A stretch of DNA of 64,000 nucleotides from Roseibium sp. TrichSKD4 (GTDB lineage Bacteria > Pseudomonadota > Alphaproteobacteria > Rhizobiales > Stappiaceae), in the NCBI RefSeq assembly GCF_000148725.1, contig NZ_GL476307.1:1-64000 (forward strand), written 5' to 3'. The translations under genes and the position numbers were made by a program. Shown here piece by piece: positions 1 to 64,000 of this stretch. The notes below the pieces were generated by a model, which was not told the DNA's origin, did no database searches, and was given only the letters and a program-made list of their open reading frames with translations. Positions within the stretch are counted from its first letter, which is position 1. The number at the start of each line of letters is the position of its first letter.

Positions 1-664
1 CCAGACCAAATATCCGACAGCTGATTCGGTTATCTTTTCGCCGTTCCCGATTTTCAGCGTCGGTCGGTTCTATGTGCCAGGTCTTGGGCAGGTGGTTGAT
101 GGTCGCCGCAAGTCGGGTGTCTTTTTCTTCCCGTCCTTGAACTTCGTTGGCGAACGCAAGGCGTCGGACGATTCGGATTTGACAGGCACACGCGATGTGG
201 ATTGGGCGTTTGAAGCCGGTCTGGGTGCAGGGTATCGGACCGAGCATTGGCGGGCCTTTGTCGAGCTCCGCCAAGGTTTCAACGGTCACACCGGTCAGGT
301 CGGTCAGTTTGGGGCAGATGCAATCTTCTACCCAACTCAAAAACTGGAACTGAACGTCGGTCCGCGCGTTGGGTTCGGCTTCGGTGACTATATGGACACC
401 TATTTCGGTGTGACAGCGGCTGAGGCTGCTGCCAGCGGCGGACGTTTGAGCGCCTATGATCCGGGTTCCGGTATCACGAAGGTCGGTGTTTCGGCTCGGG
501 CCAGCTACAATTTGACAGATCGCACCCGTTTGCACTTCCGCGCTGGCTATGACCGTTTGGTCGGGGATGCGGCGGACAGCCCGTTGGCAGATGTTGGCAG
601 CAAGGACCAGTTCAGCATTGGCGCTGGTGTCAGCTATCGGTTTTCGTTCGATCTGTTTGACTAA
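1..664 (+). CDS. MipA/OmpV family outer-membrane protein, 5' end outside window
   Basis: Reading frame open from the first bases of the window (frame beginning at base 2) to the TAA at 662-664, about 220 residues; the start lies upstream. The visible part has the alternating aromatic/polar strands of a small beta-barrel, an early segment of the type PTADSVIFSPFPIFSVG, and ends in a YRF...F-type barrel terminus (VSYRFSFDLFD), typical for the MipA/OmpV family (MltA-interacting scaffold proteins of the outer membrane). MipA links lytic transglycosylase and penicillin-binding protein in E. coli; whether this homologue does so is not shown. A good rho-independent terminator follows at once. Confidence 0.75.
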   Translation, partial: QTKYPTADSVIFSPFPIFSVGRFYVPGLGQVVDGRRKSGVFFFPSLNFVGERKASDDSDLTGTRDVDWAFEAGLGAGYRTEHWRAFVELRQGFNGHTGQVGQFGADAIFYPTQKLELNVGPRVGFGFGDYMDTYFGVTAAEAAASGGRLSAYDPGSGITKVGVSARASYNLTDRTRLHFRAGYDRLVGDAADSPLADVGSKDQFSIGAGVSYRFSFDLFD

Positions 665-686
665 GACCACCGAATACGGACAAGCA

Positions 687-715
687 AAACGCGGCTTGAA
701 GGCCGCGTTTTTTGT
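687..715 (+). terminator. Rho-independent terminator after the MipA/OmpV gene
   Basis: Nine-base perfect stem AAACGCGGC / GCCGCGTTT (687-695 with 702-710), six-base loop, then TTTTGTTTT. It lies 23 bases after the stop codon of the MipA/OmpV gene; the convergent pentapeptide gene ends at 741. Confidence 0.85.
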
Positions 716-740
716 TTTCCTCAGGTGTCTATTCTCAGGG

Positions 741-1574
741 TTACCCGTCGGTGCAGTCTATCAAGGTTATGCCGTTCGGAAGCTTGGTGGTCTCATCACC
801 GCAGGCATCTAGAATCCGGTCCATCGACAAGCCGGAGACACCGCTTAAGTCTGCCCCGATCAAACGGGTATGGCGTAAAAGTGCGCCACTCATGTCGGCA
901 TCTTTCAAATTGGCATTGGTAAGATCGGCGCTGGAAAAGCGGACCCCGTTCAGGTTCGCGCCTTCAAAGCTGGCGCCTTTTGCGGATACGCGGTCGAAAT
1001 CGGAATATTTAAGCCGGGCACCTTTGAAATTGGCGCCATTGAGGCTGACCCGCTCAAAGTCCGTCTGATCCATCTTTGCATCCTGGAAATTTGCTCCATC
1101 GGCTCTGGCGCGCACGAAGGTTGCGTTTCTCAGATCGCTATTTGTGAAATCTGCGTTCTCAAGCTGGGTGTCGTTCAGATCCGCGTCGCGAAGATCGGCC
1201 CGTACAAAAATCGCACCCGTCAGGTTGGACTTTTCCATGTCCACCGCTCGCATGGAGGCGCGAGAGAAGTCGCCGCCAGCCAGATTTGATTTTTCCAACT
1301 CGGTTCGCCGAAGGTCAACATATTGAAAGGATCCGTTGGGCAGGTTTACGCCCTTCATGTCGGCTTCGCGGAGCACGGTTTCGCGAAAGTCTGCTCCATC
1401 TATATCAAGCTCGCGCAGTTCCATCAGACGCAGGTCACAATCCGGACAACCGCCCTGCTTGGTGATTGATGTCACATCGTTAGCATTGGCGGGAGTGATG
1501 GTTGCTGTGGCAACAATTGCAAGGGCAGTGCAGGTGCGCAGGCAAGTGGCAGACCAAAATTCGGGCGTGAGCAT
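741..1574 (-). CDS. Secreted pentapeptide-repeat protein
   Basis: 277 residues from the ATG at 1574, chosen because GGAAAG lies 9 bases upstream and a signal peptide follows directly (hydrophobic run TALAIVATATI, cleavage after the PANA-N region). A longer open frame to 1706 lacks such features. The mature protein is almost entirely A(D/N)LXX-type pentapeptide repeats (for example LRDAD LNDTQ LENAD FTNSD LRNAT), which fold into a right-handed quadrilateral beta-helix. Two Cys (CPDC) lie right after the signal peptide and two more near the C terminus (DACGDE, LIDCTD), so disulfides are possible in the periplasm. No function can be deduced; pentapeptide proteins range from DNA mimics to scaffolds, and export argues against gyrase protection. 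Confidence 0.8.
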   Translation of the reverse strand: MLTPEFWSATCLRTCTALAIVATATITPANANDVTSITKQGGCPDCDLRLMELRELDIDGADFRETVLREADMKGVNLPNGSFQYVDLRRTELEKSNLAGGDFSRASMRAVDMEKSNLTGAIFVRADLRDADLNDTQLENADFTNSDLRNATFVRARADGANFQDAKMDQTDFERVSLNGANFKGARLKYSDFDRVSAKGASFEGANLNGVRFSSADLTNANLKDADMSGALLRHTRLIGADLSGVSGLSMDRILDACGDETTKLPNGITLIDCTDG

Positions 1575-1971
1575 GAAGCGTGCTTTCCAAAGACAACGTT
1601 GCGATAAAGGTAATATCGACCATGCGGCAGTTAAAGGCCAAGGCCGCATTTTCGCTGTGGGGCAGGAAGGAGCATAGCTTTGAGGAAGTGCGGAGGGGAG
1701 AAGCAAGCGGGGTCGCAGTGCTTACCTCTCCCGTCCACGATCGCTGACGACGCACAACCTTACAATCAGCGTGCCTATCCAATCGCAAAAGGCTTGCCAA
1801 TTCGTTTTGGAAGTGAAATTTCTACTGGTGGTGTGTAAGGTAATCAGTCAATCAAGATATTGAAAGATTTAAGACTTTGTTCATGAAGCGCGCCTTGCAT
1901 TCTGCAAGGCAGGCTGCAATCAGGGTTAATGCAGACTTAATTTAGGGCTGCCTAGCTTACTGAACCCGATA
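1575..1971. other. Intergenic stretch, 397 bases
   Basis: Lies between the starts of the pentapeptide gene and the end of the patatin gene, both on the minus strand. It must contain the promoter of the pentapeptide gene, but I cannot single one out. The part 1800-1960 is AT-rich and holds one TTAA-N7-TTAA match (1926-1940). No convincing ORF or RNA gene. Confidence 0.5.
1926..1940. promoter_or_regulatory. Match to CtrA consensus TTAA-N7-TTAA
   Basis: TTAA at 1926-1929, seven bases, TTAA at 1937-1940: an exact match to the binding consensus of the alphaproteobacterial cell-cycle regulator CtrA. It is 350 bases ahead of the pentapeptide start, which is far, and a short AT-rich motif is expected by chance now and then. 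Kept as a weak candidate. Confidence 0.2.
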
Positions 1972-2988
1972 TTAGGAAAACTCGCTGCGGAGGTCCAAAG
2001 TGGAGCGTTTGCCGATGGCATTATAGTTTTCATCGACCCACTTGGCCGCTGCTTGCCGTCCTATCGCCTTCAGCTCAGACAGGAAGGCCCATTCCGCATT
2101 CACTTTGGATGAAGCCTGCAAGGGGCTGAGTTCATCAGCGGAAATGCGGTGCATGTGCACTTCCATGTAATCTTCGCGAGACAGTTTGCCTTCTTCGATC
2201 AAGCGGCTGACGAAATCAACGGCGCGCAGCTCGCGCAGCAGGCTGGAATTGAAGGTGATCTCGTTCATGCGGTTGAGGATTTCACGCGCCGTTTTGGGTA
2301 TTTCGCGCCGCTCAACCGGGTTGATCTGGATGAGGACCGTATCTGAGGTCTTGGTATGATAAAACAGCGGATAGAGCGGCGGATTGCCCATGTAACCGCC
2401 GTCCCAATAGGGTTCGCCTTCGACTTCAACGGCTTGAAACAGGGTTGGCAGACAGGCGGAGGCCATCACGGCGTCCAGTGAAATCTCGTGTTGCTCAAAC
2501 ACCCGGATTTTACCGGAATAGACATTCGTGGCCGCGACGAACAGGCGAGGCGTGTCACAGCATTTGACCGCTTCAAAATCAACCACGCCTTCCACCACCT
2601 CGCGGAGCGGGTTGACGTTCAAGGGGTTGAACTCATAAGGCGATGCGAAGCGCGAAATGAGATCAAAAGCCAGATAACTTGGCGAAAAATCAAGGCTCCA
2701 TTGCCCAAGGGCGATATCAATCGGCGAGCGTTTGACAGGGCTGAGGAATGCGGTCTTGCTGACCTCGTGCCAGAAGGTTTCTAGCGCTTGTCTGGCGGCC
2801 TGCTGCCCGCCCTTTTGCAAGCCGCTGGTCATGACGACGGCATTCATGGCACCGGCGGAGGTGCCCGAAATGCCGTCGATCTCGAAATGCTCGTCTTCCA
2901 GCAGGTAATCCAGAACACCCCAGGTAAAGGCACCATGAGCCCCACCGCCCTGAAGGGCCAGATTAATCTTTTTCGGGGCATTTCCCAT
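1972..2988 (-). CDS. Patatin-like phospholipase/esterase
   Basis: 338 residues, ATG at 2988. The patatin fold is shown by the oxyanion loop GGGAHG (residues 14-19), the nucleophile elbow GTSAG (42-46, Ser44) and the DGG catalytic motif (196-198, Asp196): a Ser-Asp dyad acyl hydrolase of bacterial patatin type. No signal peptide or membrane segment, so it is probably cytoplasmic. It follows 3-hydroxybutyrate dehydrogenase on the same strand with 36 bases between them. Some patatin relatives act on polyhydroxybutyrate granules, so a shared role in PHB or 3-hydroxybutyrate turnover is an attractive but unproven reading; a membrane phospholipase A role is the alternative. Confidence 0.85.
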   Translation of the reverse strand: MGNAPKKINLALQGGGAHGAFTWGVLDYLLEDEHFEIDGISGTSAGAMNAVVMTSGLQKGGQQAARQALETFWHEVSKTAFLSPVKRSPIDIALGQWSLDFSPSYLAFDLISRFASPYEFNPLNVNPLREVVEGVVDFEAVKCCDTPRLFVAATNVYSGKIRVFEQHEISLDAVMASACLPTLFQAVEVEGEPYWDGGYMGNPPLYPLFYHTKTSDTVLIQINPVERREIPKTAREILNRMNEITFNSSLLRELRAVDFVSRLIEEGKLSREDYMEVHMHRISADELSPLQASSKVNAEWAFLSELKAIGRQAAAKWVDENYNAIGKRSTLDLRSEFS

Positions 2989-3024
2989 GGAGAGTTCCTA
3001 TAGGTCTGGAAGACGAAGTGAGGG

Positions 3025-3807
3025 TTATTGAGCGGTCCAACCGCCATCAATCGGCAGGATGCTGCCGGTAATTGCGGAAGCGGTGTCGGAGCACAGGAAC
3101 GCGGCATAGCCTGCAACTTGCTCGATTGTGACAAACTCCTTGGTCGGCTGGGCCTTCAGGAGAACGTCGCGCTTTACTTCTTCCTCGGTCAGGTTCCGCG
3201 CCTTCATCGTATCCGGAATTTGTGCTTCCACCAAAGGTGTCCAGACATAACCGGGGCAAATGGCGTTCACGGTGATGCCGTCCTGGGCAACTTCCAGAGC
3301 CACGGTTTTTGTTAGTCCGGCGATGCCATGTTTTGCGGCGACATAGGCGGACTTGTAAGGGGAGGCGACGAGCGCGTGAGCAGAAGCCGTGTTGATGATG
3401 CGGCCCCAGCCGCGCTGTTTCATGCCCGGTACGGCTGCGCGAATGGCATGGAAAGCGGAGGACAGGTTGATCGCGATGATCGCATCCCATTTTCCGATCG
3501 GGAATTCCTCAACCGGAGAAACGTGCTGAATGCCAGCATTGTTGACCAGAATATCGACCGAGCCGAGGTCTTTTTCTGCCATCTGGATCATGCCTTCGAT
3601 CTCTTCAGCATTCAGCATGTTGGCGGGAGAGTAGACACAGGTCACGCCGTAATCGGCTTCAATCGCGGCGCGGGTTGCCTCTATCTCGGCTGCATCGCCA
3701 AGGCCATTGATGACAACATTTGCCCCTTCTGCCGCAAAGGCGCGGGCACATCCAAGACCAATACCGGATGTCGATCCGGTGACGACAGCTGTTTTGCCTT
3801 TCAGCAT
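3025..3807 (-). CDS. bdhA: D-beta-hydroxybutyrate dehydrogenase (SDR family)
   Basis: 260 residues. I take the ATG at 3807, which has GGAG eight bases upstream and gives the usual start MLKGKTAVVTG; an ATG at 3822 would add five residues. Classical short-chain dehydrogenase: nucleotide-binding TGSTSGIG (10-17), NNAG (89-92), catalytic Ser142, Tyr155 and Lys159, and a C terminus ILPIDGGWTAQ as in bacterial 3-hydroxybutyrate dehydrogenases. It oxidises (R)-3-hydroxybutyrate to acetoacetate with NAD+, linking PHB breakdown to acetoacetyl-CoA, and so feeds the C4 pool used by the ethylmalonyl-CoA genes at 27-34 kb. Co-oriented with the patatin gene downstream. Confidence 0.9.
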   Translation of the reverse strand: MLKGKTAVVTGSTSGIGLGCARAFAAEGANVVINGLGDAAEIEATRAAIEADYGVTCVYSPANMLNAEEIEGMIQMAEKDLGSVDILVNNAGIQHVSPVEEFPIGKWDAIIAINLSSAFHAIRAAVPGMKQRGWGRIINTASAHALVASPYKSAYVAAKHGIAGLTKTVALEVAQDGITVNAICPGYVWTPLVEAQIPDTMKARNLTEEEVKRDVLLKAQPTKEFVTIEQVAGYAAFLCSDTASAITGSILPIDGGWTAQ

Positions 3808-3913
3808 CGAAGAAACTCCCATGGTGACTTATCGGTAGGCGCACATTTCACGGAAATTCGCCGCACTGCAACATGGTAATTGTCGAAAAGGGAAAAAAGA
3901 GGGGGGAGGATGA

Positions 3914-4801
3914 TCAGCGACGCATGTCGCTGACCGAATCAAGCACGTGCCGGGCTTTTTCCCTGGCGTGACCACGCGCCATATCGGCCTTTTCATAATC
4001 GGTTTCGGCAAGCCCCAACTGACTGGCGTACCGCTCACGCACAAGGCCGTAACACGTGGCATGCAGGCTGGCAAAGCTCCAGACGAAGATCATCATGGTG
4101 CCCATTGGAAAGGCGGTTGAGCGCATGTGTTGCCACACGGGTTCAGCTGGCACCAAGCCGCCAAGACCCCATAAAAGCAGAGCCCAGCCCCCGGCCAACA
4201 GGCCAGCCAGAACGCTCATGATCAGTGCGCCAAAAGCCATGGACCACCCCAGACCGGATGTGGCCTGCCAGCTTTCACGCAAGGTTAAACTGTCATCGAC
4301 GGCGGCGGCAGGAAGCACGATGGAAAAGCGCTGAACGACCATCAAGGCAATAAACGGGGCGGCCAGCATCAAGAAGCCACCCAACCCGCCGGTAACGGCG
4401 GCTAACATGGCTGAGGCGATGGACAGCGGAATGAGGGAAATGATGCCGATGAGGGTCAACAGAACCTGCAGGTAAATGACCTTCAATGTGCGGGTGCTGA
4501 CCACAAGCGGGAAATCCTTGGCCTCGATCAGGATCTTGCGCACATAGGCAATCGCGATTGAAAAGCCGATCAGGATGTTTGCTAGCGCTGCCAGAAACCG
4601 TAGGCTTGCCTCGTTGTCGGCCTGTCCGAATGGTTCGGTCATATAGGAGACCGTTGTGAACGCGCCAGACGGGTTCAAGGTCGATCCGATGGCAAAGTTC
4701 ACAGCCAGAAGCAGGAGGATATAGGCCCAACCGGTTTTGAACAGGGTGCTGACATGATGCTGTCCAAGGCTGAGTGAGCGCTCCAGAACGGTGAAAAACA
4801 T
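3914..4801 (-). CDS. Polytopic membrane protein, paralogue of the next gene
   Basis: 295 residues from the ATG at 4801 (AGAGG six bases upstream). This start makes its N terminus MFFTVLERSLSL line up with MFKRLLNDSLSL of the neighbour at 4859-5656. About six hydrophobic segments with GX-rich helices, no recognised catalytic motif. A central motif LPAAAVDDSLTLRE, followed by SLGW-type residues, is shared with the neighbour (LPAAAVERPLTLKE) and resembles the membrane domain found fused to glycerophosphodiesterases and in uncharacterised alphaproteobacterial membrane proteins. The C-terminal 60 residues (RERYASQLGLAETDYEKADM...) are charged and cytoplasmic; the neighbour lacks them. Function unknown. 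Confidence 0.7.
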   Translation of the reverse strand: MFFTVLERSLSLGQHHVSTLFKTGWAYILLLLAVNFAIGSTLNPSGAFTTVSYMTEPFGQADNEASLRFLAALANILIGFSIAIAYVRKILIEAKDFPLVVSTRTLKVIYLQVLLTLIGIISLIPLSIASAMLAAVTGGLGGFLMLAAPFIALMVVQRFSIVLPAAAVDDSLTLRESWQATSGLGWSMAFGALIMSVLAGLLAGGWALLLWGLGGLVPAEPVWQHMRSTAFPMGTMMIFVWSFASLHATCYGLVRERYASQLGLAETDYEKADMARGHAREKARHVLDSVSDMRR

Positions 4802-4858
4802 CATGTGCCTCTTCATAAGTGCCAGTTCGGCCTTCGATTCTGACCCGATATAGGGAGT

Positions 4859-5656
4859 TTACGCGCCGTTTGCGCCCCCGCCGCCTGAATTTTGCACACG
4901 CTCCATGGCAATTCTATAGCCTGCGGTAATCACGGAAATCGCCAGAACGGTGAAGATGATCTGCAGCAAGACATTCAGGATCATGACTTTCATCTGGATC
5001 AGAAAGACGGGTAAGCCGCCGCCAACCATCGACAAAATGAATTGAAGCCCCACGCTGACAAGTGAAAACGGCAGAGACAGAACAATGGTTGCCCAGAGCA
5101 TTTTCCAGCCCAGACTGTCCCCAAGCGCATAAGCTTCTTTCAAGGTCAGAGGCCGTTCAACGGCGGCTGCAGGCAGGATGAGATTAAGCCGCATGAGGCG
5201 TGGCAAAACCACAAAGAGGAAAAGGATAACCAGAAGCGCAAGACCGACAATTTCTGACACGGCCATGGAAACAAGAGCGAATATGACGCCAACTGGCAAC
5301 ATGACCAAAAAGGAAATCAGAAAAATCTTCAGGAGCTGAAGTGTAAAGGCCAGTTCGGTTTTTCCGTATTTAAGATGGATGGTCTGAGGGTGTTCACCCA
5401 ACAGGCCAAACCGGTGCCAAGCAACACCAATGGATGATGATGACAGAACAAACAGCACCAGCATCGTGATGCTTAGGAGAAATGTTGTTGCACTTGGAGC
5501 TGCTTCGCCAATCTCTTCCGGCATCTGGCCGGTCAGGGTCAAAATTGCGATGGACAGCACGAACTGCAGGACAAACCATGAGCCTGCAACCTTGAAAACA
5601 GCGTCCAGATTACCAAAAACAAGGCTTAGAGAATCGTTGAGCAGTCTTTTAAACAT
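4859..5656 (-). CDS. Polytopic membrane protein, paralogue of the preceding gene
   Basis: 265 residues, ATG at 5656. About six transmembrane helices; central LPAAAVERPLTLKEAYALGDSLGW motif region matches the neighbour at 3914-4801. The two genes are co-oriented, 57 bases apart, and presumably arose by tandem duplication; they may form a heteromeric membrane complex. The last residues are Gly-rich (NSGGGGANGA). No catalytic or transport signature is visible, so no function is assigned. Confidence 0.7.
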   Translation of the reverse strand: MFKRLLNDSLSLVFGNLDAVFKVAGSWFVLQFVLSIAILTLTGQMPEEIGEAAPSATTFLLSITMLVLFVLSSSSIGVAWHRFGLLGEHPQTIHLKYGKTELAFTLQLLKIFLISFLVMLPVGVIFALVSMAVSEIVGLALLVILFLFVVLPRLMRLNLILPAAAVERPLTLKEAYALGDSLGWKMLWATIVLSLPFSLVSVGLQFILSMVGGGLPVFLIQMKVMILNVLLQIIFTVLAISVITAGYRIAMERVQNSGGGGANGA

Positions 5657-5836
5657 TGTGATCCGATTTATAAGTCAAAGGGCAGGCTCGAGAGTTTTAT
5701 CAGTAGTCGGGAATTCCTAAGAAACATCCACACAGCCTGAAGATTTCCTATGTCGGTTTTGATTGCCCTTTGCCGCCTTGCGCACTAATCAAGGGCTCAA
5801 TCGACCTTCTGCCGTTCAAGCAACGATAGTGATCCA

Positions 5837-7099
5837 ATGATCGAAGAATTCGCCAGCCAGAAACCGCGCCGTGTGTCCGTTCCCGTCAAAGTGGGATCGG
5901 TAACCGTGGGCGGGGATGCCCCGATTGTCGTTCAATCCATGACCAACACGGACACAGCCGATGCGGACAGCACGGTTGCGCAGGTGGCCGCGCTTGCCAA
6001 AGCCGGGTCTGAAATTGTCCGCATTACGGTGGACCGGCCGGAGGCGGCGCAGCAGGTGCCGCATATTCGTGAGCGGCTGGACCGGCTGGGCATCAATGTG
6101 CCGCTGGTGGGGGACTTTCACTATATCGGCCACAAACTTTTGAGCGACTATCCAGACTGCGCTGCAGCGCTGGAAAAATATCGGATCAATCCCGGGAACG
6201 TGGGCTTCAAGGCCAAGCGGGACACGCAGTTTTCTCAGATCATCGACATTGCGCTGAAGCATGACAAGCCGGTGCGCATCGGCGTCAATTGGGGGTCACT
6301 GGATCAGGAGCTCCTGACCAAGCTGATGGATGAAAACGCGGCCAGTGACAAACCAGCGTCTGCAGCTGCGGTCATGCGCGAGGCGATCATCCAGTCCGGG
6401 CTATTGTCGGCAGAGCGTGCAGAGGCGCTGGGCATGGGCCGGGACAAGATCATCCTGTCGGCCAAGGTGTCTCAGGTTCAGGACCTGATTGCCGTTTATG
6501 CGGATTTGGCGCAGCGCTGTGACTATGCGCTTCATCTGGGTCTGACAGAGGCAGGCATGGGCACCAAGGGCATTGTGTCTTCAGCCGCGTCCATGGGCAT
6601 CTTGCTGCAACAGGGCATTGGCGACACGATCCGCGTTTCCCTGACGCCGGAGCCGGGTGGTGATCGAACACGTGAAGTGCAGGTGGCGCAGGAGCTGCTG
6701 CAGGTGATGGGTTTCCGCTCGTTTGTTCCCGTGGTTGCGGCCTGTCCGGGGTGCGGACGCACGACCTCTACCGTGTTTCAGGAACTGGCGCAGGACATTG
6801 AAGGTCACATCCGCACTTCCATGCCAATCTGGCGCGAACAATATCCAGGCGTTGAAAGCCTGAATGTGGCCGTAATGGGCTGCATCGTGAACGGACCGGG
6901 TGAATCAAAGCATGCAGATATCGGCATTTCCCTGCCCGGAACAGGGGAGACCCCTTCGGCCCCTGTCTTCATCGACGGGGAAAAGGTCACAACCTTGCGC
7001 GGCCCGGGCATTGCCGACGAGTTCAAGCAGATGGTACTGGATTATATCGAACAACGTTTCGGAACATCCCAACCTCCCGCGTCGAATGACGCTGCCTGA
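5837..7099 (+). CDS. ispG: 4-hydroxy-3-methylbut-2-en-1-yl diphosphate synthase (flavodoxin)
   Basis: 420 residues, ATG at 5837. GcpE/IspG family: N-terminal barrel opening with [17 protein letters not shown], and a C-terminal iron-sulfur domain with Cys303 and Cys306 (CPGCGR) and Cys349 ([10 protein letters not shown]), the three [4Fe-4S] ligands, plus Glu356. It converts MEcPP into HMBPP, the penultimate step of the non-mevalonate isoprenoid pathway, in the cytoplasm. Length and motifs are complete. pdxY starts 8 bases after its stop, so the two are probably co-transcribed. Confidence 0.96.
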
Positions 7100-7107
7100 A
7101 AGTATCA

Positions 7108-8010
7108 GTGATGATGCAACAGCCGGGTCCGCCCGCTGAAAAGAAACCGATCCTCGTAATCACGTCTCAGGTCGTGCGTGGCAGCATCAGCGGGCGCGGG
7201 GTGGAGTTTGCGCTTCAGAGGCTCGGCCATCCGGTGTGGTTTTTGCCAACGCTCGTGCTTCCCTGGCATCCCGGCCATGGTGTTGCAACACGCAGTGTTC
7301 CAGATAGCGCCGCTTTTGCCGCCATGGCTGATGATTTGGCATCATCGCCAAAGCTTGCTGAACTCGGCGGTGTGATGACGGGGTACCTTGGCTCACATGA
7401 GCAGGCTGAACCGATTGCCAAGTTGATTGACGCGGTTAAACGGGCCAATCCAGATGCTGTGTATCTCTGCGATCCGGTCATCGGGGATGCAGCGGCTGGG
7501 GAGGCTGGTGGGCTTTATGTTCCCGAAGCAACGGCTGTTGCCATGCGCGACGTTCTGTTGCCGCTGGCCGATATCGCAACACCCAACAATTTCGAAGTTG
7601 CATGGCTGTCCGGTTTTTCCTCTGAAACGGAAATCGAAGCGCTGGCGGCGGCCCGGTCGCTTGGGCCAGAGCGGGTTATTGTCACCTCTGCCCCTGCTTT
7701 GCGGCGCAATGCAATTTCCAACTTGCTGGCGGGGCCAAGCGGGGCCGTGGCAGCGGAGCATGCGGCCATCCCCCATCCGCCAAAAGGCACAGGCGACATG
7801 CTGTCAGCCCTGTTCTTCTCGAGGGTTTTGTCCGGAATGAAGGATGAGGAAGCCTTGGTTCGGGCCGCTGGCTCAACATTTGAGCTTGTGGCGCGGAGTG
7901 TCAAACGCGGCGCGGATGAGCTGCTGATTGCTGAAGAGCAGGACAGTCTGGTTCGGCCCATGGCGCTCGTTTCCCAGCGCCGGGTCATGGAAAGCACCGC
8001 GCGTGCCTGA
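7108..8010 (+). CDS. pdxY: Pyridoxal kinase
   Basis: 300 residues beginning with two or three Met codons (7108, 7111). Ribokinase-like fold of the PdxK/PdxY type: ILVITSQVVRGSISGRG near the N terminus, the substrate segment LPTLVLPWHPGHG, the central VYLCDPVIGD, and the anion-hole/catalytic GTGDMLSALFF near residue 230. It phosphorylates pyridoxal to PLP. It starts 8 bases behind ispG and its last codons overlap the GTG start of the DUF429 gene, forming a three-gene run. Confidence 0.9.
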   Translation: MMMQQPGPPAEKKPILVITSQVVRGSISGRGVEFALQRLGHPVWFLPTLVLPWHPGHGVATRSVPDSAAFAAMADDLASSPKLAELGGVMTGYLGSHEQAEPIAKLIDAVKRANPDAVYLCDPVIGDAAAGEAGGLYVPEATAVAMRDVLLPLADIATPNNFEVAWLSGFSSETEIEALAAARSLGPERVIVTSAPALRRNAISNLLAGPSGAVAAEHAAIPHPPKGTGDMLSALFFSRVLSGMKDEEALVRAAGSTFELVARSVKRGADELLIAEEQDSLVRPMALVSQRRVMESTARA

Positions 8011-8752
8011 GGGCGGCTCGCAATCTGAACATCCTTGGGTTACCGGTGTTGACGGCTGCAAAGCCGGCTGGATTGCCTACATGCGGCAAATCGGCATTAC
8101 AGGGACAGAGCAAGTTGCGGTTTTTCCTGATTTTGCGGCTCTTTTGAGCCACGTCCCTCATTTGTCGATCATCGCGGTGGATATGCCCATCGGCTTGCCG
8201 GACCGGGTGGGTCTTGGCGGACGAGGCCCGGAACAAGCGGCGCGCAAACACCTCGGCATGCGGCAGTCGTCTGTGTTTTCTGTGCCCTCGCGCAGCGCCG
8301 TTTACGCAGAAGAATATGCGGAAGCGTGCGCACGGGCGCTGGAGAGCTCCGATCCGCCGCGCAAAGTGTCCAAACAGTGCTTTTATCTCTTTCCCAAAAT
8401 TCGCGAGATTGACGGCCTGATGTCGCCAGACTTGGAGGCCCGCGTTTTTGAAGTGCATCCCGAGCTTGCGTTCTGGCGCTTGAATTGCGAACGAGAAATG
8501 GGTTTGCCAAAGAAGGTAAAGGGCCGAGCTAATCCGGAAGGGCTGGATCAAAGACAAGCCTTATTGATGCACCATGGCCTGTCCAAGGAAGTCTTGACCC
8601 AAAAGCCGCCACGCGGGGCAGGCCGGGATGACCTTCTGGATGCCGCAGTTAACTCCCTCATTGCCGAGCGGATTTTGACCGGGCAAGCAGAGCCGTTTCC
8701 AAAAGACTTCAGCCGCGACAGCAAAGGTCTCAGAGCCGCGATCTGGGCGTGA
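8003..8752 (+). CDS. DUF429 domain protein (RNase H-like fold)
   Basis: 249 residues from the GTG at 8003, which overlaps the pdxY stop by 8 bases and has GGAAAG about 8 bases upstream; an upstream ATG would lie deep within pdxY. It carries the DUF429 pattern: GVDGCKAGW at the start, IIAVDMPIGLP, the basic RSSVFSVPSRSAVY-like segment, EVHPELAFW, and GRDDLLDAAV near the end, with conserved Asp residues that suggest a metal-dependent nuclease-like RNase H fold. Its biological role is unknown. Convergent with xerD, whose stop is only a few bases away. Confidence 0.8.
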   Translation: MPEGGSQSEHPWVTGVDGCKAGWIAYMRQIGITGTEQVAVFPDFAALLSHVPHLSIIAVDMPIGLPDRVGLGGRGPEQAARKHLGMRQSSVFSVPSRSAVYAEEYAEACARALESSDPPRKVSKQCFYLFPKIREIDGLMSPDLEARVFEVHPELAFWRLNCEREMGLPKKVKGRANPEGLDQRQALLMHHGLSKEVLTQKPPRGAGRDDLLDAAVNSLIAERILTGQAEPFPKDFSRDSKGLRAAIWA

Positions 8753-8753
8753 T

Positions 8754-9677
8754 TTACCGCTTTGCCAGCGGGTGGGCGCTTTCGACGAGTTGGGTGAGGC
8801 GCTCATCGAGCACGTGGGTATAGATTTGCGTTGTCGAAATATCGGCGTGACCGAGCAGCTGCTGAACCACTCTGAGATCCGCCCCGTTTTGCAAAAGGTG
8901 GGAGGCAAAGGCGTGGCGCAGGACGTGCGGGGAGACCTTGTCCGTGTCGATTTTTGTATCGACTGCGAGGTCCTTCAGATCCCGCCCAAAGGCCTGCCGG
9001 GTAAAGTGACCGCTTTTGCCATGAGAGGGAAAGAGCCACGGGCTTGTCGCATAAGCGCCCAGCTCTGCCCGCTGACGGATGTAGTCCCGCATGGCTTTTT
9101 GAGCCGCTGGTGACAAGGGGACCAAGCGTTCCTTGCCTCCCTTGCCGGTGACTTCAATCAGGCGCTGGTCGCGCTGGGCAGCTGTGACGGGAAGCGCCAC
9201 CAGCTCTGACACACGCAAGCCCGTTGCATAAAGCACTTCCAGAAGCGTGTAGAGCCGCTGGGCGCGCAGCTGTTTGGCCGGGCTGTCCTGCTTCTTTGTT
9301 GCAGCCTGTTGCGCTTCGCCGATCAGCTTGTCGACCTCATCAATGGACAGCACTTTGGGCAGCGCCTGCCGTTTTTTGGGGGCAGACAAGGTGCGCGTTG
9401 GGTCATCGGTGCGAATGCCGTCGGCATAAAGGAACTTGAAATACTGCTTCAGCGCAGACAGGCGGCGGGCTTGCGATGTTTCGGCAAAGCCCCGCAGGGA
9501 CAGGTCTCTCAGGTAAGCGGAAATCCGGTCCGTATTGACAGCGGACGGGTTTTGCGGGGCGGTGAACTCTGCAAAATCGTCAAGGTCGCGCCGATAGCTT
9601 TGCAGGGTGTTTTCTGCCGCGCCGCGTTCGGCACTCAGCATTTCCAGAAAGCTCTCAATTGTGTAGTCGCTGTTCAC
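8754..9677 (-). CDS. xerD: Site-specific tyrosine recombinase XerD
   Basis: 307 residues, ATG at 9677. N-terminal SAM-like core-binding domain (1-95) and C-terminal catalytic domain with Arg155 (ATGLRVSEL), Lys179, His251 and Arg254 ([10 protein letters not shown]), His277 ([10 protein letters not shown]) and the nucleophile Tyr286. This full set and the 300-residue length mark the chromosome-dimer resolvase acting with XerC at dif, not a mobile-element integrase. The place next to aroK-aroB is the usual one for xerD in Hyphomicrobiales. A tiny membrane-protein gene lies 12 bases upstream on the same strand. Confidence 0.93.
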
Positions 9678-9689
9678 CCTTGCCTCCGG

Positions 9690-9833
9690 TCAACGGCCAA
9701 AGCCGTCCTTTTGCACACGAATGGTGATTTCGCGCTCCCGTGGCTCCACGAAATTGGCCAGTGCGTAAATCGCGCCATAGCCAAGGCCGCCAAGGACAAG
9801 CAGCACAACAATCAAGCGGGTCAGTGTTGGCAA
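9690..9833 (-). CDS. Small single-span membrane protein upstream of xerD
   Basis: About 47 residues if the TTG at 9833 is used (GAAGGGG 11 bases upstream); the frame stays open further upstream but without hydrophobic or conserved-looking sequence. One transmembrane helix (LIVVLLVLGGLGYGAIYALA) followed by a charged tail FVEPREREITIRVQKD. Its stop is 12 bases before xerD, so the pair is probably co-transcribed. Small proteins of this sort are seen between xerD and aroK in related genomes, as far as I recall; function unknown. Start codon uncertain. Confidence 0.55.
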   Translation of the reverse strand: MPTLTRLIVVLLVLGGLGYGAIYALANFVEPREREITIRVQKDGFGR

Positions 9834-9967
9834 GGTTAGATGTGCCCCTTCGAATCGAATGCGGAATTTTCCCGCGTTGTCCGGTGAAGTGCAAGTTTTT
9901 GCCGGGACAAAGCGGGTTTGATGACTTCTCGCGGTGCGTTTTTTAGCAAATGTGCTAAAACCGCCGC

Positions 9968-10582
9968 ATGAAGCACATTCGCGAACATTCAAACGGCGCG
10001 CACGACGAACTCAATGTTCCTCTAGAAAAAGCCGTTGTCGAAGCCTTGGGCAACAAGACCATCGTTCTGGTCGGCATCATGGGGTGTGGTAAATCGACGG
10101 TTGGGCGGCGTCTGGCTCAAAGACTAGATCTCAATTTTCTGGATGCGGATACAGAGATCGAACGGGCTGCAAATATGACCGTTTCGGAAATCTTTGCCGA
10201 ACATGGCGAGCCTTATTTCCGTAGTGGCGAAGAGCGGGTCATCGCTCGGTTGCTACAGGAAGGACCGCAGGTTCTGGCCACAGGTGGTGGGGCGGTAATG
10301 AGCGAAGCCACGCGCAAGGAAATTGCCGAGAATGGTATTTCCATCTGGCTGAAGGCAGAGTTCAACACCGTGATGGCGCGGGTTCGGCGTCGCTCCACAC
10401 GTCCCTTGCTGCAAAATCCGGACCCGGAAGGCACAATGCGGGCCTTGATGGAAAAACGTCATCCGGTTTATGCCCTTGCGGAGTTGACGGTTCTCTCAAG
10501 GGAAGTACCCCATGAGGCCGTTGTAGATGAAATCATGGAAGCGCTGAGTCAGCACCTTTTGGGAGCAGACGCAGCGCGCTGA
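9968..10582 (+). CDS. aroK: Shikimate kinase
   Basis: 204 residues, ATG at 9968. P-loop GIMGCGKST (36-44), shikimate-binding DADTEIE, the FR...E segment (EPYFRSGEERV), the GGGAV loop (ATGGGAVMS) and the lid RRRSTRPLL are all present. It phosphorylates shikimate with ATP, fifth step of the chorismate pathway. The first 25 residues are an extension relative to E. coli AroK, common in this group. aroB follows after 23 bases, giving an aroK-aroB-CNNM operon divergent from xerD. Confidence 0.95.
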   Translation: MKHIREHSNGAHDELNVPLEKAVVEALGNKTIVLVGIMGCGKSTVGRRLAQRLDLNFLDADTEIERAANMTVSEIFAEHGEPYFRSGEERVIARLLQEGPQVLATGGGAVMSEATRKEIAENGISIWLKAEFNTVMARVRRRSTRPLLQNPDPEGTMRALMEKRHPVYALAELTVLSREVPHEAVVDEIMEALSQHLLGADAAR

Positions 10583-10605
10583 GACGGCAGGACAGCAGAG
10601 CGAGA

Positions 10606-11754
10606 ATGACACACGTAACCGACACAACGGCGGCTACTCAGCCTGCGCTCCAAGCTGTCACCGTGGATCTGGGCAGCCGGAGCTACCAGATCGATATTGG
10701 CCGCGATCAGCTGTCCGGGGTAGGGCAAAAAATTGCCGCGATGATGCCAAAAGCCCGTGCGGCCATTATCACCGATGAGGCGGTGGCGCGTCTGCATCTG
10801 GGTACTTTGCAAGCCAGTCTTGATGCTGCGGGTGTCGGTCATTCAGCCATTACTGTTCCAAGTGGGGAAAGCAGCAAAAGCTACACCCAGTTTGAACGTG
10901 TGTGTGATGCGGTTCTGGAAGCGCGGCTTGAGCGCGGTGATGTGATTATCGCGCTGGGCGGCGGAGTGGTTGGTGATCTTTCGGGATTTGTTGCCTCCGC
11001 CGTGCGCCGCGGCATGGCATTCATTCAGATCCCGACAACACTTCTGGCGCAGGTGGACAGTTCTGTAGGCGGCAAGACGGCGATCAATTCCCGGTTTGGC
11101 AAGAACCTGATCGGTGCCTTTTATCAGCCCGTGTGGGTGATGGCCGATACCAGTGTTCTGGATACATTGCCACTGCGCGACTTCAGGGCGGGATATGCGG
11201 AAGTTGCCAAATACGGGCTTTTGGGTGACGAGCCGTTTTTCGCATGGCTGGAACAAAACTGGCAGGCTGTGTTTGCTGGTGGTCCTGAACGCGATGAAGC
11301 TGTCGCCCGCTCATGTCAGGCGAAGGCTGATGTGGTGGCCGCTGATGAATTGGAAGCCGGGCGGCGGGCGCTGTTGAACCTCGGTCATACATTCGGCCAC
11401 GCGCTGGAAGCGGCTGTTGAGTATGAGACCGTTCGTCTCGTGCATGGAGAAGGCGTTTCCATCGGCATGGTTCTGGCTCACGAATTTTCCAACCGACTTG
11501 GCCTTATTTCGGATCTGGACGTTCAGCGGGCAACACACCATCTAAAGGAAGTCGGCTTGCCGACCTGCCTGTCAGACATTCCGGGACAACTGCCGCCCGT
11601 TGACACCCTGATGGACAGTATTGCCCAGGACAAAAAGGTGTCGCGCGGCGAACTGACATTCATTCTCACACGAGGAATTGGTCAGGCTTTCGTCGAGCGT
11701 GGTGTTGATCCGGCAGATGTACGTGCATTTTTGGATGAGAAACTATCGTCATGA
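10606..11754 (+). CDS. aroB: 3-dehydroquinate synthase
   Basis: 382 residues, ATG at 10606. Conserved NAD-binding GGGVVGDLSGFVAS, the PTTLLAQVDSSVGGKTAIN segment, Zn-binding His in NLGHTFGHALE and in VHGEGVSIGM. It cyclises DAHP to 3-dehydroquinate, second step of the shikimate pathway. Its last codons overlap the ATG of the following CNNM/CorC gene by four bases (ATGA), a strong sign of translational coupling. Confidence 0.96.
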   Translation: MTHVTDTTAATQPALQAVTVDLGSRSYQIDIGRDQLSGVGQKIAAMMPKARAAIITDEAVARLHLGTLQASLDAAGVGHSAITVPSGESSKSYTQFERVCDAVLEARLERGDVIIALGGGVVGDLSGFVASAVRRGMAFIQIPTTLLAQVDSSVGGKTAINSRFGKNLIGAFYQPVWVMADTSVLDTLPLRDFRAGYAEVAKYGLLGDEPFFAWLEQNWQAVFAGGPERDEAVARSCQAKADVVAADELEAGRRALLNLGHTFGHALEAAVEYETVRLVHGEGVSIGMVLAHEFSNRLGLISDLDVQRATHHLKEVGLPTCLSDIPGQLPPVDTLMDSIAQDKKVSRGELTFILTRGIGQAFVERGVDPADVRAFLDEKLSS

Positions 11755-13088
11755 CTGAAACGACCCTCTGGCTTGCCAGTGCTGCCGTGTTCATTTTGCT
11801 GTTTCTGTCCGGCTTTTTCTCCGGGTCTGAAACCGCGTTGACGGCGACTTCCCGGGCCCGGATTCACCAAGTGGAAAAGACCGGCGACAAGCGGGCGAAA
11901 ATCGTGAGCCGCCTGATTGCCTCTCGAGAGCGCCTGATTGGCGCGCTTCTGCTTGGCAACAACCTTGTCAATATCTTGGCGTCAGCGCTTGCCACCAGCG
12001 TATTCCTGACCCTGTTCGGTGAAGCTGGTGTTGCGATCGCCACATTGGTCATGACCGCCCTTGTTCTGGTATTCGCAGAAGTTCTTCCCAAAACTTGGGC
12101 GATCTCGGCACCTGAGAAATTTGCGCTTGCTGTTTCTCCGGTTGTGCGCGTTGTTGTGGCCGTATTTGGGCCGATTGTGATCGGCGTGGAAGCGATCGTC
12201 AGATTGTTGCTGAAGGCGCTTGGTGTTCACGTTGGCGAGGATTCTTCCATCTTGTCCGCGCATGAGGAATTGCGCGGTGCGGTTGATCTGCAGCACATGG
12301 AAGGTGGCTTGGAAAAGGGCGAACGGGACCGGATTGGCGGTCTTCTGGATTTGGCCGATCTAGAGGTTTCCGATGTCATGGTGCACCGGACCAACATGTT
12401 GGCGCTGAATGCGGATGACGATCCGCAAAAGCTGATTGATGCCGCTCTCAGCTCTCCGTACACACGCCTGCCATTGTGGCGCGGCGAAACGGACAACTTC
12501 ATCGGTGTTCTTCATGCCAAGGACTTGCTCCGGGCCCTGAATAAGTCAGGTGGCAATCCGGAAGGCATTGATATCTTAGATATTGCAGCACCAGCCTGGT
12601 TCGTTCCCGATACAACAACGCTTCAGGACCAGCTCAATGCCTTTTTGAAGAACAAGTCTCACTTTGCACTCGTTGTTGACGAGTATGGCGAGGTGATGGG
12701 CCTTGTCACGCTGGAAGACATTCTGGAAGAGATCGTCGGCGAGATTGCCGATGAGCATGACGTTGAGCTGGAAGGCTTGCGTCCTCAGGCCGATGGTTCC
12801 GTGATTGTAGATGGTTCAGTGCCGATCCGCGATCTGAACCGGGCGACTGACTGGACGCTGCCGGATGACGAAGCCACGACTATCGCCGGTCTTGTTATTC
12901 ATGAAGCCCGGATGATCCCGGAAGAACGGCAGATTTTCACCTTCCACGGCTTTAGGTTCACTGTTTTGCGCCGGGAGAAAAACCGCGTGACGCGCCTTCG
13001 GATCATGCCGCTTAATCAGGTGGCTGGAAACAAGGTCATGCTGGCTGGTCAGCTGGGCCATGCGGTCCAGCCGTCCCCAGCGTCTTGA
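11751..13088 (+). CDS. CNNM/CorC (HlyC/CorC) family membrane protein with CBS domains
   Basis: 445 residues, ATG at 11751 overlapping the aroB stop. Order of domains: N-terminal DUF21/CNNM membrane domain (about residues 5-180) with the signature FLSGFFSGSETALTATSRARIH; two CBS domains (about 205-330; VMVHRTNM, YTRLPLWRG, ALVVDEYGEVMGLVTLEDILEEIVG); C-terminal CorC/HlyC domain (about 350-430). Proteins of this family export Mg2+/Co2+ or regulate such transport, in the inner membrane. Linkage behind aroKB is conserved in Hyphomicrobiales but has no known metabolic reason. Confidence 0.88.
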   Translation: MTETTLWLASAAVFILLFLSGFFSGSETALTATSRARIHQVEKTGDKRAKIVSRLIASRERLIGALLLGNNLVNILASALATSVFLTLFGEAGVAIATLVMTALVLVFAEVLPKTWAISAPEKFALAVSPVVRVVVAVFGPIVIGVEAIVRLLLKALGVHVGEDSSILSAHEELRGAVDLQHMEGGLEKGERDRIGGLLDLADLEVSDVMVHRTNMLALNADDDPQKLIDAALSSPYTRLPLWRGETDNFIGVLHAKDLLRALNKSGGNPEGIDILDIAAPAWFVPDTTTLQDQLNAFLKNKSHFALVVDEYGEVMGLVTLEDILEEIVGEIADEHDVELEGLRPQADGSVIVDGSVPIRDLNRATDWTLPDDEATTIAGLVIHEARMIPEERQIFTFHGFRFTVLRREKNRVTRLRIMPLNQVAGNKVMLAGQLGHAVQPSPAS

Positions 13089-13139
13089 GACCCGTCATCT
13101 TGAGGTTGATGTCAGCAGATCTGGTTTGAAATTGGCAGA

Positions 13140-13436
13140 CTATTGCGCAATGCGGGCAGCGCGTGGATCGGGTTCTTCCGGTGCACGCGCTTCAATGGCT
13201 AGGGCGTGAACGCGGTCAGCCAGTTCTTCGGCCAAGAGGCTGTTGATGGTCCGGTGCCGGGCCACCCGGTTTTGGCCTGAAAAGCTGCCCGCCACAATGC
13301 GAACCCGAAAGTGTGTCTCGCCCCCTTCGCGCCAACCGCCGTGGCCTTTGTGTTTGTCGGATTCGTCGATCACCTCCAGCGCGCTGGGCTGAAGGGCGTC
13401 TGTTAATTTTGTGATGATTGTCTGCTTGATGCTCAT
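13140..13436 (-). CDS. BolA family protein
   Basis: 98 residues, ATG at 13436. BolA fold: I..KL..AL.P..LEVIDES..H.GH in the first half, the FRVRIVAGSFSGQNRVARHRTIN core, and ALAIEARAP at the end. BolA proteins partner monothiol glutaredoxins in iron-sulfur trafficking and iron-responsive regulation. Divergent from the J-domain gene, with about 200 bases between them. Confidence 0.9.
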   Translation of the reverse strand: MSIKQTIITKLTDALQPSALEVIDESDKHKGHGGWREGGETHFRVRIVAGSFSGQNRVARHRTINSLLAEELADRVHALAIEARAPEEPDPRAARIAQ

Positions 13437-13637
13437 GAGCTGTTTTCTCGCTCTGGCAGCGATCCGTCAAGAGCTAAGGTTTCCCAACCTGCAATAGCAA
13501 AGGTTAGGGTCCTGACCCTAATCACCGAGTTGCAAAAAGCGGATTGTTCCACTCAATAAAAAAATTGCATGGACATGCCTTAATTTGGCACTATGCGCAG
13601 CTTGTCCCAAACCGTTCATCTCACCATAATCACGCCT

Positions 13638-14228
13638 ATGAAACTGGATTCAAAAATATTCGACAGCATACGTGTCAAGCCGGACAAGGACCGGGTTGCG
13701 GAAGATCGCCATCCGACCTGCGATCACAAAGGCTGTAAACGTCCCGGCACTCACAAGGCGCCGAAGGGACGGGACATGGAAGGCCAGTATTTCAATTTCT
13801 GTGTCGACCATGTGCGGGAATACAATAAATCCTACAATTACTTCACCGGCATGCAGGATGATGATGTCCGCTCTTACCACAAGGACAGCCTGACAGGGCA
13901 TCGCCCGACTTGGAAAATGGGCGTCAACAAACAGGCAGCTGACGGCCCGGATGGCTACGATCCGCGCGAAAACATGCGGTCCAATGCCCACCGGCGTGCG
14001 TCGGAAGCGCGCAGGCCGCGACAAAGAAAATTGCTGGCGCTTGAAAAACGGTCGCTTGATGTGCTCAATCTGCCGCAGACAGCACGTGGCGATGAAATCA
14101 AAGCGCGCTATAAGGAACTTGTGAAACTCAACCACCCGGATGCCAATGGCGGGGATCGATCTTGTGAAGACCGCCTTCGGGAGATCATTCAGGCCTATCA
14201 GGTTTTGAAGAAATCCGGATTCTGCTAA
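13638..14228 (+). CDS. J-domain (DnaJ-like) protein
   Basis: 196 residues from the ATG at 13638 ([15 protein letters not shown]), preferred over an upstream ATG at 13593 that gives an unrelated-looking leader. The N-terminal two thirds carry [17 protein letters not shown] and [18 protein letters not shown], a Cys/His-bearing segment typical for an alphaproteobacterial J-protein group; the C-terminal J domain (about 138-192) has the HPD tripeptide in [10 protein letters not shown] that stimulates Hsp70 ATPase. Probably a specialised DnaK co-chaperone. It precedes cobS by 67 bases; this order recurs in Hyphomicrobiales. Confidence 0.88.
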
Positions 14229-14295
14229 GTCTGCACATTCCTGCAGCCTTTCCCCAAATACCCTACCCGGATTGCACCGGGGCAGCGGAGGACCG

Positions 14296-15282
14296 ATGAC
14301 TGAGACGACGAGTGTGGCTATGAGCATGCCGGATACCGAGGTTTCCGTACAAGACGTGTTCGGTTTCGAATCGGATTTGAAAGTTCCGGCGTTCTCGAGC
14401 GCATCGGAGCATGTGCCGGATCGGGATGACGACTATCTGTTCGACAAAGCCACGACCCTGGCGATTCTCGCCGGGTTTGCACATAACCGCAGGGTGATGG
14501 TGACCGGCTATCACGGAACGGGCAAGTCCACACATATTGAGCAGGTGGCGTCCCGCCTCAACTGGCCGTGTATTCGCGTTAACCTCGATAGCCACATCTC
14601 CCGTATCGACCTTGTGGGCAAGGACGCGATCGTCATCAAGGACGGTCAGCAGGTCACCGAATTCAAGGACGGTATTCTGCCTTGGGCTTACCAGCACAAT
14701 GTGGCCTTGGTGTTTGACGAATATGATGCCGGTCGTCCGGATGTGATGTTCGTGATCCAGCGAATTCTGGAATCTTCCGGTCGTTTGACGTTGCTTGACC
14801 AAAGCCGCGTGATCCGTCCGCATGCGGCCTTCCGCCTGTTTGCAACAGCCAACACGGTTGGTCTGGGTGATACATCCGGCCTTTATCACGGCACGCAGCA
14901 AATCAATCAGGCACAGATGGACCGCTGGTCCATTGTCACGACACTGAATTATCTGCCGCATGACAATGAGGTCGATATCGTTCTGTCCAAGGCCAAGCAT
15001 TACCAAAATGATGAAGGCCGCGGCATTGTCTCCAAGATGGTGCGTCTGGCGGACATGACCCGGAACGCGTTTATTGCCGGTGACCTTTCTACCGTCATGA
15101 GCCCGCGGACCGTGATCACTTGGGCCGAGAACGCCAACATCTTTAATGATGTCGGTTTTGCCTTCCGTGTGACCTTCCTGAACAAGTGTGACGACATGGA
15201 GCAGGCACTTGTCGCCGAATTCTATCAGCGGTGTTTCGGTGAGGAGTTGCCGGAATCCGCCGTTAATGTCGTCATGAGCTGA
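14296..15282 (+). CDS. cobS: Aerobic cobaltochelatase subunit CobS
   Basis: 328 residues from the ATG at 14296, which follows a good GGAGG; a TTG at 14272 would add eight residues and lacks support. AAA+ ATPase: Walker [10 protein letters not shown], Walker [10 protein letters not shown], sensor [11 protein letters not shown], with the CobS hallmark N-terminal segment [12 protein letters not shown]. With CobT and CobN it inserts Co2+ into hydrogenobyrinate a,c-diamide at the cost of ATP, in the late aerobic cobalamin pathway. cobT starts 7 bases downstream. Confidence 0.96.
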
Positions 15283-15289
15283 GGGTAAG

Positions 15290-17203
15290 ATGGCACCAAG
15301 GCCAGGCAGCAATTCCATACCCGGTGGCAAACCTGCTCCGGATCCAGAACCGTTCAAGCAATCGGTCGCCGGTTGCATGCGCGCGATTTCCGGTGATCCG
15401 GAGCTTGAGGTCACCTTCTCCGGGGACCGGCCGGGCATTTCTGGCAAAACGGCCCGTTTGCCTGATCCTTCCCGTAAAGTGTCGGCGAAGGAAATCGCGG
15501 TCACGCGTGGTTTGTCCGATTCCATGGCATTGAAGCTGGCGTGTCACGACACGAAAATCCATGCGCGTCACATCCCGGTGGGCTCGGATGCGCGGGCGAT
15601 TTTCGATGCGGTGGAGCAGGCACGGTGTGAGGCCGTTGGCGCGCGGCGTATGGAAGGCGTGGCCAGCAATCTGGCGGCTATGCTGGAAGACAAATATGTG
15701 CGCACCGTTGCTCCTGACATCAACAGCCGGGAAGAAGCGCCGCTCCAAGATGCGCTTTCTCTTATTGTGCGCGAACGGCTAACCGGAGCTGCACCACCCA
15801 AGGCAGCTGTCAATCTGGTTGACATGTGGCGGGACTGGGTTGAGCAAAAGGCAGGCGCCGAGCTCGACGGTCTCGCTGACACGGTTGAAAATCAGGACAC
15901 GTTTGCCGAAGCGTTTCGTGAAGTCCTCAAATCCCTCGACATGGCTGAAGAGCTGGGCGAGCTGGATCAGGAAGACAATCCGGAGCAGAACGAAGACGAC
16001 GGCAACAACGACGAATCCGAGACTGGCGGCGAAGAGGACGAGGACAGCGGCGAGCGGGAAGCTGCCCCTCAGGACATGGATATGTCCGGTGAGGAGCAGG
16101 ATTCAGGTGAAACCGAAGCCTCTGACGCCGATATGGATGACTTCGCCGAAGAAGACATGGCGGATGCGGCGGAAGAGCCGGGGGAAAGTGAGCGGCGGGA
16201 ACTGCCGTTTTCCAACAAGCCCCCGCTATCGGACTATCGCGTCTATACCACCCAGTTTGACGAGACGATCCACGCAGAAGATCTGTGCGATGCTGCCGAA
16301 CTGGACCGTTTGCGGGGGTTCCTCGACAAGCAGCTGACCCATTTGCAAGGCGCGGTTGCGCGGCTGGCAAACCGCCTGCAACGCAAGTTGATGGCCCAGC
16401 AGAGCCGCGGGTGGGACTTTGATCTGGAAGAAGGGCTCTTGGATACGGCGCGGTTGACCCGTGCGGTGACGGACCCGATGAGCCCTCTTGCTTTCAAGCA
16501 GGAGCGGGACACAACGTTCCGTGATACGGTTGTCACGTTGCTGCTCGACAATTCCGGGTCCATGCGTGGTCGTCCGATTACCGTTGCGGCCACTTGTGCT
16601 GATATTCTGGCGCGGACGCTTGAGCGGTGCGGTGTGAAGGTCGAGATCCACGGTTTCACCACCAAAGCCTGGAAAGGCGGACAGTCTCGGGAAAGCTGGA
16701 TTGGCACGGGTAAGCCACCCGCACCTGGGCGCCTGAATGATCTGCGCCACATCATCTATAAGTCTGCAGATGCGCCGTGGCGCCGTGCGCGCCGCAATCT
16801 TGGGCTGATGATGCGCGAAGGGCTGCTCAAGGAAAACATTGACGGCGAGGCGCTGACCTGGGCCCATGAGCGCTTGCTCGGGCGTCCAGAACAACGCCGT
16901 ATCCTGATGATGATTTCTGATGGTGCACCGGTGGATGACTGCACCTTGTCCGTCAATCCGGGCAACTATCTGGAACGGCATCTGCGCTATGTCATTGAGG
17001 AGATCGAAAACAGATCCCCGGTGCAGTTGATTGCAATTGGCATTGGTCACGATGTGACCCGCTACTACAAGCGTGCTGTGACGATTGTGGACGCGGAAGA
17101 ATTGGCCGGGGCCATGACCGATCAGTTGGCTGATTTGTTCGATGATGAAGCCGAGCAGGGTGATCTGCGGCGGGCCCGCAAACGAGCCAGAAACGGTCGC
17201 TAG
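15290..17203 (+). CDS. cobT: Aerobic cobaltochelatase subunit CobT
   Basis: 637 residues, ATG at 15290, seven bases after cobS. N-terminal CobT domain, a long very acidic linker (about residues 215-305, rich in Asp/Glu), then a von Willebrand A-like domain with a MIDAS DNSGS (in [13 protein letters not shown]) and the typical [11 protein letters not shown]. CobS and CobT form a two-tiered AAA+ chaperone-like ring on CobN. No cobN is seen in the window, so it lies elsewhere. The product supplies coenzyme B12, needed by the mutase encoded at 30467-32458. The next gene follows after only two bases. Confidence 0.95.
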
Positions 17204-17205
17204 CG

Positions 17206-18252
17206 ATGACCCGTCCGGTTCGGCGACTTTTGAATGCTGCCATGGGTCTCATGGCGGCATTTTTTTTGGCCCTTATTGTCCCGGCTTCGGTTTCGGCTCT
17301 TGATCTGGTGCAGAAGGGCGACGCTGTCACGATCAAGACGAAGCCAATCAAGACTTTCCAGATAGGCAAGACCGAGACGCGCTTCGGGCAGTTGGAGTTT
17401 CTGGGCGGGCTGGAAATCCTGTCTGCCAACCGGGCTATTGGTAGTCTGTCCGGTTTGATTACCTTGTCGGGCGGCGCGCAATTCTTGGCGGTGACGGATA
17501 ACGGTCATTGGGTGTCTGGAGAGATTGAGCAGGATGAGGCTGGGGTTCCGCTGGATCTTGCCAACATCCGTGTTGCCCCCTTGCGGCGGCAAAACGGGGA
17601 GACGTTCCGCCGTATTTGGGGCCATGACACGGAAAGTCTGGTGCGGGATGGCGACACACTGCTGGTATCTGCTGAGCGGGCCAATGCGATTTATCGATTC
17701 CCATGGCCGATCCTTACCGGTAATGAGCGGATGCTTGAGGAGGTGGCTGTGCCGCCGGAGATCAAGGCACTGCAAAAAACCAAAGGATTGGAGGCGATTG
17801 CCGACGGTCCTGCCGGATCGCTGCTAGACGGGGTGATTGTGGCGGTTGGAGAGCGCGGAATAAGCGAAAGCCACTCGCTGCCCGGGTTCCTGATTTCTTC
17901 AACGGGCACTGAAGTGTTTTCGATTGAGCGGTCTGATCGCTATGACGCGACCGATGCTGTCTTCCTGCCAAATGGAGAATTTCTCCTGCTGGAGCGCCGG
18001 TTCAATATGCGGGATCTTGTTGGCATGCGGCTGCGCCAGTTTGAGAGCGCGGACTTGAAGCCGGGGGCGCAATTGCGTGGTGAGGTTCTTCTAGAAGCGG
18101 ATTTCACCTACCAAATCGACAATATGGAAGCGCTTGCGTTTCACCAAACCAAAGACGGCGACACAATCCTGACGGTTCTTTCCGACAACAATCGATCCCT
18201 CTTGCAAAGAACGCTGTTGCTCCGGTTTAAATTGATTAATGCTGATGGCTAA
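17206..18252 (+). CDS. Exported esterase-like/phytase-like protein (PF13449 type)
   Basis: 348 residues, ATG at 17206, two bases after cobT. Signal peptide (basic MTRPVRRLL, hydrophobic MGLMAAFFLALIVPA, cleavage near SVSA-L). The mature part shows the pattern of 'esterase-like activity of phytase' beta-propeller proteins: FLGGLEIL, LSGL.TLSGGAQFLAVTDNGHW, GHDTESLVRDGDTLLVSAE, LPNGEFLLLERRF and, near the end, DNMEALAFHQTKDGDTILTVLSDNN. The substrate is unknown. Despite the tight spacing to cobT there is no functional link known; the following LysE gene overlaps its stop. Confidence 0.82.
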   Translation: MTRPVRRLLNAAMGLMAAFFLALIVPASVSALDLVQKGDAVTIKTKPIKTFQIGKTETRFGQLEFLGGLEILSANRAIGSLSGLITLSGGAQFLAVTDNGHWVSGEIEQDEAGVPLDLANIRVAPLRRQNGETFRRIWGHDTESLVRDGDTLLVSAERANAIYRFPWPILTGNERMLEEVAVPPEIKALQKTKGLEAIADGPAGSLLDGVIVAVGERGISESHSLPGFLISSTGTEVFSIERSDRYDATDAVFLPNGEFLLLERRFNMRDLVGMRLRQFESADLKPGAQLRGEVLLEADFTYQIDNMEALAFHQTKDGDTILTVLSDNNRSLLQRTLLLRFKLINADG

Positions 18253-18896
18253 TGGGGAGCTGCGGAAAAGTGATTGAGACGATAAACCTTCCCCTGATCA
18301 TGGGGGCTGCGCTCCTCGCGGTTGCCAGTCCGGGCCCTGCAACATTGGCCATTGCAAGCACATCCATGACGGCAGGGCGTAAAAACGGGTTTGCACTTGC
18401 CATGGGCGTGTCCACCGGATCACTGGTCTGGTCGGTTTTCGCCGCCATGGGGCTTGGGGCGATCATGCTGGCGAATGCCTGGATGCTAGAGGTGATCCGG
18501 TATATGGGAGCGCTGTATCTGATTTACCTCGCCTATAAATCAGCAAAAGCAGCCTTTGGATCTGTTGGTCTCAATGCCGTCGCTCCGGTGAAGGGGGATG
18601 CGCTGCGTGCCTATCGCAGTGGTTTTTTGCTGCATATGACGAACCCGAAGGCGATCTTCTTCTTTGGTTCGCTCTACTCCATCGGAGTGCCCGCCCACAC
18701 GCCGATCAAGGAGCTCATCATCTTGATCGCCGTTTTGTTGGTGCAGAGCCTTGCCGTCAATATCGGGTACTCTCTGATTTTCTCCAAACCGGCGATGGTC
18801 AAAGGATATCAACGCATGTATCGCGCCTTTAATGCCGCCTTTTCACTGGCGTTTGGAGCCGCTGGCCTCAAAATTCTAACAACGCGGCTGGGATAG
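18252..18896 (+). CDS. LysE/RhtB family exporter
   Basis: 214 residues, ATG at 18252 overlapping the preceding TAA by one base. Six hydrophobic helices and the LysE-family N-terminal motif (AVASPGPATLAIASTSMTAGRKNG), plus YLIYLAYKSAK and LLHMTNPKAIFFF. Members export amino acids such as lysine, homoserine or threonine, driven by proton motive force; the substrate cannot be told. A bidirectional terminator follows directly. Confidence 0.85.
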   Translation: MGSCGKVIETINLPLIMGAALLAVASPGPATLAIASTSMTAGRKNGFALAMGVSTGSLVWSVFAAMGLGAIMLANAWMLEVIRYMGALYLIYLAYKSAKAAFGSVGLNAVAPVKGDALRAYRSGFLLHMTNPKAIFFFGSLYSIGVPAHTPIKELIILIAVLLVQSLAVNIGYSLIFSKPAMVKGYQRMYRAFNAAFSLAFGAAGLKILTTRLG

Positions 18897-18900
18897 AAAA

Positions 18901-18936
18901 AAAGGCATCTGAACCTAAGCCCAGATGCCTTTTAAA
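18901..18936. terminator. Bidirectional rho-independent terminator
   Basis: Perfect stem AAAGGCATCTG / CAGATGCCTTT (18901-18911 with 18922-18932), ten-base loop, with A-runs before and T-runs after, so it can stop transcription of the LysE gene on the plus strand and of the queuosine-precursor transporter gene from the other side. Confidence 0.85.
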
Positions 18937-18956
18937 GATTGTTTTATCGTGATTTT

Positions 18957-19616
18957 TTAGGCCGTTGAGCCGTTCGGCGACCCTCGAAAGAGTCCAAGCA
19001 CGATGCGATAGGGTGCAAGCATTGCGATGGCCACCAGCACCTTCACGATAAAGTCACCCGCGGCGAGCGAAACCCAAAGCGGAACGTCTGATCCAACCCC
19101 CAAGAAGGGAACTGGGAAAGCCAAAGAGCTGTCTTCCAGCCAAAACAGTTCATCAATGAAGGCGAAGCTGGCTGCAAACGCGATTCCGAAGAACAGCAGT
19201 GTGTCGATGATCGAGCCAATCATCGATGACGCAATCGGTGCTTTCCACCACGCCATCCGGCGCAATTTGTCAAAGATGGTGACGTCCAGAAGCTGCGCGG
19301 TCAGGAACGCGGTTCCTGAGGCGATGGCAATTCGCGGTGTGGCCAGCCAGATTGACAGAATGACAGCCAACGCGAAGCCAATGAGAACGACCGTACGCGC
19401 TGCTTGAGGTCCAAACCGACGGTTCGTCAGGTCGGTGACCAGAAATGCGGCCGGGTAGGTGAACGCTCCCCATGTCAGGAGATCGTCGAGGTTAATTCCG
19501 CCGAGCGCGCCCTGAACCGGGAATTGCACCAGAAAATTCGAGGCCACAACGACAATCGCCATCGCGGTGATCGCGATGGCGAGGTCGGTCACGGAAAACT
19601 TCCGGGAACTTGTCAT
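18957..19616 (-). CDS. yhhQ: Queuosine precursor transporter (YhhQ/VUT family)
   Basis: 219 residues, ATG at 19616. Integral membrane protein of the VUT/YhhQ family, about six helices, with the family patterns VVASNFLVQFPVQG, LTWGAFTYPAAFLVTDLTNRRFGP, ASGTAFLTAQLLDVTIFDKLRR and SSMIGSIIDTLLFFGIAF. Takes up 7-cyano-7-deazaguanine or its reduced form for tRNA queuosine. The gene lies 18 bases downstream of rpmB on the same strand and so may be read through from the ribosomal protein promoter. Confidence 0.88.
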   Translation of the reverse strand: MTSSRKFSVTDLAIAITAMAIVVVASNFLVQFPVQGALGGINLDDLLTWGAFTYPAAFLVTDLTNRRFGPQAARTVVLIGFALAVILSIWLATPRIAIASGTAFLTAQLLDVTIFDKLRRMAWWKAPIASSMIGSIIDTLLFFGIAFAASFAFIDELFWLEDSSLAFPVPFLGVGSDVPLWVSLAAGDFIVKVLVAIAMLAPYRIVLGLFRGSPNGSTA

Positions 19617-19634
19617 GCTTTTGCCCTCAAAGGC

Positions 19635-19931
19635 TTAAGCAGCGGCTGCTTCCGCCTGCTTGCGCTTGATCGCAACCTTGACCTGACGAGCTTTGTCAGA
19701 CAGCTGAGCGTCCGTAGCTTTCATCAGGTAGTTGTCCAGACCGCCGCGGTGCTCAACAGAGCGAAGTGCGTGAGCACTGATTCGCAGCTTGAAGGTTTCG
19801 CCCAGTGTGTCGCTCAAAAGAGACACGTTGCACAGGTTCGGCAGGAACCGGCGGCGGGACTTGTTGTTTGCGTGAGAGACGTTGTTACCCGTCATCACGT
19901 CTTTGCCGGAGAGTTCACAACGGCGTGCCAT
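19635..19931 (-). CDS. rpmB: 50S ribosomal protein L28
   Basis: 98 residues from the ATG at 19931, with AAAGGTG upstream; the canonical start [20 protein letters not shown] settles it against a longer frame to 20033. Basic protein with [15 protein letters not shown] and the [21 protein letters not shown] segment, complete length for alphaproteobacteria. Structural component of the large ribosomal subunit. Divergent from the DUF3108 gene. Confidence 0.97.
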
Positions 19932-20263
19932 GAGTTCACCTTTATGTCTTCGCAGCCACCCTGCTGTGCAGGAAATGGCGGTTTCAACCGGAAAGGTGCG
20001 GACGCGAACGTCTCGCAGCGGCATCTCCGGCATGTCTCGGAAAAAGTTGTCCCGCTATAATGGGAGTGACGGCGAAGGTCAAGACATCAGTTCAGATTCT
20101 GCGCACCAGAATCTTTTTCTCTCAATTTGACCGGCTGCGTTAACCCTAAGGTTACCATGTGAGCTAACAATCCGAACATATTCGTACCTGCGTAATTCGA
20201 ACAAGTGTGTCGGGACAGGTGCGCCGTGACATTTATGCCCTGCGCGGCATGTCGGAGGTTCTC
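19932..20263. other. Divergent intergenic region rpmB / DUF3108 gene
   Basis: 332 bases holding the promoters of rpmB (minus) and the DUF3108 gene (plus). It contains an exact small dyad TAACC-CTAA-GGTTA at 20141-20154. No ORF or RNA gene recognised. Confidence 0.4.
20141..20154. promoter_or_regulatory. Inverted repeat TAACC-N4-GGTTA
   Basis: Perfect five-base arms (20141-20145, 20150-20154) around CTAA; together with the preceding T it reads TTAA-N7-GTTA, a near match to the CtrA consensus. It lies about 110 bases ahead of the DUF3108 start and 210 bases ahead of rpmB. Candidate operator only. Confidence 0.25.
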
Positions 20264-21097
20264 GTGTTGGAATTTTCCTCGTTTGGCCGGTTTCTGGCCG
20301 TTTCACTCGCTGCGGCGACAGCATTTGCATCTGTTCCGGCAGAGGCCAAGCGCAGCAGCGTTGGGGGACGTTACAACATCACGATTGCCGGGCTGACTGT
20401 TGGCGAAGGGACTTTGTCTCTTGTTCTACAGGGAAATGCCTATTCGGCTAAAGTTGGCTTGAAGCCTGCGGGCATCGGCACTTTGTTCTCAACGGGTAAG
20501 GGCGGCGCAGAGGCGTCGGGTTGGCTGGTAGGGTCCAAAATTCACCCCTCCAAGTATCAGATGGCCTCTGAAGCAGCGAACCGAAACTTTTACGTTGGTC
20601 TTCAGCAAGGGTCCGGACATATCCGGTCTGCGGAGGTGACGCCGCAGTTCAAGCCCAATGCGGAACGGATCAAAATACGTGGCAAGCACAAGCAAAATGC
20701 GGTTGACCCGCTGAGCGCGGCCTTGATGCCTGTGGGCAAGGGCGGCGATGTGCTTGGCCCGGATGCCTGCAAACGCAAACTGCCGATCTTTGATGGCTGG
20801 ACGCGGTTCGACATCAAGCTGAGCTTCCGTGAAATCAAGCAGGTGTCTGGCAAGGGCTATGATGGCCCTGTTGTGGTCTGTAATGCGAAATGGATACCGG
20901 TTGCCGGGCACCGCCCGTCCAAGGCATCTGTCAAGTATATGGCAAAGGCTCCCATGGAGGTTTGGCTGGCACCAATGGGCGAAGAAAACGTTTTGATCCC
21001 TTACCGCATGTCCATTGAGACGAAGACGGGCCGTCTTGTGGTCGAAGCGTCCGCGCTGCAGATCAAACCGGGTTTGCGGGACAGCGCCGGTCGCTGA
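20264..21097 (+). CDS. DUF3108 exported protein
   Basis: About 277 residues. Start uncertain: GTG at 20264 lies five bases after GGAGG and TTG at 20267 eight bases after it; an ATG at 20249 lacks a ribosome site. Signal peptide (FLAVSLAAATAFASVPAEA-K), then a DUF3108-like beta-rich periplasmic domain with YNITIAGLTVGEGTLSLVL, a KHKQNAVDPLSAALMPV segment and C-terminal MEVWLAP...PYRMSIETKTGRLVVEA. Proteins of this family are associated with the cell envelope; no enzymatic role is established. The position opposite rpmB is common in Hyphomicrobiales. Confidence 0.78.
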   Translation: MLEFSSFGRFLAVSLAAATAFASVPAEAKRSSVGGRYNITIAGLTVGEGTLSLVLQGNAYSAKVGLKPAGIGTLFSTGKGGAEASGWLVGSKIHPSKYQMASEAANRNFYVGLQQGSGHIRSAEVTPQFKPNAERIKIRGKHKQNAVDPLSAALMPVGKGGDVLGPDACKRKLPIFDGWTRFDIKLSFREIKQVSGKGYDGPVVVCNAKWIPVAGHRPSKASVKYMAKAPMEVWLAPMGEENVLIPYRMSIETKTGRLVVEASALQIKPGLRDSAGR

Positions 21098-21202
21098 GCC
21101 TGACCTTCTTTTGCTGAAAGCTTGGCAGATCGCCGCTTTTCTCCAAATTGGGGGCAAGACGAGCTGAGTAGCCGACGCTTTCTTGAAATCTCTCACCTTT
21201 TT

Positions 21203-21226
21203 CCGCGGGATCAGCCCGCGGTTTGT
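21203..21226 (+). terminator. Probable terminator hairpin after the DUF3108 gene
   Basis: Perfect GC-rich stem CCGCGGG / CCCGCGG (21203-21209 with 21215-21221), five-base loop, followed by TTTGTT. T-run is short; a T-rich stretch also precedes it. Confidence 0.5.
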
Positions 21227-21361
21227 TGCATTTGCGCTCCCTGAGGCTTACCTGAAGGCGCAGCCCGCACTTGCGTGTTTGCCAGTGTCTTGTTAGAGGC
21301 CAAGCGTAATACGTTTTCCCGCCTGCTCATTGCAGGCCAGATGGTCCAGGTACCTTAGTCG

Positions 21362-22318
21362 ATGCACAGCTATTTGGAATTTGAAAAGCCGGTCGCCGAT
21401 ATCGAAGGCAAGATCCAGGAGCTTCGCGCTCTTGCAGCCGGTGGCGAGGCCGTAAATGTCGATGACGAGATCGACCGGCTCAAGTCCAAATCGTCCAGCA
21501 CATTGAAAGACCTTTATACCAAGCTGACACCCTGGCAGAAAACCTTGGTGGCGCGCCATCCGGACCGTCCGCATGCAGCTGATTATGTCAAAGGCTTGAT
21601 TGAAGACTTTACGCCACTGGCCGGTGACCGGAATTATGCGGAAGATTATGCGATCATTACTGGTCTTGGCCGGTTCCGTGGGCAGTCTGTCGCTGTTTTG
21701 GCGCAGGAAAAAGGCTCGGACACGGAAACCCGTTTGAAGCATAATTTTGGCATGGCCCGTCCTGAAGGCTATCGCAAGGCTGTCCGGATCATGGATATGG
21801 CCGAGCGGTTTGGCATTCCCGTCGTTTCCTTCGTTGATACAGCCGGTGCCTATCCGGGTATTGGCGCTGAAGAGCGCGGTCAGGCAGAAGCCATTGCGAG
21901 GTCGACTGACAAGGGCCTTGGTCTTGGCGTTCCGTCTATCTCAATGGTGATCGGTGAAGGCGGGTCTGGCGGGGCGATTGCTGTTGCCACATCCAGCAAG
22001 GTCTTGATGCTGGAGCATTCCATCTATTCGGTGATTTCTCCGGAAGGCGCTGCCTCTATTCTGTGGCGTGACAGCGCACGGGCACAGGATGCGGCAACAG
22101 CAATGAAAGTCACAGCACAGGACCTTCTGCAACTGGGTGTGATTGATGAAATCGTGGAAGAGCCGGTTGGCGGTGCGCATCGTGCTCCGGAAACCGTGAT
22201 TGATCGCGCAGGTACTGCAATCGAGACGGCATTGAATGACCTGTCTGCCCTGACGCCGGATGAGCTGCGCAAGCAGCGCCGTGACAAGTTCTTGGCGATT
22301 GGCCGTACGCTCTCGTAA
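21362..22318 (+). CDS. accA: Acetyl-CoA carboxylase carboxyltransferase subunit alpha
   Basis: 318 residues, ATG at 21362. Typical AccA: N-terminal coiled helix with [41 protein letters not shown], the crotonase-fold core [37 protein letters not shown] and [13 protein letters not shown]. With AccD it transfers the carboxyl group from biotin to acetyl-CoA, giving malonyl-CoA for fatty acid synthesis. Single gene, accD and accBC not in the window. Confidence 0.96.
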
Positions 22319-22633
22319 CGCAAATTTGATGCATGCCTAAAGGTGTCTCGCGTTTTGGTTGCGAGGCTGCCGCTCTTTGGCCGAATTTGTCGGTCATGAG
22401 GTGTTCTTGAGACGAATAACGTGAATGTCAGCGGGATTCGTTCGGCAGAATTGCTTGTTTTAGGGTAACCTGCTGTCAACCATAACCCCGTAACGTGACC
22501 ATTTGGCGGACCGTGTTTGGTGCATTTTTGAAATGCCTTTGGGTCGGCTTTGTGTTTCGTTGCTGTGTTGAGTTCGAGAATGTGCATGAGCGCTTGGCGA
22601 GTATCTGACGTTTGCACCTATATCCGTGACCGC
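22319..22633. other. Intergenic stretch, 315 bases
   Basis: Between accA and the L,D-transpeptidase gene, both on the plus strand. It must hold the promoter of the latter; no terminator, ORF or RNA gene stands out. If the transpeptidase started at one of the upstream ATGs (22580 or 22586) the gap would be shorter. Confidence 0.4.
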
Positions 22634-23806
22634 ATGACCATGCTCGGTCGTGTCGCGGCGCTGCTGGTTTTGGCGGGAGCACTGGCCGGATGTCAGGCAG
22701 ATGAACTGGGCTATGGCCCGAAGCACAAACGTCCGGTTGACAGCACTATCAAGCGCAAGATGACCGAGCTCGGCATGAGGTCGACATCGCCGATCATGAT
22801 CCGGATCTTCAAGCAGGAAAGTGAACTTGAAGTTTGGAAACAGGCACGGGGCGGTCGGTACAAGCTTCTTGAAACTTTTGAGATCTGCAAATGGTCCGGT
22901 GAACTTGGTCCCAAGTTCAAGGAAGGCGACCGGCAGGCTCCTGAAGGGTTCTACGAGATTATGCCCAGCTTGATGAACCCGAAATCAAGCTATCACCTAG
23001 CATTTAACCTCGGATATCCGAACAGGTTCGATCGCGCTCATGGGCGCACGGGGTCACACCTGATGGTGCATGGGGCGTGTTCCTCCCGCGGCTGCTATGC
23101 CATGACGGACAAACAGGTTCAGGACATTTATGCGCTTGCGCGCGACAGCTTCAAAGGCGGTCAGCGCTCGTTTCAAGTGCAGGCATTTCCGTTCCGCATG
23201 ACGCCGGAAAACATGGCGAAAAACCGCGAGAGCGAGCATATGGATTTCTGGCGCATGCTGAAAGTTGGCTACGATCATTTCGAGCTGACAAAGGTGCCGC
23301 CGAAGATTTCCGTCTGCGAAAAGAAGTATGTATTTGACGCGACACCGCTTGTGGATGGCGTGCCGTTCCGGGCGACGGCCAAGTGCCCAGACTACAAGGT
23401 GCCGGATCGCACAGCGATGCTCGTGGCGCAAAAGCAGTCCACGGACGAGGAAAAGTTCCAGACCATCGTTGCGCGTATTGAAGCTCGAGAAGAGCGCAAG
23501 GAGCGTTGGGAAGAACGCCAGAAGGCCATCGCAGGTCTTTTGGGCAGTGATGCTCCTGCTGCAGCTGAGGCCACCGTCGAGGCTGGCTCTGCCGCTGCCG
23601 ACGGTGCAGCTACCGCAGTTGCCGTGGCTCCAAAACAGCGCCCTGAAGGCGATGTTGCGACAGCTTATGCGCCTGCGCAAAAGAGCGACAGCGGAACACC
23701 GGGCGGTTTCATGAAACGCTGGCTGCCGTTTGGCTCCAAGACCACGGAAGAAACGGCGACTGTCGGGTCAATTGAAGGCGCAGCTGCCCCGGCTCCCAAA
23801 CCTTGA
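22634..23806 (+). CDS. Lipoprotein L,D-transpeptidase (YkuD family)
   Basis: 390 residues from the ATG at 22634; other ATGs (22580, 22586, 22640) are possible. Lipoprotein signal with lipobox LAGC (Cys20), so membrane-anchored in the periplasm. Catalytic YkuD domain in the first half with His146 (MVHGAC) and the SXGC nucleophile Cys154 (SSRGCYAMT). It resembles the YafK branch, which includes enzymes that cut or form links between peptidoglycan and Braun lipoprotein. The last 100 residues are Ala/Pro-rich and low-complexity. Convergent with the broken HD gene, overlapping its tail by 39 bases. Confidence 0.87.
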   Translation: MTMLGRVAALLVLAGALAGCQADELGYGPKHKRPVDSTIKRKMTELGMRSTSPIMIRIFKQESELEVWKQARGGRYKLLETFEICKWSGELGPKFKEGDRQAPEGFYEIMPSLMNPKSSYHLAFNLGYPNRFDRAHGRTGSHLMVHGACSSRGCYAMTDKQVQDIYALARDSFKGGQRSFQVQAFPFRMTPENMAKNRESEHMDFWRMLKVGYDHFELTKVPPKISVCEKKYVFDATPLVDGVPFRATAKCPDYKVPDRTAMLVAQKQSTDEEKFQTIVARIEAREERKERWEERQKAIAGLLGSDAPAAAEATVEAGSAAADGAATAVAVAPKQRPEGDVATAYAPAQKSDSGTPGGFMKRWLPFGSKTTEETATVGSIEGAAAPAPKP

Positions 23807-24438
23807 TTCTAGTGGCTTTTGTTCCGGCCAACTGAGCTTTTGAGGCGGCAAACCTGTTACGACTCCTTCCTGAATGACGTCCGGGTCATAGGCCTTGCGC
23901 CCAAAGACTTCGCGGACCATGGGTTCGAACGTTTCCAGAGGCTCGGTCGGATAGTCCGGATCAAAGGATGATTGATCCCAGCGCTCGCAGAAATCAGAAC
24001 AGCTTTGAAAGCAGGGATGGTCCTTGAATTCATCGCGGGCGTTTTCATCCCAGCCATAATGCTTGCCGTAATAAAGCATTTGAAAAATGCCGTGATGCTC
24101 GAGACCACCCATGCGACTTCATCGCGCACAAAGGGGCGAATGACTTCGGCGGAAAACCGGTCATGGTTTTGCGGGGCAAGACCGTCTCCTATGTCGTGGA
24201 GAAGGGCTCCGACCACCCAGTCAATATCTGCGCCGTCACGCAGTGCCCGTGTGGCTGATTGAAGCCCATGGTCCATGCGGGTGATTTGATAGCCAGACAT
24301 GGAATCTTCTCCCTGGTTGCGCAGTTCGGCGAGGATCCGGTCCGGGATTAGCGCATGATACGGTTTCTCCGCTTCTGCCAGCAGATCATAGTCGGCCTTG
24401 GTGCCGTCTTTCATTTGCGTGAACGATACGGTTTTCAT
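23768..24438 (-). pseudogene. HD-domain phosphohydrolase gene, frameshifted
   Basis: The N-terminal part starts at the ATG at 24438 and carries the HD pattern (MDHGLQSATRALRDGADIDWVVGALLHDIGDGL), reading on to VRDEVAWVV. At about 24100 the frame changes: after GTC an extra TC precedes GAGCATCAC, and the expected EHHGIFQMLYYGKHYG continues in the next frame down to the stop at 23768. Together the two halves make one normal-looking HD protein of about 220 residues. A dinucleotide duplication (GTC to GTCTC) is the simplest cause. As it stands the gene gives a truncated product with a wrong tail; a sequencing error cannot be excluded. HD enzymes of this group act on phosphonates, nucleotides or inositol; the substrate is unknown. 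Confidence 0.75.
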
Positions 24439-24493
24439 TGGCGGCTCTCCCTAAGACATCCGTCAGCATTTATCTTGAAGTCTCGCCTTCTTT

Positions 24494-24528
24494 TGAAAAA
24501 AGAGAAGGCCCCGAAACCGAGGCTTTCT
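24494..24528 (-). terminator. Rho-independent terminator after the amidase gene
   Basis: Read on the minus strand: stem of about 11 pairs with one mismatch (AGAAAGCCTCG against CGGGGCCTTCT), four-base loop, then CTCTTTTTT. It lies about 25 bases beyond the amidase stop and in front of the HD gene. Confidence 0.7.
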
Positions 24529-24553
24529 GGCCAGAAACCGTCGTGATCGCGTG

Positions 24554-26005
24554 TCAGGGGGCAGGTGTTGGAGGAAGCAGCGCGTCTACCGCAAGCCCAA
24601 GAGCCAGCAGATGCCTGTCCGAAAAGGCCGGGCCATCAAGCTCCAGTCCGACGGGTAGGCCGTCACTTGTCAGTCCGACGGGGATCGAGAGGCTGGGGAG
24701 GCCTGCGTTGGATCCGGGGTCCGTATTCCGGATGAACGTCTGGAAGGTCGGGACCTTGGCTCCCAACAGCTCCACTTCTAGATCCGAGCCCGAGATGGGC
24801 TGCGCGGGAAGGGGTGTGGTCGGGAAGGCAAGGGCATCCAGCCGGTGGTCTGCAAATACTTCGGCATATCGCGCTTGCAGTTTGGGACGAAGGTCGTTCA
24901 TCACACTTCGATAGGCGACTTCCGGCACGGCCTGATCGCCCAGTATCATATTGTCGAAGACGAATTTCACGTCCGGGCTGGTGATCTCTGCGGCCAGCTG
25001 GTCGATGGTGAGGCCCGTCTCGTTTTTTTCAAGGAATTTCGAAATGTCCTGTTTTGCTTCGAAAAGTGCAATCGGGAAACCGATCTGACCATTGAGGTCC
25101 TGAATGTCGGCAAGATCGAGGGTAACAAGGGTTACGCCTGCCGCTTCCAGCTTTTCAAGTGCTGCCTTCACAAGGCGATCTGTTTCGCCATCCACATGGC
25201 CGTTGAAGGCAGATGGAATTCCCACGCGGACGCCGGATAGATTGAGTGCTCCGAGGGTGGTTGTACCATTCGTGATGACGCCGTCTATCAGTATGATATC
25301 CTTCATGGAGCGCGCAAGCGGTCCGGCGGTGTCGCGAGTGTGGGATATCGGAACAATCCCTGCCTGCGGATATCTTCCGACGGAAGGACGGAAGCCATAG
25401 ACACCATTCAGCGCTGCAGGAATGCGAACCGATCCGCCCGTATCCGTTCCCAACCCTACCGGTGCAAACCGGGCGCCGATTGCTGCACCGGTTCCACCGC
25501 TTGATCCGCCTGCAAAGCGATCAGATGCGTAGGCATTGGCAACTGCGCCATGGACGGCGTTGTTGGATGTGATGCCGAATGCCAGTTCATGCAGGTTGGT
25601 CTTGCCGAGAATGATTGCGCCTGCCTTGCGCAGTCGTTCGACCACTGGAGCGTCCTTTGCAGGGCGCCAATTGGCAAGAGCGGGTGTTCCGGCGGTGGTC
25701 GGCAGACCCTGAACGGCGATGTTGTCCTTTACGACGATGGGCACCCCGAACAAGGGGCCCTTTTCTGACGGTTCCTTCAGCGCAGCGGACTTTGCGCCAT
25801 CTGCGTCCAGCGTGATGAACGCGTTTCCGCGATCGTCGCCAATCCGATTAAGCAGCGCGTCAACATATGCTTGTGGCGACAGTGCGCCCGAGGCGATCTG
25901 TGCTGCGGCTTCGCTTGCGGTCAGGTCCTTCAGGTTGTCGCCCGCGAGTGCTGGCAAGCTTCCAAGTGCCATTGCTCCAATGGTCAAGATGCTTCGAACT
26001 CCCAT
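24554..26005 (-). CDS. Exported amidase (amidase-signature family)
   Basis: 483 residues from the ATG at 26005, seven bases after GGAGG; two upstream Met codons are less well placed. Signal peptide ILTIGAMALGSLPALA-G. Amidase-signature fold with Lys93 (VVKDN), the cis-Ser loop GGSSGG (166-171) and nucleophile Ser192 (DTGGSVRIPA), giving the Ser-cisSer-Lys triad; FRPSVGRYPQAGIVPISHTRDTAGPL follows as usual. It hydrolyses an unknown amide, probably in the periplasm. Indole-acetamide, mandelamide and aryl-amide hydrolases are similar in sequence layout. A LuxR-type regulator gene lies 99 bases upstream on the same strand and may control it. Confidence 0.85.
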   Translation of the reverse strand: MGVRSILTIGAMALGSLPALAGDNLKDLTASEAAAQIASGALSPQAYVDALLNRIGDDRGNAFITLDADGAKSAALKEPSEKGPLFGVPIVVKDNIAVQGLPTTAGTPALANWRPAKDAPVVERLRKAGAIILGKTNLHELAFGITSNNAVHGAVANAYASDRFAGGSSGGTGAAIGARFAPVGLGTDTGGSVRIPAALNGVYGFRPSVGRYPQAGIVPISHTRDTAGPLARSMKDIILIDGVITNGTTTLGALNLSGVRVGIPSAFNGHVDGETDRLVKAALEKLEAAGVTLVTLDLADIQDLNGQIGFPIALFEAKQDISKFLEKNETGLTIDQLAAEITSPDVKFVFDNMILGDQAVPEVAYRSVMNDLRPKLQARYAEVFADHRLDALAFPTTPLPAQPISGSDLEVELLGAKVPTFQTFIRNTDPGSNAGLPSLSIPVGLTSDGLPVGLELDGPAFSDRHLLALGLAVDALLPPTPAP

Positions 26006-26104
26006 TATCATTCCTCCGTTCAAGATCGGAAAAGCACTGGAGCGAAGATAGAGGTGCAACGCGTCCTCATTTTTGAGGATGCGGACGAAGATATCGGGCG
26101 TTGG

Positions 26105-26878
26105 TTAGTTCGAACGAGCGGCCATCAGTTTGGCCACCAGCGCTGTTCGGTTGTTGACTCCGGCCTTTTGGAATAGCCGCTGGATATGGGTTCGCACGGT
26201 GGTGATTGAGACCCCAAGATGATCGGCAATGTGCTGATCTCGTCCGTAATGAGTCATGCAGGACAGGATTTCCGCCTCGCGAGGTGTCAGAGACAATGCC
26301 TCGGCAAGACTCTCCAGCGTATGTAGCGGATCGAGCTGACGGAGGTTTTCCGCAAAACGGCGATGCTGGATCAGTGCATTGGAGAAGGCGGTCCCCACCG
26401 CCTGCAGGATGTCGATTTCGCGGCGGCCAAAGGTTTCCTTGGCGCGTGACCGCCATACCCTCAGGTCGCCTACATGCACAGAGCCATCGTGGGCGTGATA
26501 GTTCACGCCGTGGTGCAGGCCGTCGCGTTGAAGAAAGTCGTTGTAGAACTCGGTCTTTTCGAGATCCGACTGTGCAATGACCTCGTTAACATGAGCGGCC
26601 TGCCGTCGGCTGGCCAGTTTTTGCGTGATGGGGTCGCGATACTGAAAATACGTCTCGTAAAGTTTTAGGTTGTCCGGCGCCATGTTGACAGAGACCCGAC
26701 TCGCAAATCCGCGACCGGACGTATCAGCGACATATGAGGCGAAGAAGTCAGCATTGAGCAGACCGAGCAGTCTTTCGCCCACGCGCTGTCGAAGTTCAAG
26801 ACTATTCGAGAGCCGCGTAAGGTCCTGCATAATGCCGATTAGCTCGGACGTCTCGCGCGAAGATAATGTCGTCAGCAC
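26105..26878 (-). CDS. LuxR-family transcriptional regulator
   Basis: 257 residues from the GTG at 26878 (GGAGAAGGGC directly upstream); a TTG at 26941 would add 21 residues. N-terminal 170 residues resemble a GAF/sensor domain without recognisable ligand motif; the C-terminal HTH of LuxR type (about 190-250) contains LTPREAEILSCMTHYGRDQHIADHLGVSITTVRTHIQRLF. No autoinducer-binding signature (no W-Y-D-W set) is evident, so it is probably not a quorum-sensing receptor. Its likely targets are the downstream amidase or itself. Convergent to none; it lies 81 bases after the start-distal end of mch. Confidence 0.8.
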   Translation of the reverse strand: MLTTLSSRETSELIGIMQDLTRLSNSLELRQRVGERLLGLLNADFFASYVADTSGRGFASRVSVNMAPDNLKLYETYFQYRDPITQKLASRRQAAHVNEVIAQSDLEKTEFYNDFLQRDGLHHGVNYHAHDGSVHVGDLRVWRSRAKETFGRREIDILQAVGTAFSNALIQHRRFAENLRQLDPLHTLESLAEALSLTPREAEILSCMTHYGRDQHIADHLGVSITTVRTHIQRLFQKAGVNNRTALVAKLMAARSN

Positions 26879-26959
26879 GCCCTTCTCCCCAAGGTTGTCT
26901 TCCGAAACGGCAAGTCTGACCGAAATTCGGGCAAAAACCAAGAGAAAGCAGATAACGTC

Positions 26960-28012
26960 TTATTTCGGGATAAGGGCCCAGAAGTCGAAATCGAGAATAA
27001 CGCCGTCTTCGTAGGTCTTCGCATCAGCCTTGTGAGGGAAGTCCTGACAGGGCTTGTCTTTGGTGGCGATGAGCCGTAGGCGGATGGCTCCGACATCTTG
27101 TCGGCCCTCGATCTCCGATTTTTCCAGCACTTCCGACCATGCGTAGATGGTGTCTCCGGCAAAGGCCGGGGCCACGTGGCGGCCGCCATTGATGCCGGCG
27201 ATGTGGAAAGCGTTGCCAAGGCCGTTGAATGAGAGGGCGCGCGCTAAGCTGATAATGTGCCCGCCATAGATCAGCCGCCGACCGTGTCGGCCCTGATTGG
27301 CTGCATATTGGTCGAAATGGACTTTCGCGGTGTTCTGGTAGAGCCGTGTGGCCATCTGGTGCTCGGCTTCTTCCAACGTCATGCCGTCCACATGGTCAAT
27401 CTTTTCGCCAACCTGATAGTCGCCATAGCGGAAGATGGACCCGGCGAGCGCATTGTCCCAATGGGCGATGTCCAGAAGCGGGACGGCATTTCCAAGCGCA
27501 TCGGGAGCAATTTCTGCTGGTAGGTCCGGCACAACAGGCTCACAGGCCGGGCTGTCAGGATCGGCCTTGTTGACCATCACCCAGCGCACATAGTCGAGCA
27601 CTTCGGTGCCATCCGATTTATAGCCGGTGGACCGCACATAGACGACGCCGGTTTTGCCGTTTGAGTTTTCCTTCTTGCCGATCACTTCTGACACGGCAGA
27701 CAAGGTGTCCCCGGGATAAACCGGTGCAAGAAACCGCCCACCTGCATAGCCAAGGTTTGCAACTGCGTTCAGTGAGATGTCTGGAACGGTTTTGCCAAAG
27801 ACGATGTGGAACGTGAGAAGATCGTCAATCGGGGCCTTCTCATATCCAAGAGACCACGCAAAGGCATCCGAGGATTGAACAGCAAACCGAGACCCGTAAA
27901 GCGCTGTATAAAGGGCGACATCGCCCTGTGTGACTGTACGAGGCGTTGCGTGGCGGATCACCTGCCCGATTGAAAAGTCTTCGAAATAGTTCCCCGGATT
28001 GGTCTTGGCCAC
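26960..28012 (-). CDS. mch: Mesaconyl-CoA hydratase (MaoC family), ethylmalonyl-CoA pathway
   Basis: 350 residues, ATG at 28012. Two MaoC/hot-dog halves: N-terminal GNYFEDFSIGQVIRHATPRTVTQGDVALYTALYGSRFAVQ, C-terminal HMATRLYQN.. KVHFDQ and GGHIISLARALSFNGLGNAFHIAGINGGRHVAPAFAGDTI. Length and pattern fit mesaconyl-CoA hydratase, which interconverts mesaconyl-C1-CoA and beta-methylmalyl-CoA. The gene clusters with ecm and ccr here, supporting this role against generic MaoC dehydratases. The SHMT-like gene is 101 bases upstream on the same strand. Confidence 0.88.
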   Translation of the reverse strand: MAKTNPGNYFEDFSIGQVIRHATPRTVTQGDVALYTALYGSRFAVQSSDAFAWSLGYEKAPIDDLLTFHIVFGKTVPDISLNAVANLGYAGGRFLAPVYPGDTLSAVSEVIGKKENSNGKTGVVYVRSTGYKSDGTEVLDYVRWVMVNKADPDSPACEPVVPDLPAEIAPDALGNAVPLLDIAHWDNALAGSIFRYGDYQVGEKIDHVDGMTLEEAEHQMATRLYQNTAKVHFDQYAANQGRHGRRLIYGGHIISLARALSFNGLGNAFHIAGINGGRHVAPAFAGDTIYAWSEVLEKSEIEGRQDVGAIRLRLIATKDKPCQDFPHKADAKTYEDGVILDFDFWALIPK

Positions 28013-28113
28013 CTGCTCGCTCCCATCCCACAGTGTCTGACGATTTGATAATGCTTATCGCATTGCACAAAGCAAGTTCGTCCTTTGACCGACGCGGGGG
28101 CTTTTAAGGTTCT

Positions 28114-29454
28114 TTAGCCCAGAATTTGCTGATCGTCGCCGAGCACGAAATGTACTTTGTCGAACTGTTTGCGGAAGGCCGCCGTCTGCGGGGCCAATTC
28201 TTCCGGGGTGGCGCTCGTCAGAGCTTGGGCAAGACGTCTGGCCAGTTCTGGAATGTCGCTCACTGTTACACCCCAGCGGACCAGCTCTGGCGTTCCAATT
28301 CGCAGGCCATTGAGATCGCCGTCTACCGGGGCAATCGGTAGGCCAATACCGCACGCAAGGAAGCCGGCCTTTGCAATCTTCTTGGCAGCTGTTTGCCCAC
28401 CTCCAAATTGCGCGGCTTCAATCGCGAATTGGTGAGATTGAGTAAAGCCTTTGGTTTTGCCGAAAATGGGTATTCCGGCGGCATCCAGTTCGCTGGCCAG
28501 GTGTTTGGCGGTTTCCTGCATGGTCTTTGCATAGGCATGGCCGTATTCACGCCAGTCCAGCATCGTGTAGGCCAGAGCGGCCGTTTTTCCGGCGTCAAAA
28601 TTGGCAGTCATGCCTGGAAAGGCGATGTGATCCAGTCGTTCTGCCAAGTCGCGGTCGTTGGTCATAATCAGACCACCGGCAGGACCGCCGAGGCTCTTGT
28701 AGGTGCTCATGGTCATCAGGTCTGCGCCATGGTCCAAAGGGTTGGACCAAACGCTTCCAGCAATCATCCCGCATTGGTGAGCAGCATCAAACAGGACCCG
28801 AGCGCCGACTTCATCTGCAATGGACCGAATTTCGCGAACTGGATGTTCAAAGAGATTCAAGCTGCCACCGATGGTGATGAGTGTCGGCTTTTCTTGTTTT
28901 GCCAGCTCACGAAGCCCCTCAAGATCAACGGTGTAGCCATCTGCCGCAACAGGGGAATGTTTGATCGTGAGGCCATAAAGACCGGCGCAGCCTGCGTCAT
29001 GGTGGGTCACATGTCCGCCAATGGAAGCTGGCGGAGCGATGATTGTATCGCCCGGTTTGCAAATGGCCATGAAAGCAAAGAGATTGGCAATCGCGCCGGA
29101 AGGAACCCGCACTTCTGCATATCGGGACTTGAAGATTTCGGCGCTCAGTTCTGCTGCCAGAACTTCAATTTCCTCAATTGCTTCCAAGCCCATCTCATAT
29201 TTGTCGCCGGGATAACCGAGTGAGGCTCGTGACCCGAGGCCCTTGGACAAGGCGGCTTCTGCTTTCGGGTTCATGACATTGGAAGCCGGGTTGAGATTGA
29301 AGCAGTCTCGCTCATGGATCTGCCGGTTGTTCTCAATCAGTTGATCCAGCCGCGCACCAATCTTACTCGACGCCTCGCCCGATTGCTGTGCAAGTGCGAG
29401 AATGTGGGTTTCGCAGTCAACAGGCACCCAGGGGCGGGGATAAAGTGCGTTCAT
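28114..29454 (-). CDS. Serine hydroxymethyltransferase-like PLP enzyme
   Basis: 446 residues from the ATG at 29454 (GGAGG seven bases upstream); a longer frame to 29508 lacks support. Fold type I PLP enzyme of the SHMT superfamily: FNLNPASNVMNP near the N terminus, GSRASLGYPGDKYEMG (resembles the SHMT SRRYPG... turn), DAAHQCGMIAG and the Schiff-base lysine in TMSTYKSLGGPAGG. It is divergent in sequence from housekeeping GlyA, where the PLP motif is TTHKTLRGPRGG. Likely a paralogue acting on glycine or a related amino acid with glyoxylate/C1 units; substrate unknown. It sits between mch and a LysR gene that reads away from it, separated by 111 bases. Confidence 0.75.
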   Translation of the reverse strand: MNALYPRPWVPVDCETHILALAQQSGEASSKIGARLDQLIENNRQIHERDCFNLNPASNVMNPKAEAALSKGLGSRASLGYPGDKYEMGLEAIEEIEVLAAELSAEIFKSRYAEVRVPSGAIANLFAFMAICKPGDTIIAPPASIGGHVTHHDAGCAGLYGLTIKHSPVAADGYTVDLEGLRELAKQEKPTLITIGGSLNLFEHPVREIRSIADEVGARVLFDAAHQCGMIAGSVWSNPLDHGADLMTMSTYKSLGGPAGGLIMTNDRDLAERLDHIAFPGMTANFDAGKTAALAYTMLDWREYGHAYAKTMQETAKHLASELDAAGIPIFGKTKGFTQSHQFAIEAAQFGGGQTAAKKIAKAGFLACGIGLPIAPVDGDLNGLRIGTPELVRWGVTVSDIPELARRLAQALTSATPEELAPQTAAFRKQFDKVHFVLGDDQQILG

Positions 29455-29565
29455 GGTCAGACCTCCAGCAGATTTCCGGACAAAAACAACAAAAGACCTT
29501 TGCCGCAAATCAGTTTTACTGGATACTGGCCCTAGAAAAACTATGTCTGACGTTGAAGGTTGCCA

Positions 29566-30462
29566 ATGGCTGTCGCACCTCCGCGCCCGAAAGGACCGCC
29601 GCTAAATGCGCTTCGTGCTTTCGAAGCTGCTGCGCGGCTGGGCAGTTTTTCTCTTGCCGCATTGGAATTGAACGTCTCACCGGGAGCCGTGGCGCAACAT
29701 GTTAAGGCGATAGAGCTTTGGGCTGGAGCTTCTCTTTTTGAAAGGCATGCGCAAGGAGTTCGTCTCAATCAAATCGGGGAACGCGTTCTGCCGGACTTTG
29801 AAGCCGCCTTTGATCTGTTGGCGGATGCGTCCCGCAAATTGCGTTTGGCTGCTGCGCCTAGTGAAATCAGAATTGCAGCGCTTCCCAGCGTCGCACAGCT
29901 TTGGCTTTCCCCCCGCTTGCCGAAAATCAGAAGGGTGATCCCATAAGTGTCGATCTCTGTGACAGCTTTGGAGCAGGCGCCCAATTTGATTCGAGACCAG
30001 TATGACCTCTCTCTGTTCTTCCATGAAGGTGAGGGGGGACTGGATGATGGATCTATCGTTTTGGCAGAGGATGAGATTTATCCAGTAGCCGCGCCCGACG
30101 TTGCCGCGGAAATTGCGTCCTTGGAGGATTTGGCAGCGGTTCCCTGTCTTGAGGATGTGACCTGGAGTTCGGACTGGGCGATTTGGCTGAAGGCTGCCGG
30201 TGCTGGCAAGTTGCAGCTTCAGCGCGGGCCGGCATTTTCTTTGTTTGCGCTTGCCTTGGAAGAAACGCGCAATGGAGCCGGGGTTCTCATCGGCCACGAT
30301 CAACTGATCCGCCCTGATCTGGAACAGGGCCGTTTGGTGCGTGTCTTCGACAAATCGGCTTATTCGGGGCGCAGGTTGGTCTTATCTGTTGCTCAGGCGG
30401 GGCATGCCGGCGTTCTGCAAAGAGTGACCGATTTGCTCTCACAACAAACCGGCCCCGCTTGA
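29566..30462 (+). pseudogene. LysR-family regulator interrupted by an in-frame TAA
   Basis: ATG at 29566 with GAAGG five bases before it. N-terminal HTH PLNALRAFEAAARLGSFSLAALELNVSPGAVAQHVKAIE, GcvA-like. The frame is closed by TAA at 29944-29946 after residue 126, but continues in the same frame from 29947 to 30462 with a normal LysR effector domain (LIRDQYDLSLFFHEG, YPVAAPDVA, GVLIGHDQLIRPDLEQGRLVRVF). One base change restores a roughly 298-residue protein. Either a true nonsense mutation or an assembly error. By position it should control the divergent SHMT-like gene. Confidence 0.85.
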
Positions 30463-30466
30463 GTTT

Positions 30467-32458
30467 TCAGGCTGCCTGTTCGGATCTTTGCGAGACGATT
30501 TTCACAACATCCGCCATGATTTCCGTCAGCTGGAAGTCCTTTGGCGTGTACACAGCTGCAACGCCCATGGCCTTCAAGATGGCAGCATCCTCATCGGGAA
30601 TGATGCCGCCGACGATGACCGGAATATCGTCCGCTCCGGCCACACACAGCCGATCCATGACATCGCGAACCAGCGCAAGGTGCGATCCGGAAAGAATAGA
30701 CAATCCAATGACATGCACATCTTCTTCCACAGCTGCATTCACAATTTGTGCAGGGGTCAGGCGGATGCCCTCATAGACAACTTCCATGCCGCAGTCGCGT
30801 GCGCGCACGGCGATTTGTTCTGCGCCATTTGAATGGCCGTCAAGGCCCGGTTTGCCAACAAGGAACTTCAGGCGGCGGCCAAATTTCGCTGACGCGGTTT
30901 CAACATCCTGACGGACGGCTTGCAAGTCGCCTGCATCGTCCCGAGCGGCCTGCCCAACCCCGGTTGGGGCGCGATATTCGCCAAAGATATCCCGCAGCAC
31001 TTTGCCCCATTCGCCGGTTGTCACGCCAGCCTTTGCCGCAGCAATGGAGGGTTCCATGATATTGCGGCCTTCTTGCGCAGAAGAGCGCAGGTCGCCCAGT
31101 GCAGCATCAACCGCGGCTTGTTCGCGGCCATTGCGCCAGGCTTTGACCTTCTCGATGGCTTCTTCTTCGACATGTTCAGGAACGGTCAGAATGCCGCCGT
31201 CCTCGCCGGTCGCCAGAGGTGACGGCTCGCTTTCCGTCCACTTGTTCACGCCAACGACGACCTGGTCACCGGCTTCAATGCCTGCAAGGCGGGCGGAATT
31301 GGCTTCCACCAGCTTGCGCTTCATGTAGCTGGATTCAACGGCCGACACGGCCCTGCCCATCTCGTCGATCCGGGCCAGTTCGGCGCGGGCTTCTTCCTTG
31401 AGGGCTTCGACTTTTTTCGTGACTTCCGAAGAACCGTCGAAGATGTCGCCATACTCCAGAAGGTCGGTTTCAAAGGCCATGATCTGTTGCATGCGCAAGG
31501 ACCATTGCTGGTCAAACGGACGTGGCAGGCCAAGCGCCTCGTTCCAGGCCGGAAGCTGAACGGCGCGCGCGCGGGCATTTTTGGACAGAACCACAGCCAG
31601 CATCTCAATGAGAATGCGGTAAACGTTGTTTTCCGGCTGCTGTTCGGTCAAGCCGAGGGAGTTGACCTGAACGCCATACCGGAACCGGCGAAAGCGTTCG
31701 TCTTCTATGCCATAGCGCTCCCGGCAGATTTCATCCCAAAGTTCGGTGAAGGCGCGCATCTTGCACAGCTCAGTGACAAAACGCATGCCGGCATTCACGA
31801 AGAAGGAAATTCGGCCCACGGCCTTCGGGAAATCTTCTTCCGGAATGGTTCCGCTGGCTTTCAGGGTGTCGAGGATGGTGACAGCGGTTGCCAAAGCAAA
31901 CGAGAGTTCCTGAACCGGCGTCGCACCTGCTTCCTGCAAGTGATAGGAGCAGACGTTCATCGGGTTCCATTTCGGCATGTTGGAATAGGTCCAGCCGATA
32001 ATGTCCGTGGTGAGTTTCAAGGATTGTGCCGGTGGGAACACATAAGTGCCCCGCGACAGATATTCCTTGATGATATCGTTTTGTGTGGTTCCGGACAGGA
32101 GAGAGCGGTCTGCGCCCTGTTCATCGGCTGCTGCCACATAGAGAGACAAGAGCCACGGCGCGGTCGCGTTGATCGTCATGGAGGTGTTCATGCGTTCAAG
32201 CGGAATTTCGTTAAAGAGCGCCCGCATGTCGCCCAGATGAGAGACGGGAACACCAACCTTGCCGACTTCGCCGCGTGCCAAGAGATCATCCGGGTCATAT
32301 CCGGTTTGTGTTGGCAAATCGAAGGCCACAGACAGGCCGGTTTGTCCCTTTGCGAGGTTTGTCCGGTAGAGCTTGTTCGATTCGGTTGCCGTTGAGTGTC
32401 CCGCATAGGTGCGGAAAATCCACGGGCGATCACGCTCGGCTGTGTCCGGTCTGGTCAT
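30467..32458 (-). CDS. ecm: Ethylmalonyl-CoA mutase (coenzyme B12-dependent)
   Basis: 663 residues, ATG at 32458. N-terminal methylmalonyl-CoA-mutase-like barrel (AFDLPTQTGYDPDD, SMTINATAPWLLSLYVA, GTTQNDIIKEYLSRGTYVFPP), then a linker and a C-terminal cobalamin-binding domain with DGHSNGAEQ (the DXHXXG motif), GLSILSGSHL and VIVGGIIPDEDA. The 663-residue length and this fused arrangement fit ethylmalonyl-CoA mutase (older name MeaA) and not the usual large MCM subunit. It converts ethylmalonyl-CoA to methylsuccinyl-CoA. It lies tail-to-tail with the LysR gene and is divergent from ccr. Confidence 0.93.
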   Translation of the reverse strand: MTRPDTAERDRPWIFRTYAGHSTATESNKLYRTNLAKGQTGLSVAFDLPTQTGYDPDDLLARGEVGKVGVPVSHLGDMRALFNEIPLERMNTSMTINATAPWLLSLYVAAADEQGADRSLLSGTTQNDIIKEYLSRGTYVFPPAQSLKLTTDIIGWTYSNMPKWNPMNVCSYHLQEAGATPVQELSFALATAVTILDTLKASGTIPEEDFPKAVGRISFFVNAGMRFVTELCKMRAFTELWDEICRERYGIEDERFRRFRYGVQVNSLGLTEQQPENNVYRILIEMLAVVLSKNARARAVQLPAWNEALGLPRPFDQQWSLRMQQIMAFETDLLEYGDIFDGSSEVTKKVEALKEEARAELARIDEMGRAVSAVESSYMKRKLVEANSARLAGIEAGDQVVVGVNKWTESEPSPLATGEDGGILTVPEHVEEEAIEKVKAWRNGREQAAVDAALGDLRSSAQEGRNIMEPSIAAAKAGVTTGEWGKVLRDIFGEYRAPTGVGQAARDDAGDLQAVRQDVETASAKFGRRLKFLVGKPGLDGHSNGAEQIAVRARDCGMEVVYEGIRLTPAQIVNAAVEEDVHVIGLSILSGSHLALVRDVMDRLCVAGADDIPVIVGGIIPDEDAAILKAMGVAAVYTPKDFQLTEIMADVVKIVSQRSEQAA

Positions 32459-32598
32459 CTTCTCTCCTTTTCGGGCGACCGTGGAGCCTTTCCAATTCTG
32501 GCCAATCTGGTCGTCCCGATCACTCCCGGGCTGTCTCTAGAGCCTTTTCCTCGACGTAAATCTGCCGGTTTGTTTCCGTCATGAAAAGACATTTTTAT

Positions 32599-32610
32599 AT
32601 GCAATGCAAA
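32599..32610. promoter_or_regulatory. TGCAATGCA dyad ahead of ccr
   Basis: ATGCAATGCAAA; the core TGCA-A-TGCA is a perfect palindrome. On the other strand it reads TTTGCATTGCAT, like the second site at 32713. Candidate operator, 160 bases before the ccr start. Confidence 0.3.
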
Positions 32611-32712
32611 AATAGACTTGGCCAAAAAGGCAAGTTAAGCAATAGTCGAATATATCGAGGCGCGATTTTGAACAATAATTGCGCCAAATAGACATTTTGT
32701 CCTGAATGTCGT

Positions 32713-32726
32713 TTTGCATCTGCGAA
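32713..32726. promoter_or_regulatory. TTTGCA-TC-TGCGAA dyad ahead of ccr
   Basis: Six-base arms with one mismatch around TC, 45 bases before the ccr start codon. Shares TTTGCAT(C)TGC with the opposite-strand copy at 32599-32610. TTTGCA is part of the half-site described for ScfR/RamB/PccR-type acyl-CoA regulators, so a link to C2/C3-acyl-CoA control is conceivable. Confidence 0.3.
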
Positions 32727-32771
32727 GTGATTGGGGCGAAAATAGAAATGCTGGTTACCGAGGAGGCATTT

Positions 32772-34067
32772 ATGACGGCAGCAGCCGAAGCAAATGACAA
32801 CCAGACGCGGGGAGACGCTCCGGTGAAAGACCTTTACGAGCTTGGCGAAATTCCGCCACTCGGCCATGTTCCGAAAAACATGTACGCTTGGGCCATTCGG
32901 CGCGAGCGCCACGGGCCGCCAGAAGAGGCCATGCAGCTGGAAGTGGTTCCGACATGGGAACTCGACAGCCATGAAGTTCTGGTTCTCGTGATGGCAGCAG
33001 GCGTGAACTATAATGGCATCTGGGCCGGCCTTGGTGAGCCGATCAGCCCCTTCGATGTGCACAAAGCCCCGTACCATATCGCAGGATCCGATGCGTCCGG
33101 CATCGTTTGGGCGGTAGGTGACAAGGTCAAGCGCTGGAAAGTTGGTGACGAGGTTGTCATCCACTGTAATCAGGACGACGGTGACGATGAGTTCTGTAAT
33201 GGCGGCGACCCGATGTATTCGCCAACGCAGCGGATTTGGGGTTATGAGACCCATGACGGGTCTTTCGCTCAGTTTACGCGGGCTCAATCCCAGCAGTTGA
33301 TGCCACGTCCGCAGCATCTGACTTGGGAAGAGAGCGCTTGCTACACGCTGACGCTTGCAACAGCCTACCGTATGTTGTTCGGCCATCACCCTCATGAGTT
33401 GAAGCCGGGCCAGAATGTTCTGGTTTGGGGTGCGTCGGGCGGTCTCGGCTCCTATGCCATTCAGCTGATCAATGCAGCTGGTGCCAACGCCATTGGCGTG
33501 ATCTCGGATGAAGACAAGCGCGACTTCGTCATGAGCCTCGGTGCCAAAGGGGTCATCAACCGCAAGGACTTTAACTGCTGGGGCCAACTGCCGACCGTGA
33601 ATTCTCCTGAATACAAGGAGTGGTTCAACGAGGTTCGCAAGTTCGGCAAGGCAATTTGGGAATTCACGGGCAAGGGCAACAACGTCGATATCGTTTTTGA
33701 ACACCCGGGCGAATCCACATTCCCGGTCTCGACCTTCGTTTGTAAAAAAGGCGGCATGGTCGTGATTTGTGCCGGAACGACGGGTTTCAACTGTACGTTC
33801 GACGTTCGCTACATGTGGATGCACCAAAAGCGCCTGCAGGGCTCGCATTTTGCCCATCTTCAGCAAGCGGCGGCTGCCAACCAGTTGATGATCGAGCGCC
33901 GGATTGATCCCTACATGTCAGAGGTGTTTGCCTGGGAAGACATCCCGAAGGCGCACACCAAGATGTGGAAGAACCAGCATGCACCGGGCAACATGTCTGT
34001 TCTGGTCAATGCGCCAACAACCGGCCTTCGCACGCTGGAAGATGTTCTTGAGGCTTCCAAGCGATAG
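32772..34067 (+). CDS. ccr: Crotonyl-CoA carboxylase/reductase
   Basis: 431 residues from the ATG at 32772, five bases after GAGGAGG; a frame from 32706 is not needed. Medium-chain reductase family: GVNYNGIWAGLGEPI, IAGSDASGIVWAVGDKVKRWKVGDEVV, NADPH-binding VWGASGGLGSYAIQL, FEHPGESTFPVS and the CO2-pocket region around GTTGFNCTFDVRYMWM.. HFAHLQQA. It reductively carboxylates crotonyl-CoA to (2S)-ethylmalonyl-CoA, the key reaction of the ethylmalonyl-CoA pathway, which replaces the glyoxylate bypass. Ends in a strong terminator. Confidence 0.96.
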   Translation: MTAAAEANDNQTRGDAPVKDLYELGEIPPLGHVPKNMYAWAIRRERHGPPEEAMQLEVVPTWELDSHEVLVLVMAAGVNYNGIWAGLGEPISPFDVHKAPYHIAGSDASGIVWAVGDKVKRWKVGDEVVIHCNQDDGDDEFCNGGDPMYSPTQRIWGYETHDGSFAQFTRAQSQQLMPRPQHLTWEESACYTLTLATAYRMLFGHHPHELKPGQNVLVWGASGGLGSYAIQLINAAGANAIGVISDEDKRDFVMSLGAKGVINRKDFNCWGQLPTVNSPEYKEWFNEVRKFGKAIWEFTGKGNNVDIVFEHPGESTFPVSTFVCKKGGMVVICAGTTGFNCTFDVRYMWMHQKRLQGSHFAHLQQAAAANQLMIERRIDPYMSEVFAWEDIPKAHTKMWKNQHAPGNMSVLVNAPTTGLRTLEDVLEASKR

Positions 34068-34110
34068 CAATCGCTTTCCTCCCCGAGGCTCGTTTAACAG
34101 AGCCTGACTG

Positions 34111-34140
34111 GAAAGGCCCGCTCGCGCGGGCCTTCTTTTT
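34111..34140 (+). terminator. Rho-independent terminator after ccr
   Basis: Perfect nine-pair stem AAGGCCCGC / GCGGGCCTT (34113-34121 with 34126-34134), TCGC loop, followed by CTTTTT. Confidence 0.9.
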
Positions 34141-34281
34141 ATCCAGCATTCCGTTGGTGTCGTGCAAAACTTCGTGTCCAAACGGAATTGGTGTTTGCCC
34201 AATCGGTGAGTTGGTGAATAGTGCGGCCTTGCGAAACCTGATTTGTGGATGGCTGCTGTGACAAACCTGTGCCGTTTGGCC

Positions 34282-34782
34282 ATGAGACTGACTTTTCTCG
34301 TATTTGGTGCCAGCCTTCTTGCCGGCTGCATGGCTGAAGGGGATCAAACGCCTGCTTTTTATCAAAGCATGGCGCGGCACAATGCGACGGTGGACGCCCA
34401 AACCGCTGCCCAGATGATTTCCCAATATCGCAAGAATAATGGTCTTGGCCCGGTGTCAGCAGATGCTCAGCTGACAGGCCTTGCCAAAACGCAGGCTGTT
34501 GCCATGGCCCGCGCGGGAAATGTCAAAGCCTCCTTGAAAGGTGAAAACGCGCTGCCCCGGCGGATGGAAGCGATTGGCCAAAAAGACGTGTCGGTTGCCG
34601 AGAATGTCAGCGGTGGTTACCGGACATTGGCAGAAGCCTTTTCCGGCTGGCGGGAATCACCGAATCACAACGCCGTTCTGCTTCACCCGGATGCAACGCG
34701 GTTAGGGATTGCGACCGCCTATTCGCCGACGGCCAAGCATAAGGTGTTCTGGTCGCTCGTTATGGCGGGCCCTAAGCAATAA
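34282..34782 (+). CDS. CAP-domain (SCP/PR-1-like) lipoprotein
   Basis: 166 residues from the ATG at 34282 (MRLTFLVFGASLLAGC), giving a short lipoprotein signal with lipobox LAGC; ATG 34249 or GTG 34243 would only lengthen the basic leader. The rest is a CAP/SCP domain: MISQYRKNNGLGPVSADAQLTGLAKTQAVAMA, the VAENVSGGY motif, FSGWRESPNHNAVLLHPDATRLGIA and VFWSLVMA. Bacterial CAP proteins are secreted or surface-bound with unknown chemistry. It precedes another exported protein gene by 75 bases. Confidence 0.85.
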   Translation: MRLTFLVFGASLLAGCMAEGDQTPAFYQSMARHNATVDAQTAAQMISQYRKNNGLGPVSADAQLTGLAKTQAVAMARAGNVKASLKGENALPRRMEAIGQKDVSVAENVSGGYRTLAEAFSGWRESPNHNAVLLHPDATRLGIATAYSPTAKHKVFWSLVMAGPKQ

Positions 34783-34857
34783 TTTGATCTCTTAAGGGAT
34801 TGCCAAGCACCTGGAGGTTCGCCACCTTGCATCAAATTCATAATCAGGGGGTGCTTC

Positions 34858-35331
34858 GTGGCGTATATTCGTTTTTCTTGGTTGGCACTAGTGGGCCTGT
34901 TGTCGTGGTCGGCACACGCGTCTGATCTGCATGCTGGCTATTATTATCCAGAACCTCAGACCCGGGAGGTGTATGCCTCTGAAATCGAGCAGGCGGTCGA
35001 TGCAACAGAAGGCTCTCGCGCGGCCTTTGTCGTGGGGCTTGCTGCCCAACACCTCGATCAGGGGTATACGCCCGGCTACCACCTGTTTGCAAAGGGGGAG
35101 CATCTGGAAAAGCTGATTATCGTTGGCACGACCGAGGGGCGATATAACACCTTGTTTCGGATGCGGGCCATGCTGGCCAGTTTGACGTCGCGGGCGCGGG
35201 CAACGCCGCTTTTCTCCCAGATTGACCGGCCATACGAACTCAATTTTCTAGATTTCTGCAAGTTGATGGGATTTCGCCAAGTCACGGTCTCAGACGGTGA
35301 CAAGGTGGCGCATCAGATCAAAATCAGATGA
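34858..35331 (+). CDS. Periplasmic protein of unknown family
   Basis: 157 residues, GTG at 34858 (GGGGGTGC upstream). Signal peptide with hydrophobic WLALVGLLSWSAHA-S, so exported. The mature N terminus is Tyr-rich (AGYYYPEPQTREVY), then an alpha/beta-looking domain with VVGLAAQHLDQGYTPGYHLFAKG, a basic middle, and NFLDFCKLMGFRQVTVSDGD at the end. One Cys. I do not recognise the family. It lies behind the CAP lipoprotein and convergent to the GH25 lipoprotein, in an envelope-protein neighbourhood. Confidence 0.7.
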   Translation: MAYIRFSWLALVGLLSWSAHASDLHAGYYYPEPQTREVYASEIEQAVDATEGSRAAFVVGLAAQHLDQGYTPGYHLFAKGEHLEKLIIVGTTEGRYNTLFRMRAMLASLTSRARATPLFSQIDRPYELNFLDFCKLMGFRQVTVSDGDKVAHQIKIR

Positions 35332-35373
35332 TCTTGGAAAATGGGTAGAGCCGATGAGCCCTGCCCGTTTTCT

Positions 35374-36096
35374 TTAGAGTTTGAGGTCACCGTTCAGCCA
35401 GTCGCGGAACTGGGATCTGGTGCCGAAGAATGCATTGCGATCAACGTCGCCCTTCACGCCGTCCACGCGCCCGGTGGCCGTGTATTGCCAGAACACCCAG
35501 TCGTTTCGCTGTTCATAGACCCGGTTGGGATGCGCTGCGACCGACCGCAGCCAGAAATGTTCGCCTTTCAAAGCGCCGATCAGACGGTCCCGGTGGAAGT
35601 CGACGGAGGAATAAATCACCGGGCGCTTGCCATAGTGTTTTTCCATTTCGTCGAGGAAATGCTTCATGTCTGGGATGATTTTTTCGCGCGGCGGGCGCTC
35701 GCGGCAGGTCTTGGAATGTGCGTTCCATTCCATGTCGAGCACGAGCGGCAGGGCTGTCGGATCGACCGGAACAATCTCCTTGACCCAGGAAATCTGTTCT
35801 TCTACCGGGCGGCAGAAGTAATAGAAGTGATAGGCTCCGCGGCGAACACCTGCGGCCCGAGCAGCTGTCCAGTTGCCGAGAAACCGCGGATCAAAGTGGT
35901 CCCCGCCTTCGGTAGACTTGATCCAGGCAAACTCGGTTCCGGCCCGTTTGACGGCGTGCCAATCAATATCCCCTTGCCAGCGGGAGACATCAATCCCGTG
36001 CACGGCAAAGTCCTCCGGGGTTGGGTCTGGAAGATCATAAGCAGAGCAGGCCCCAAGGGCGAATGCGCCGAACAAGGCGCAGATGATTTCAAGCAT
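35374..36096 (-). CDS. GH25 lysozyme-like lipoprotein
   Basis: 240 residues from the ATG at 36096 (a TTG three codons upstream is possible). Lipoprotein signal with lipobox LGAC. Glycoside hydrolase 25 domain: GIDVSRWQGDIDW (first catalytic Asp), WIKSTEGGDHFDPRF, GAYHFYYFCRP, LVLDMEWNA (the Asp-X-Glu pair), PVIYSSVDF and WVFWQYTATGRVDGV... DVDRNAFFG. GH25 enzymes cut the MurNAc-GlcNAc bond of peptidoglycan. A chromosomal, lipid-anchored member points to envelope remodelling or bacterial competition, not phage lysis; no holin or phage gene is nearby. Confidence 0.88.
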   Translation of the reverse strand: MLEIICALFGAFALGACSAYDLPDPTPEDFAVHGIDVSRWQGDIDWHAVKRAGTEFAWIKSTEGGDHFDPRFLGNWTAARAAGVRRGAYHFYYFCRPVEEQISWVKEIVPVDPTALPLVLDMEWNAHSKTCRERPPREKIIPDMKHFLDEMEKHYGKRPVIYSSVDFHRDRLIGALKGEHFWLRSVAAHPNRVYEQRNDWVFWQYTATGRVDGVKGDVDRNAFFGTRSQFRDWLNGDLKL

Positions 36097-36311
36097 GTGA
36101 CGCAAAGGAATCTACCGTTTCACTGATTCGAAATACCACTGGTAAAATGTGGCAGTTTTCCTAATGGAAAATGGACAAATGGCATTTGGGAGTTTTTTTC
36201 GGGATAACAAATAAAGTTTTACCAGAAATGTTCGAATTTTATCGAATGGGCTGGCCGAGTTGATCTGGTCGAATTATGACTTTCTGCCCGAGAATGCAGG
36301 AAGGCAGGCCT

Positions 36312-37121
36312 ATGACCAACCGTTTGAAACTCGTTACCTGGAATATCAACTCGGTTCGCTTGCGCATGCCGATTGTCGAACGCCTACTTGCCGAAGTGCA
36401 GCCGGACGTCTTGTGCCTGCAGGAAACCAAATGTCCGGATGCAAATTTCCCGGAAAAAGCGTTCAAGGCCGCTGGTTATAATCATATCGCGATCAATGGC
36501 CAAAAGGGCTATCACGGAGTTGCAACCGTGTCCCGACTGCCGCTCAGCAATGTTGAAAAGCGAGAGTTTTGTCAGATGGGCGACAGCCGTCACATTGCGG
36601 TGGATGTTGAACTGGCAGGCCAGGCGGTGCGTGTCCATAATTTCTATGTTCCTGCAGGAGGGGACGAGCCGGACCCGGAAAAGAACGACAAGTTTGATCA
36701 CAAGCTTAAATTCATGAACGAAATGAAGAACTGGCTGACCGGTCCGGAAACCGCGAAACCAGCCGTTCTGGTCGGAGACTTGAATGTCGCCCCATATGAG
36801 CACGATGTGTGGTCGCACAAGCAGCTTTTGAAAGTCGTCTCCCATACACCCATCGAGACGGAACTTTTTGAAGCAGTGCGCGAGAGCGGGAACTGGCTGG
36901 ATGCCATGCGCCAGTTCACGCCGATGGAAGAAAAACTCTACACATGGTGGAGTTACCGGGCCAAAGACTGGTCAAAGGCGGACAAGGGCCGCCGTCTGGA
37001 CCATGTCTGGGTATCCGATCCGCTGAAATCAGCGATCAAGTCAACCGAAGTGTTGCGGGATGCACGCGGATGGGAAAAACCCTCCGACCATGCGCCGGTC
37101 GTTGCAGACTTTGTGATGTAA
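36312..37121 (+). CDS. xthA: Exodeoxyribonuclease III (AP endonuclease)
   Basis: 269 residues from the ATG at 36312 (GGAAGG upstream). Endonuclease/exonuclease/phosphatase fold with LVTWNINSVRLR, the metal-binding Glu in LCLQETKC, VHNFYVPAGGDEPD, VLVGDLNVAP (catalytic Asp/Asn), WWSYRAKDWSKADKGRRLDHVW and SDHAPVVADF at the C terminus (catalytic His). Repairs abasic sites in DNA. Complete length. Confidence 0.93.
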   Translation: MTNRLKLVTWNINSVRLRMPIVERLLAEVQPDVLCLQETKCPDANFPEKAFKAAGYNHIAINGQKGYHGVATVSRLPLSNVEKREFCQMGDSRHIAVDVELAGQAVRVHNFYVPAGGDEPDPEKNDKFDHKLKFMNEMKNWLTGPETAKPAVLVGDLNVAPYEHDVWSHKQLLKVVSHTPIETELFEAVRESGNWLDAMRQFTPMEEKLYTWWSYRAKDWSKADKGRRLDHVWVSDPLKSAIKSTEVLRDARGWEKPSDHAPVVADFVM

Positions 37122-37184
37122 ATGGATCGGGCGATGGGCGGCGCGGACCGCCTATCGCATTTTCCTGCTGCTAGGGTTAGGACC

Positions 37185-38159
37185 CTAGGGATGCACGATC
37201 ACTTTGCCGAGCACTTTGCGGGCGGCAATTTGCTCCAGAGCGTCTGAAATTTGCTCCAGCGGGTACGTGGCGTGAATATGCGGCTTGAGTTTGCCGTCTT
37301 TCACCCAGTCCAGCAGTTGCCGCATGTTGGCTCGGTGACCATCAGGATCGCGGTCAACGGCTGCGCCCCAGAACACACCTCTGATATCGCAGCTTTTTAG
37401 CAGAGGCAGATTGAGCGGGATCTTCGGGATTTCGCCTGCCGCGAACCCGATGACGAGAAAACGCCCTTCCCAGGCGGTGGCGCGTAGGGCCTGTTCGGCA
37501 AGGTCTCCACCAACGGGATCGTACACAACATCAATGCCCTTGCCATTTGTCAGGTCTTTCAAGCTGTCCTTGAGCGGCTGCGTTGAATAATCAACCGTGT
37601 GGCTGGCGCCGAGGCGTTTCGCAAACTCGAGCTTTTCTTGCGAAGATGCACAGGCAATAACGTTGGCGCCCATGATGGTGGCGATTTCAACTGCCGCTTG
37701 CCCAACGCCGCCGGATGCGCCCAAAACTGCGACGGTTTCGCCGGGTTTTAGGTCGCCCCGATCCTTGAAGGCATGCAATGTCGTGCCATAGGTGACCGAC
37801 AGGCCAGCTGCGATATCGAAGGAAACGTCATCTGGAATTGGAACCAAAAGGTTCTCAGGAACGCGCACCTTTTCTCGTGCGGCTCCCCAGCATATATAGG
37901 CCATCACCCTGTCACCGGGCTGAAAGCCGGTCACATCCGCGCCGATGCTTTCAACAACGCCTGCGCACTCCGCGCTGGGCGAGAACGGCAGGTCCGGTTT
38001 GTACTGGTATTTGGCTCGGATGATCAGTGTGTCGAAGAAGTTGAGCGCGCAGGCCTCAACGCGCACCACCACCTCATTTGGGCCGGGTTCTGGATCCGGC
38101 AGGTCGACAATTTCAAGTTCTGCAGACTTATCCAGCGACATACACAAACAAGCTTTCAA
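37185..38159 (-). CDS. NADPH:quinone oxidoreductase family protein (MDR)
   Basis: 324 residues, ATG at 38159. Zinc-independent medium-chain dehydrogenase: ALNFFDTLIIRAKYQ, SAECAGVVESIGADVTGFQPGDRVMAY, NADPH motif VLGASGGVGQAAVEIA and the C-terminal ISDALEQIAARKVLGKVIV. Absence of structural zinc Cys cluster and of a catalytic zinc triad points to a quinone/enone reductase. Substrate unknown. Divergent from the SpoU-type gene (157 bases between). Confidence 0.85.
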   Translation of the reverse strand: MKACLCMSLDKSAELEIVDLPDPEPGPNEVVVRVEACALNFFDTLIIRAKYQYKPDLPFSPSAECAGVVESIGADVTGFQPGDRVMAYICWGAAREKVRVPENLLVPIPDDVSFDIAAGLSVTYGTTLHAFKDRGDLKPGETVAVLGASGGVGQAAVEIATIMGANVIACASSQEKLEFAKRLGASHTVDYSTQPLKDSLKDLTNGKGIDVVYDPVGGDLAEQALRATAWEGRFLVIGFAAGEIPKIPLNLPLLKSCDIRGVFWGAAVDRDPDGHRANMRQLLDWVKDGKLKPHIHATYPLEQISDALEQIAARKVLGKVIVHP

Positions 38160-38316
38160 ACCACGCTCCCATTGAGGCTGATGTCCCGATTCCTATGCGG
38201 CATATTACAGACTGTGGCGGTGAACACATCTGGAAAATGGGTGAGTTCAGCTTTGCTTTGCCGATGTTCCGATTATAAGTCGAGGGATCGCTGGTGTTGG
38301 GAAACGGGACGAGGGA

Positions 38317-38862
38317 ATGCGCGGTTATTTTGCTGTTGGTGCCGAGGGGCTTTCCAAGAAAATGAACTTGGGCACACTCATGCGATCTGCGCATGCTTTT
38401 GGAGCAAATTTCTTTTTTACCGTGGACGCAGCTCAGAATTTGCGCAAGGTCCCTCCGACTGACACTTCAAAAAGCCCCGGGCATCTCCCGCTTTTCAATT
38501 GGGACAGTGTAGACACCATGGAGCTTCCCAAAGGGTGTCAACTGGTGGGCGTTGAGCTGACGGACGAGTCCATCGACCTGCCGAGCTTCGGCCATCCCTT
38601 GCAGGCAGCCTATGTTTTGGGGCCGGAGCGTGGGTCTTTGTCGCCGCAAATGCTGGACCGCTGCGATCATGTGATCAAGATCCCGACCAAGTTCTGCATC
38701 AACGTGGCCATGGCAGGGGCGATCGTCATGTACGACCGGCACCGCGCGCTCGGTCGATATGCAGAGCGCTCCATCACGGCGGGTGGCCCGAAAATTGACA
38801 AGCCGAAGCACGTACAGGGCGGGCCGATCATGCGCCGTGGGCGAAAGGTGCCGGGAACCTGA
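38317..38862 (+). CDS. RNA 2'-O-methyltransferase, TrmH/SpoU family
   Basis: 181 residues, ATG at 38317. SPOUT fold with motif 1 NLGTLMRSAHAFGANFFF, motif 2 AYVLGPERGSLS and motif 3 KIPTKFCINVAMAGAIVMYDR, the last two forming the trefoil-knot SAM site. No N-terminal substrate-binding domain. Target nucleotide in tRNA or rRNA is not evident. It is convergent with the sigma factor gene; a small dyad TAACCTG / CAGGTTA lies between them (38867-38888) without a T-run. Confidence 0.87.
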   Translation: MRGYFAVGAEGLSKKMNLGTLMRSAHAFGANFFFTVDAAQNLRKVPPTDTSKSPGHLPLFNWDSVDTMELPKGCQLVGVELTDESIDLPSFGHPLQAAYVLGPERGSLSPQMLDRCDHVIKIPTKFCINVAMAGAIVMYDRHRALGRYAERSITAGGPKIDKPKHVQGGPIMRRGRKVPGT

Positions 38863-38885
38863 CCCGTAACCTGATTGACTACAGG

Positions 38886-39452
38886 TTAATCGACGTCGAC
38901 CGCTTCATCAGCTTCAATGGCCTGGCGCAAGCGCCCGAATGCGAGGCGAATGCGAGATTTGACCGTTCCAAGAGGCAGATTTGTCTGCTCGGAAATCTCG
39001 CTATGCGACAGGCTGGAAAAGAAAGCCAACTCCACAACCTTGCGCTGTTCTTCGGGTAAGGTGCTGAGCGCGTGCCGAACGCGTTCTTCGCGAAGGCGGG
39101 CATCCATTTCTTCGGACACGTCTGCCGGGGCACTGGGATGCAAGGAGGGATCTTCCGGGTCCAGCTCGGATGTTTTCTTGCGGCGCAAGAGGTCAATTCG
39201 CCGGTTTCTGGCGATTCGGAACAACCATGTGCTGGCAGAAGACTTTTTCGAATCAAACAGCTCGGCCTTGCGCCACAGGGTGACCATCACATCTTGAGCA
39301 ACCTCTTCAGCAAGGCTGTCATCTGCGCCTTGCTGCATGAGATACCCTTTGATTCTGGGTGCGAAGTGGTCAAACAGTTCGGCAAATGCGGACCTGTCGC
39401 GTGTTTCGGCTACCTTAATAATCAAGTCTGAATAGTATTGCAGCTGATTCAA
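38886..39452 (-). CDS. ECF-type RNA polymerase sigma factor
   Basis: 188 residues, ATG at 39452. Region 2 (about 20-95): FAELFDHFAPRIKGYLMQQG, DVMVTLWRKAELFDSKKSSASTWLFRIARNRRIDLLRRKK; region 4 (about 125-185): LSTLPEEQRKVVELAFFSSLSHSEISEQTNLPLGTVKSRIRLAFGRLR. Resembles SigK/RpoE-ChrR-type group IV sigmas. Such genes are usually followed by their anti-sigma factor (ChrR/RskA type); here the next gene downstream runs the other way, so the partner is elsewhere or absent. Confidence 0.9.
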   Translation of the reverse strand: MNQLQYYSDLIIKVAETRDRSAFAELFDHFAPRIKGYLMQQGADDSLAEEVAQDVMVTLWRKAELFDSKKSSASTWLFRIARNRRIDLLRRKKTSELDPEDPSLHPSAPADVSEEMDARLREERVRHALSTLPEEQRKVVELAFFSSLSHSEISEQTNLPLGTVKSRIRLAFGRLRQAIEADEAVDVD

Positions 39453-39641
39453 CGGCCAGAAAGCTCCTTAAGCAAGCCCTTCCTGTGTATCAGGTTCCGT
39501 TCATTTAGTAAGGGGGTTTTTGTGTGCAATGTCACACTGTTGCCGGATTATCAGACCAGCTTGTGTTTCGGGATGACGATGCAGGGTTTGAAAGGCTGAA
39601 GAGTTCGAAAACCTGCCGGAAATTTCAACCTTTTCGTAACT

Positions 39642-39664
39642 CGCTTTAAGTTATCATTAAAGCG
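39642..39664. promoter_or_regulatory. Perfect dyad containing TTAA-N7-TTAA ahead of ialB
   Basis: CGCTTTAA-GTTATCA-TTAAAGCG: eight-base perfect arms, seven-base spacer. It includes an exact CtrA consensus and ends 66 bases before the ialB start. A second dyad GCATTT-GAATA-AAATGC follows at 39683-39699. The spacing fits an activator or repressor site near a promoter. Confidence 0.5.
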
Positions 39665-39730
39665 AAGTTCATAAATAACCTAGCATTTGAATAAAATGCG
39701 ACCAAAGATTCACAAGCCAATGGTGTGGAG

Positions 39731-40240
39731 ATGATGAAAGCTAAATCGCTGGGATTGGCCATTGTAGGTCTGGTAATGAGTGGTGCAGCGGCTTTCGCAC
39801 AGTCCCCGACCCTGCTCAAGCAGCACAATGACTGGGCGGCATATTCCCTGACCGGAGGCATTGGCAAAGTGTGCTACGCCTTGACCAAGCCAACGCAAAT
39901 GTTGCCGGGAGACCGGAACCACGGCGACGTCTTCTTCTTCGTGACGTCTCGTCCGGCAGAAGGTGTAAACTCTGAGCCGAGCCTTCTTGTTGGTTATCCG
40001 CTTAAAGCAAAGTCAACTGTGGTGGCGGACGTGGACGGCAAACCGTTCTCAATGTTCACCAACAATGACGGTGCCTGGGTCGACAATGCGGCCACAGAGG
40101 CTCAGCTTGTCGGCGCGATGAAGGCTGGCCGGGAAATGACTGTTCGCGGCGAATCCAGCCGTGGAACAAAAACAACCTACAAGTTCTCGCTTTCGGGTGT
40201 GACTGCCGCGATCAATACAGCTGCAGCGGCGTGCCGCTAA
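39731..40240 (+). CDS. Invasion-associated locus B (IalB) family protein
   Basis: 169 residues from the ATG at 39731 (an ATG at 39734 follows; GGAG sits immediately before). Signal peptide SLGLAIVGLVMSGAAAFA-Q. IalB domain: DWAAYSL...GKVCYALTKPTQM, GDVFFFVTSRPAEG, NEPSLLVGYPLK-like, FSMFTNNDGAWVDNAATE, MKAGREMTVRGESSRGTKTTYKFSLSGVTAA and terminal AACR. Periplasmic proteins of this family were named for Bartonella erythrocyte entry but are widespread in free-living relatives with unknown role. The order ialB-rlmN is conserved in Hyphomicrobiales. Confidence 0.9.
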   Translation: MMKAKSLGLAIVGLVMSGAAAFAQSPTLLKQHNDWAAYSLTGGIGKVCYALTKPTQMLPGDRNHGDVFFFVTSRPAEGVNSEPSLLVGYPLKAKSTVVADVDGKPFSMFTNNDGAWVDNAATEAQLVGAMKAGREMTVRGESSRGTKTTYKFSLSGVTAAINTAAAACR

Positions 40241-40314
40241 AAGTGCTGAAAGCGGGCGCGAAGCCTGGTTTTTCTTGATTTTCAGCGCAGATCTTAGTAT
40301 CCGTCTGTCACGTG

Positions 40315-40344
40315 TTGCCCGGCCCTGCCGGGCAATTCGCTTTT
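40315..40344 (+). terminator. Strong hairpin between ialB and rlmN, likely terminator
   Basis: Perfect nine-pair stem TTGCCCGGC / GCCGGGCAA (40315-40323 with 40327-40335), CCT loop, followed by TTCGCTTTT. Confidence 0.65.
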
Positions 40345-40447
40345 GACCCCCATTTCATCCATGTTGGCTTTGCGGACCGAAGCGGTCTGTAGAAGCGCAG
40401 CAGGCTAGGGGCCAAAGCGATTATGACCACCGGCTTTCCGGGTGTGA

Positions 40448-41680
40448 ATGGATCAGAACATGGCGACCAGCTTGAATATCGCGCGGGACAACCCGAATGC
40501 GGCGACTGTGACCGCTGATAAATCGGCAGCACCGGCTCAACAAGACGAAAAACCGAATCTGGTTGGACTGGATCGTGAACAGCTTGCCGAAGCTTTGGGC
40601 GGAATTGGTATTCCGGTCAAGCAACAGCGCATGCGGGTTGCCCAGCTGTGGCATTGGCTTTATGTGCGCGGTGTTTCCGATTTCGGTGCCATGACCAATA
40701 TCGCCAAGGATTTGCGCGCGCAGTTGGAGGAAAACTTCTCCATCGCCCGTCCCGAGATTGTGTCTGAGCAAATCTCCGTCGATGGCACACGCAAGTGGCT
40801 CTTTCGCTTCCCGCCGCGTGGTGCTGGACGCCCGGTTGAGGTTGAAACAGTTTATATTCCCGAAGAAGGCCGGGGGACTTTATGTGTGTCCTCTCAGGTT
40901 GGCTGTACGCTGACCTGTACGTTTTGCCATACGGGAACTCAAAAGCTCGTTCGGAACTTGACCTCGGAAGAAATCCTTGCGCAAATATTGATGGCGCGTG
41001 ACCTCTTGGGTGATTTTCCTGAAGCGAAAACGCCGCAAGGGGCAATCGTTCCCTCAGAGGGACGCCTTGTTTCCAACATCGTGATGATGGGGATGGGAGA
41101 GCCGCTTTATAATTTTGAGAATGTGAAGCGTGCCCTTTTGATTGCGTCCGATGGGGATGGCCTGTCGCTTTCCAAACGCCGGATCACCTTGTCGACATCC
41201 GGGGTTGTTCCTGAAATTGCACGTACGGGTGATGAGATTGGCTGCATGCTTGCGATCTCGCTGCACGCTGTGCGTGACGACTTGCGCGATGTTCTGGTGC
41301 CGATCAATAAGAAATGGTCGCTGGAAAAACTGTTGGACACTTGCCGGGCCTATCCGGGGCTCTCCAACGCCAAGCGGATTACATTTGAATATGTGATGCT
41401 CAAAGGCGTGAATGACAGCAATGCGGATGCCAAACAACTGGTTCAGTTGCTCAAGGGCATTCCGGCCAAGATCAACCTGATCCCGTTCAATCCGTGGCCG
41501 GGTTCTGACTATGAATGCTCGGACTGGGAGCGGATCGAGGAATTCGCTGATATCGTCAATCGGGCAGGTTATGCGTCGCCGATCAGAACACCGCGTGGAC
41601 GCGATATCTTTGCAGCTTGTGGTCAGCTTAAATCCGCTTCGGAGCGGATGCGCAAAAAAGACCGGGAAGCACTCGCGTAA
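40448..41680 (+). CDS. rlmN: Dual-specificity 23S rRNA/tRNA adenine-C2 methyltransferase RlmN
   Basis: 410 residues, ATG at 40448 (ATG at 40460 is an alternative). Radical-SAM enzyme: N-terminal accessory domain [38 protein letters not shown], the cluster motif CTLTCTFC (CXXXCXXC), [12 protein letters not shown]-like [38 protein letters not shown] and [11 protein letters not shown], ending with the resolving Cys in FAACGQL. It methylates A2503 of 23S rRNA and A37 of tRNAs. The first 30 residues are a low-complexity extension. Confidence 0.95.
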
Positions 41681-41703
41681 CCAAAGTACTCAAGGTTCAA
41701 ATC

Positions 41704-41743
41704 AAAACACCCGACGTGCTCACGCATGCCGGGTGTTTTTTGT
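41704..41743. terminator. Bidirectional terminator between rlmN and the chemoreceptor gene
   Basis: Ten-pair stem AAAACACCCG / CGGGTGTTTT (41704-41713 with 41730-41739), with further pairing inside the loop and a T-run after it; A-run on the other side serves the convergent gene ending at 41759. Confidence 0.8.
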
Positions 41744-41758
41744 TCGGTGTCTTGAAGC

Positions 41759-43900
41759 CTAAGCGGCTGCCACTTCCTTCAGGAAGCCTGCAACAGAGTG
41801 GTTCAACTCGCGCAGACGTTCGGCAGCCACTTGTGTGGCGTTTTCCACTTCGCTGGCAGACTGGGCTGTGGTCGTGACCCCACCGGAAACTGTTTCCATA
41901 TTGCCTGCGGTCATCCGTGTGCCTTCAGAAGCCTCGGCAGCACTGCGGCTGATTTCCGAAGTTGCTGCATTTTGCTCTTGAACTGCCGCCGCGATGGAAG
42001 AGGCATTCTCGTTGGCCTGCGCCATCACATTGGCGATGCCTTCGATGGATATCACAGCTTCGCCAGTGGCTTGCTGGATCTCAGTGATCTGGTTGGAAAT
42101 CTCTTCTGTTGCCTTAGACGTCTGTGTGGCCAAGTCCTTCACTTCTGCAGCCACAACAGCAAAGCCCTTGCCTGCTTCCCCTGCGCGTGCTGCCTCAATA
42201 GTAGCGTTGAGGGCCAGCAGGTTGGTTTGCTCGGCAATGGCCTGAATGAGGCTGACAACTTCGCCGATGCGGGTTGCCCCGGCGGCGAGCAGTTTCATGC
42301 GTTCATTACTGTCGTTGGAGCGATTGGTTGCGTCCTGAATGACAGATGTTGTTTCTTCCACGCGTTGGCCGATTTCCGCAACGGATGCAGAAAGTTCCTC
42401 TGTTGCCGCCGCAACAACTTGCACATTGTTGGACGCTTGATCGGTAGCGCCGGTTGCTTCTGCTGTTTGTGATTGGGCCTGTTCTGCCGTGCCGCGCATT
42501 TCGTTAGCGTTGTTTTGGACTTGGTCCATCGAGGTCTGAACAGAATTCAGAAGCTCTGCCGATTGCGTGCGGAAGTTGGTGATCAGGTCTTCGATACGTT
42601 TTTGGCGTTCCTGACGCTTTTCTTCTTCCAGCTGTTGCTGTTTTGCCAGCTCGGCCTGCTTGGCAACCGTGTCACGGAAACCGGCAATTGCACCGGCAAT
42701 ATCACCAATTTCATCAGAACGAGAGGCTGCCTCGAAAGCAACATCAACGTCACCGCCCGCCAGACGCTCTGCATCTCCGACGAGTTGCTTGATCGGTTTT
42801 ACTAGACCTTGTGCCGCGAACCAGCCGATAGCGGCGACGGCGGCAAGAATGATGGTGCAGATGATCAGCACGTCGTTGCGCAATGTCACGAGAGGAGCCT
42901 GTATTTCCGCGTCGGACATGGCTGCGACGATAGAGTATGTCGTGCCGTAGAAGTCAAAGCTCTTTGCTGCTGCATGATAGCCTTCGCCGAAGTGGTTCGG
43001 AAGAAGGCCGTAGGATTCCTTGTTCTTCAATGCAGCTTCGACAAACTCTCCCTCAAACTTTGTGGTCAAGATGTCAACGACATCAGGTGTCTTGGCTGAG
43101 TCATTGCGATAGGTGCCGTCCGCGCCGAGCAGGATGAACTCGCCATCGGCGCCGAGACCCTGAGTCTCGTTCATGATTCCATTGATCTTGTCGATCGGCA
43201 TTTGATAGACTAAAACACCAATGCGTTGCCCGTCATCAAAGATCGGCGTCGACATGAAACTCGCAGGTGCATCGGCACTTGGAGCGTAAGGCTGGAAGTC
43301 GAAGAATGCGACTTCTCCATCCTTTGCTTTCAACGCTGCACGGAACGAATTGCCAAGGTCCGTGTCTTTCCATTCGCCGCTCATCAGATTGGTGGCGTAG
43401 TCGAGTTCCTTGAAGACCGAGTAGATCAGATCGCCGTCCGTGTCGAATAAGAAGATGTCATAATAGCCGCGGGTCTTCAGCTTCTTGCGGAAATATGGGT
43501 GATAATTGGCGTGATGCTTGTCATATTCAGAGTTGCCCGCTGAGACCAACTCATCTTTTTGACCCAAGGGATGTGGGTTGTCGTGGATATAGGCCTTCTG
43601 GAGAATTTGCTCCGGGTTGCCCTCCATGTTGTCCCAGGCTTTTTCCATTTTGGTCAAGGCATACGCACTTGATGGGCTGGCGGCTGTGATCGTTAGGTCT
43701 TCAACGAGGGAGTCCAGATAGTGATGCATATCGTTCGCACGCGCTGCCGCAAGGCCGAACATGCGATCTTCTGCTGCCTCTTCTATGCTGTTGAAGCTGA
43801 CCCAGTAGGACAGGGCTCCCACAATAATCGCGGATGTGGCCGCGCAGCCAACTATGATCGCTGGCAACTTGCCACTGATGCGCGAGAGGAAACTTTTCAT
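41759..43900 (-). CDS. Methyl-accepting chemotaxis protein
   Basis: 713 residues from the ATG at 43900 (GGAG ten bases upstream); ATG at 43921 is an alternative. First membrane helix at about 12-34, then a periplasmic double-Cache-like sensor domain ([59 protein letters not shown]), second helix near residue 345, HAMP ([21 protein letters not shown]), a charged coiled coil ([11 protein letters not shown]) and the MA signalling domain with the invariant hairpin [36 protein letters not shown]. No C-terminal CheR pentapeptide (ends EVAAA). Signals to CheA/CheW; ligand unknown. Confidence 0.93.
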
Positions 43901-44114
43901 AATGCCGAAACTCCGTAACATAAGTTACGAAAAATATCGGCGTGATTTATTTATTCCGAGTAAATTCGGGCTGTATGGGCGCGGAAATAAATCTAAATAA
44001 GCGAAAAGAATCAATTTTGGCTCTGAATACTAAAAACATAATCTGTTTTTATTATCAGTGATTCCGCTGTTTTCCTATTTTTCGCGTAAGGCGGCTTATT
44101 GACGGTGAAGATGA

Positions 44115-44140
44115 GGAATTGCCGGAAGACCGGCAATTCC
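44115..44140 (-). terminator. Perfect 11-pair hairpin after the iorB-type gene
   Basis: GGAATTGCCGG / CCGGCAATTCC around AAGA (44115-44125 with 44130-44140), eleven bases beyond the stop at 44151 on the minus strand. There is no U-run after it, so it may be an RNA-stabilising 3' hairpin and not a classical terminator. Confidence 0.55.
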
Positions 44141-44150
44141 ATGGGTGTCG

Positions 44151-46334
44151 TTATACCAAGTCGTGTTTGGAAAGCGGAAGGGTTGTTACCCAGTTGCCCT
44201 TCGCAGCAGCGATAGCGTTTGCGACCGCTGGTCCAATTGGCGGAGTGCCCGGTTCCCCGATGCCTGTCGGGGCCTCGGTTGACTGGACGATATGAACTTC
44301 AATTTCCGGCATGTCTGACATGCGGATCGGTTCATAGGTGTCGAAGTTTGTCTGATCGACAACGCCATCGGTCATGGTTATTTCGTTCCGCAGAATTGCG
44401 CCAAGGCCGTAACCGAGACCCCCTTCAATCTGGGCCGTGATGTTGTCCGGGTTCACCGGAATCCCGCAGTCAACGGCGCAGACGACCTTCTCGACCTTGA
44501 TGATACCGTCCTCATCCATGGAGATTTCGGCGACTTCAGCGACGTAGGATCCGAAGGACTTGTGGACTGCGACACCCCGATAACGACCGTTTGGCAGATC
44601 CGTGCCCCAACCGGCTTTTTCAGCTGCGAGTTTGAGGACATTTGCCTTGCGTGGATCGTCCTTGATCATTTCAAGGCGATACGCAACCGGGTCTTTGCCT
44701 GCTTCCTTTGCCAACCGGTCGATCATGGTCTCCATGACGTAGCCGGAATGGGTGTGCCCTACAGAGCGCCACCACAAAACAGGAACCTTTGTCTCTGCCA
44801 GATGCTGATCCATTTCCATGGCCGGGAAGGCGTAGGTCGTGTCTTGGGCCCCTTCTGTCATGTTGTGATCGACGCCGTCTTTCATCAACATCGGTTCAAA
44901 CGGGGTGCCCTTGATAATGGATTTGGCGGCCATGCGGTGGGACCAGCCCAGCACATTTCCTTCATCATCCAGACCAACTTTCACCTTGTGGGCAGACATG
45001 GGCCGGTAATACCCGCCGGTCATGTCGTCTTCGCGGGTCCAGACCAGCTTGATCGGAACACCGGATGTACCTTTTTCATGCAGCGCTTTTGCCAGCATGG
45101 CAGCTTCTGCATAAACATGCGCATCTGCCGTTGCGCGGCGGCCAAAGGAGCCACCAGCCCACAGGGTGTTGATTGCAACGTTCTGGAATTCAATGCCCAG
45201 CACCGCTGCGGTGACATTGTGATCAATTGTCTGGATTTGTGAGCCTGACCAGACTTCTGCCTTGCTGCCGTCAAAAGCCATGACCACGTCGAGTGGTTCC
45301 ATGGTGCCGTGGGCTAGGAACGGGAACTCGTAGTCGACCTCAATCACCTTCGCAGCATTCTCGATGGCTGCTTGGGCATCGCCATCTTTGCGGACGCTGA
45401 GGCCCGGTTTTGCCGCCATCTCGGCCAGCTCAGCCATCATGGCATCGGTGGACCGCATCTCTGCGCCGCTGTCATCCCACTCGATGGTGATCATGTCGCG
45501 TGCCTTTATCGCTGGCCAAGTGGATTTGGCAACGACTGCAACACCCGTCGGGATCATCAAGACATCCACAACGCCTAGAACTGACAAGGCTTCGCCGGGA
45601 TCAAAGGATACAGGTGTTCCGCCAAAGCGGGGCGAGCGGGCCACAACGGCGACCAGCATATCGTCGCGCTGAAAATCCATCGCATAGGTGTTTGGTGCGC
45701 CAACGGACTTGTTTTTGCTGTCAACGCGCGGAAAGGATTTGCCGATATAGACCCATTGATCAGGGGTCTTCAGGGCAGGTTCTGCAGGAATCTCCTGCTC
45801 AGCTGCGAGACCGGCCAATTCACCAAAGCTGGCTGATTTGCCCGACGCGTGAGACACGGTTCCTTGGCTGACGGTGATCTCATTTGCAGGAACACCCCAG
45901 TCCTTCGCGGCAGCGGCGACTAACATGGCTTTCGCCGCAGCGCCGGCTTGCCGGTACTGCATGAAGGAGTTTGGAATGGCGGTGGAGCCGCCAGTGCCCT
46001 GAACCCCGAACAATGTGTTTGCGTAAACAGCTGGGTTGGACGGGGCAAACTCAGTGGTCACCTGCGCATGCGCAGCATCAAGTTCATCTGCCACCAGTGT
46101 GGCAAGGCCCGTGGCAATGCCTTGACCTTTGTCGAGGTGTTTCACGATCACAACGACTGTGTTGTCCGGGCGGATATGGACGAACGGCTGAACGAACTCA
46201 CCGGTTGCTGCCTCTGCCATATTGGGCAGTTTCATCGCGATGATCAGGCCGCCAACCGTGCCAGCGGACATTTTGAGGAAAGTCCGGCGGCTTGGCTTGG
46301 CAGTTTCGAGCGGTTTTTGAAGAAGATGCAACAT
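44151..46334 (-). CDS. iorB: Molybdenum oxidoreductase large subunit (isoquinoline 1-oxidoreductase beta / aldehyde dehydrogenase type)
   Basis: 727 residues, ATG at 46334. Tat signal with SRRTFLK (15-21) and hydrophobic stretch, so exported folded with cofactor. Xanthine-dehydrogenase-family Mo subunit of the IorB type: DKGQGIATGLATLVADELDA, GVQGTGGSTAIPNSF, VEVDYEFPFLAHGTMEPLDV, TLWAGGSFGRRAT, LVWTREDDMTGGYYRP, VLWWRSVGHTHSGYVMETMIDRLA and near the end TGIGEPGTPPIGPAVANAI with the catalytic Glu region GEPG. Forms a two-subunit enzyme with the [2Fe-2S] protein encoded just upstream (3-base gap). Substrate (N-heterocycle or aldehyde) unknown; gene symbol by family likeness. Confidence 0.85.
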   Translation of the reverse strand: MLHLLQKPLETAKPSRRTFLKMSAGTVGGLIIAMKLPNMAEAATGEFVQPFVHIRPDNTVVVIVKHLDKGQGIATGLATLVADELDAAHAQVTTEFAPSNPAVYANTLFGVQGTGGSTAIPNSFMQYRQAGAAAKAMLVAAAAKDWGVPANEITVSQGTVSHASGKSASFGELAGLAAEQEIPAEPALKTPDQWVYIGKSFPRVDSKNKSVGAPNTYAMDFQRDDMLVAVVARSPRFGGTPVSFDPGEALSVLGVVDVLMIPTGVAVVAKSTWPAIKARDMITIEWDDSGAEMRSTDAMMAELAEMAAKPGLSVRKDGDAQAAIENAAKVIEVDYEFPFLAHGTMEPLDVVMAFDGSKAEVWSGSQIQTIDHNVTAAVLGIEFQNVAINTLWAGGSFGRRATADAHVYAEAAMLAKALHEKGTSGVPIKLVWTREDDMTGGYYRPMSAHKVKVGLDDEGNVLGWSHRMAAKSIIKGTPFEPMLMKDGVDHNMTEGAQDTTYAFPAMEMDQHLAETKVPVLWWRSVGHTHSGYVMETMIDRLAKEAGKDPVAYRLEMIKDDPRKANVLKLAAEKAGWGTDLPNGRYRGVAVHKSFGSYVAEVAEISMDEDGIIKVEKVVCAVDCGIPVNPDNITAQIEGGLGYGLGAILRNEITMTDGVVDQTNFDTYEPIRMSDMPEIEVHIVQSTEAPTGIGEPGTPPIGPAVANAIAAAKGNWVTTLPLSKHDLV

Positions 46335-46337
46335 GGA

Positions 46338-46799
46338 TCAGCCCTCCATCTTTTCTGCAGCCAGATGAATGGCCTTGCGAATGCGGGCGTAAGTGGCACA
46401 GCGGCACACATTGCCATCCATGGCCGCGTCGATGTCTTCATCGGTCGGCTTCGGGGTTTCTTCCAAAAGGGCCGTTGCAGCGAGCACCTGACCTGATTGG
46501 CAATATCCGCATTGCGGAACATCCAGTTCTTGCCAGGCCGCTTGAACGGCAGAAGCGGCCTTGCCGTCAACGCCTTCAATCGTGGTGATCTCGGCCCCGT
46601 CTAGATCGCCGATAAAGGTCTGGCAGGAGCGAATGGGCATGCCGTCCCACTGAACGGTGCAGGCGCCGCAGGATGCAATGCCGCAGCCGAATTTGGTGCC
46701 GGTCATCTTGAGTTCATCGCGAAGAACCCAAAGCAAGGGGGTTTCGGGATCCACGTCGACCGTGCGTGGCTCTCCGTTGACTTTCAAGGTAATGGACAT
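46338..46799 (-). CDS. iorA: [2Fe-2S] subunit of molybdenum oxidoreductase
   Basis: 153 residues from the ATG at 46799 (GAGG upstream); a frame to 46823 is longer. N-terminal plant-type ferredoxin cluster [13 protein letters not shown] plus a fourth Cys (RSCQTF), and the C-terminal four-helix cluster domain CGYCQSGQ ... [15 protein letters not shown]. Carries electrons from the Mo site of the large subunit to an unknown acceptor, perhaps a cytochrome. No own signal; it would be carried out by the Tat signal of the partner. Expression probably controlled by the divergent TetR protein. Confidence 0.92.
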
Positions 46800-46844
46800 T
46801 GATTTTGCCTCACTGGCTGGCAATCACTGGCTGGAGGTGTAAAC

Positions 46845-46860
46845 TATACTGTGCAGTGTA
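46845..46860. promoter_or_regulatory. Pseudo-palindrome in the iorA/tetR intergenic region
   Basis: TATACTG-TG-CAGTGTA: seven-base arms with one mismatch. Together with the neighbouring half-site GTGTAAAC at 46837-46844 it lies 38-60 bases before iorA. The form is typical for operators of TetR/AcrR proteins. Confidence 0.5.
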
Positions 46861-46877
46861 ATCATGATTTCGGGTTG

Positions 46878-46899
46878 ATGTAAACGCCCAAGTTTACAT
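46878..46899. promoter_or_regulatory. Perfect inverted repeat, probable TetR operator
   Basis: ATGTAAAC-GCCCAA-GTTTACAT: eight-base perfect arms, six-base spacer, 50 bases before the tetR start and 79 before iorA. The half TGTAAAC recurs at 46838-46844. Position in the divergent promoter supports control of both genes by the TetR protein. Confidence 0.65.
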
Positions 46900-46948
46900 G
46901 GGGCGTAAAATCTGAGATGTAAGGGCATCGCCACAACCAAGGTTTGAA

Positions 46949-47539
46949 ATGCCGGTCGCTGATCAAAAAAAGAAGCAAATAATCGAGGCCGCAATAGCTG
47001 AATTTCAGGAAAAGGGCTTCCTGGGCGCCAGCATGGACCGCATTTCCGAACGAGCGAACGTTTCCAAGCGCACCGTCTATAATCACTTTGACAGCAAGGA
47101 CATGCTGTTTCAGGAAATCGCCCAATGCATGGTCGATCAGCTAAATGCCGCGCTTGATACGCCGATTGATCCGGATCTTCCTATCCGCGAGGGGCTCATT
47201 CATCTCGGCTGGACGGAAGGAAACCTGCTCACCACTCCGTGTTTCATGGCGCTTGTGCGAATGATCATGGGCGAACTGATCCGGGAGCCGGATCTGGCAG
47301 TCGATTTAACCGCCAAGATGAACAAGCTGGTGGTGTTTGAAGAGTTCATGGCGCGTGCCACGCGGGACGGCAAACTGAAGGCCGACGACCCCAAGCGCGC
47401 AGCGGAACAGTTTTTGGGTTTGATCAAGGCGCAGGCGTTTTTGCCGAACGTGTTTTCGGGAGCCGTTGTCTCAAAATCTGAGATGCAATCCATCATTGAA
47501 GAAAGCGCCGACATGATCATCGCGCGTTATGGCGTTTGA
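46949..47539 (+). CDS. TetR/AcrR family regulator (AefR-like C-terminal domain)
   Basis: 196 residues, ATG at 46949. N-terminal HTH (about 8-55): KKKQIIEAAIAEFQEKGFLGASMDRISERANVSKRTVYNHFDSKDML. The C-terminal part with VFEEFMARATRDGKLKADDPKRAAEQFLGLIKAQAFLP is of the AefR-like ligand-binding type. Divergent from iorAB with dyad sites between, so the likely repressor of these genes and of itself; inducer unknown, perhaps the substrate of the oxidoreductase. Confidence 0.9.
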   Translation: MPVADQKKKQIIEAAIAEFQEKGFLGASMDRISERANVSKRTVYNHFDSKDMLFQEIAQCMVDQLNAALDTPIDPDLPIREGLIHLGWTEGNLLTTPCFMALVRMIMGELIREPDLAVDLTAKMNKLVVFEEFMARATRDGKLKADDPKRAAEQFLGLIKAQAFLPNVFSGAVVSKSEMQSIIEESADMIIARYGV

Positions 47540-47659
47540 TTTTCCGTCTTTACCGGTAGTTTCCCGGACCAATCTGCCCTTGCGCTACAGGTTTTACCGG
47601 CTAAATTGCGCAAGATTTTGGAAGGAACCGGGCCGGGCCCGGAGCAAAAAAAGCGGATA

Positions 47660-48889
47660 ATGACGCATATGGCGCAAGGTGAAATCAAAAAGGTCGTTCT
47701 GGCCTATTCCGGTGGTCTCGATACATCCATCATTTTGAAATGGCTGCAAACCGAATTTGGCTGTGAGGTTGTGACCTTCACGGCCGATCTCGGTCAGGGT
47801 GAAGAACTTGAGCCAGCACGCAAAAAGGCGGAAATGCTCGGCATCAAGGAAATCTACATTGATGACCTGCGCGAAGAATTCATCCGAGATTTCGTTTTCC
47901 CGATGTTCCGCGCCAATGCGGTCTATGAGGGCGTCTATCTGCTGGGCACTTCCATCGCCCGTCCGCTGATCTCCAAGCGCTTGATTGAGATTGCCGAAGA
48001 AACCGGAGCAGACGCCATTGCCCACGGCGCGACCGGCAAGGGCAACGATCAGGTGCGTTTTGAGCTTTCCGCCTATGCGCTTAATCCGGACATCAAGGTG
48101 ATCGCGCCTTGGCGTGACTGGAGCTTCAAGTCTCGGACTGACCTTCTGGATTTTGCTGAGAAGAACCAGATCCCTGTGCCAAAAGACAAGCTGGGCGAAG
48201 CCCCGTTCTCTGTTGATGCGAACATGCTGCACTCGTCTTCTGAGGGTAAGGTCCTGGAAGACCCGAACGAGGAAGCGCCGAACTATGTGTTCCAGCGCAC
48301 GGTTGACCCAACCGAGGCACCAGATGTTGTCACCGAAATCGAGATCGGCTTTGAAAAAGGCGATGCGGTCTCCATCAACGGCGAGAAGATGTCTCCGGCA
48401 ACCCTGTTTGCCAAGCTGAACGACTATGGCCGTGACAACGGCATTGGCCGTCTCGACATGGTTGAGAACCGCTTTGTAGGCATGAAGAGCCGCGGCATCT
48501 ACGAAACGCCGGGCGGCACCATCCTTCTGACGGCTCACCGCGCGATGGAGTCGATCACGCTGGATCGCGGGGCTGGCCATCTGAAGGATGAGCTGATGCC
48601 ACGGTATGCAGAACTCATCTACAACGGCTTCTGGTTCTCGCCAGAGCGCGAAATGCTGCAGGCCCTGATCGACAAGAGCCAAGAGCATGTCACAGGCACC
48701 GTCAAACTGAAACTCTACAAGGGCAATGTCATCCTTGTTGGTCGTGCGTCGCCATATTCGCTCTATTCCGAAGAACTGGTGACCTTCGAAGACGACCAAG
48801 GTGCCTATGACCAGAAAGACGCGGCTGGCTTCATCAAATTGAACGCCCTGCGCCTTCGCACACTCGCAAAACGCGACCGGTTGGGCTGA
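47660..48889 (+). CDS. argG: Argininosuccinate synthase
   Basis: 409 residues if started at the ATG at 47660; the ATG at 47669 gives [18 protein letters not shown], equally plausible. ATP PP-motif [31 protein letters not shown]-like segment ([11 protein letters not shown]), VIAPWRDW, and [18 protein letters not shown] are complete. It joins citrulline and aspartate with ATP in arginine synthesis. Followed after 5 bases by the iron-sulfur protein gene. Confidence 0.96.
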
Positions 48890-48894
48890 TCCTC

Positions 48895-49572
48895 ATGACA
48901 CCGGCAGCTGAAATCGAAAAACAGGTTTCAGCTGCCGGGTTTCTGGTTGTCGGCTCGTTTTTGCCCGAAGACAAAATTGAGTTGCCAAGACTATCAGATC
49001 CGAGTGCTTCTCTTGCACTCGTTCTGATTGGAAGTGCAGGGCCTGCTTTTTGGCAAGCGTTCCAGAAGTCTCCTGAATTTTCTGACGCAAACCCTGATCC
49101 GATGGATCGGTTCACGCGACGCGTTTTGACGCAGATCGCTGCGGATCTGGGGCTAGAAGTTCTGTTCCCGTTTGATGGGCCGCCCTATTATCCGTTTCAG
49201 CGCTGGGCCAAGGCGTGTGGCGGCTTTTCGCAAAGCCCGCTAGGTGTTTTGGCGCATGAAACCTATGGGCCGTGGCTCGGCCTGCGGGGTGCTTTTGTGG
49301 TTCCGAGTGCCCGAGAGTCCACGCCGGAAATGGCTGTCGACGGGCCATGTGTCACGTGTGCTGACAAACCTTGTTTATCGGTCTGCCCGGTAGGGGCGAT
49401 TTCCTTGGATTGCGGCTATGACTATCTGGCTTGTCGGTCCTATCTAAAGGACAATCCGAGCGCGGAGTGTTGGCAAGGCTGTCTGGCGCGGCACGCCTGT
49501 CCTTTTGGGAAGGACCATGCGCATTTGCCGGAGCAGGCGCGGTTTCATATGACAAGCTTTGTATCCGTATGA
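48895..49572 (+). CDS. 4Fe-4S cluster protein of unknown role
   Basis: 225 residues, ATG at 48895, 5 bases after argG, so likely co-transcribed. N-terminal half without known motif, PYYPFQRWAKACGGFSQSPLGVLAHETYGPWLGLRGAF in the middle. C-terminal ferredoxin-like part with CVTCADKPCLSVCPVGAI (C-X2-C-X4-C-X3-CP) and a second Cys group (CRSYL, ECWQGC, HACPFG), enough for two clusters. The layout vaguely recalls the C terminus of epoxyqueuosine reductase (QueG), but the corrinoid domain is not evident. Function not assigned. Confidence 0.75.
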   Translation: MTPAAEIEKQVSAAGFLVVGSFLPEDKIELPRLSDPSASLALVLIGSAGPAFWQAFQKSPEFSDANPDPMDRFTRRVLTQIAADLGLEVLFPFDGPPYYPFQRWAKACGGFSQSPLGVLAHETYGPWLGLRGAFVVPSARESTPEMAVDGPCVTCADKPCLSVCPVGAISLDCGYDYLACRSYLKDNPSAECWQGCLARHACPFGKDHAHLPEQARFHMTSFVSV

Positions 49573-49604
49573 CCCGGAGCAAACGATTGAGGCTCTACAT
49601 CTAG

Positions 49605-50069
49605 ATGAGACGATGGATCGGACTTGCAGCTTTTGTGGTTGCCGTTGTGGGAATGGGCGTTCTGATTGGAACCAGCACCCCACCCGGCGATTGGTATGCC
49701 GAGCTGCAACAGCCACCACTCAACCCGCCGAACTGGCTGTTTCCGCCAGTTTGGACGGTGCTTTATACCTTGATTGCCTATGTGGGCTGGAGAACAAGAG
49801 AGCGAAGTGGCCGCAGATCGCCCCAGTTTTCGCTTTGGGCAATTCAGATGGGTCTGAACTTTGTTTGGAGCCCCATCGTGTTTTCTGTAAATGAACTGGG
49901 ACTTGGGCTTCTGGTGCTGGTGACCCTTTTGTTCTGCCTGTTTGTTTTCATTCTAAGGGCTTGGAAATCAGACCGAGTGTCGGCCTTTTTGTTTTTGCCC
50001 TATGCGGCCTGGGTCGCCTTTGCGACGTATTTGAATGCTGGGCTCTATGTCCTCAACCAGGCGCAGTAG
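49605..50069 (+). CDS. tspO: TspO/MBR family membrane protein
   Basis: 154 residues, ATG at 49605. Five helices and the family motifs WYAELQQPPLNPPNWLFPPVWTVLY, AIQMGLNFVWSPIVF and LPYAAWVAFATYLNAGLYVLN. Tryptophan-rich sensory protein that binds tetrapyrroles; in phototrophic relatives it tunes pigment genes in response to oxygen. Its last 17 bases overlap the end of the convergent sulfatase-fold gene. Confidence 0.92.
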   Translation: MRRWIGLAAFVVAVVGMGVLIGTSTPPGDWYAELQQPPLNPPNWLFPPVWTVLYTLIAYVGWRTRERSGRRSPQFSLWAIQMGLNFVWSPIVFSVNELGLGLLVLVTLLFCLFVFILRAWKSDRVSAFLFLPYAAWVAFATYLNAGLYVLNQAQ

Positions 50070-51438
50070 TTCTGTTATGCGGCTTTAGGGAAATCCAGCC
50101 AACTTCACCCGGTTTGAACAAGGCTTTTGCTGCCCGGTTCCAGATCGGTGGATGGTGATCACCCACCAAAATGATGTGGGTGTCGGCGAGGTCCGGATGA
50201 AGCGCCATTTGCTTCACATCCTCAATCACATCAAGCCACATTGCGGACATGCGGCAAAGGCTCGGGTCAATGAATGGCGTCTCACCAGAGCAATCCAATC
50301 GATCAGGTGCTTCTTCCGGTGCGATCGGGACATGGGTGTTCAGGGTCAGCCAGTAGGTGAACTTCGGCTTACCAAGGTCTTCCAGCAAATGCGCTTTCAC
50401 GATCTTGGCAAGGTCTGCATCACAAAAGCCTTTGAAGGTGAGGCCGCAAAACCGCTTAGGCATGTCATTGCGTTTGGCCAAATTTTCCATGAAAACGAGA
50501 TCCTGAAATCCGATGCGGGGAAGCCAGATATCTCGGTCAAAGAACTGATGGGTGAAGGCGTGAAAGGCTGTGGTCTGATATCCGAGATCCGCGAATTTCG
50601 CTGGCAAACACTCATAGCGGTCTGCGGTCAGATAGCTGGTGAAGTCGGCCCATTCCCCGCATAACTCGCGCGCTTCCGCAGCGGTGGTCGAGCCGTGATA
50701 GGCGGATGTTCCATCGCTGATCTCATATCGCTCAGTAATGTCCGCAGTTTTGAGCTGATCCCAAAACACATCCCGCAGCTGTTGGCTTTTAAACGCTCCA
50801 AACCCTTCCAGCATGACAATCAGGACATCTTGCTGCGGTGTTGATGCAGAAGCAGGTGTCGGCAGAAGGTTCACCTTGGTGACGGCAGATTCAAAGTGAT
50901 CTTCTGAGGCCGATAGATGGCTCAGTTTTCCCTTCGGAATAATGTTGAAGGCGAATTCTCCTGCCATCAATAGGAAGCAGCCGAGAATCGCGGGGATTAA
51001 GCTGACATTTCTGAACGCTGTCCTGTTGGAGATCAGAAGCCAGATGTAGAGCGATGTTGTGAGGACGAAAGCAATTCCCGCAACGAGATAGGTCGTTGAG
51101 GAAAACACATCCAGTTTGACCATATAGACGACAGATTGCAGCGCTAGCGTTGGCGCAAGGTCAAACAGGCTGGACACCACCAACAAGATATCGATCAGAA
51201 GGATCACAAACGCTCCGACGGCGATGAGAGCGGCAGGAAGCCGTGGTGCGAGGATGGCAAACAGAAAATAGGCCGGGATTGCGAAGGTGCGGATTGGAAT
51301 GACGAAGAAAGACGCCAAAACAAACAGAATGTTCGGAAGCGCCACCGCCACAAATGCAAACACCCAAGCCTCTTTCGAAAAAAACGGTCGGTCTGCTGAT
51401 CGGGTCTCGGCCAATTCTTCGGGAGTTATGTCTGCCAT
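50053..51438 (-). CDS. Membrane-bound sulfatase-fold enzyme (LtaS-like)
   Basis: 461 residues from the ATG at 51438 (GGAG nine bases upstream). Five transmembrane helices in the first 175 residues, then a periplasmic alkaline-phosphatase/sulfatase domain: VLIVMLEGFGAF (metal-binding Glu), GTSAYHGSTTAAEARELCG (Thr nucleophile region), AFHAFTHQFFDRDIWLPRIGF, LTLNTHVPI and ILVGDHHPP (metal ligands). The layout resembles lipoteichoic acid synthase and phosphoglycerol transferases such as OpgB; here it probably transfers phosphoglycerol or phosphoethanolamine to a periplasmic glycan or lipid. No lipoteichoic acid is expected in this Gram-negative organism. Confidence 0.82.
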   Translation of the reverse strand: MADITPEELAETRSADRPFFSKEAWVFAFVAVALPNILFVLASFFVIPIRTFAIPAYFLFAILAPRLPAALIAVGAFVILLIDILLVVSSLFDLAPTLALQSVVYMVKLDVFSSTTYLVAGIAFVLTTSLYIWLLISNRTAFRNVSLIPAILGCFLLMAGEFAFNIIPKGKLSHLSASEDHFESAVTKVNLLPTPASASTPQQDVLIVMLEGFGAFKSQQLRDVFWDQLKTADITERYEISDGTSAYHGSTTAAEARELCGEWADFTSYLTADRYECLPAKFADLGYQTTAFHAFTHQFFDRDIWLPRIGFQDLVFMENLAKRNDMPKRFCGLTFKGFCDADLAKIVKAHLLEDLGKPKFTYWLTLNTHVPIAPEEAPDRLDCSGETPFIDPSLCRMSAMWLDVIEDVKQMALHPDLADTHIILVGDHHPPIWNRAAKALFKPGEVGWISLKPHNRTTAPG

Positions 51439-51517
51439 TCGGGGCCGCTCCAATCTCAAATCCTCGGGAAATATCGCGAGATTGGGTTACGATTCCATTT
51501 AAGTAGAAGTAAGAGCT

Positions 51518-52045
51518 TCACTCAGAGGTAGTTGGGCCGAGTTTTGTAATTCCGTCCAGATCCGGGCAGGTTTTCAGCGCTTCTTTCGCCGTGAGGTCGG
51601 ACTTGACTGGTGCATCAGGCCAAATCTCTGCCAAGGGTACAAGAACGAAGGCCCGTTCGGCCATTCGTGGATGGGGCAGTGTCAGGTCAGGCTCATCGAT
51701 GGCTGTGTCGCCATAGAGCAGGACATCAATATCGAGTAGGCGCGGTCCCCAGCGCTCTTCGCGCACCCGCCCCATTTTAAGCTCGGTTTCCAGACAGCGC
51801 TTCAAAAGGTCTTGGGGGGACAGACTTGTCTCGACTAGAATGCAGGCATTCCTGAAATCGTCCTGCTCAATCGGGCCCCAAGGCGGTGTTCTATAATCCG
51901 ACGAGCGTCTTGTCAGGCGGATATCCTGACCGGCTTGCAAAAGCGCAATTGCCGTTTCCAGCGCTGCTTTTGTGTCGCCCATGTTGGATCCGAGGCCAAG
52001 GGCTGCGCGGTGCCAGTTTGGCTTTTGGGAAAAGGTATCGGTCAC
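51518..52045 (-). CDS. folK: 2-amino-4-hydroxy-6-hydroxymethyldihydropteridine pyrophosphokinase
   Basis: 175 residues, ATG at 52045. HPPK motifs ALGLGSNMGD, SSDYRTPPWGP, FRNACILVET, ERWGPRLLDIDVLLYGD and LPHPRMAERAFVLVPLAEI. Transfers pyrophosphate from ATP to the pterin, step before DHPS. Starts 6 bases behind folP. No folB lies between or beside them, in contrast to the folP-folB-folK arrangement common in related genomes. Confidence 0.95.
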   Translation of the reverse strand: MTDTFSQKPNWHRAALGLGSNMGDTKAALETAIALLQAGQDIRLTRRSSDYRTPPWGPIEQDDFRNACILVETSLSPQDLLKRCLETELKMGRVREERWGPRLLDIDVLLYGDTAIDEPDLTLPHPRMAERAFVLVPLAEIWPDAPVKSDLTAKEALKTCPDLDGITKLGPTTSE

Positions 52046-52051
52046 GAGTGT

Positions 52052-52891
52052 TCAGTTCTGATTTGGTGCGGCCGTTTCTCGGCGCGTCGCATGAAGAATG
52101 TGAGCTGCATCGGCATGGGGGCGGACGTCATGAACACGGACCATGGCTGCTCCGTTTTGAAGCGCGATGAGGTGAACCGCCAAAGAGCCAAACAGACGCT
52201 CGTCGGTTTCAGCATTCAGGACCGCCCCGATCATGCGTTTTCTTGAAGCTCCTGCCAGAATGGGAAGTCCATGTTTTTTCAGGTCTTCGAACCGGTTCAG
52301 GATAAGAAAATTCTGGTCAATCGTTTTGCCAAAACCAAAGCCGGGATCGAGCATTTGTTTTTCCTTTGGAATGCCGGCCCGGTCGGCCAGTTCCATGGAG
52401 CGTTCAAACCAACGATCAATGTCTGACAGGATATTGATATCAGGATCGGCGGCCTCGCGATTGTGCATCATGATCACATGTGCCCCGGTTTCCGCTGCCA
52501 CATCCGGCATTGCGGGGTCTTTCTGAAGGCCCCAGACGTCATTGATAATTTTAGCGCCCGCAGCGCAGGCCCGTCCGGCAATCTCCGCCTTGTAGGTATC
52601 GATGGAAACAGGGCGTCCAAGTCCACAGACAGGTTCCAGAACCGGCGCCAATCTGGCCCACTCGTCTTCAAGGGAGACAGGCGTTGACCCCGGCCGGGTG
52701 CTTTCTGCCCCGATGTCGATAATGTCTGCGCCTTCGTCGATCATGGTTTTGGCTTGAGATAAGGCCTTGTCCGCCACGTCGAACCGCCCGCCGTCTGAAA
52801 AGGAATCTGGTGTTACATTCAAGATGCCCATCACTTGAGGGCGGTCTCCACTCTCAATGGCTGGAAAAGTGTATGCAGCAGCGCGTGTCAT
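52052..52891 (-). CDS. folP: Dihydropteroate synthase
   Basis: 279 residues from the ATG at 52891; the frame reaches back to 52966. DHPS signatures VMGILNVTPDSFSDGG, IDIGAESTRPGS, SIDTYKAEIA, IINDVWGL, DPGFGFGKT, ILAGASRKRMIG and the terminal VRVHDVR. Condenses p-aminobenzoate with the pterin pyrophosphate, the sulfonamide target. Followed by folK; preceded by the Bcr/CflA exporter gene 78 bases away on the same strand. Confidence 0.95.
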   Translation of the reverse strand: MTRAAAYTFPAIESGDRPQVMGILNVTPDSFSDGGRFDVADKALSQAKTMIDEGADIIDIGAESTRPGSTPVSLEDEWARLAPVLEPVCGLGRPVSIDTYKAEIAGRACAAGAKIINDVWGLQKDPAMPDVAAETGAHVIMMHNREAADPDINILSDIDRWFERSMELADRAGIPKEKQMLDPGFGFGKTIDQNFLILNRFEDLKKHGLPILAGASRKRMIGAVLNAETDERLFGSLAVHLIALQNGAAMVRVHDVRPHADAAHILHATRRETAAPNQN

Positions 52892-52969
52892 GAAAGGCTG
52901 TCCGTGTTTATCATGTGCTTGCGGTTTGGGCTTTTGCACCTGCCGGGTCAAGTGCAGTTGCGACATGCG

Positions 52970-54178
52970 TCATGACAAATGCGAGTTTTGGACTTTGGGG
53001 CGTAGGCAAAGCCAGAACAGGATCCCGGCAACGGGAAGGGCGGCGTTGATCAGGCCCACGCCGAGGACGGGGTCTCCCAGACTGGCAACCAACAAGCTGC
53101 CGAGTATGCCACCGCCAAACTGCAAAAAGCCCATAACGGCTGATGCAGCACCTGCAATATGAGGAAAGTCTTGCATCGCCATGGTCAGTCCGGCTGGCAG
53201 AACAAAGGCGAGCGAAAAGGCAAACAGCATGACTGGAGCCATGACGCTGATCAGCGTTGGTGTGAGCGCCAACATGGAATAGCACATAGCCGCTGATGAA
53301 AGGCCAAATCCGACAAGACCAAAGGGGACCAGCGCGGTCGCATCCCGAGATTTCATCAATCTTGCTGTTGCCATGGTGCCGACTATGAAAGACCCGGATT
53401 GCAACATCATGGTCAAGCCAAAATCGGTTGGTGTGAGGCCGACTTTGTGGATCAGGATAAATGGTAAGGTGGAGGTCAGGGCGTAGAGATTGCCGAGTGC
53501 GAACCCCACCAGAAGGCTTGGGCGGAGAAAAGCTGGCGTGGTCAAAAGCGTCAGATAGTTTCGGGTGAGGACTTTCGGGTTGAGGTGGTGACGGCCCTGA
53601 TAGGCATTCGTCTCTCGTTGAAAGACTACGATTGAGAGCAACAGCCCCAATCCATAGACAATCATGCACCAGAACACTTCCCGCCAGCCAAAGGCTTCCA
53701 GAACAAGGCCGCTTATGGTTGGGGAAATGGCAGGGCCGAGGGCGAGCATCATGGCAATGGTGTTCATGATCCGGGCCGATGTTTGGCCAGTAAAGAGATC
53801 TCGGACCATTGCCCTTGAGACTGCAACCCCAATGGCGGACCCGATGCCCTGAAGGGTGCGAGCGATCAGCATCCAGGTGATATCCGGCGCGTAGGTCGCC
53901 AATATTGCGGACACAAGATAAAGGGTCAGAAAGGCGATGGTGACGGGCTTGCGCCCAAATGCATCTGTCATTGGGCCGCAGATTAACTGAGTGACGGCAA
54001 ATCCGAGGAAATAGGAGGTCAGCGTCAGCTTTATCATCGCTTCGCTGGTGCCGAATGCTTCAACGAGTGTTGGCATGGCCGGTGTGTAAAGCGCCATTGA
54101 GATCGGGCCAATGGCGACAAGGCCCGCACCAAGCAGCGCGGTACGCCGTTCACTCATAATGGGCGGAGAAGCGGTCAT
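52970..54178 (-). CDS. Bcr/CflA family drug-resistance MFS transporter
   Basis: 402 residues, ATG at 54178 (ATG at 54157 possible). Twelve helices; Bcr/CflA signatures MALYTPAMPTLVEAFGTSEAMIKLTLTSYFLGFAVTQL, GPMTDAFGRKPV (motif A), RTLQGIGSAIGVAVSRAMVRDLF. Proton-driven exporter of drugs such as sulfonamides, bicyclomycin or chloramphenicol, or of metabolites. Its position just before folP, the sulfonamide target gene, is suggestive but may be chance. Confidence 0.9.
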   Translation of the reverse strand: MTASPPIMSERRTALLGAGLVAIGPISMALYTPAMPTLVEAFGTSEAMIKLTLTSYFLGFAVTQLICGPMTDAFGRKPVTIAFLTLYLVSAILATYAPDITWMLIARTLQGIGSAIGVAVSRAMVRDLFTGQTSARIMNTIAMMLALGPAISPTISGLVLEAFGWREVFWCMIVYGLGLLLSIVVFQRETNAYQGRHHLNPKVLTRNYLTLLTTPAFLRPSLLVGFALGNLYALTSTLPFILIHKVGLTPTDFGLTMMLQSGSFIVGTMATARLMKSRDATALVPFGLVGFGLSSAAMCYSMLALTPTLISVMAPVMLFAFSLAFVLPAGLTMAMQDFPHIAGAASAVMGFLQFGGGILGSLLVASLGDPVLGVGLINAALPVAGILFWLCLRPKVQNSHLS

Positions 54179-54382
54179 AGGATCCAGACATATTCAGGAA
54201 TACCCGCCCCTTGAGGCTGGTTCTTGCAGCAAGCTATGGCGCTTGTGTTTAAAGGTCCAACCCTAAATTACGGGTACTCCCTAAGTAGTTCGTATAAATA
54301 CTCGGAATCTGTCCGGGTTTTCTAATGCAATAGGTTTTTTTAATAGTTTGTTCAGAAATGAGTAGAGTATTCGGGGGTTCAG

Positions 54383-55561
54383 ATGACTTTCATTCACAAG
54401 GCGCATGGGTGCGGCCAAAAACATAATGCTGGTCAGGCTGGACATTTCAAAAAAGCGCTTCAAGCGGGTGGCCAGGGTAATAATGGTGCCGCCGCCGCGG
54501 GTAAGGCCAATGCAGGCCGCGTCTATGGTGGAAATGCTGGAAACGTGAATGCCGGGCAGGCGTTTGGCGGGATTAACCCGAACACGAATGCAGGTTTGAC
54601 CAAGCTGGCCAATATCATCAATCAAGCGACAGGCGGCAAGATCAAGCTGGTTGAAGCGGGCGGCATTGACACGCGTGAAGGCGGCAGCCGGATTTACGTG
54701 AAAGACGGCAAGATCCAAAGTGTTCAGATCTGGGGCAACCAGGCGCTTTCCCAAAAGCTGACGCAAAAGCTTCAAGGCACAACAATCTATTCTGGCAACA
54801 ATATCCCACAGGATGATACGCCACTCGGCATGGTCCATAACGCAGGCCAAGGCAACTACGGCTCGGTTAGCGTTGTTGGCAGCAACAATGGCGGCGGTTG
54901 GGGCAAGCCGGTTCCACTTCCTGGTAAGCCGACTGTTTGTCCGATGCCGAAGCCAATGCCTGTTCCTTATAATGGCGGTGGCATGCAGGTTGCCCAAGGT
55001 GGTCAAGTCGCTGGTGCAGGTCATGTTCACGCAGGCGGAAATGTACTGGCTGGCGGTCACGTCCATGCTGCTCAGGGCGCAGGGCAAGCCGCTGGTGGAC
55101 ATGCAGGGCATGCGCATCACGCAGAAAAGAACGACGGCAACGTTGGTGGCATTCTCGGTGGTATCTTTGGTCTGAAGTCAGGCCTGCTGGGCGGACTTGC
55201 CAACCTGTTCTCGAAGAAGAGCGGTATTCTGGGAGCTGTTGGTGGTCTCGCTGCGCCGGTTCTGGGCATCTTCTCCAAGCTGGTCGGTCATGACGGCGCT
55301 CACAAGGCGGCCATGAACGGCGATCTGGGCGGTTGGCTGGTCAACACCTTTGACCACACAAGCCACTCCCATGCTCTTGGTGGAAACGAAGGTAATGGCA
55401 ATGGTGGCCTGCTCGGGATTACCAATATTGCCGGAACCCTCGGTCAGGAAGCTGGTCACATCCTTGGCTTGGACAAAGTGTTCGGCGATGCCAAGCAATA
55501 TGACGCACAAAATGGCACTGACTATGCCAAGGGCGGCGGGGAGCCAAAGCACTTTCTATAA
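54383..55561 (+). CDS. Orphan Gly/His/Asn-rich protein with glycine-zipper hydrophobic block
   Basis: 392 residues, ATG at 54383 (GGGGG upstream). No signal peptide and no family that I recognise. Order of parts: Gly/Ala/Asn-rich 1-70 with one Cys (HGCGQKHN); a compact region 71-140 with mixed sequence (GLTKLANIINQATGG, GGSRIYVKDGKIQSVQIWG, LTQKLQGTTIYSGN) that could fold; Pro-rich 172-198 (KPVPLPGKPTVCPMPKPMP); His/Gly/Ala-rich 212-248 with GHVHA twice and HAGHAHHAE; Gly-zipper hydrophobic 253-302 (GGILGGIFGLKSGLLGGL); a polar Gly/Asn C-terminal part. Codon use and base composition look like the neighbours, so it is probably not a recent arrival. Possibly a secreted, metal-binding or membrane-active protein; no function assigned. 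Confidence 0.7.
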   Translation: MTFIHKAHGCGQKHNAGQAGHFKKALQAGGQGNNGAAAAGKANAGRVYGGNAGNVNAGQAFGGINPNTNAGLTKLANIINQATGGKIKLVEAGGIDTREGGSRIYVKDGKIQSVQIWGNQALSQKLTQKLQGTTIYSGNNIPQDDTPLGMVHNAGQGNYGSVSVVGSNNGGGWGKPVPLPGKPTVCPMPKPMPVPYNGGGMQVAQGGQVAGAGHVHAGGNVLAGGHVHAAQGAGQAAGGHAGHAHHAEKNDGNVGGILGGIFGLKSGLLGGLANLFSKKSGILGAVGGLAAPVLGIFSKLVGHDGAHKAAMNGDLGGWLVNTFDHTSHSHALGGNEGNGNGGLLGITNIAGTLGQEAGHILGLDKVFGDAKQYDAQNGTDYAKGGGEPKHFL

Positions 55562-55635
55562 GTCAATGTAACCGGTCCACTGAACGTAGACCGCTGATCG
55601 AATAAAGGTCGATTAAACATCAGCATGTTCGACCT

Positions 55636-55670
55636 GCGCCATCTTGCTCCTGTGCAAGGTGGCGCTTTTC
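55636..55670 (+). terminator. Rho-independent terminator after the Gly/His-rich protein gene
   Basis: Twelve-pair stem GCGCCATCTTGC / GCAAGGTGGCGC with one G-T pair (55636-55647 with 55654-55665), six-base loop, followed by TTTTCGTTT. Confidence 0.85.
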
Positions 55671-55697
55671 GTTTGGGCTTTTCGTTTGGGCTTTTCG
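55665..55697. repeat. 13-base tandem repeat, 2.5 copies
   Basis: CTTTTCGTTTGGG at 55665-55677 and 55678-55690, then CTTTTCG. It starts in the T-run of the preceding terminator, so slippage there may have made it. Confidence 0.75.
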
Positions 55698-55916
55698 TGT
55701 CGATCGTTTTTGTCCTCTCAATGCCCCCTTTAAACTCTTTGTAGAATGCTTGGAAACATAAACGTTGGGCCTGTCAGCTTTGCCGCGTTGCACAAGGGCG
55801 ATGTTGACTGTATATAGGGCCGAAAATCAGCCAGATTTGGCACAACTCCGGACATTCAAGAGCAGGCAAACCCGTCTCTGGCCTCCAGAACTGGGCATCG
55901 CCTGCGGAGCGACCAC

Positions 55917-57743
55917 ATGAAATTGCGTAATATCGCCATCATCGCGCACGTCGACCATGGCAAAACCACACTGATCGACGTTCTGCTGAAGCAGTCCGGC
56001 GCTTTCCGCGACAATCAGCGCACTGAAGAGCGCATGATGGATTCCAACGATATCGAGCGTGAGCGTGGGATCACGATCCTTGCCAAGGTCACTTCTCTTG
56101 TCTGGAACGATACACGCATCAACATCGTGGACACTCCGGGCCACGCCGATTTCGGCGGTGAGGTGGAGCGTATCCTCCACATGGTCGATGGCGTGATCCT
56201 TCTGGTTGACGCTGCGGAAGGTCCGATGCCGCAAACCAAGTTCGTGCTTGGCAAGGCGCTGAAGCTTGGTCTGAAGCCGATTGTCGCGATCAACAAGATC
56301 GACAAGCCGGAACAGCGCGCGGACGAAGTTCTGGACGAAGTGTTCGATCTGTTTGCCTCGCTGGATGCAAACGAAGACCAGCTGGATTTCCCGGTTCTTT
56401 ATGGCTCTGCCAAGCAGGAATGGATGGCGCTGGAGCCGGACGGACCGCAGGACAACATGAACCCGCTGTTTGACATGGTTCTGGACAAGGTCGCGCCACC
56501 GGAAGCCGAAGATGGCGAATTTACGCTGCTGGCGACCACTATTGAATCCGATCCGTTCCTGGGCCGCATTCTCACAGGCCGCGTTGTGTCCGGTACGGCT
56601 GTTCCGAACATGCCGATCAAGGCGCTCGACCGCGAAGGCAAGCTGGTTGAAAGTGGCCGTGTTTCAAAAATCCTTGCATTCCGCGGCCTTGAGCGCCAGC
56701 CGATTGAGCAAGGTGAAGCCGGTGATATCGTTGCAATTGCAGGCCTGACCAAGGCAACTGTGGCTGACACGCTCTGCTCGCCATCTGTGGCTGATCCGCT
56801 TCAGGCGCAGCCGATTGACCCGCCAACCCTTTCCATGACTTTCCGCGTCAATGACAGCCCGCTGGCGGGTACAGAAGGTTCCAAGGTTCAGTCCCGCGTT
56901 ATTCGCGAGCGCCTAATGAAGGAGGCGGAAGGCAACGTTGCCCTGCGCGTTGAAGATACCGACGAGCCGGATGCGTTCATCGTCTCCGGTCGCGGCGAAT
57001 TGCTGCTCGCCATCCTGATCGAAAACATGCGCCGTGAAGGCTTTGAGCTGGGCGTTGGCCGTCCGCGCGTCGTGTTCCAGTTTGACGAGGCTGGCAACCG
57101 TCTGGAGCCGATCGAAGAGGTTATCATCGATGTGGATGAAGAGTTCTCCGGTGCGGTGGTTCAAAAGCTGCAGGAGCGCAAAGCCGACCTTCTGGAAATG
57201 AAGCCGTCCGGTGGTGGCCGCACGCGTCTTGTGTTCCACGCCCCGACCCGTGGCCTGATCGGCTATCAGGCGGAACTAATGTCCGACACACGCGGCTCTG
57301 CGATCTTCAACCGCCTGTTCCATGATTATCAGCCGTATAAAGGCCCGATCCAGGGTCGCCACACCGGGGTTCTTTTGTCCAATGGCACCGGCGAAGCCGT
57401 GGCCTATGCGCTGTTCAACCTGGAAGATCGCGGCCCGATGATGATCGATCCGGGCACCAAGGTGTATCCGGGCATGATTATCGGCGAGCACACCCGGGGC
57501 AACGATCTGGAAGTGAACGTCCTAAAGGGCAAGCAGTTGACCAACATCCGCTCTGCCGGCAAGGATGATGCGGTGAAACTCACCACGCCGATCCGCCTGA
57601 CGCTGGAAGCAGCTCTCTCCTACATCGCTGACGATGAGCTGGTGGAAGTCACGCCGGACAGCATTCGCCTGCGCAAGGCCGAGCTTGACCCGCACGAGCG
57701 CAAGCGCGCCGAACGCGCCGCCAAGAAAGAAACCGCCGCCTAA
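55917..57743 (+). CDS. typA: Translational GTPase TypA/BipA
   Basis: 608 residues, ATG at 55917. GTPase domain with G1 AHVDHGKTT, G2 RERGITI, G3 DTPGHADF and G4 NKIDKP; then domain II, EF-G-like III and V and the TypA-specific C-terminal domain (LIGYQAELMSDTRGSAIFNRLFHDYQPYKG, GEAVAYALFNLEDRGPM). Ribosome-associated GTPase involved in 50S assembly and growth under stress or cold. A strong terminator follows. Confidence 0.96.
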   Translation: MKLRNIAIIAHVDHGKTTLIDVLLKQSGAFRDNQRTEERMMDSNDIERERGITILAKVTSLVWNDTRINIVDTPGHADFGGEVERILHMVDGVILLVDAAEGPMPQTKFVLGKALKLGLKPIVAINKIDKPEQRADEVLDEVFDLFASLDANEDQLDFPVLYGSAKQEWMALEPDGPQDNMNPLFDMVLDKVAPPEAEDGEFTLLATTIESDPFLGRILTGRVVSGTAVPNMPIKALDREGKLVESGRVSKILAFRGLERQPIEQGEAGDIVAIAGLTKATVADTLCSPSVADPLQAQPIDPPTLSMTFRVNDSPLAGTEGSKVQSRVIRERLMKEAEGNVALRVEDTDEPDAFIVSGRGELLLAILIENMRREGFELGVGRPRVVFQFDEAGNRLEPIEEVIIDVDEEFSGAVVQKLQERKADLLEMKPSGGGRTRLVFHAPTRGLIGYQAELMSDTRGSAIFNRLFHDYQPYKGPIQGRHTGVLLSNGTGEAVAYALFNLEDRGPMMIDPGTKVYPGMIIGEHTRGNDLEVNVLKGKQLTNIRSAGKDDAVKLTTPIRLTLEAALSYIADDELVEVTPDSIRLRKAELDPHERKRAERAAKKETAA

Positions 57744-57772
57744 GCGGAGTTTTTTCTGAGCGCTGAGAATTG

Positions 57773-57804
57773 AAAAACCCGGGTCATTGGCCCGGGTTTT
57801 TTAT
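57773..57804 (+). terminator. Rho-independent terminator after typA
   Basis: Stem AAAAACCCGGG / CCCGGGTTTTT (57773-57783 with 57791-57801) around a seven-base loop, followed by more T. Thirty bases after the typA stop. Confidence 0.9.
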
Positions 57805-57872
57805 TTTGGGGGCTTCGTCTCCATCCCTGAAAAGGCAGGGCTTCTATTCTAAGCCCTGCCTCATTGTATTTA

Positions 57873-59815
57873 TCATTCAGGTATTGGTGATCCTGGAACG
57901 GCCTCGAACGCGTCGGCCCCGTCGATTTCCGTAACGGTGTTAGTTGTTCCGGGGAGGATTTCAAACAACGGGTCGAAATCAACCATTGTTGAGGCAAGTT
58001 GTGTTAGCACACCGACATCACCTTCAACCGTTGCAGTTCCATCCTCGATCTGGGCTTCGAGGGTAATTTCTCCGGCCATCGTCCGTTCCAGATCTATACG
58101 ATTGATTGTAAGCGTCAGATCTGGGTTCTCTGCCAGATGCCCTTCAATGTTGGTAAGCGTTGCGTTCTCCAACTCAATTAGGAATTTCTCACCATTGTCG
58201 GGCGTGATCAGATTTATCGTGAAACGCATTCCTTCCGCTTTCCGGCTATCCATCCGAATTCCAAGGAAATTGAGGAAGAGCTCGGTGGACATGGCTCGTA
58301 TGGTGTCCGGAGAAGAAGACTTTGCTGTTGGGGCTGCAGAGATTCCAGAGCGTAGCTCGTAGGCCCCTGCGAGGTAGCTGTTACGGAGACCAGGGTTCTC
58401 TTGCTGATATCCAATCTGCTCATAGCAATCGGCCAAAAGGTCCCGCGCCTCCTGATTATTGGTCTCTGCCAAGCATAGCTTGTTCAAGATCTCTATCGCT
58501 GAAAGGTATTCACCAGCGTTATGAAGTTCCTGACCCTTGGCAATGATTGGGTCCGCGCCGCCCATCATTTCTACATAGAGAGGTGCCGAATCCGTGGGTG
58601 AGAGGGGCTTCAAGGTGGCTGGATTACAGTCCCAGAACCCAAGATAGCTTTGGATCACTCCGCGGCTGTTATGTTCAGGGGAGCCGTGATAGCCGCGGCA
58701 ATGCCATTGGTCCTGCAAGCTTTTCGGAAGCTGGTAGACGTTATGGATTTCGTTGATTGTCACACCTTGGTTGGCAAGGTCCAGCACTTGATTGTTCATG
58801 TGGGCATAAAGATCACGCTGTGCCCGCAGAATCTCCTGAACACGGTCATTTCCCCAACGTGGGAAGTGGTGAGAGGCGATAATGACCTCTGCCTCTGTCC
58901 CGAAACGGTAAAGCGCCTCGGAGATATATTTTGACCACAGCAAAGCGTCTCGAATGGGTGCGCCCCGCAGGGTGTAGATGTTGTGCAGAGTTGCGGTTAC
59001 ATTCTCCGCCATCCACAGGGCTTTCATGTCGGGGATGTAGGTATTCATCTCCGACGGGGCCTCGGTTCCCGTGGTGTTTTGGAAAATCATCCTCACGCCA
59101 TCGACTTAAAATTCTTCAATGGCGTCTTCTACAACCTTGGTCGGCGCTATGAGCCCTGGAGAGCCAAAAGAAACACGATGGCCCAGTCCTTGTCCGGCGA
59201 AGCCGTTGGGGTGGATGTCAAGTTGCTGTCCATATTGGTAGGACAGGCGACGGTTCATCGCATTACCCGCATACACGTTTTCCGAGATTGTGTATTGCAT
59301 GAAATCGCGCGGCGCGATGATCTCAACTTTATTGGCCCTTACATCTGCCTCATCAACAACCCCACGAACACCACCCCAGTGATCCGCATGAGAGTGTGAG
59401 TATATGACGGCTGTAACAGGCAGACCTTCGCCAACATGCTCTTGGAACAAGGCCCAAGCGGCTCGTGCAGTCTCAGTGCTCAGCAGTACATCAAACAGGA
59501 TCCAGCCTGACTTGCCGCGAACGATCGTCATCTGAGAGAGATCAAGACCACGCACCTGATAGATACCGGTAATAACTTCATAAAGACCGTAGTTTTGATT
59601 CAGCCGCGAGATGCGTTGAAGCGATGGGTGGATACTTGGCCAGTCCTTGTCTTCGTTAAAGAAATCAAAGCTTTTCATATCCCAAGCGATGTTTCCGGCA
59701 TCTGCCATGATCTGATCGTCGGGCATTTTTGCGATCAAACCTTTCTCATTTTCCTCGAAATCTCGGGTGTCAGAGAATGGCAAAGACTTACGAGCTTCTT
59801 CCAGTATGTTTATCC
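57873..59815 (-). pseudogene. Alkylsulfatase (SdsA/BDS1-like metallo-beta-lactamase) with internal stop and lost 5' end
   Basis: Homology to linear alkylsulfatases runs from about 59810 down to 57873: LPFSDTRDFEENEKGLIA, the binuclear zinc motif SHSHADHWGGV, HPNGFAG.. region, then ALWMAENVTATLHNIYTLRGA, IIASHHFPRWGNDRVQEIL and the C-terminal SCP2-like domain (FTINLITPDNGEKF ... TLTINRIDLERTMAGE). A TAA at 59103-59105 breaks the frame between VVEDAIEEF and VDGVRMIFQNT, with the frame unchanged on both sides. The 5' end, with start codon and any signal peptide, is missing: homology stops at the border of the IS1380-type element, and no remainder is seen on its other side. The gene would have hydrolysed SDS-like alkyl sulfates; it is very probably dead. 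Confidence 0.85.
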
Positions 59816-61469
59816 CGGATTTCCCAAGTAGTCAGCTGATTTAGCTTCTTCTATCCTATTTTTCTCTTTATATTACAGCGTGTTACTTGATGACGGAGGG
59901 CTGAAAAATGGCACACCCAACGGGTGCGGGTTCTGAGAGCGATTTTCGGCTGGATTTTGACCCTCGGGTGCGGTTGGAATTCCACGGTTCAAAGATCAGT
60001 TCTGATGGCGGTCTTCTGCTTTACCGGGAGCTTGATGACGCCCTTGGCCTTTTCGGCAAAGCGGTTCGGTTCCTTCGGGATACCCGCAAAGGTAAGAATG
60101 GCGTTCACACCTTGATGGGCCTGCTGCGCCAATCGATATTTGGTCGCCTTGCGGGCTATGAAGATGTGAATGATGCCGTGCGTCTGTCGCGTGACCCGGT
60201 AATGCGCCAGATTATCGGGGGCCGTGCCGTTGACACTCAGGCGGCATCCTCCTCCCAGATGGGCCGCTTTGAGACTGAGGTGCTCGCGACTGCCGCCAAC
60301 AGGGAAGCCTTGGCCGATATGCCCGGTCAATGGATTGATGCGGTGCATGGTCGCCAAGGACTGAACTACATCACCTTGGACATGGATAGCTCTGTCAGCC
60401 CCACCCATGGCGCTCAGGAGGGAACCGCATGGAACGGGCATTTCGGCTGCAACTGCTATCACCCATTGTTCATCTTCAATCAGTTTGGCCACTTGGAACG
60501 CTGTGCCCTGCGCAATGGCAGCGTCCACAGCGCGGATGACTGGAAGGCTCTTCTGATACCCGTCATTGCGCGCTATGCAGAGCGCGACATCATGCGCTTC
60601 TTTCGCGCTGATGCCGCCTTTGCCATTCCGGAACTTTACGAGACTTTAGAGGCTGAAGGGTACCGCTACGCCATCCGCCTCAAAAAGAACGCTGTGCTGG
60701 AAGAGAAGATCAGCCATCAGCTGACCCGCCCCGTGGGACGTCCCTCAAAGACAAAGATCAAGCGCTTCTATGAGGTTTTTGAGTATCAGGCTGCTTCATG
60801 GAGCAAGCCCCGTCAGGTGGTTGCCAAGATCGAATGGTATCCCGGTGATCTATTCCCTCGCGTGGGTTTTGTCGTCACCAACTTGCCGATGGAGCCGGAA
60901 TGGATCATCCGCTTCTACAATCAGCGCGGCACAGCCGAACAGCACATCAAAGAAGGCAAGAACGCCATCACTTGGACCCGCCTGTCCTGCAAGCGGTTCT
61001 GTGACAATGAGGTCCGGCTTCAGCTTCACGCATTGGCGTATAACCTTGGTGTCTTCCTGCAAGGGCTAGACCTCCCGGAAGAGGTCGCCGACTGGTCGCT
61101 GACAAGTATCCAGAGCCGCCTCATCAAAATCGGGGCAAAGGTCGTACGCCATGCGCGCAAAATCACGTTCCAACTGGCAGAGGTGGCTGTATCAGGCTAC
61201 GTCTTCGGACGAATCCTCGCCGCAATCCGCGCCCTCAAGCCCCCGCCGAGGCCTGCATGACGCTCCAAACAACGAAACCAACACAAATGCGGCTCCACAG
61301 CTGTGTCTTGTCGCAGCCCAAACGGGATAAAGTCCACGAAAAGCTCAAAAACCGCGCTTACGTAACCGTCAAAATCGATAATCGCCCCGACAACGCTGCC
61401 GTCAGAGTTGCAAACGTCCGTGAAAACGGTCAACCTCGTCGCAACACACAGTTACTTGGGAAATATCCG
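59816..61469 (+). mobile_element. IS1380-family insertion sequence
   Basis: About 1.65 kb, the usual size for IS1380 relatives. The single transposase gene lies inside. Imperfect terminal inverted repeats: left CGGATTTCCCAAGTA (59816-59830), right in reverse CGGATATTTCCCAAGTA (61453-61469), sharing TTTCCCAAGTA with a two-base shift. TATCC occurs just outside on the left (59811-59815) and at 61464-61468 near the right end, a possible five-base target duplication, but the two ends are then not symmetric. Exact borders are therefore uncertain by a few bases. The element has removed the 5' part of the alkylsulfatase gene. Confidence 0.75.
59908..61260 (+). CDS. IS1380-family DDE transposase
   Basis: 450 residues, ATG at 59908 with GGAGGG upstream. 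IS1380 signatures: LDFDPRVRLEFHGSKISSDGGLLLYRELDD near the start, SRDPVMRQIIGGRAVDTQAASSSQMGRFET, NYITLDMDSSVSPTHGAQEG (first Asp, 158 or 160), RADAAFAIPELYE (second Asp, 235) and FYNQRGTAEQHIKEGK (Glu 344 or 349). Full length and undamaged, so the element may still be active. Confidence 0.93.
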   Translation: MAHPTGAGSESDFRLDFDPRVRLEFHGSKISSDGGLLLYRELDDALGLFGKAVRFLRDTRKGKNGVHTLMGLLRQSIFGRLAGYEDVNDAVRLSRDPVMRQIIGGRAVDTQAASSSQMGRFETEVLATAANREALADMPGQWIDAVHGRQGLNYITLDMDSSVSPTHGAQEGTAWNGHFGCNCYHPLFIFNQFGHLERCALRNGSVHSADDWKALLIPVIARYAERDIMRFFRADAAFAIPELYETLEAEGYRYAIRLKKNAVLEEKISHQLTRPVGRPSKTKIKRFYEVFEYQAASWSKPRQVVAKIEWYPGDLFPRVGFVVTNLPMEPEWIIRFYNQRGTAEQHIKEGKNAITWTRLSCKRFCDNEVRLQLHALAYNLGVFLQGLDLPEEVADWSLTSIQSRLIKIGAKVVRHARKITFQLAEVAVSGYVFGRILAAIRALKPPPRPA

Positions 61470-61647
61470 CTTAGATTAAGCCCAGTTAGGGTGCAATCTG
61501 TGTTTTCACCAAATATAATACGCAATTTTATCGAGTATCATTTATTGAAGTTGGGCGCTTGAGTGTAGAGCCTTTTCTGTCATGAGGTTTACATTTGCGA
61601 CTTTGCTGCACCGTTTGTCGTTGAGTTTAATTGTGTTTCGTGATGAC

Positions 61648-61687
61648 GGTGAGTGCGGGTTTTAGAGGGTGAGTGCGGGTTTTAGAG
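61648..61687. repeat. 20-base tandem duplication
   Basis: GGTGAGTGCGGGTTTTAGAG twice in direct succession (61648-61667, 61668-61687) without mismatch. Recent duplication by slippage or repair; no sign of spacers, so not CRISPR. Confidence 0.85.
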
Positions 61688-61720
61688 GTGGAATGCAGTT
61701 GCCATCTCATCCGGTGAGCC

Positions 61721-61774
61721 ATCCCTGCGAATGCAGGGATCTCGTTTGTTTCAGGCTCCTGCCTGCGCAGGAGC
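61721..61774. repeat. REP-like pair of perfect hairpins
   Basis: ATCCCTGC-GAAT-GCAGGGAT (61721-61740) and GCTCCTGC-CTGC-GCAGGAGC (61755-61774), each with eight-base perfect arms and a four-base loop, 14 bases apart. The pairing of two short G/C hairpins with CTCGT between them is like the dispersed intergenic palindromes (REP/BIME type) seen in alphaproteobacteria. Confidence 0.65.
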
Positions 61775-62001
61775 GGCATTCTCCGGTTTGAGCGAGAACC
61801 TGATGATCATAGCTGGAATGGTGGCATCACGAGCCGGGAAACGGATGTTCGATTGTAAACTCTTCTGTTCACACCGCCCTATTGCGCCCATGCGCAAGGG
61901 GTTAATTTCCGGTAAACCTATGTTAAGGTTTGTTTGGAAAAATAAATGCGTGGGTGCCAGAAGGCGCTCCGCAGCTGACTGAAACCGGCCAGGAGGCCAA
62001 T

Positions 62002-62391
62002 ATGCCATCGACAGTAGAACGGCCTGTACCGGCCAATGTCGTGGCGCATGCGACTGAGTATCCGACCGATCGCGAAAAGCGCGAGCGGGAGAAAAGCAAA
62101 CAGCATGGTAATGAGTCTTCGTCGCAGCGCACAGACGACCAGCACGACGCGGCTGTGGAGCCAAACGCTCCAGCTGTGGTCATAGACGCACATCATCTGG
62201 AAGATCACCGTCTGGACGGGGTTGCAGCTTATCGAGCTGCGGCAAAATCTGTTCTGGTTCCTGGGTATCAGCCCGGTGAACGTCATCCCCTGTTCCCGAA
62301 GCCGGACAGACAGGCGGCGGATACCGTTCGTCATGCTTATGAGGACCATGGCGACATTGATGATCCACACGCCGTCAATCTTGCGACCTGA
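62002..62391 (+). CDS. Small hydrophilic protein of unknown function
   Basis: 129 residues from the ATG at 62002, five bases after a perfect AGGAGG; a frame from 61930 is unlikely. Very polar, with a run TDREKREREKSKQHGNESSSQRTDDQHD that is probably disordered, then APAVVIDAHHLEDHRLDGVAAYRAAAK and a GYQPGERHPLFPKP-D segment; no signal peptide, helix or domain that I recognise. It precedes sbtA by 180 bases on the same strand. The strong ribosome site is the main support. Confidence 0.55.
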   Translation: MPSTVERPVPANVVAHATEYPTDREKREREKSKQHGNESSSQRTDDQHDAAVEPNAPAVVIDAHHLEDHRLDGVAAYRAAAKSVLVPGYQPGERHPLFPKPDRQAADTVRHAYEDHGDIDDPHAVNLAT

Positions 62392-62571
62392 CACTTTCGG
62401 CAATTGACGGCTTAGAACACTGCGACGAAAAAGCCCCTAAAACGCCTGACTGCATCTTGCAGGCGGGCAACCGTACATTTATACGGTGTAACACGTATAT
62501 CTTGAGCGCGCGCTGGGCCGTTGTTGCGGTTCGGTTGTGCGCTTTTGCTGCATCTGGAAGGGGCGAACGTC

Positions 62572-63561
62572 ATGCTCGACACCGTTATCGGCCTTGCTGC
62601 CGACAACTTGCTGTCGCCAATCATCCTGTTCTTCGTGCTTGGGCTTTTGGCATCGTTTTTGCGATCAGATCTCTCTATCCCCGAGGCGGTGGCCAAGGGC
62701 ATGTCGATCTACCTTTTGTTTGCGATCGGTTACAAAGGCGGGGTCAGCGTCAGCGATCACGGAATTGACCAAACCCTTCTATCAACACTTGTGATGGGCA
62801 TTGTGCTGTCCTTCGCCCTGCCTCTGATTGCCTTTGGCTTGTTGCAAGTGATGACGAAACTCAGCCGAACCGATGCAGCAGCTGTGGCCGGTCACTATGG
62901 CTCCATATCCATCGTGACATTTGTTGCGGCGACCTCCGTCTTGCAAAGTCAGGGTATTGCGAGCGAAGGCTATATGGTGGCGATTGCTGCGGCTATGGAA
63001 GCGCCCGCGATCCTGTCAGCGCTTTGGCTGGTGTCGCGCGGGTCCAAGCCGTCTGCGGAGGAAACGGAGGAGCGCGAAGGTCTGCTGCGGGAAATCCTGC
63101 TCAACGGCTCCATCGTGATGTTGGTCGGCTCGTTCCTGATCGGGTTTATCACCGGCAAGGATGGGCTTGCGGAAATCGAGAGCTTTATCGTCTCGCCATT
63201 CAAGGGCGTCTTGTGTCTGTTCTTGCTGGATATGGGGCTGGTCGCTGGTCGGGGCCTGCGCTCTAGCCGGGGTGTTTTGACCGTTGGGCTGATTTCTTTC
63301 GGTGTCTTGATGCCGGTTGTTGGCAGTTTGCTGGGCCTTTTGGCGTCCATGCTTGTCGGTCTGTCGCTTGGCGGAACGGTGCTGATGATGACCCTTTCTG
63401 CCTCCGCCTCTTATATTGCGGTGCCTGCTGCCATGCGTGTGGCCTTGCCGGAAGCCAATCCTTCCGTATATCTAACCATGTCGCTGGGTGTTACGTTCCC
63501 CTTCAACCTCACGCTTGGCATTCCGCTTTATTTGACGCTCGCAACGCTCATCGGGAACTGA
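62572..63561 (+). CDS. sbtA: Sodium-dependent bicarbonate transporter SbtA
   Basis: 329 residues from the ATG at 62572 (GGAAGGGG upstream); the frame opens at 62521. About ten helices; family patterns NLLSPIILFFVLGLLASFLRSDLSIPEAVAKG, LLFAIGYKGGV, AAVAGHYGSISIVTFVAA (the ion/bicarbonate site), EAPAIL and a cytoplasmic charged loop between the two halves (SRGSKPSAEETEEREGLLREI). High-affinity Na+/HCO3- uptake in cyanobacteria; here in a non-cyanobacterium it may supply bicarbonate for carboxylases such as acetyl-CoA and propionyl-CoA carboxylase. sbtB follows after 4 bases. Confidence 0.92.
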   Translation: MLDTVIGLAADNLLSPIILFFVLGLLASFLRSDLSIPEAVAKGMSIYLLFAIGYKGGVSVSDHGIDQTLLSTLVMGIVLSFALPLIAFGLLQVMTKLSRTDAAAVAGHYGSISIVTFVAATSVLQSQGIASEGYMVAIAAAMEAPAILSALWLVSRGSKPSAEETEEREGLLREILLNGSIVMLVGSFLIGFITGKDGLAEIESFIVSPFKGVLCLFLLDMGLVAGRGLRSSRGVLTVGLISFGVLMPVVGSLLGLLASMLVGLSLGGTVLMMTLSASASYIAVPAAMRVALPEANPSVYLTMSLGVTFPFNLTLGIPLYLTLATLIGN

Positions 63562-63565
63562 TCTC

Positions 63566-63877
63566 ATGGAAACGAACAAGGCAAAACGGGTTGAGATCAT
63601 CATTGAAGCCCCGATGGAGGAACGCCTGACCGGCGCGCTGGAAAACGCCGGTGTGACCGGGTTCACCGTTCTGCCGGTTCTGGGCGGCAGCGGGCGCTCC
63701 GGGCGCTGGAGCCGCGAAGGACAGGTGTCGCGCGCGGGCGGCATGGTCGCCGTGATTTGCATCATTCGCGAAGAGCGCCTGGATGATCTACTGGAAGCAG
63801 CATTCAAAGTCGTGAAGCGCCATATCGGTGTGGTAAGTGTGTCTGACTGCGAAGTGCTGCGCGCCGAGCGCTTCTGA
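63566..63877 (+). CDS. sbtB: PII-like protein SbtB
   Basis: 103 residues, ATG at 63566, four bases behind sbtA. PII-like ferredoxin fold with KRVEIIIEAPMEERLTGALENAGVTGFTVLPVLGGSGRSG, a T-loop-like GRWSREGQVSRAGG and MVAVICIIREERLDDLLEAAFKVVKRHIGVVSVSDCEVL. In cyanobacteria SbtB binds cAMP/AMP/ADP and shuts SbtA. The C terminus ends at LRAERF and lacks the CGPXGC redox loop known from Synechocystis, so regulation would rely on nucleotide binding only. Confidence 0.9.
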   Translation: METNKAKRVEIIIEAPMEERLTGALENAGVTGFTVLPVLGGSGRSGRWSREGQVSRAGGMVAVICIIREERLDDLLEAAFKVVKRHIGVVSVSDCEVLRAERF

Positions 63878-64000
63878 AGAATTCCGCAAAGTAAGTAGTC
63901 TCCCTTATCTATGCGTTGATCTAGCCGGCCCGGTATACTGCCTTGGTATTTTCGACACCTAGGACAGGCGGACATCGGCTTGAGTTTCCCGCACGCATTG
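63878..64000. other. Right edge of the window
   Basis: 123 bases after sbtB with no gene or terminator that I can recognise. Confidence 0.4.

Follow-up and report, generated by a model that had tools for sequence, protein, structure and literature searches.

Tgl-type transglutaminase cross-linking is known mainly from the spore coats of Bacillus, and alphaproteobacteria, unlike Bacillus, are not spore formers. Polymorphic toxins consist of a constant region, an exchangeable C-terminal domain and an adjacent immunity gene, and Cdz-like and class II double-glycine bacteriocins are accompanied by a peptidase-C39 ABC exporter in the genome. According to the accessible text of PMC6490927, assembly of Tgl itself requires that its substrates are assembled first, and these are then cross-linked by the enzyme; the Tgl mutants E115A, C116A and H200A have no detectable activity, and E187A keeps ~60%. 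Glycine zippers are described in bacteriocins, including the 84–86 aa proteins of the alphaproteobacterium Caulobacter (accessible text of PMC5380434), and in type VI and type VII secretion effectors (accessible text of PMC10240207 and PMC10434224).

We analysed a 392-residue protein encoded in a 64,000-nt stretch of Roseibium sp. TrichSKD4 DNA (contig NZ_GL476307.1, positions 1–64,000; hereafter the window) and compared it with these systems. With Caulobacter CdzC and CdzD it has in common a glycine zipper within a Gly-rich hydrophobic segment, but it is large and composed of several parts, no exporter of this kind or immunity gene is recognised alongside, and the genome of its ortholog carries no C39 exporter. 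It resembles polymorphic-toxin type modular proteins in that a common part is joined to different C termini in the two architectures seen, but it has neither a recognised immunity gene nor a known trafficking domain. The relation to Bacillus subtilis Tgl (PF20085; PDB 4p8i) is indirect: the Tgl domain, with its Glu-Cys pair kept, occurs in a Roseibium sediminis paralog that also has the module of the window protein and adds repeats and a GPNP linker, whereas the window protein itself has no TGL domain. The protein is an orphan to which none of the family libraries searched gave a match, and its connection to a transglutaminase was unexpected.

The gene (54383–55561, + strand) starts with ATG and is preceded at a distance of 5 nt by a GGGGG ribosome-binding-like site (54373–54377, +). 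It is a real gene, because dN/dS (NG86) against the R. sediminis ortholog is 0.089 overall, an approximate value given an overall dS of 1.8 near saturation, because the open reading frame extends over 392 codons and because a strong intrinsic terminator follows (55636–55665, +; a 12-pair stem and then T-rich sequence). Purifying selection is strong on the module and the zipper: approximate NG86 ratios for the individual parts are 0.050 for the module, 0.059 for residues 252–302 and 0.35 for the low-complexity N terminus; in the His/Gly part and the tail dS is saturated and the ratio undefined. Codon use is ordinary, with 34 of 46 long non-overlapping ORFs of the window (a set that includes the gene) scoring lower, and the GC content of 56.3% is close to the 55.3% of the window. 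A stand-alone gene with a strong terminator and chromosome-like codon use is what an earlier, sequence-only reading had proposed, and these results bear it out. The same reading had also assigned the gene its own promoter region. A scan of the upstream sequence found no + strand consensus site and one site on the minus strand (1.2 expected); since this sole match lies on the minus strand, that part of the claim is left with the divergent upstream gene and the conserved ribosome-binding site and start region, where GGGGGTTCAG has the same letters in the ortholog, the start codon of which appears to be GTG.

The protein falls into compositionally distinct parts. A Gly/Asn/Ala-rich low-complexity N terminus (residues 1–64; 54383–54574, +), the least constrained part with a defined ratio, is followed by a conserved module (residues 65–170; 54575–54892, +) with a predicted helix-strand-strand-strand-helix core and by a Pro-rich linker (residues 171–200; 54893–54982, +); all 14 prolines of the whole protein are retained in the ortholog. 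The Gly/His stretch (residues 201–251; 54983–55135, +) contains GHVHA at residues 213–217 and 225–229 and has 26 of 47 aligned residues identical to the ortholog. It leads into the hydrophobic glycine-zipper segment (residues 252–302; 55136–55288, +), predicted with low confidence to be helical, and a conserved tail (residues 303–392; 55289–55558, +) with 78 of 90 residues identical and an HxxHxH motif at 325–330. The five parts noted earlier, the two GHVHA copies and the His-rich stretch are all present; the foldable region, placed earlier at residues 71–140, does coincide with conserved sequence, but it is longer and spans approximately residues 66–170. Overall, the protein contains 22.4% Gly, 5.1% His, 25 Lys, 3 Arg and 22 Gln. 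K/(K+R) is 0.89. The 45 other window ORFs have a median of 0.39 and do not exceed 0.63, and the ratio amounts to 0.77 in the R. sediminis ortholog and 0.65 in the paralog. The lack of a signal peptide is likewise in line with the earlier claim: the highest 19-residue Kyte-Doolittle mean for windows starting at residues 1–25 is −0.34, and none is evident by eye on the window protein or the paralog.

In the zipper, glycines G255, G259, G263, G267 and G271 follow each other at four-residue spacing, and all five are retained in the ortholog; a Ser-Lys-Lys-Ser turn separates them from a second hydrophobic stretch, and changes in the segment are mostly exchanges among Ile, Leu, Val and Phe. Runs of at least five zipper glycines were obtained in 758 of 20,000 shuffles of the segment and in 763 of 5,000 shuffles of the whole protein. 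Because shuffling reaches five or more this often, amino-acid composition can account for the GxxxG register, which is, taken alone, not remarkable: the glycine-zipper helix described earlier is there and is kept in the ortholog, its register being attainable from composition.

Profile searches against protein families, proposed earlier as a check, reached no curated Pfam or NCBIfam cut-off and agree with the initial description of an orphan without a recognised family. Pfam yielded no family up to E 10, and hence neither TGL (PF20085) nor a delivery domain, and PHROGs and PADLOC yielded nothing up to E 1. The single NCBIfam match was TIGR03952 (E 0.018; 14.1 bits against a cut-off of 208.1), a metzincin metallopeptidase family. 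The metzincin zinc motif is HExxHxxGxxH with three His ligands; QEAGHILGLDK (residues 355–365; window 55445–55477) looks like a degenerate version of it, but carries one of the three zinc-ligand His, and this His is Tyr in the ortholog, so that we rejected a metallopeptidase assignment. A sequence search of solved structures found nothing useful (best E 0.45). Structure prediction, the second proposed check, was poor for the full chain (pLDDT 34.5) and moderate for the module modelled alone (56.9, with core blocks at 73–77); the helix-strand-strand-strand-helix order agrees between both models, and a fold-match search gave no usable match.

The gene is lineage-restricted and was found in two related bacteria only. 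In a collection of species genomes, a scan with short exact patterns, which detects close relatives only, confirmed one of 73 candidate stretches, an ortholog in R. sediminis with 78% identity (299 of 385 aligned residues). This is the level of the faster-changing neighbours (MFS 78%, folP and folK 77%) and below that of TypA and ArgG (92%), and the slot is syntenic, with the gene located between the divergent MFS transporter gene (52970–54178, −) and typA/bipA (55917–57743, +) in both the window and R. sediminis. The whole-protein search found R. sediminis only among 87 family genomes, and the module profile found it alone in 397 genomes of the order, 385 of the class and 398 of the phylum, sets that overlap and each include R. 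sediminis as their centre. TypA is present in 86 of the 87 family genomes. We obtained 30 typA loci, from R. sediminis and from 29 of the 85 other Stappiaceae in which the locus was found; in all 29 the slot has no match to the window protein (tblastn, E 0.001), and in the same 29 an MFS gene lies within 1.5 kb of typA. The survey of homologues and neighbours suggested earlier returned one ortholog, in the same slot. The phylogeny of the MFS neighbour, which evolves fast, places the window and R. sediminis together (100/98), which is consistent with one gain; they are not grouped in the TypA tree. Whatever its function, the gene offers a clear example of one that is confined to a lineage, occupies a fixed slot and is under strong purifying selection.

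The window protein also detects a second locus in R. sediminis (E 6.8e-40, residues 50–205 matched), and in that genome the module profile finds two loci only, this one and that of the ortholog, which are located on different contigs. The paralog (L003 730–2871, equivalent to L023 1609–3750) is a 713-residue ORF with an uncertain true start. Its layout follows the same order as that of the window protein: a low-complexity part, here Gly/Asn/Gln-rich with seven SAFV-type repeats, a module 70% identical to that of the window protein, a Pro-rich linker, here a long (GPNP)n, and a C terminus of its own. The latter is PF20085, the Bacillus Tgl-type transglutaminase (E 3.1e-18), with a score of 66.4 bits where the cut-off is 23.7. 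It aligns to the solved Bacillus Tgl at Glu115-Cys116 with the active-site pair kept, as it is in four other Stappiaceae TGL proteins that were aligned out of nine found. At the presumed counterpart of Glu187, in a very weak segment aligned to 7c9j, the paralog has Trp, and the His200 counterpart could not be placed, a Leu beside a His occupying the position where the four other TGL proteins have His. Activity of the domain is plausible, as judged from these residues. TGL is uncommon: it occurs in 10 of 87 family genomes and, in the class sample, in 2 of 367, R. sediminis included. In the nine other TGL-bearing Stappiaceae among the same 87 genomes, nothing matched the window protein (E 0.001). 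Enzyme and scaffold are unpaired at these other TGL loci, because we saw no ORF within ~1.5 kb of any of the nine that was Gly-rich (Gly >16%), was 60 aa or longer and had no fewer Lys than Arg. A divergent gene that reads as L,D-transpeptidase-like adjoins the paralog.

Since the foldable region is common to the transglutaminase paralog, the explanation that we favour shifts away from the one first proposed: the link of module ~66–170 to a transglutaminase is a hint that the protein is part of a cross-linked structure, not a toxin. We tentatively propose, as a possibility, a lineage-specific, modular structural protein that assembles itself into a scaffold and has a cross-linking partner. The module would serve as a common assembly or targeting domain, and the Gly-zipper segment together with the His-rich stretches would drive self-association, perhaps tuned by metal or pH and possibly at the membrane or cell surface. 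The transglutaminase paralog would join the same assembly through the copy of the module that it carries and might weld it through Gln-Lys isopeptide bonds, by analogy to Tgl on the Bacillus spore coat; such a pair might be exported, act in partnership and be active. In favour of this proposal are (i) the conserved module, which a Pro-rich linker connects to a Gly-zipper segment and tail that are conserved as well, (ii) the same module in a paralog ending in a Tgl-type domain, (iii) the Gly-rich low-complexity sequence, the large excess of Lys over Arg, the 22 Gln and the purifying selection on module and zipper, and (iv) the order of events known for Tgl, in which assembly precedes cross-linking. 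Against it, genomic linkage is missing, with separate contigs and the paralog seen in R. sediminis, the one of the two genomes that was searched, and Lys (14 of 25) and Gln (14 of 22) are conserved below the protein average, so that no fixed cross-linking sites are visible. The Glu187 counterpart seems lost and the His200 counterpart is unplaced; no Gly-rich partner ORF was seen near the other TGL loci and no export signal in the sequences; high Lys and low Arg would equally fit a membrane-active protein, and the full-length fold model is poor. That the undescribed ~105-residue module itself recruits both the Gly-zipper scaffold and the Tgl-type transglutaminase to one covalently cross-linked, self-assembling structure appears improbable on present evidence. 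If the scaffold reading is right, Tgl-type cross-linking would have an independent use in an alphaproteobacterium, with scaffold and enzyme relying on one docking module.

The two-part architecture could also be that of a modular secreted effector, in which the constant half (low-complexity part, module and linker) delivers and a variable C-terminal tip acts, as a transglutaminase in the case of the paralog and by inserting a Gly-zipper segment into a membrane in the case of the window protein. We consider this a leading alternative, though an unlikely one. A common part with different C termini, known in two architectures only, the conserved hydrophobic segment and the precedents for Gly zippers in bacteriocins and in type VI and VII effectors are in agreement with it. 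However, no immunity-like gene is recognised alongside, the neighbours being MFS and typA with only small, chance-like ORFs in between among those of at least 25 aa, and no immunity gene was recognised among the ORFs of at least 100 aa surrounding the paralog. The window protein furthermore lacks a delivery-domain family, and its C-terminal half is conserved between orthologs, unlike fast-changing toxin tips.

Of similarly doubtful standing is the view that the protein is exported as part of a surface matrix or appendage and has nothing to do with cross-linking, with the module as an old duplicated domain for secretion or cell-wall binding. Module conservation, the linker architecture and the L,D-transpeptidase-like gene read beside the paralog would suit it, but no wall-binding family is recognised and no usable fold match is available. 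That the protein is not exported and instead forms condensates or granules inside the cell, as a His-rich protein of metal or stress physiology, we rate as less probable still. This would account for the retention of 16 of 20 His and of HxxHxH, for the missing N-terminal hydrophobic stretch and for four Stappiaceae TGL proteins (L009, L010, L014 and L016 of nine) that by eye have no evident signal peptide; yet the His content lies below the highest value of other window ORFs (6.2%), the neighbours are not metal genes, and the transglutaminase relative is left unexplained. The pore-former or bacteriocin leaning of the sequence-only reading, specified as a surface-retained, Cdz-like contact-dependent bacteriocin, draws on the zipper in the hydrophobic segment, the Gly-rich composition and the alphaproteobacterial precedent, but is very improbable given the size of 392 aa, a highest 19-residue hydropathy of 1.73 that is borderline for membrane insertion, the lack of a double-glycine leader pattern when the N terminus is read by eye, the lack of such an exporter gene among the scanned neighbours and of a plausible immunity ORF between the gene and its neighbours at this locus, and the absence of Peptidase_C39, the one family covered by the genome search for export systems, from the R. 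sediminis genome (0 of 1), the same search having detected the family in 8 of 14 control genomes, that of Caulobacter vibrioides included.

Some further features were observed in the two genomes. R. sediminis encodes another orphan (L004 1303–1806; 167 aa) with His-rich, Pro/Glu/Lys and Gly-zipper parts, whose matches among the 86 other Stappiaceae genomes are weak and confined to 6 of them. Positions 57803–61900 of the window have no counterpart in the R. sediminis locus L001 (blastn, E 1e-5). An alkyl-sulfatase-like gene with Lactamase_B, Alkyl_sulf_dimr and Alkyl_sulf_C domains (57873–59783, −) is split into two ORFs by a same-frame stop at 59106–59108 and is probably a pseudogene, and a DDE_Tnp_1_4 transposase gene (59908–61260, +) adjoins it.
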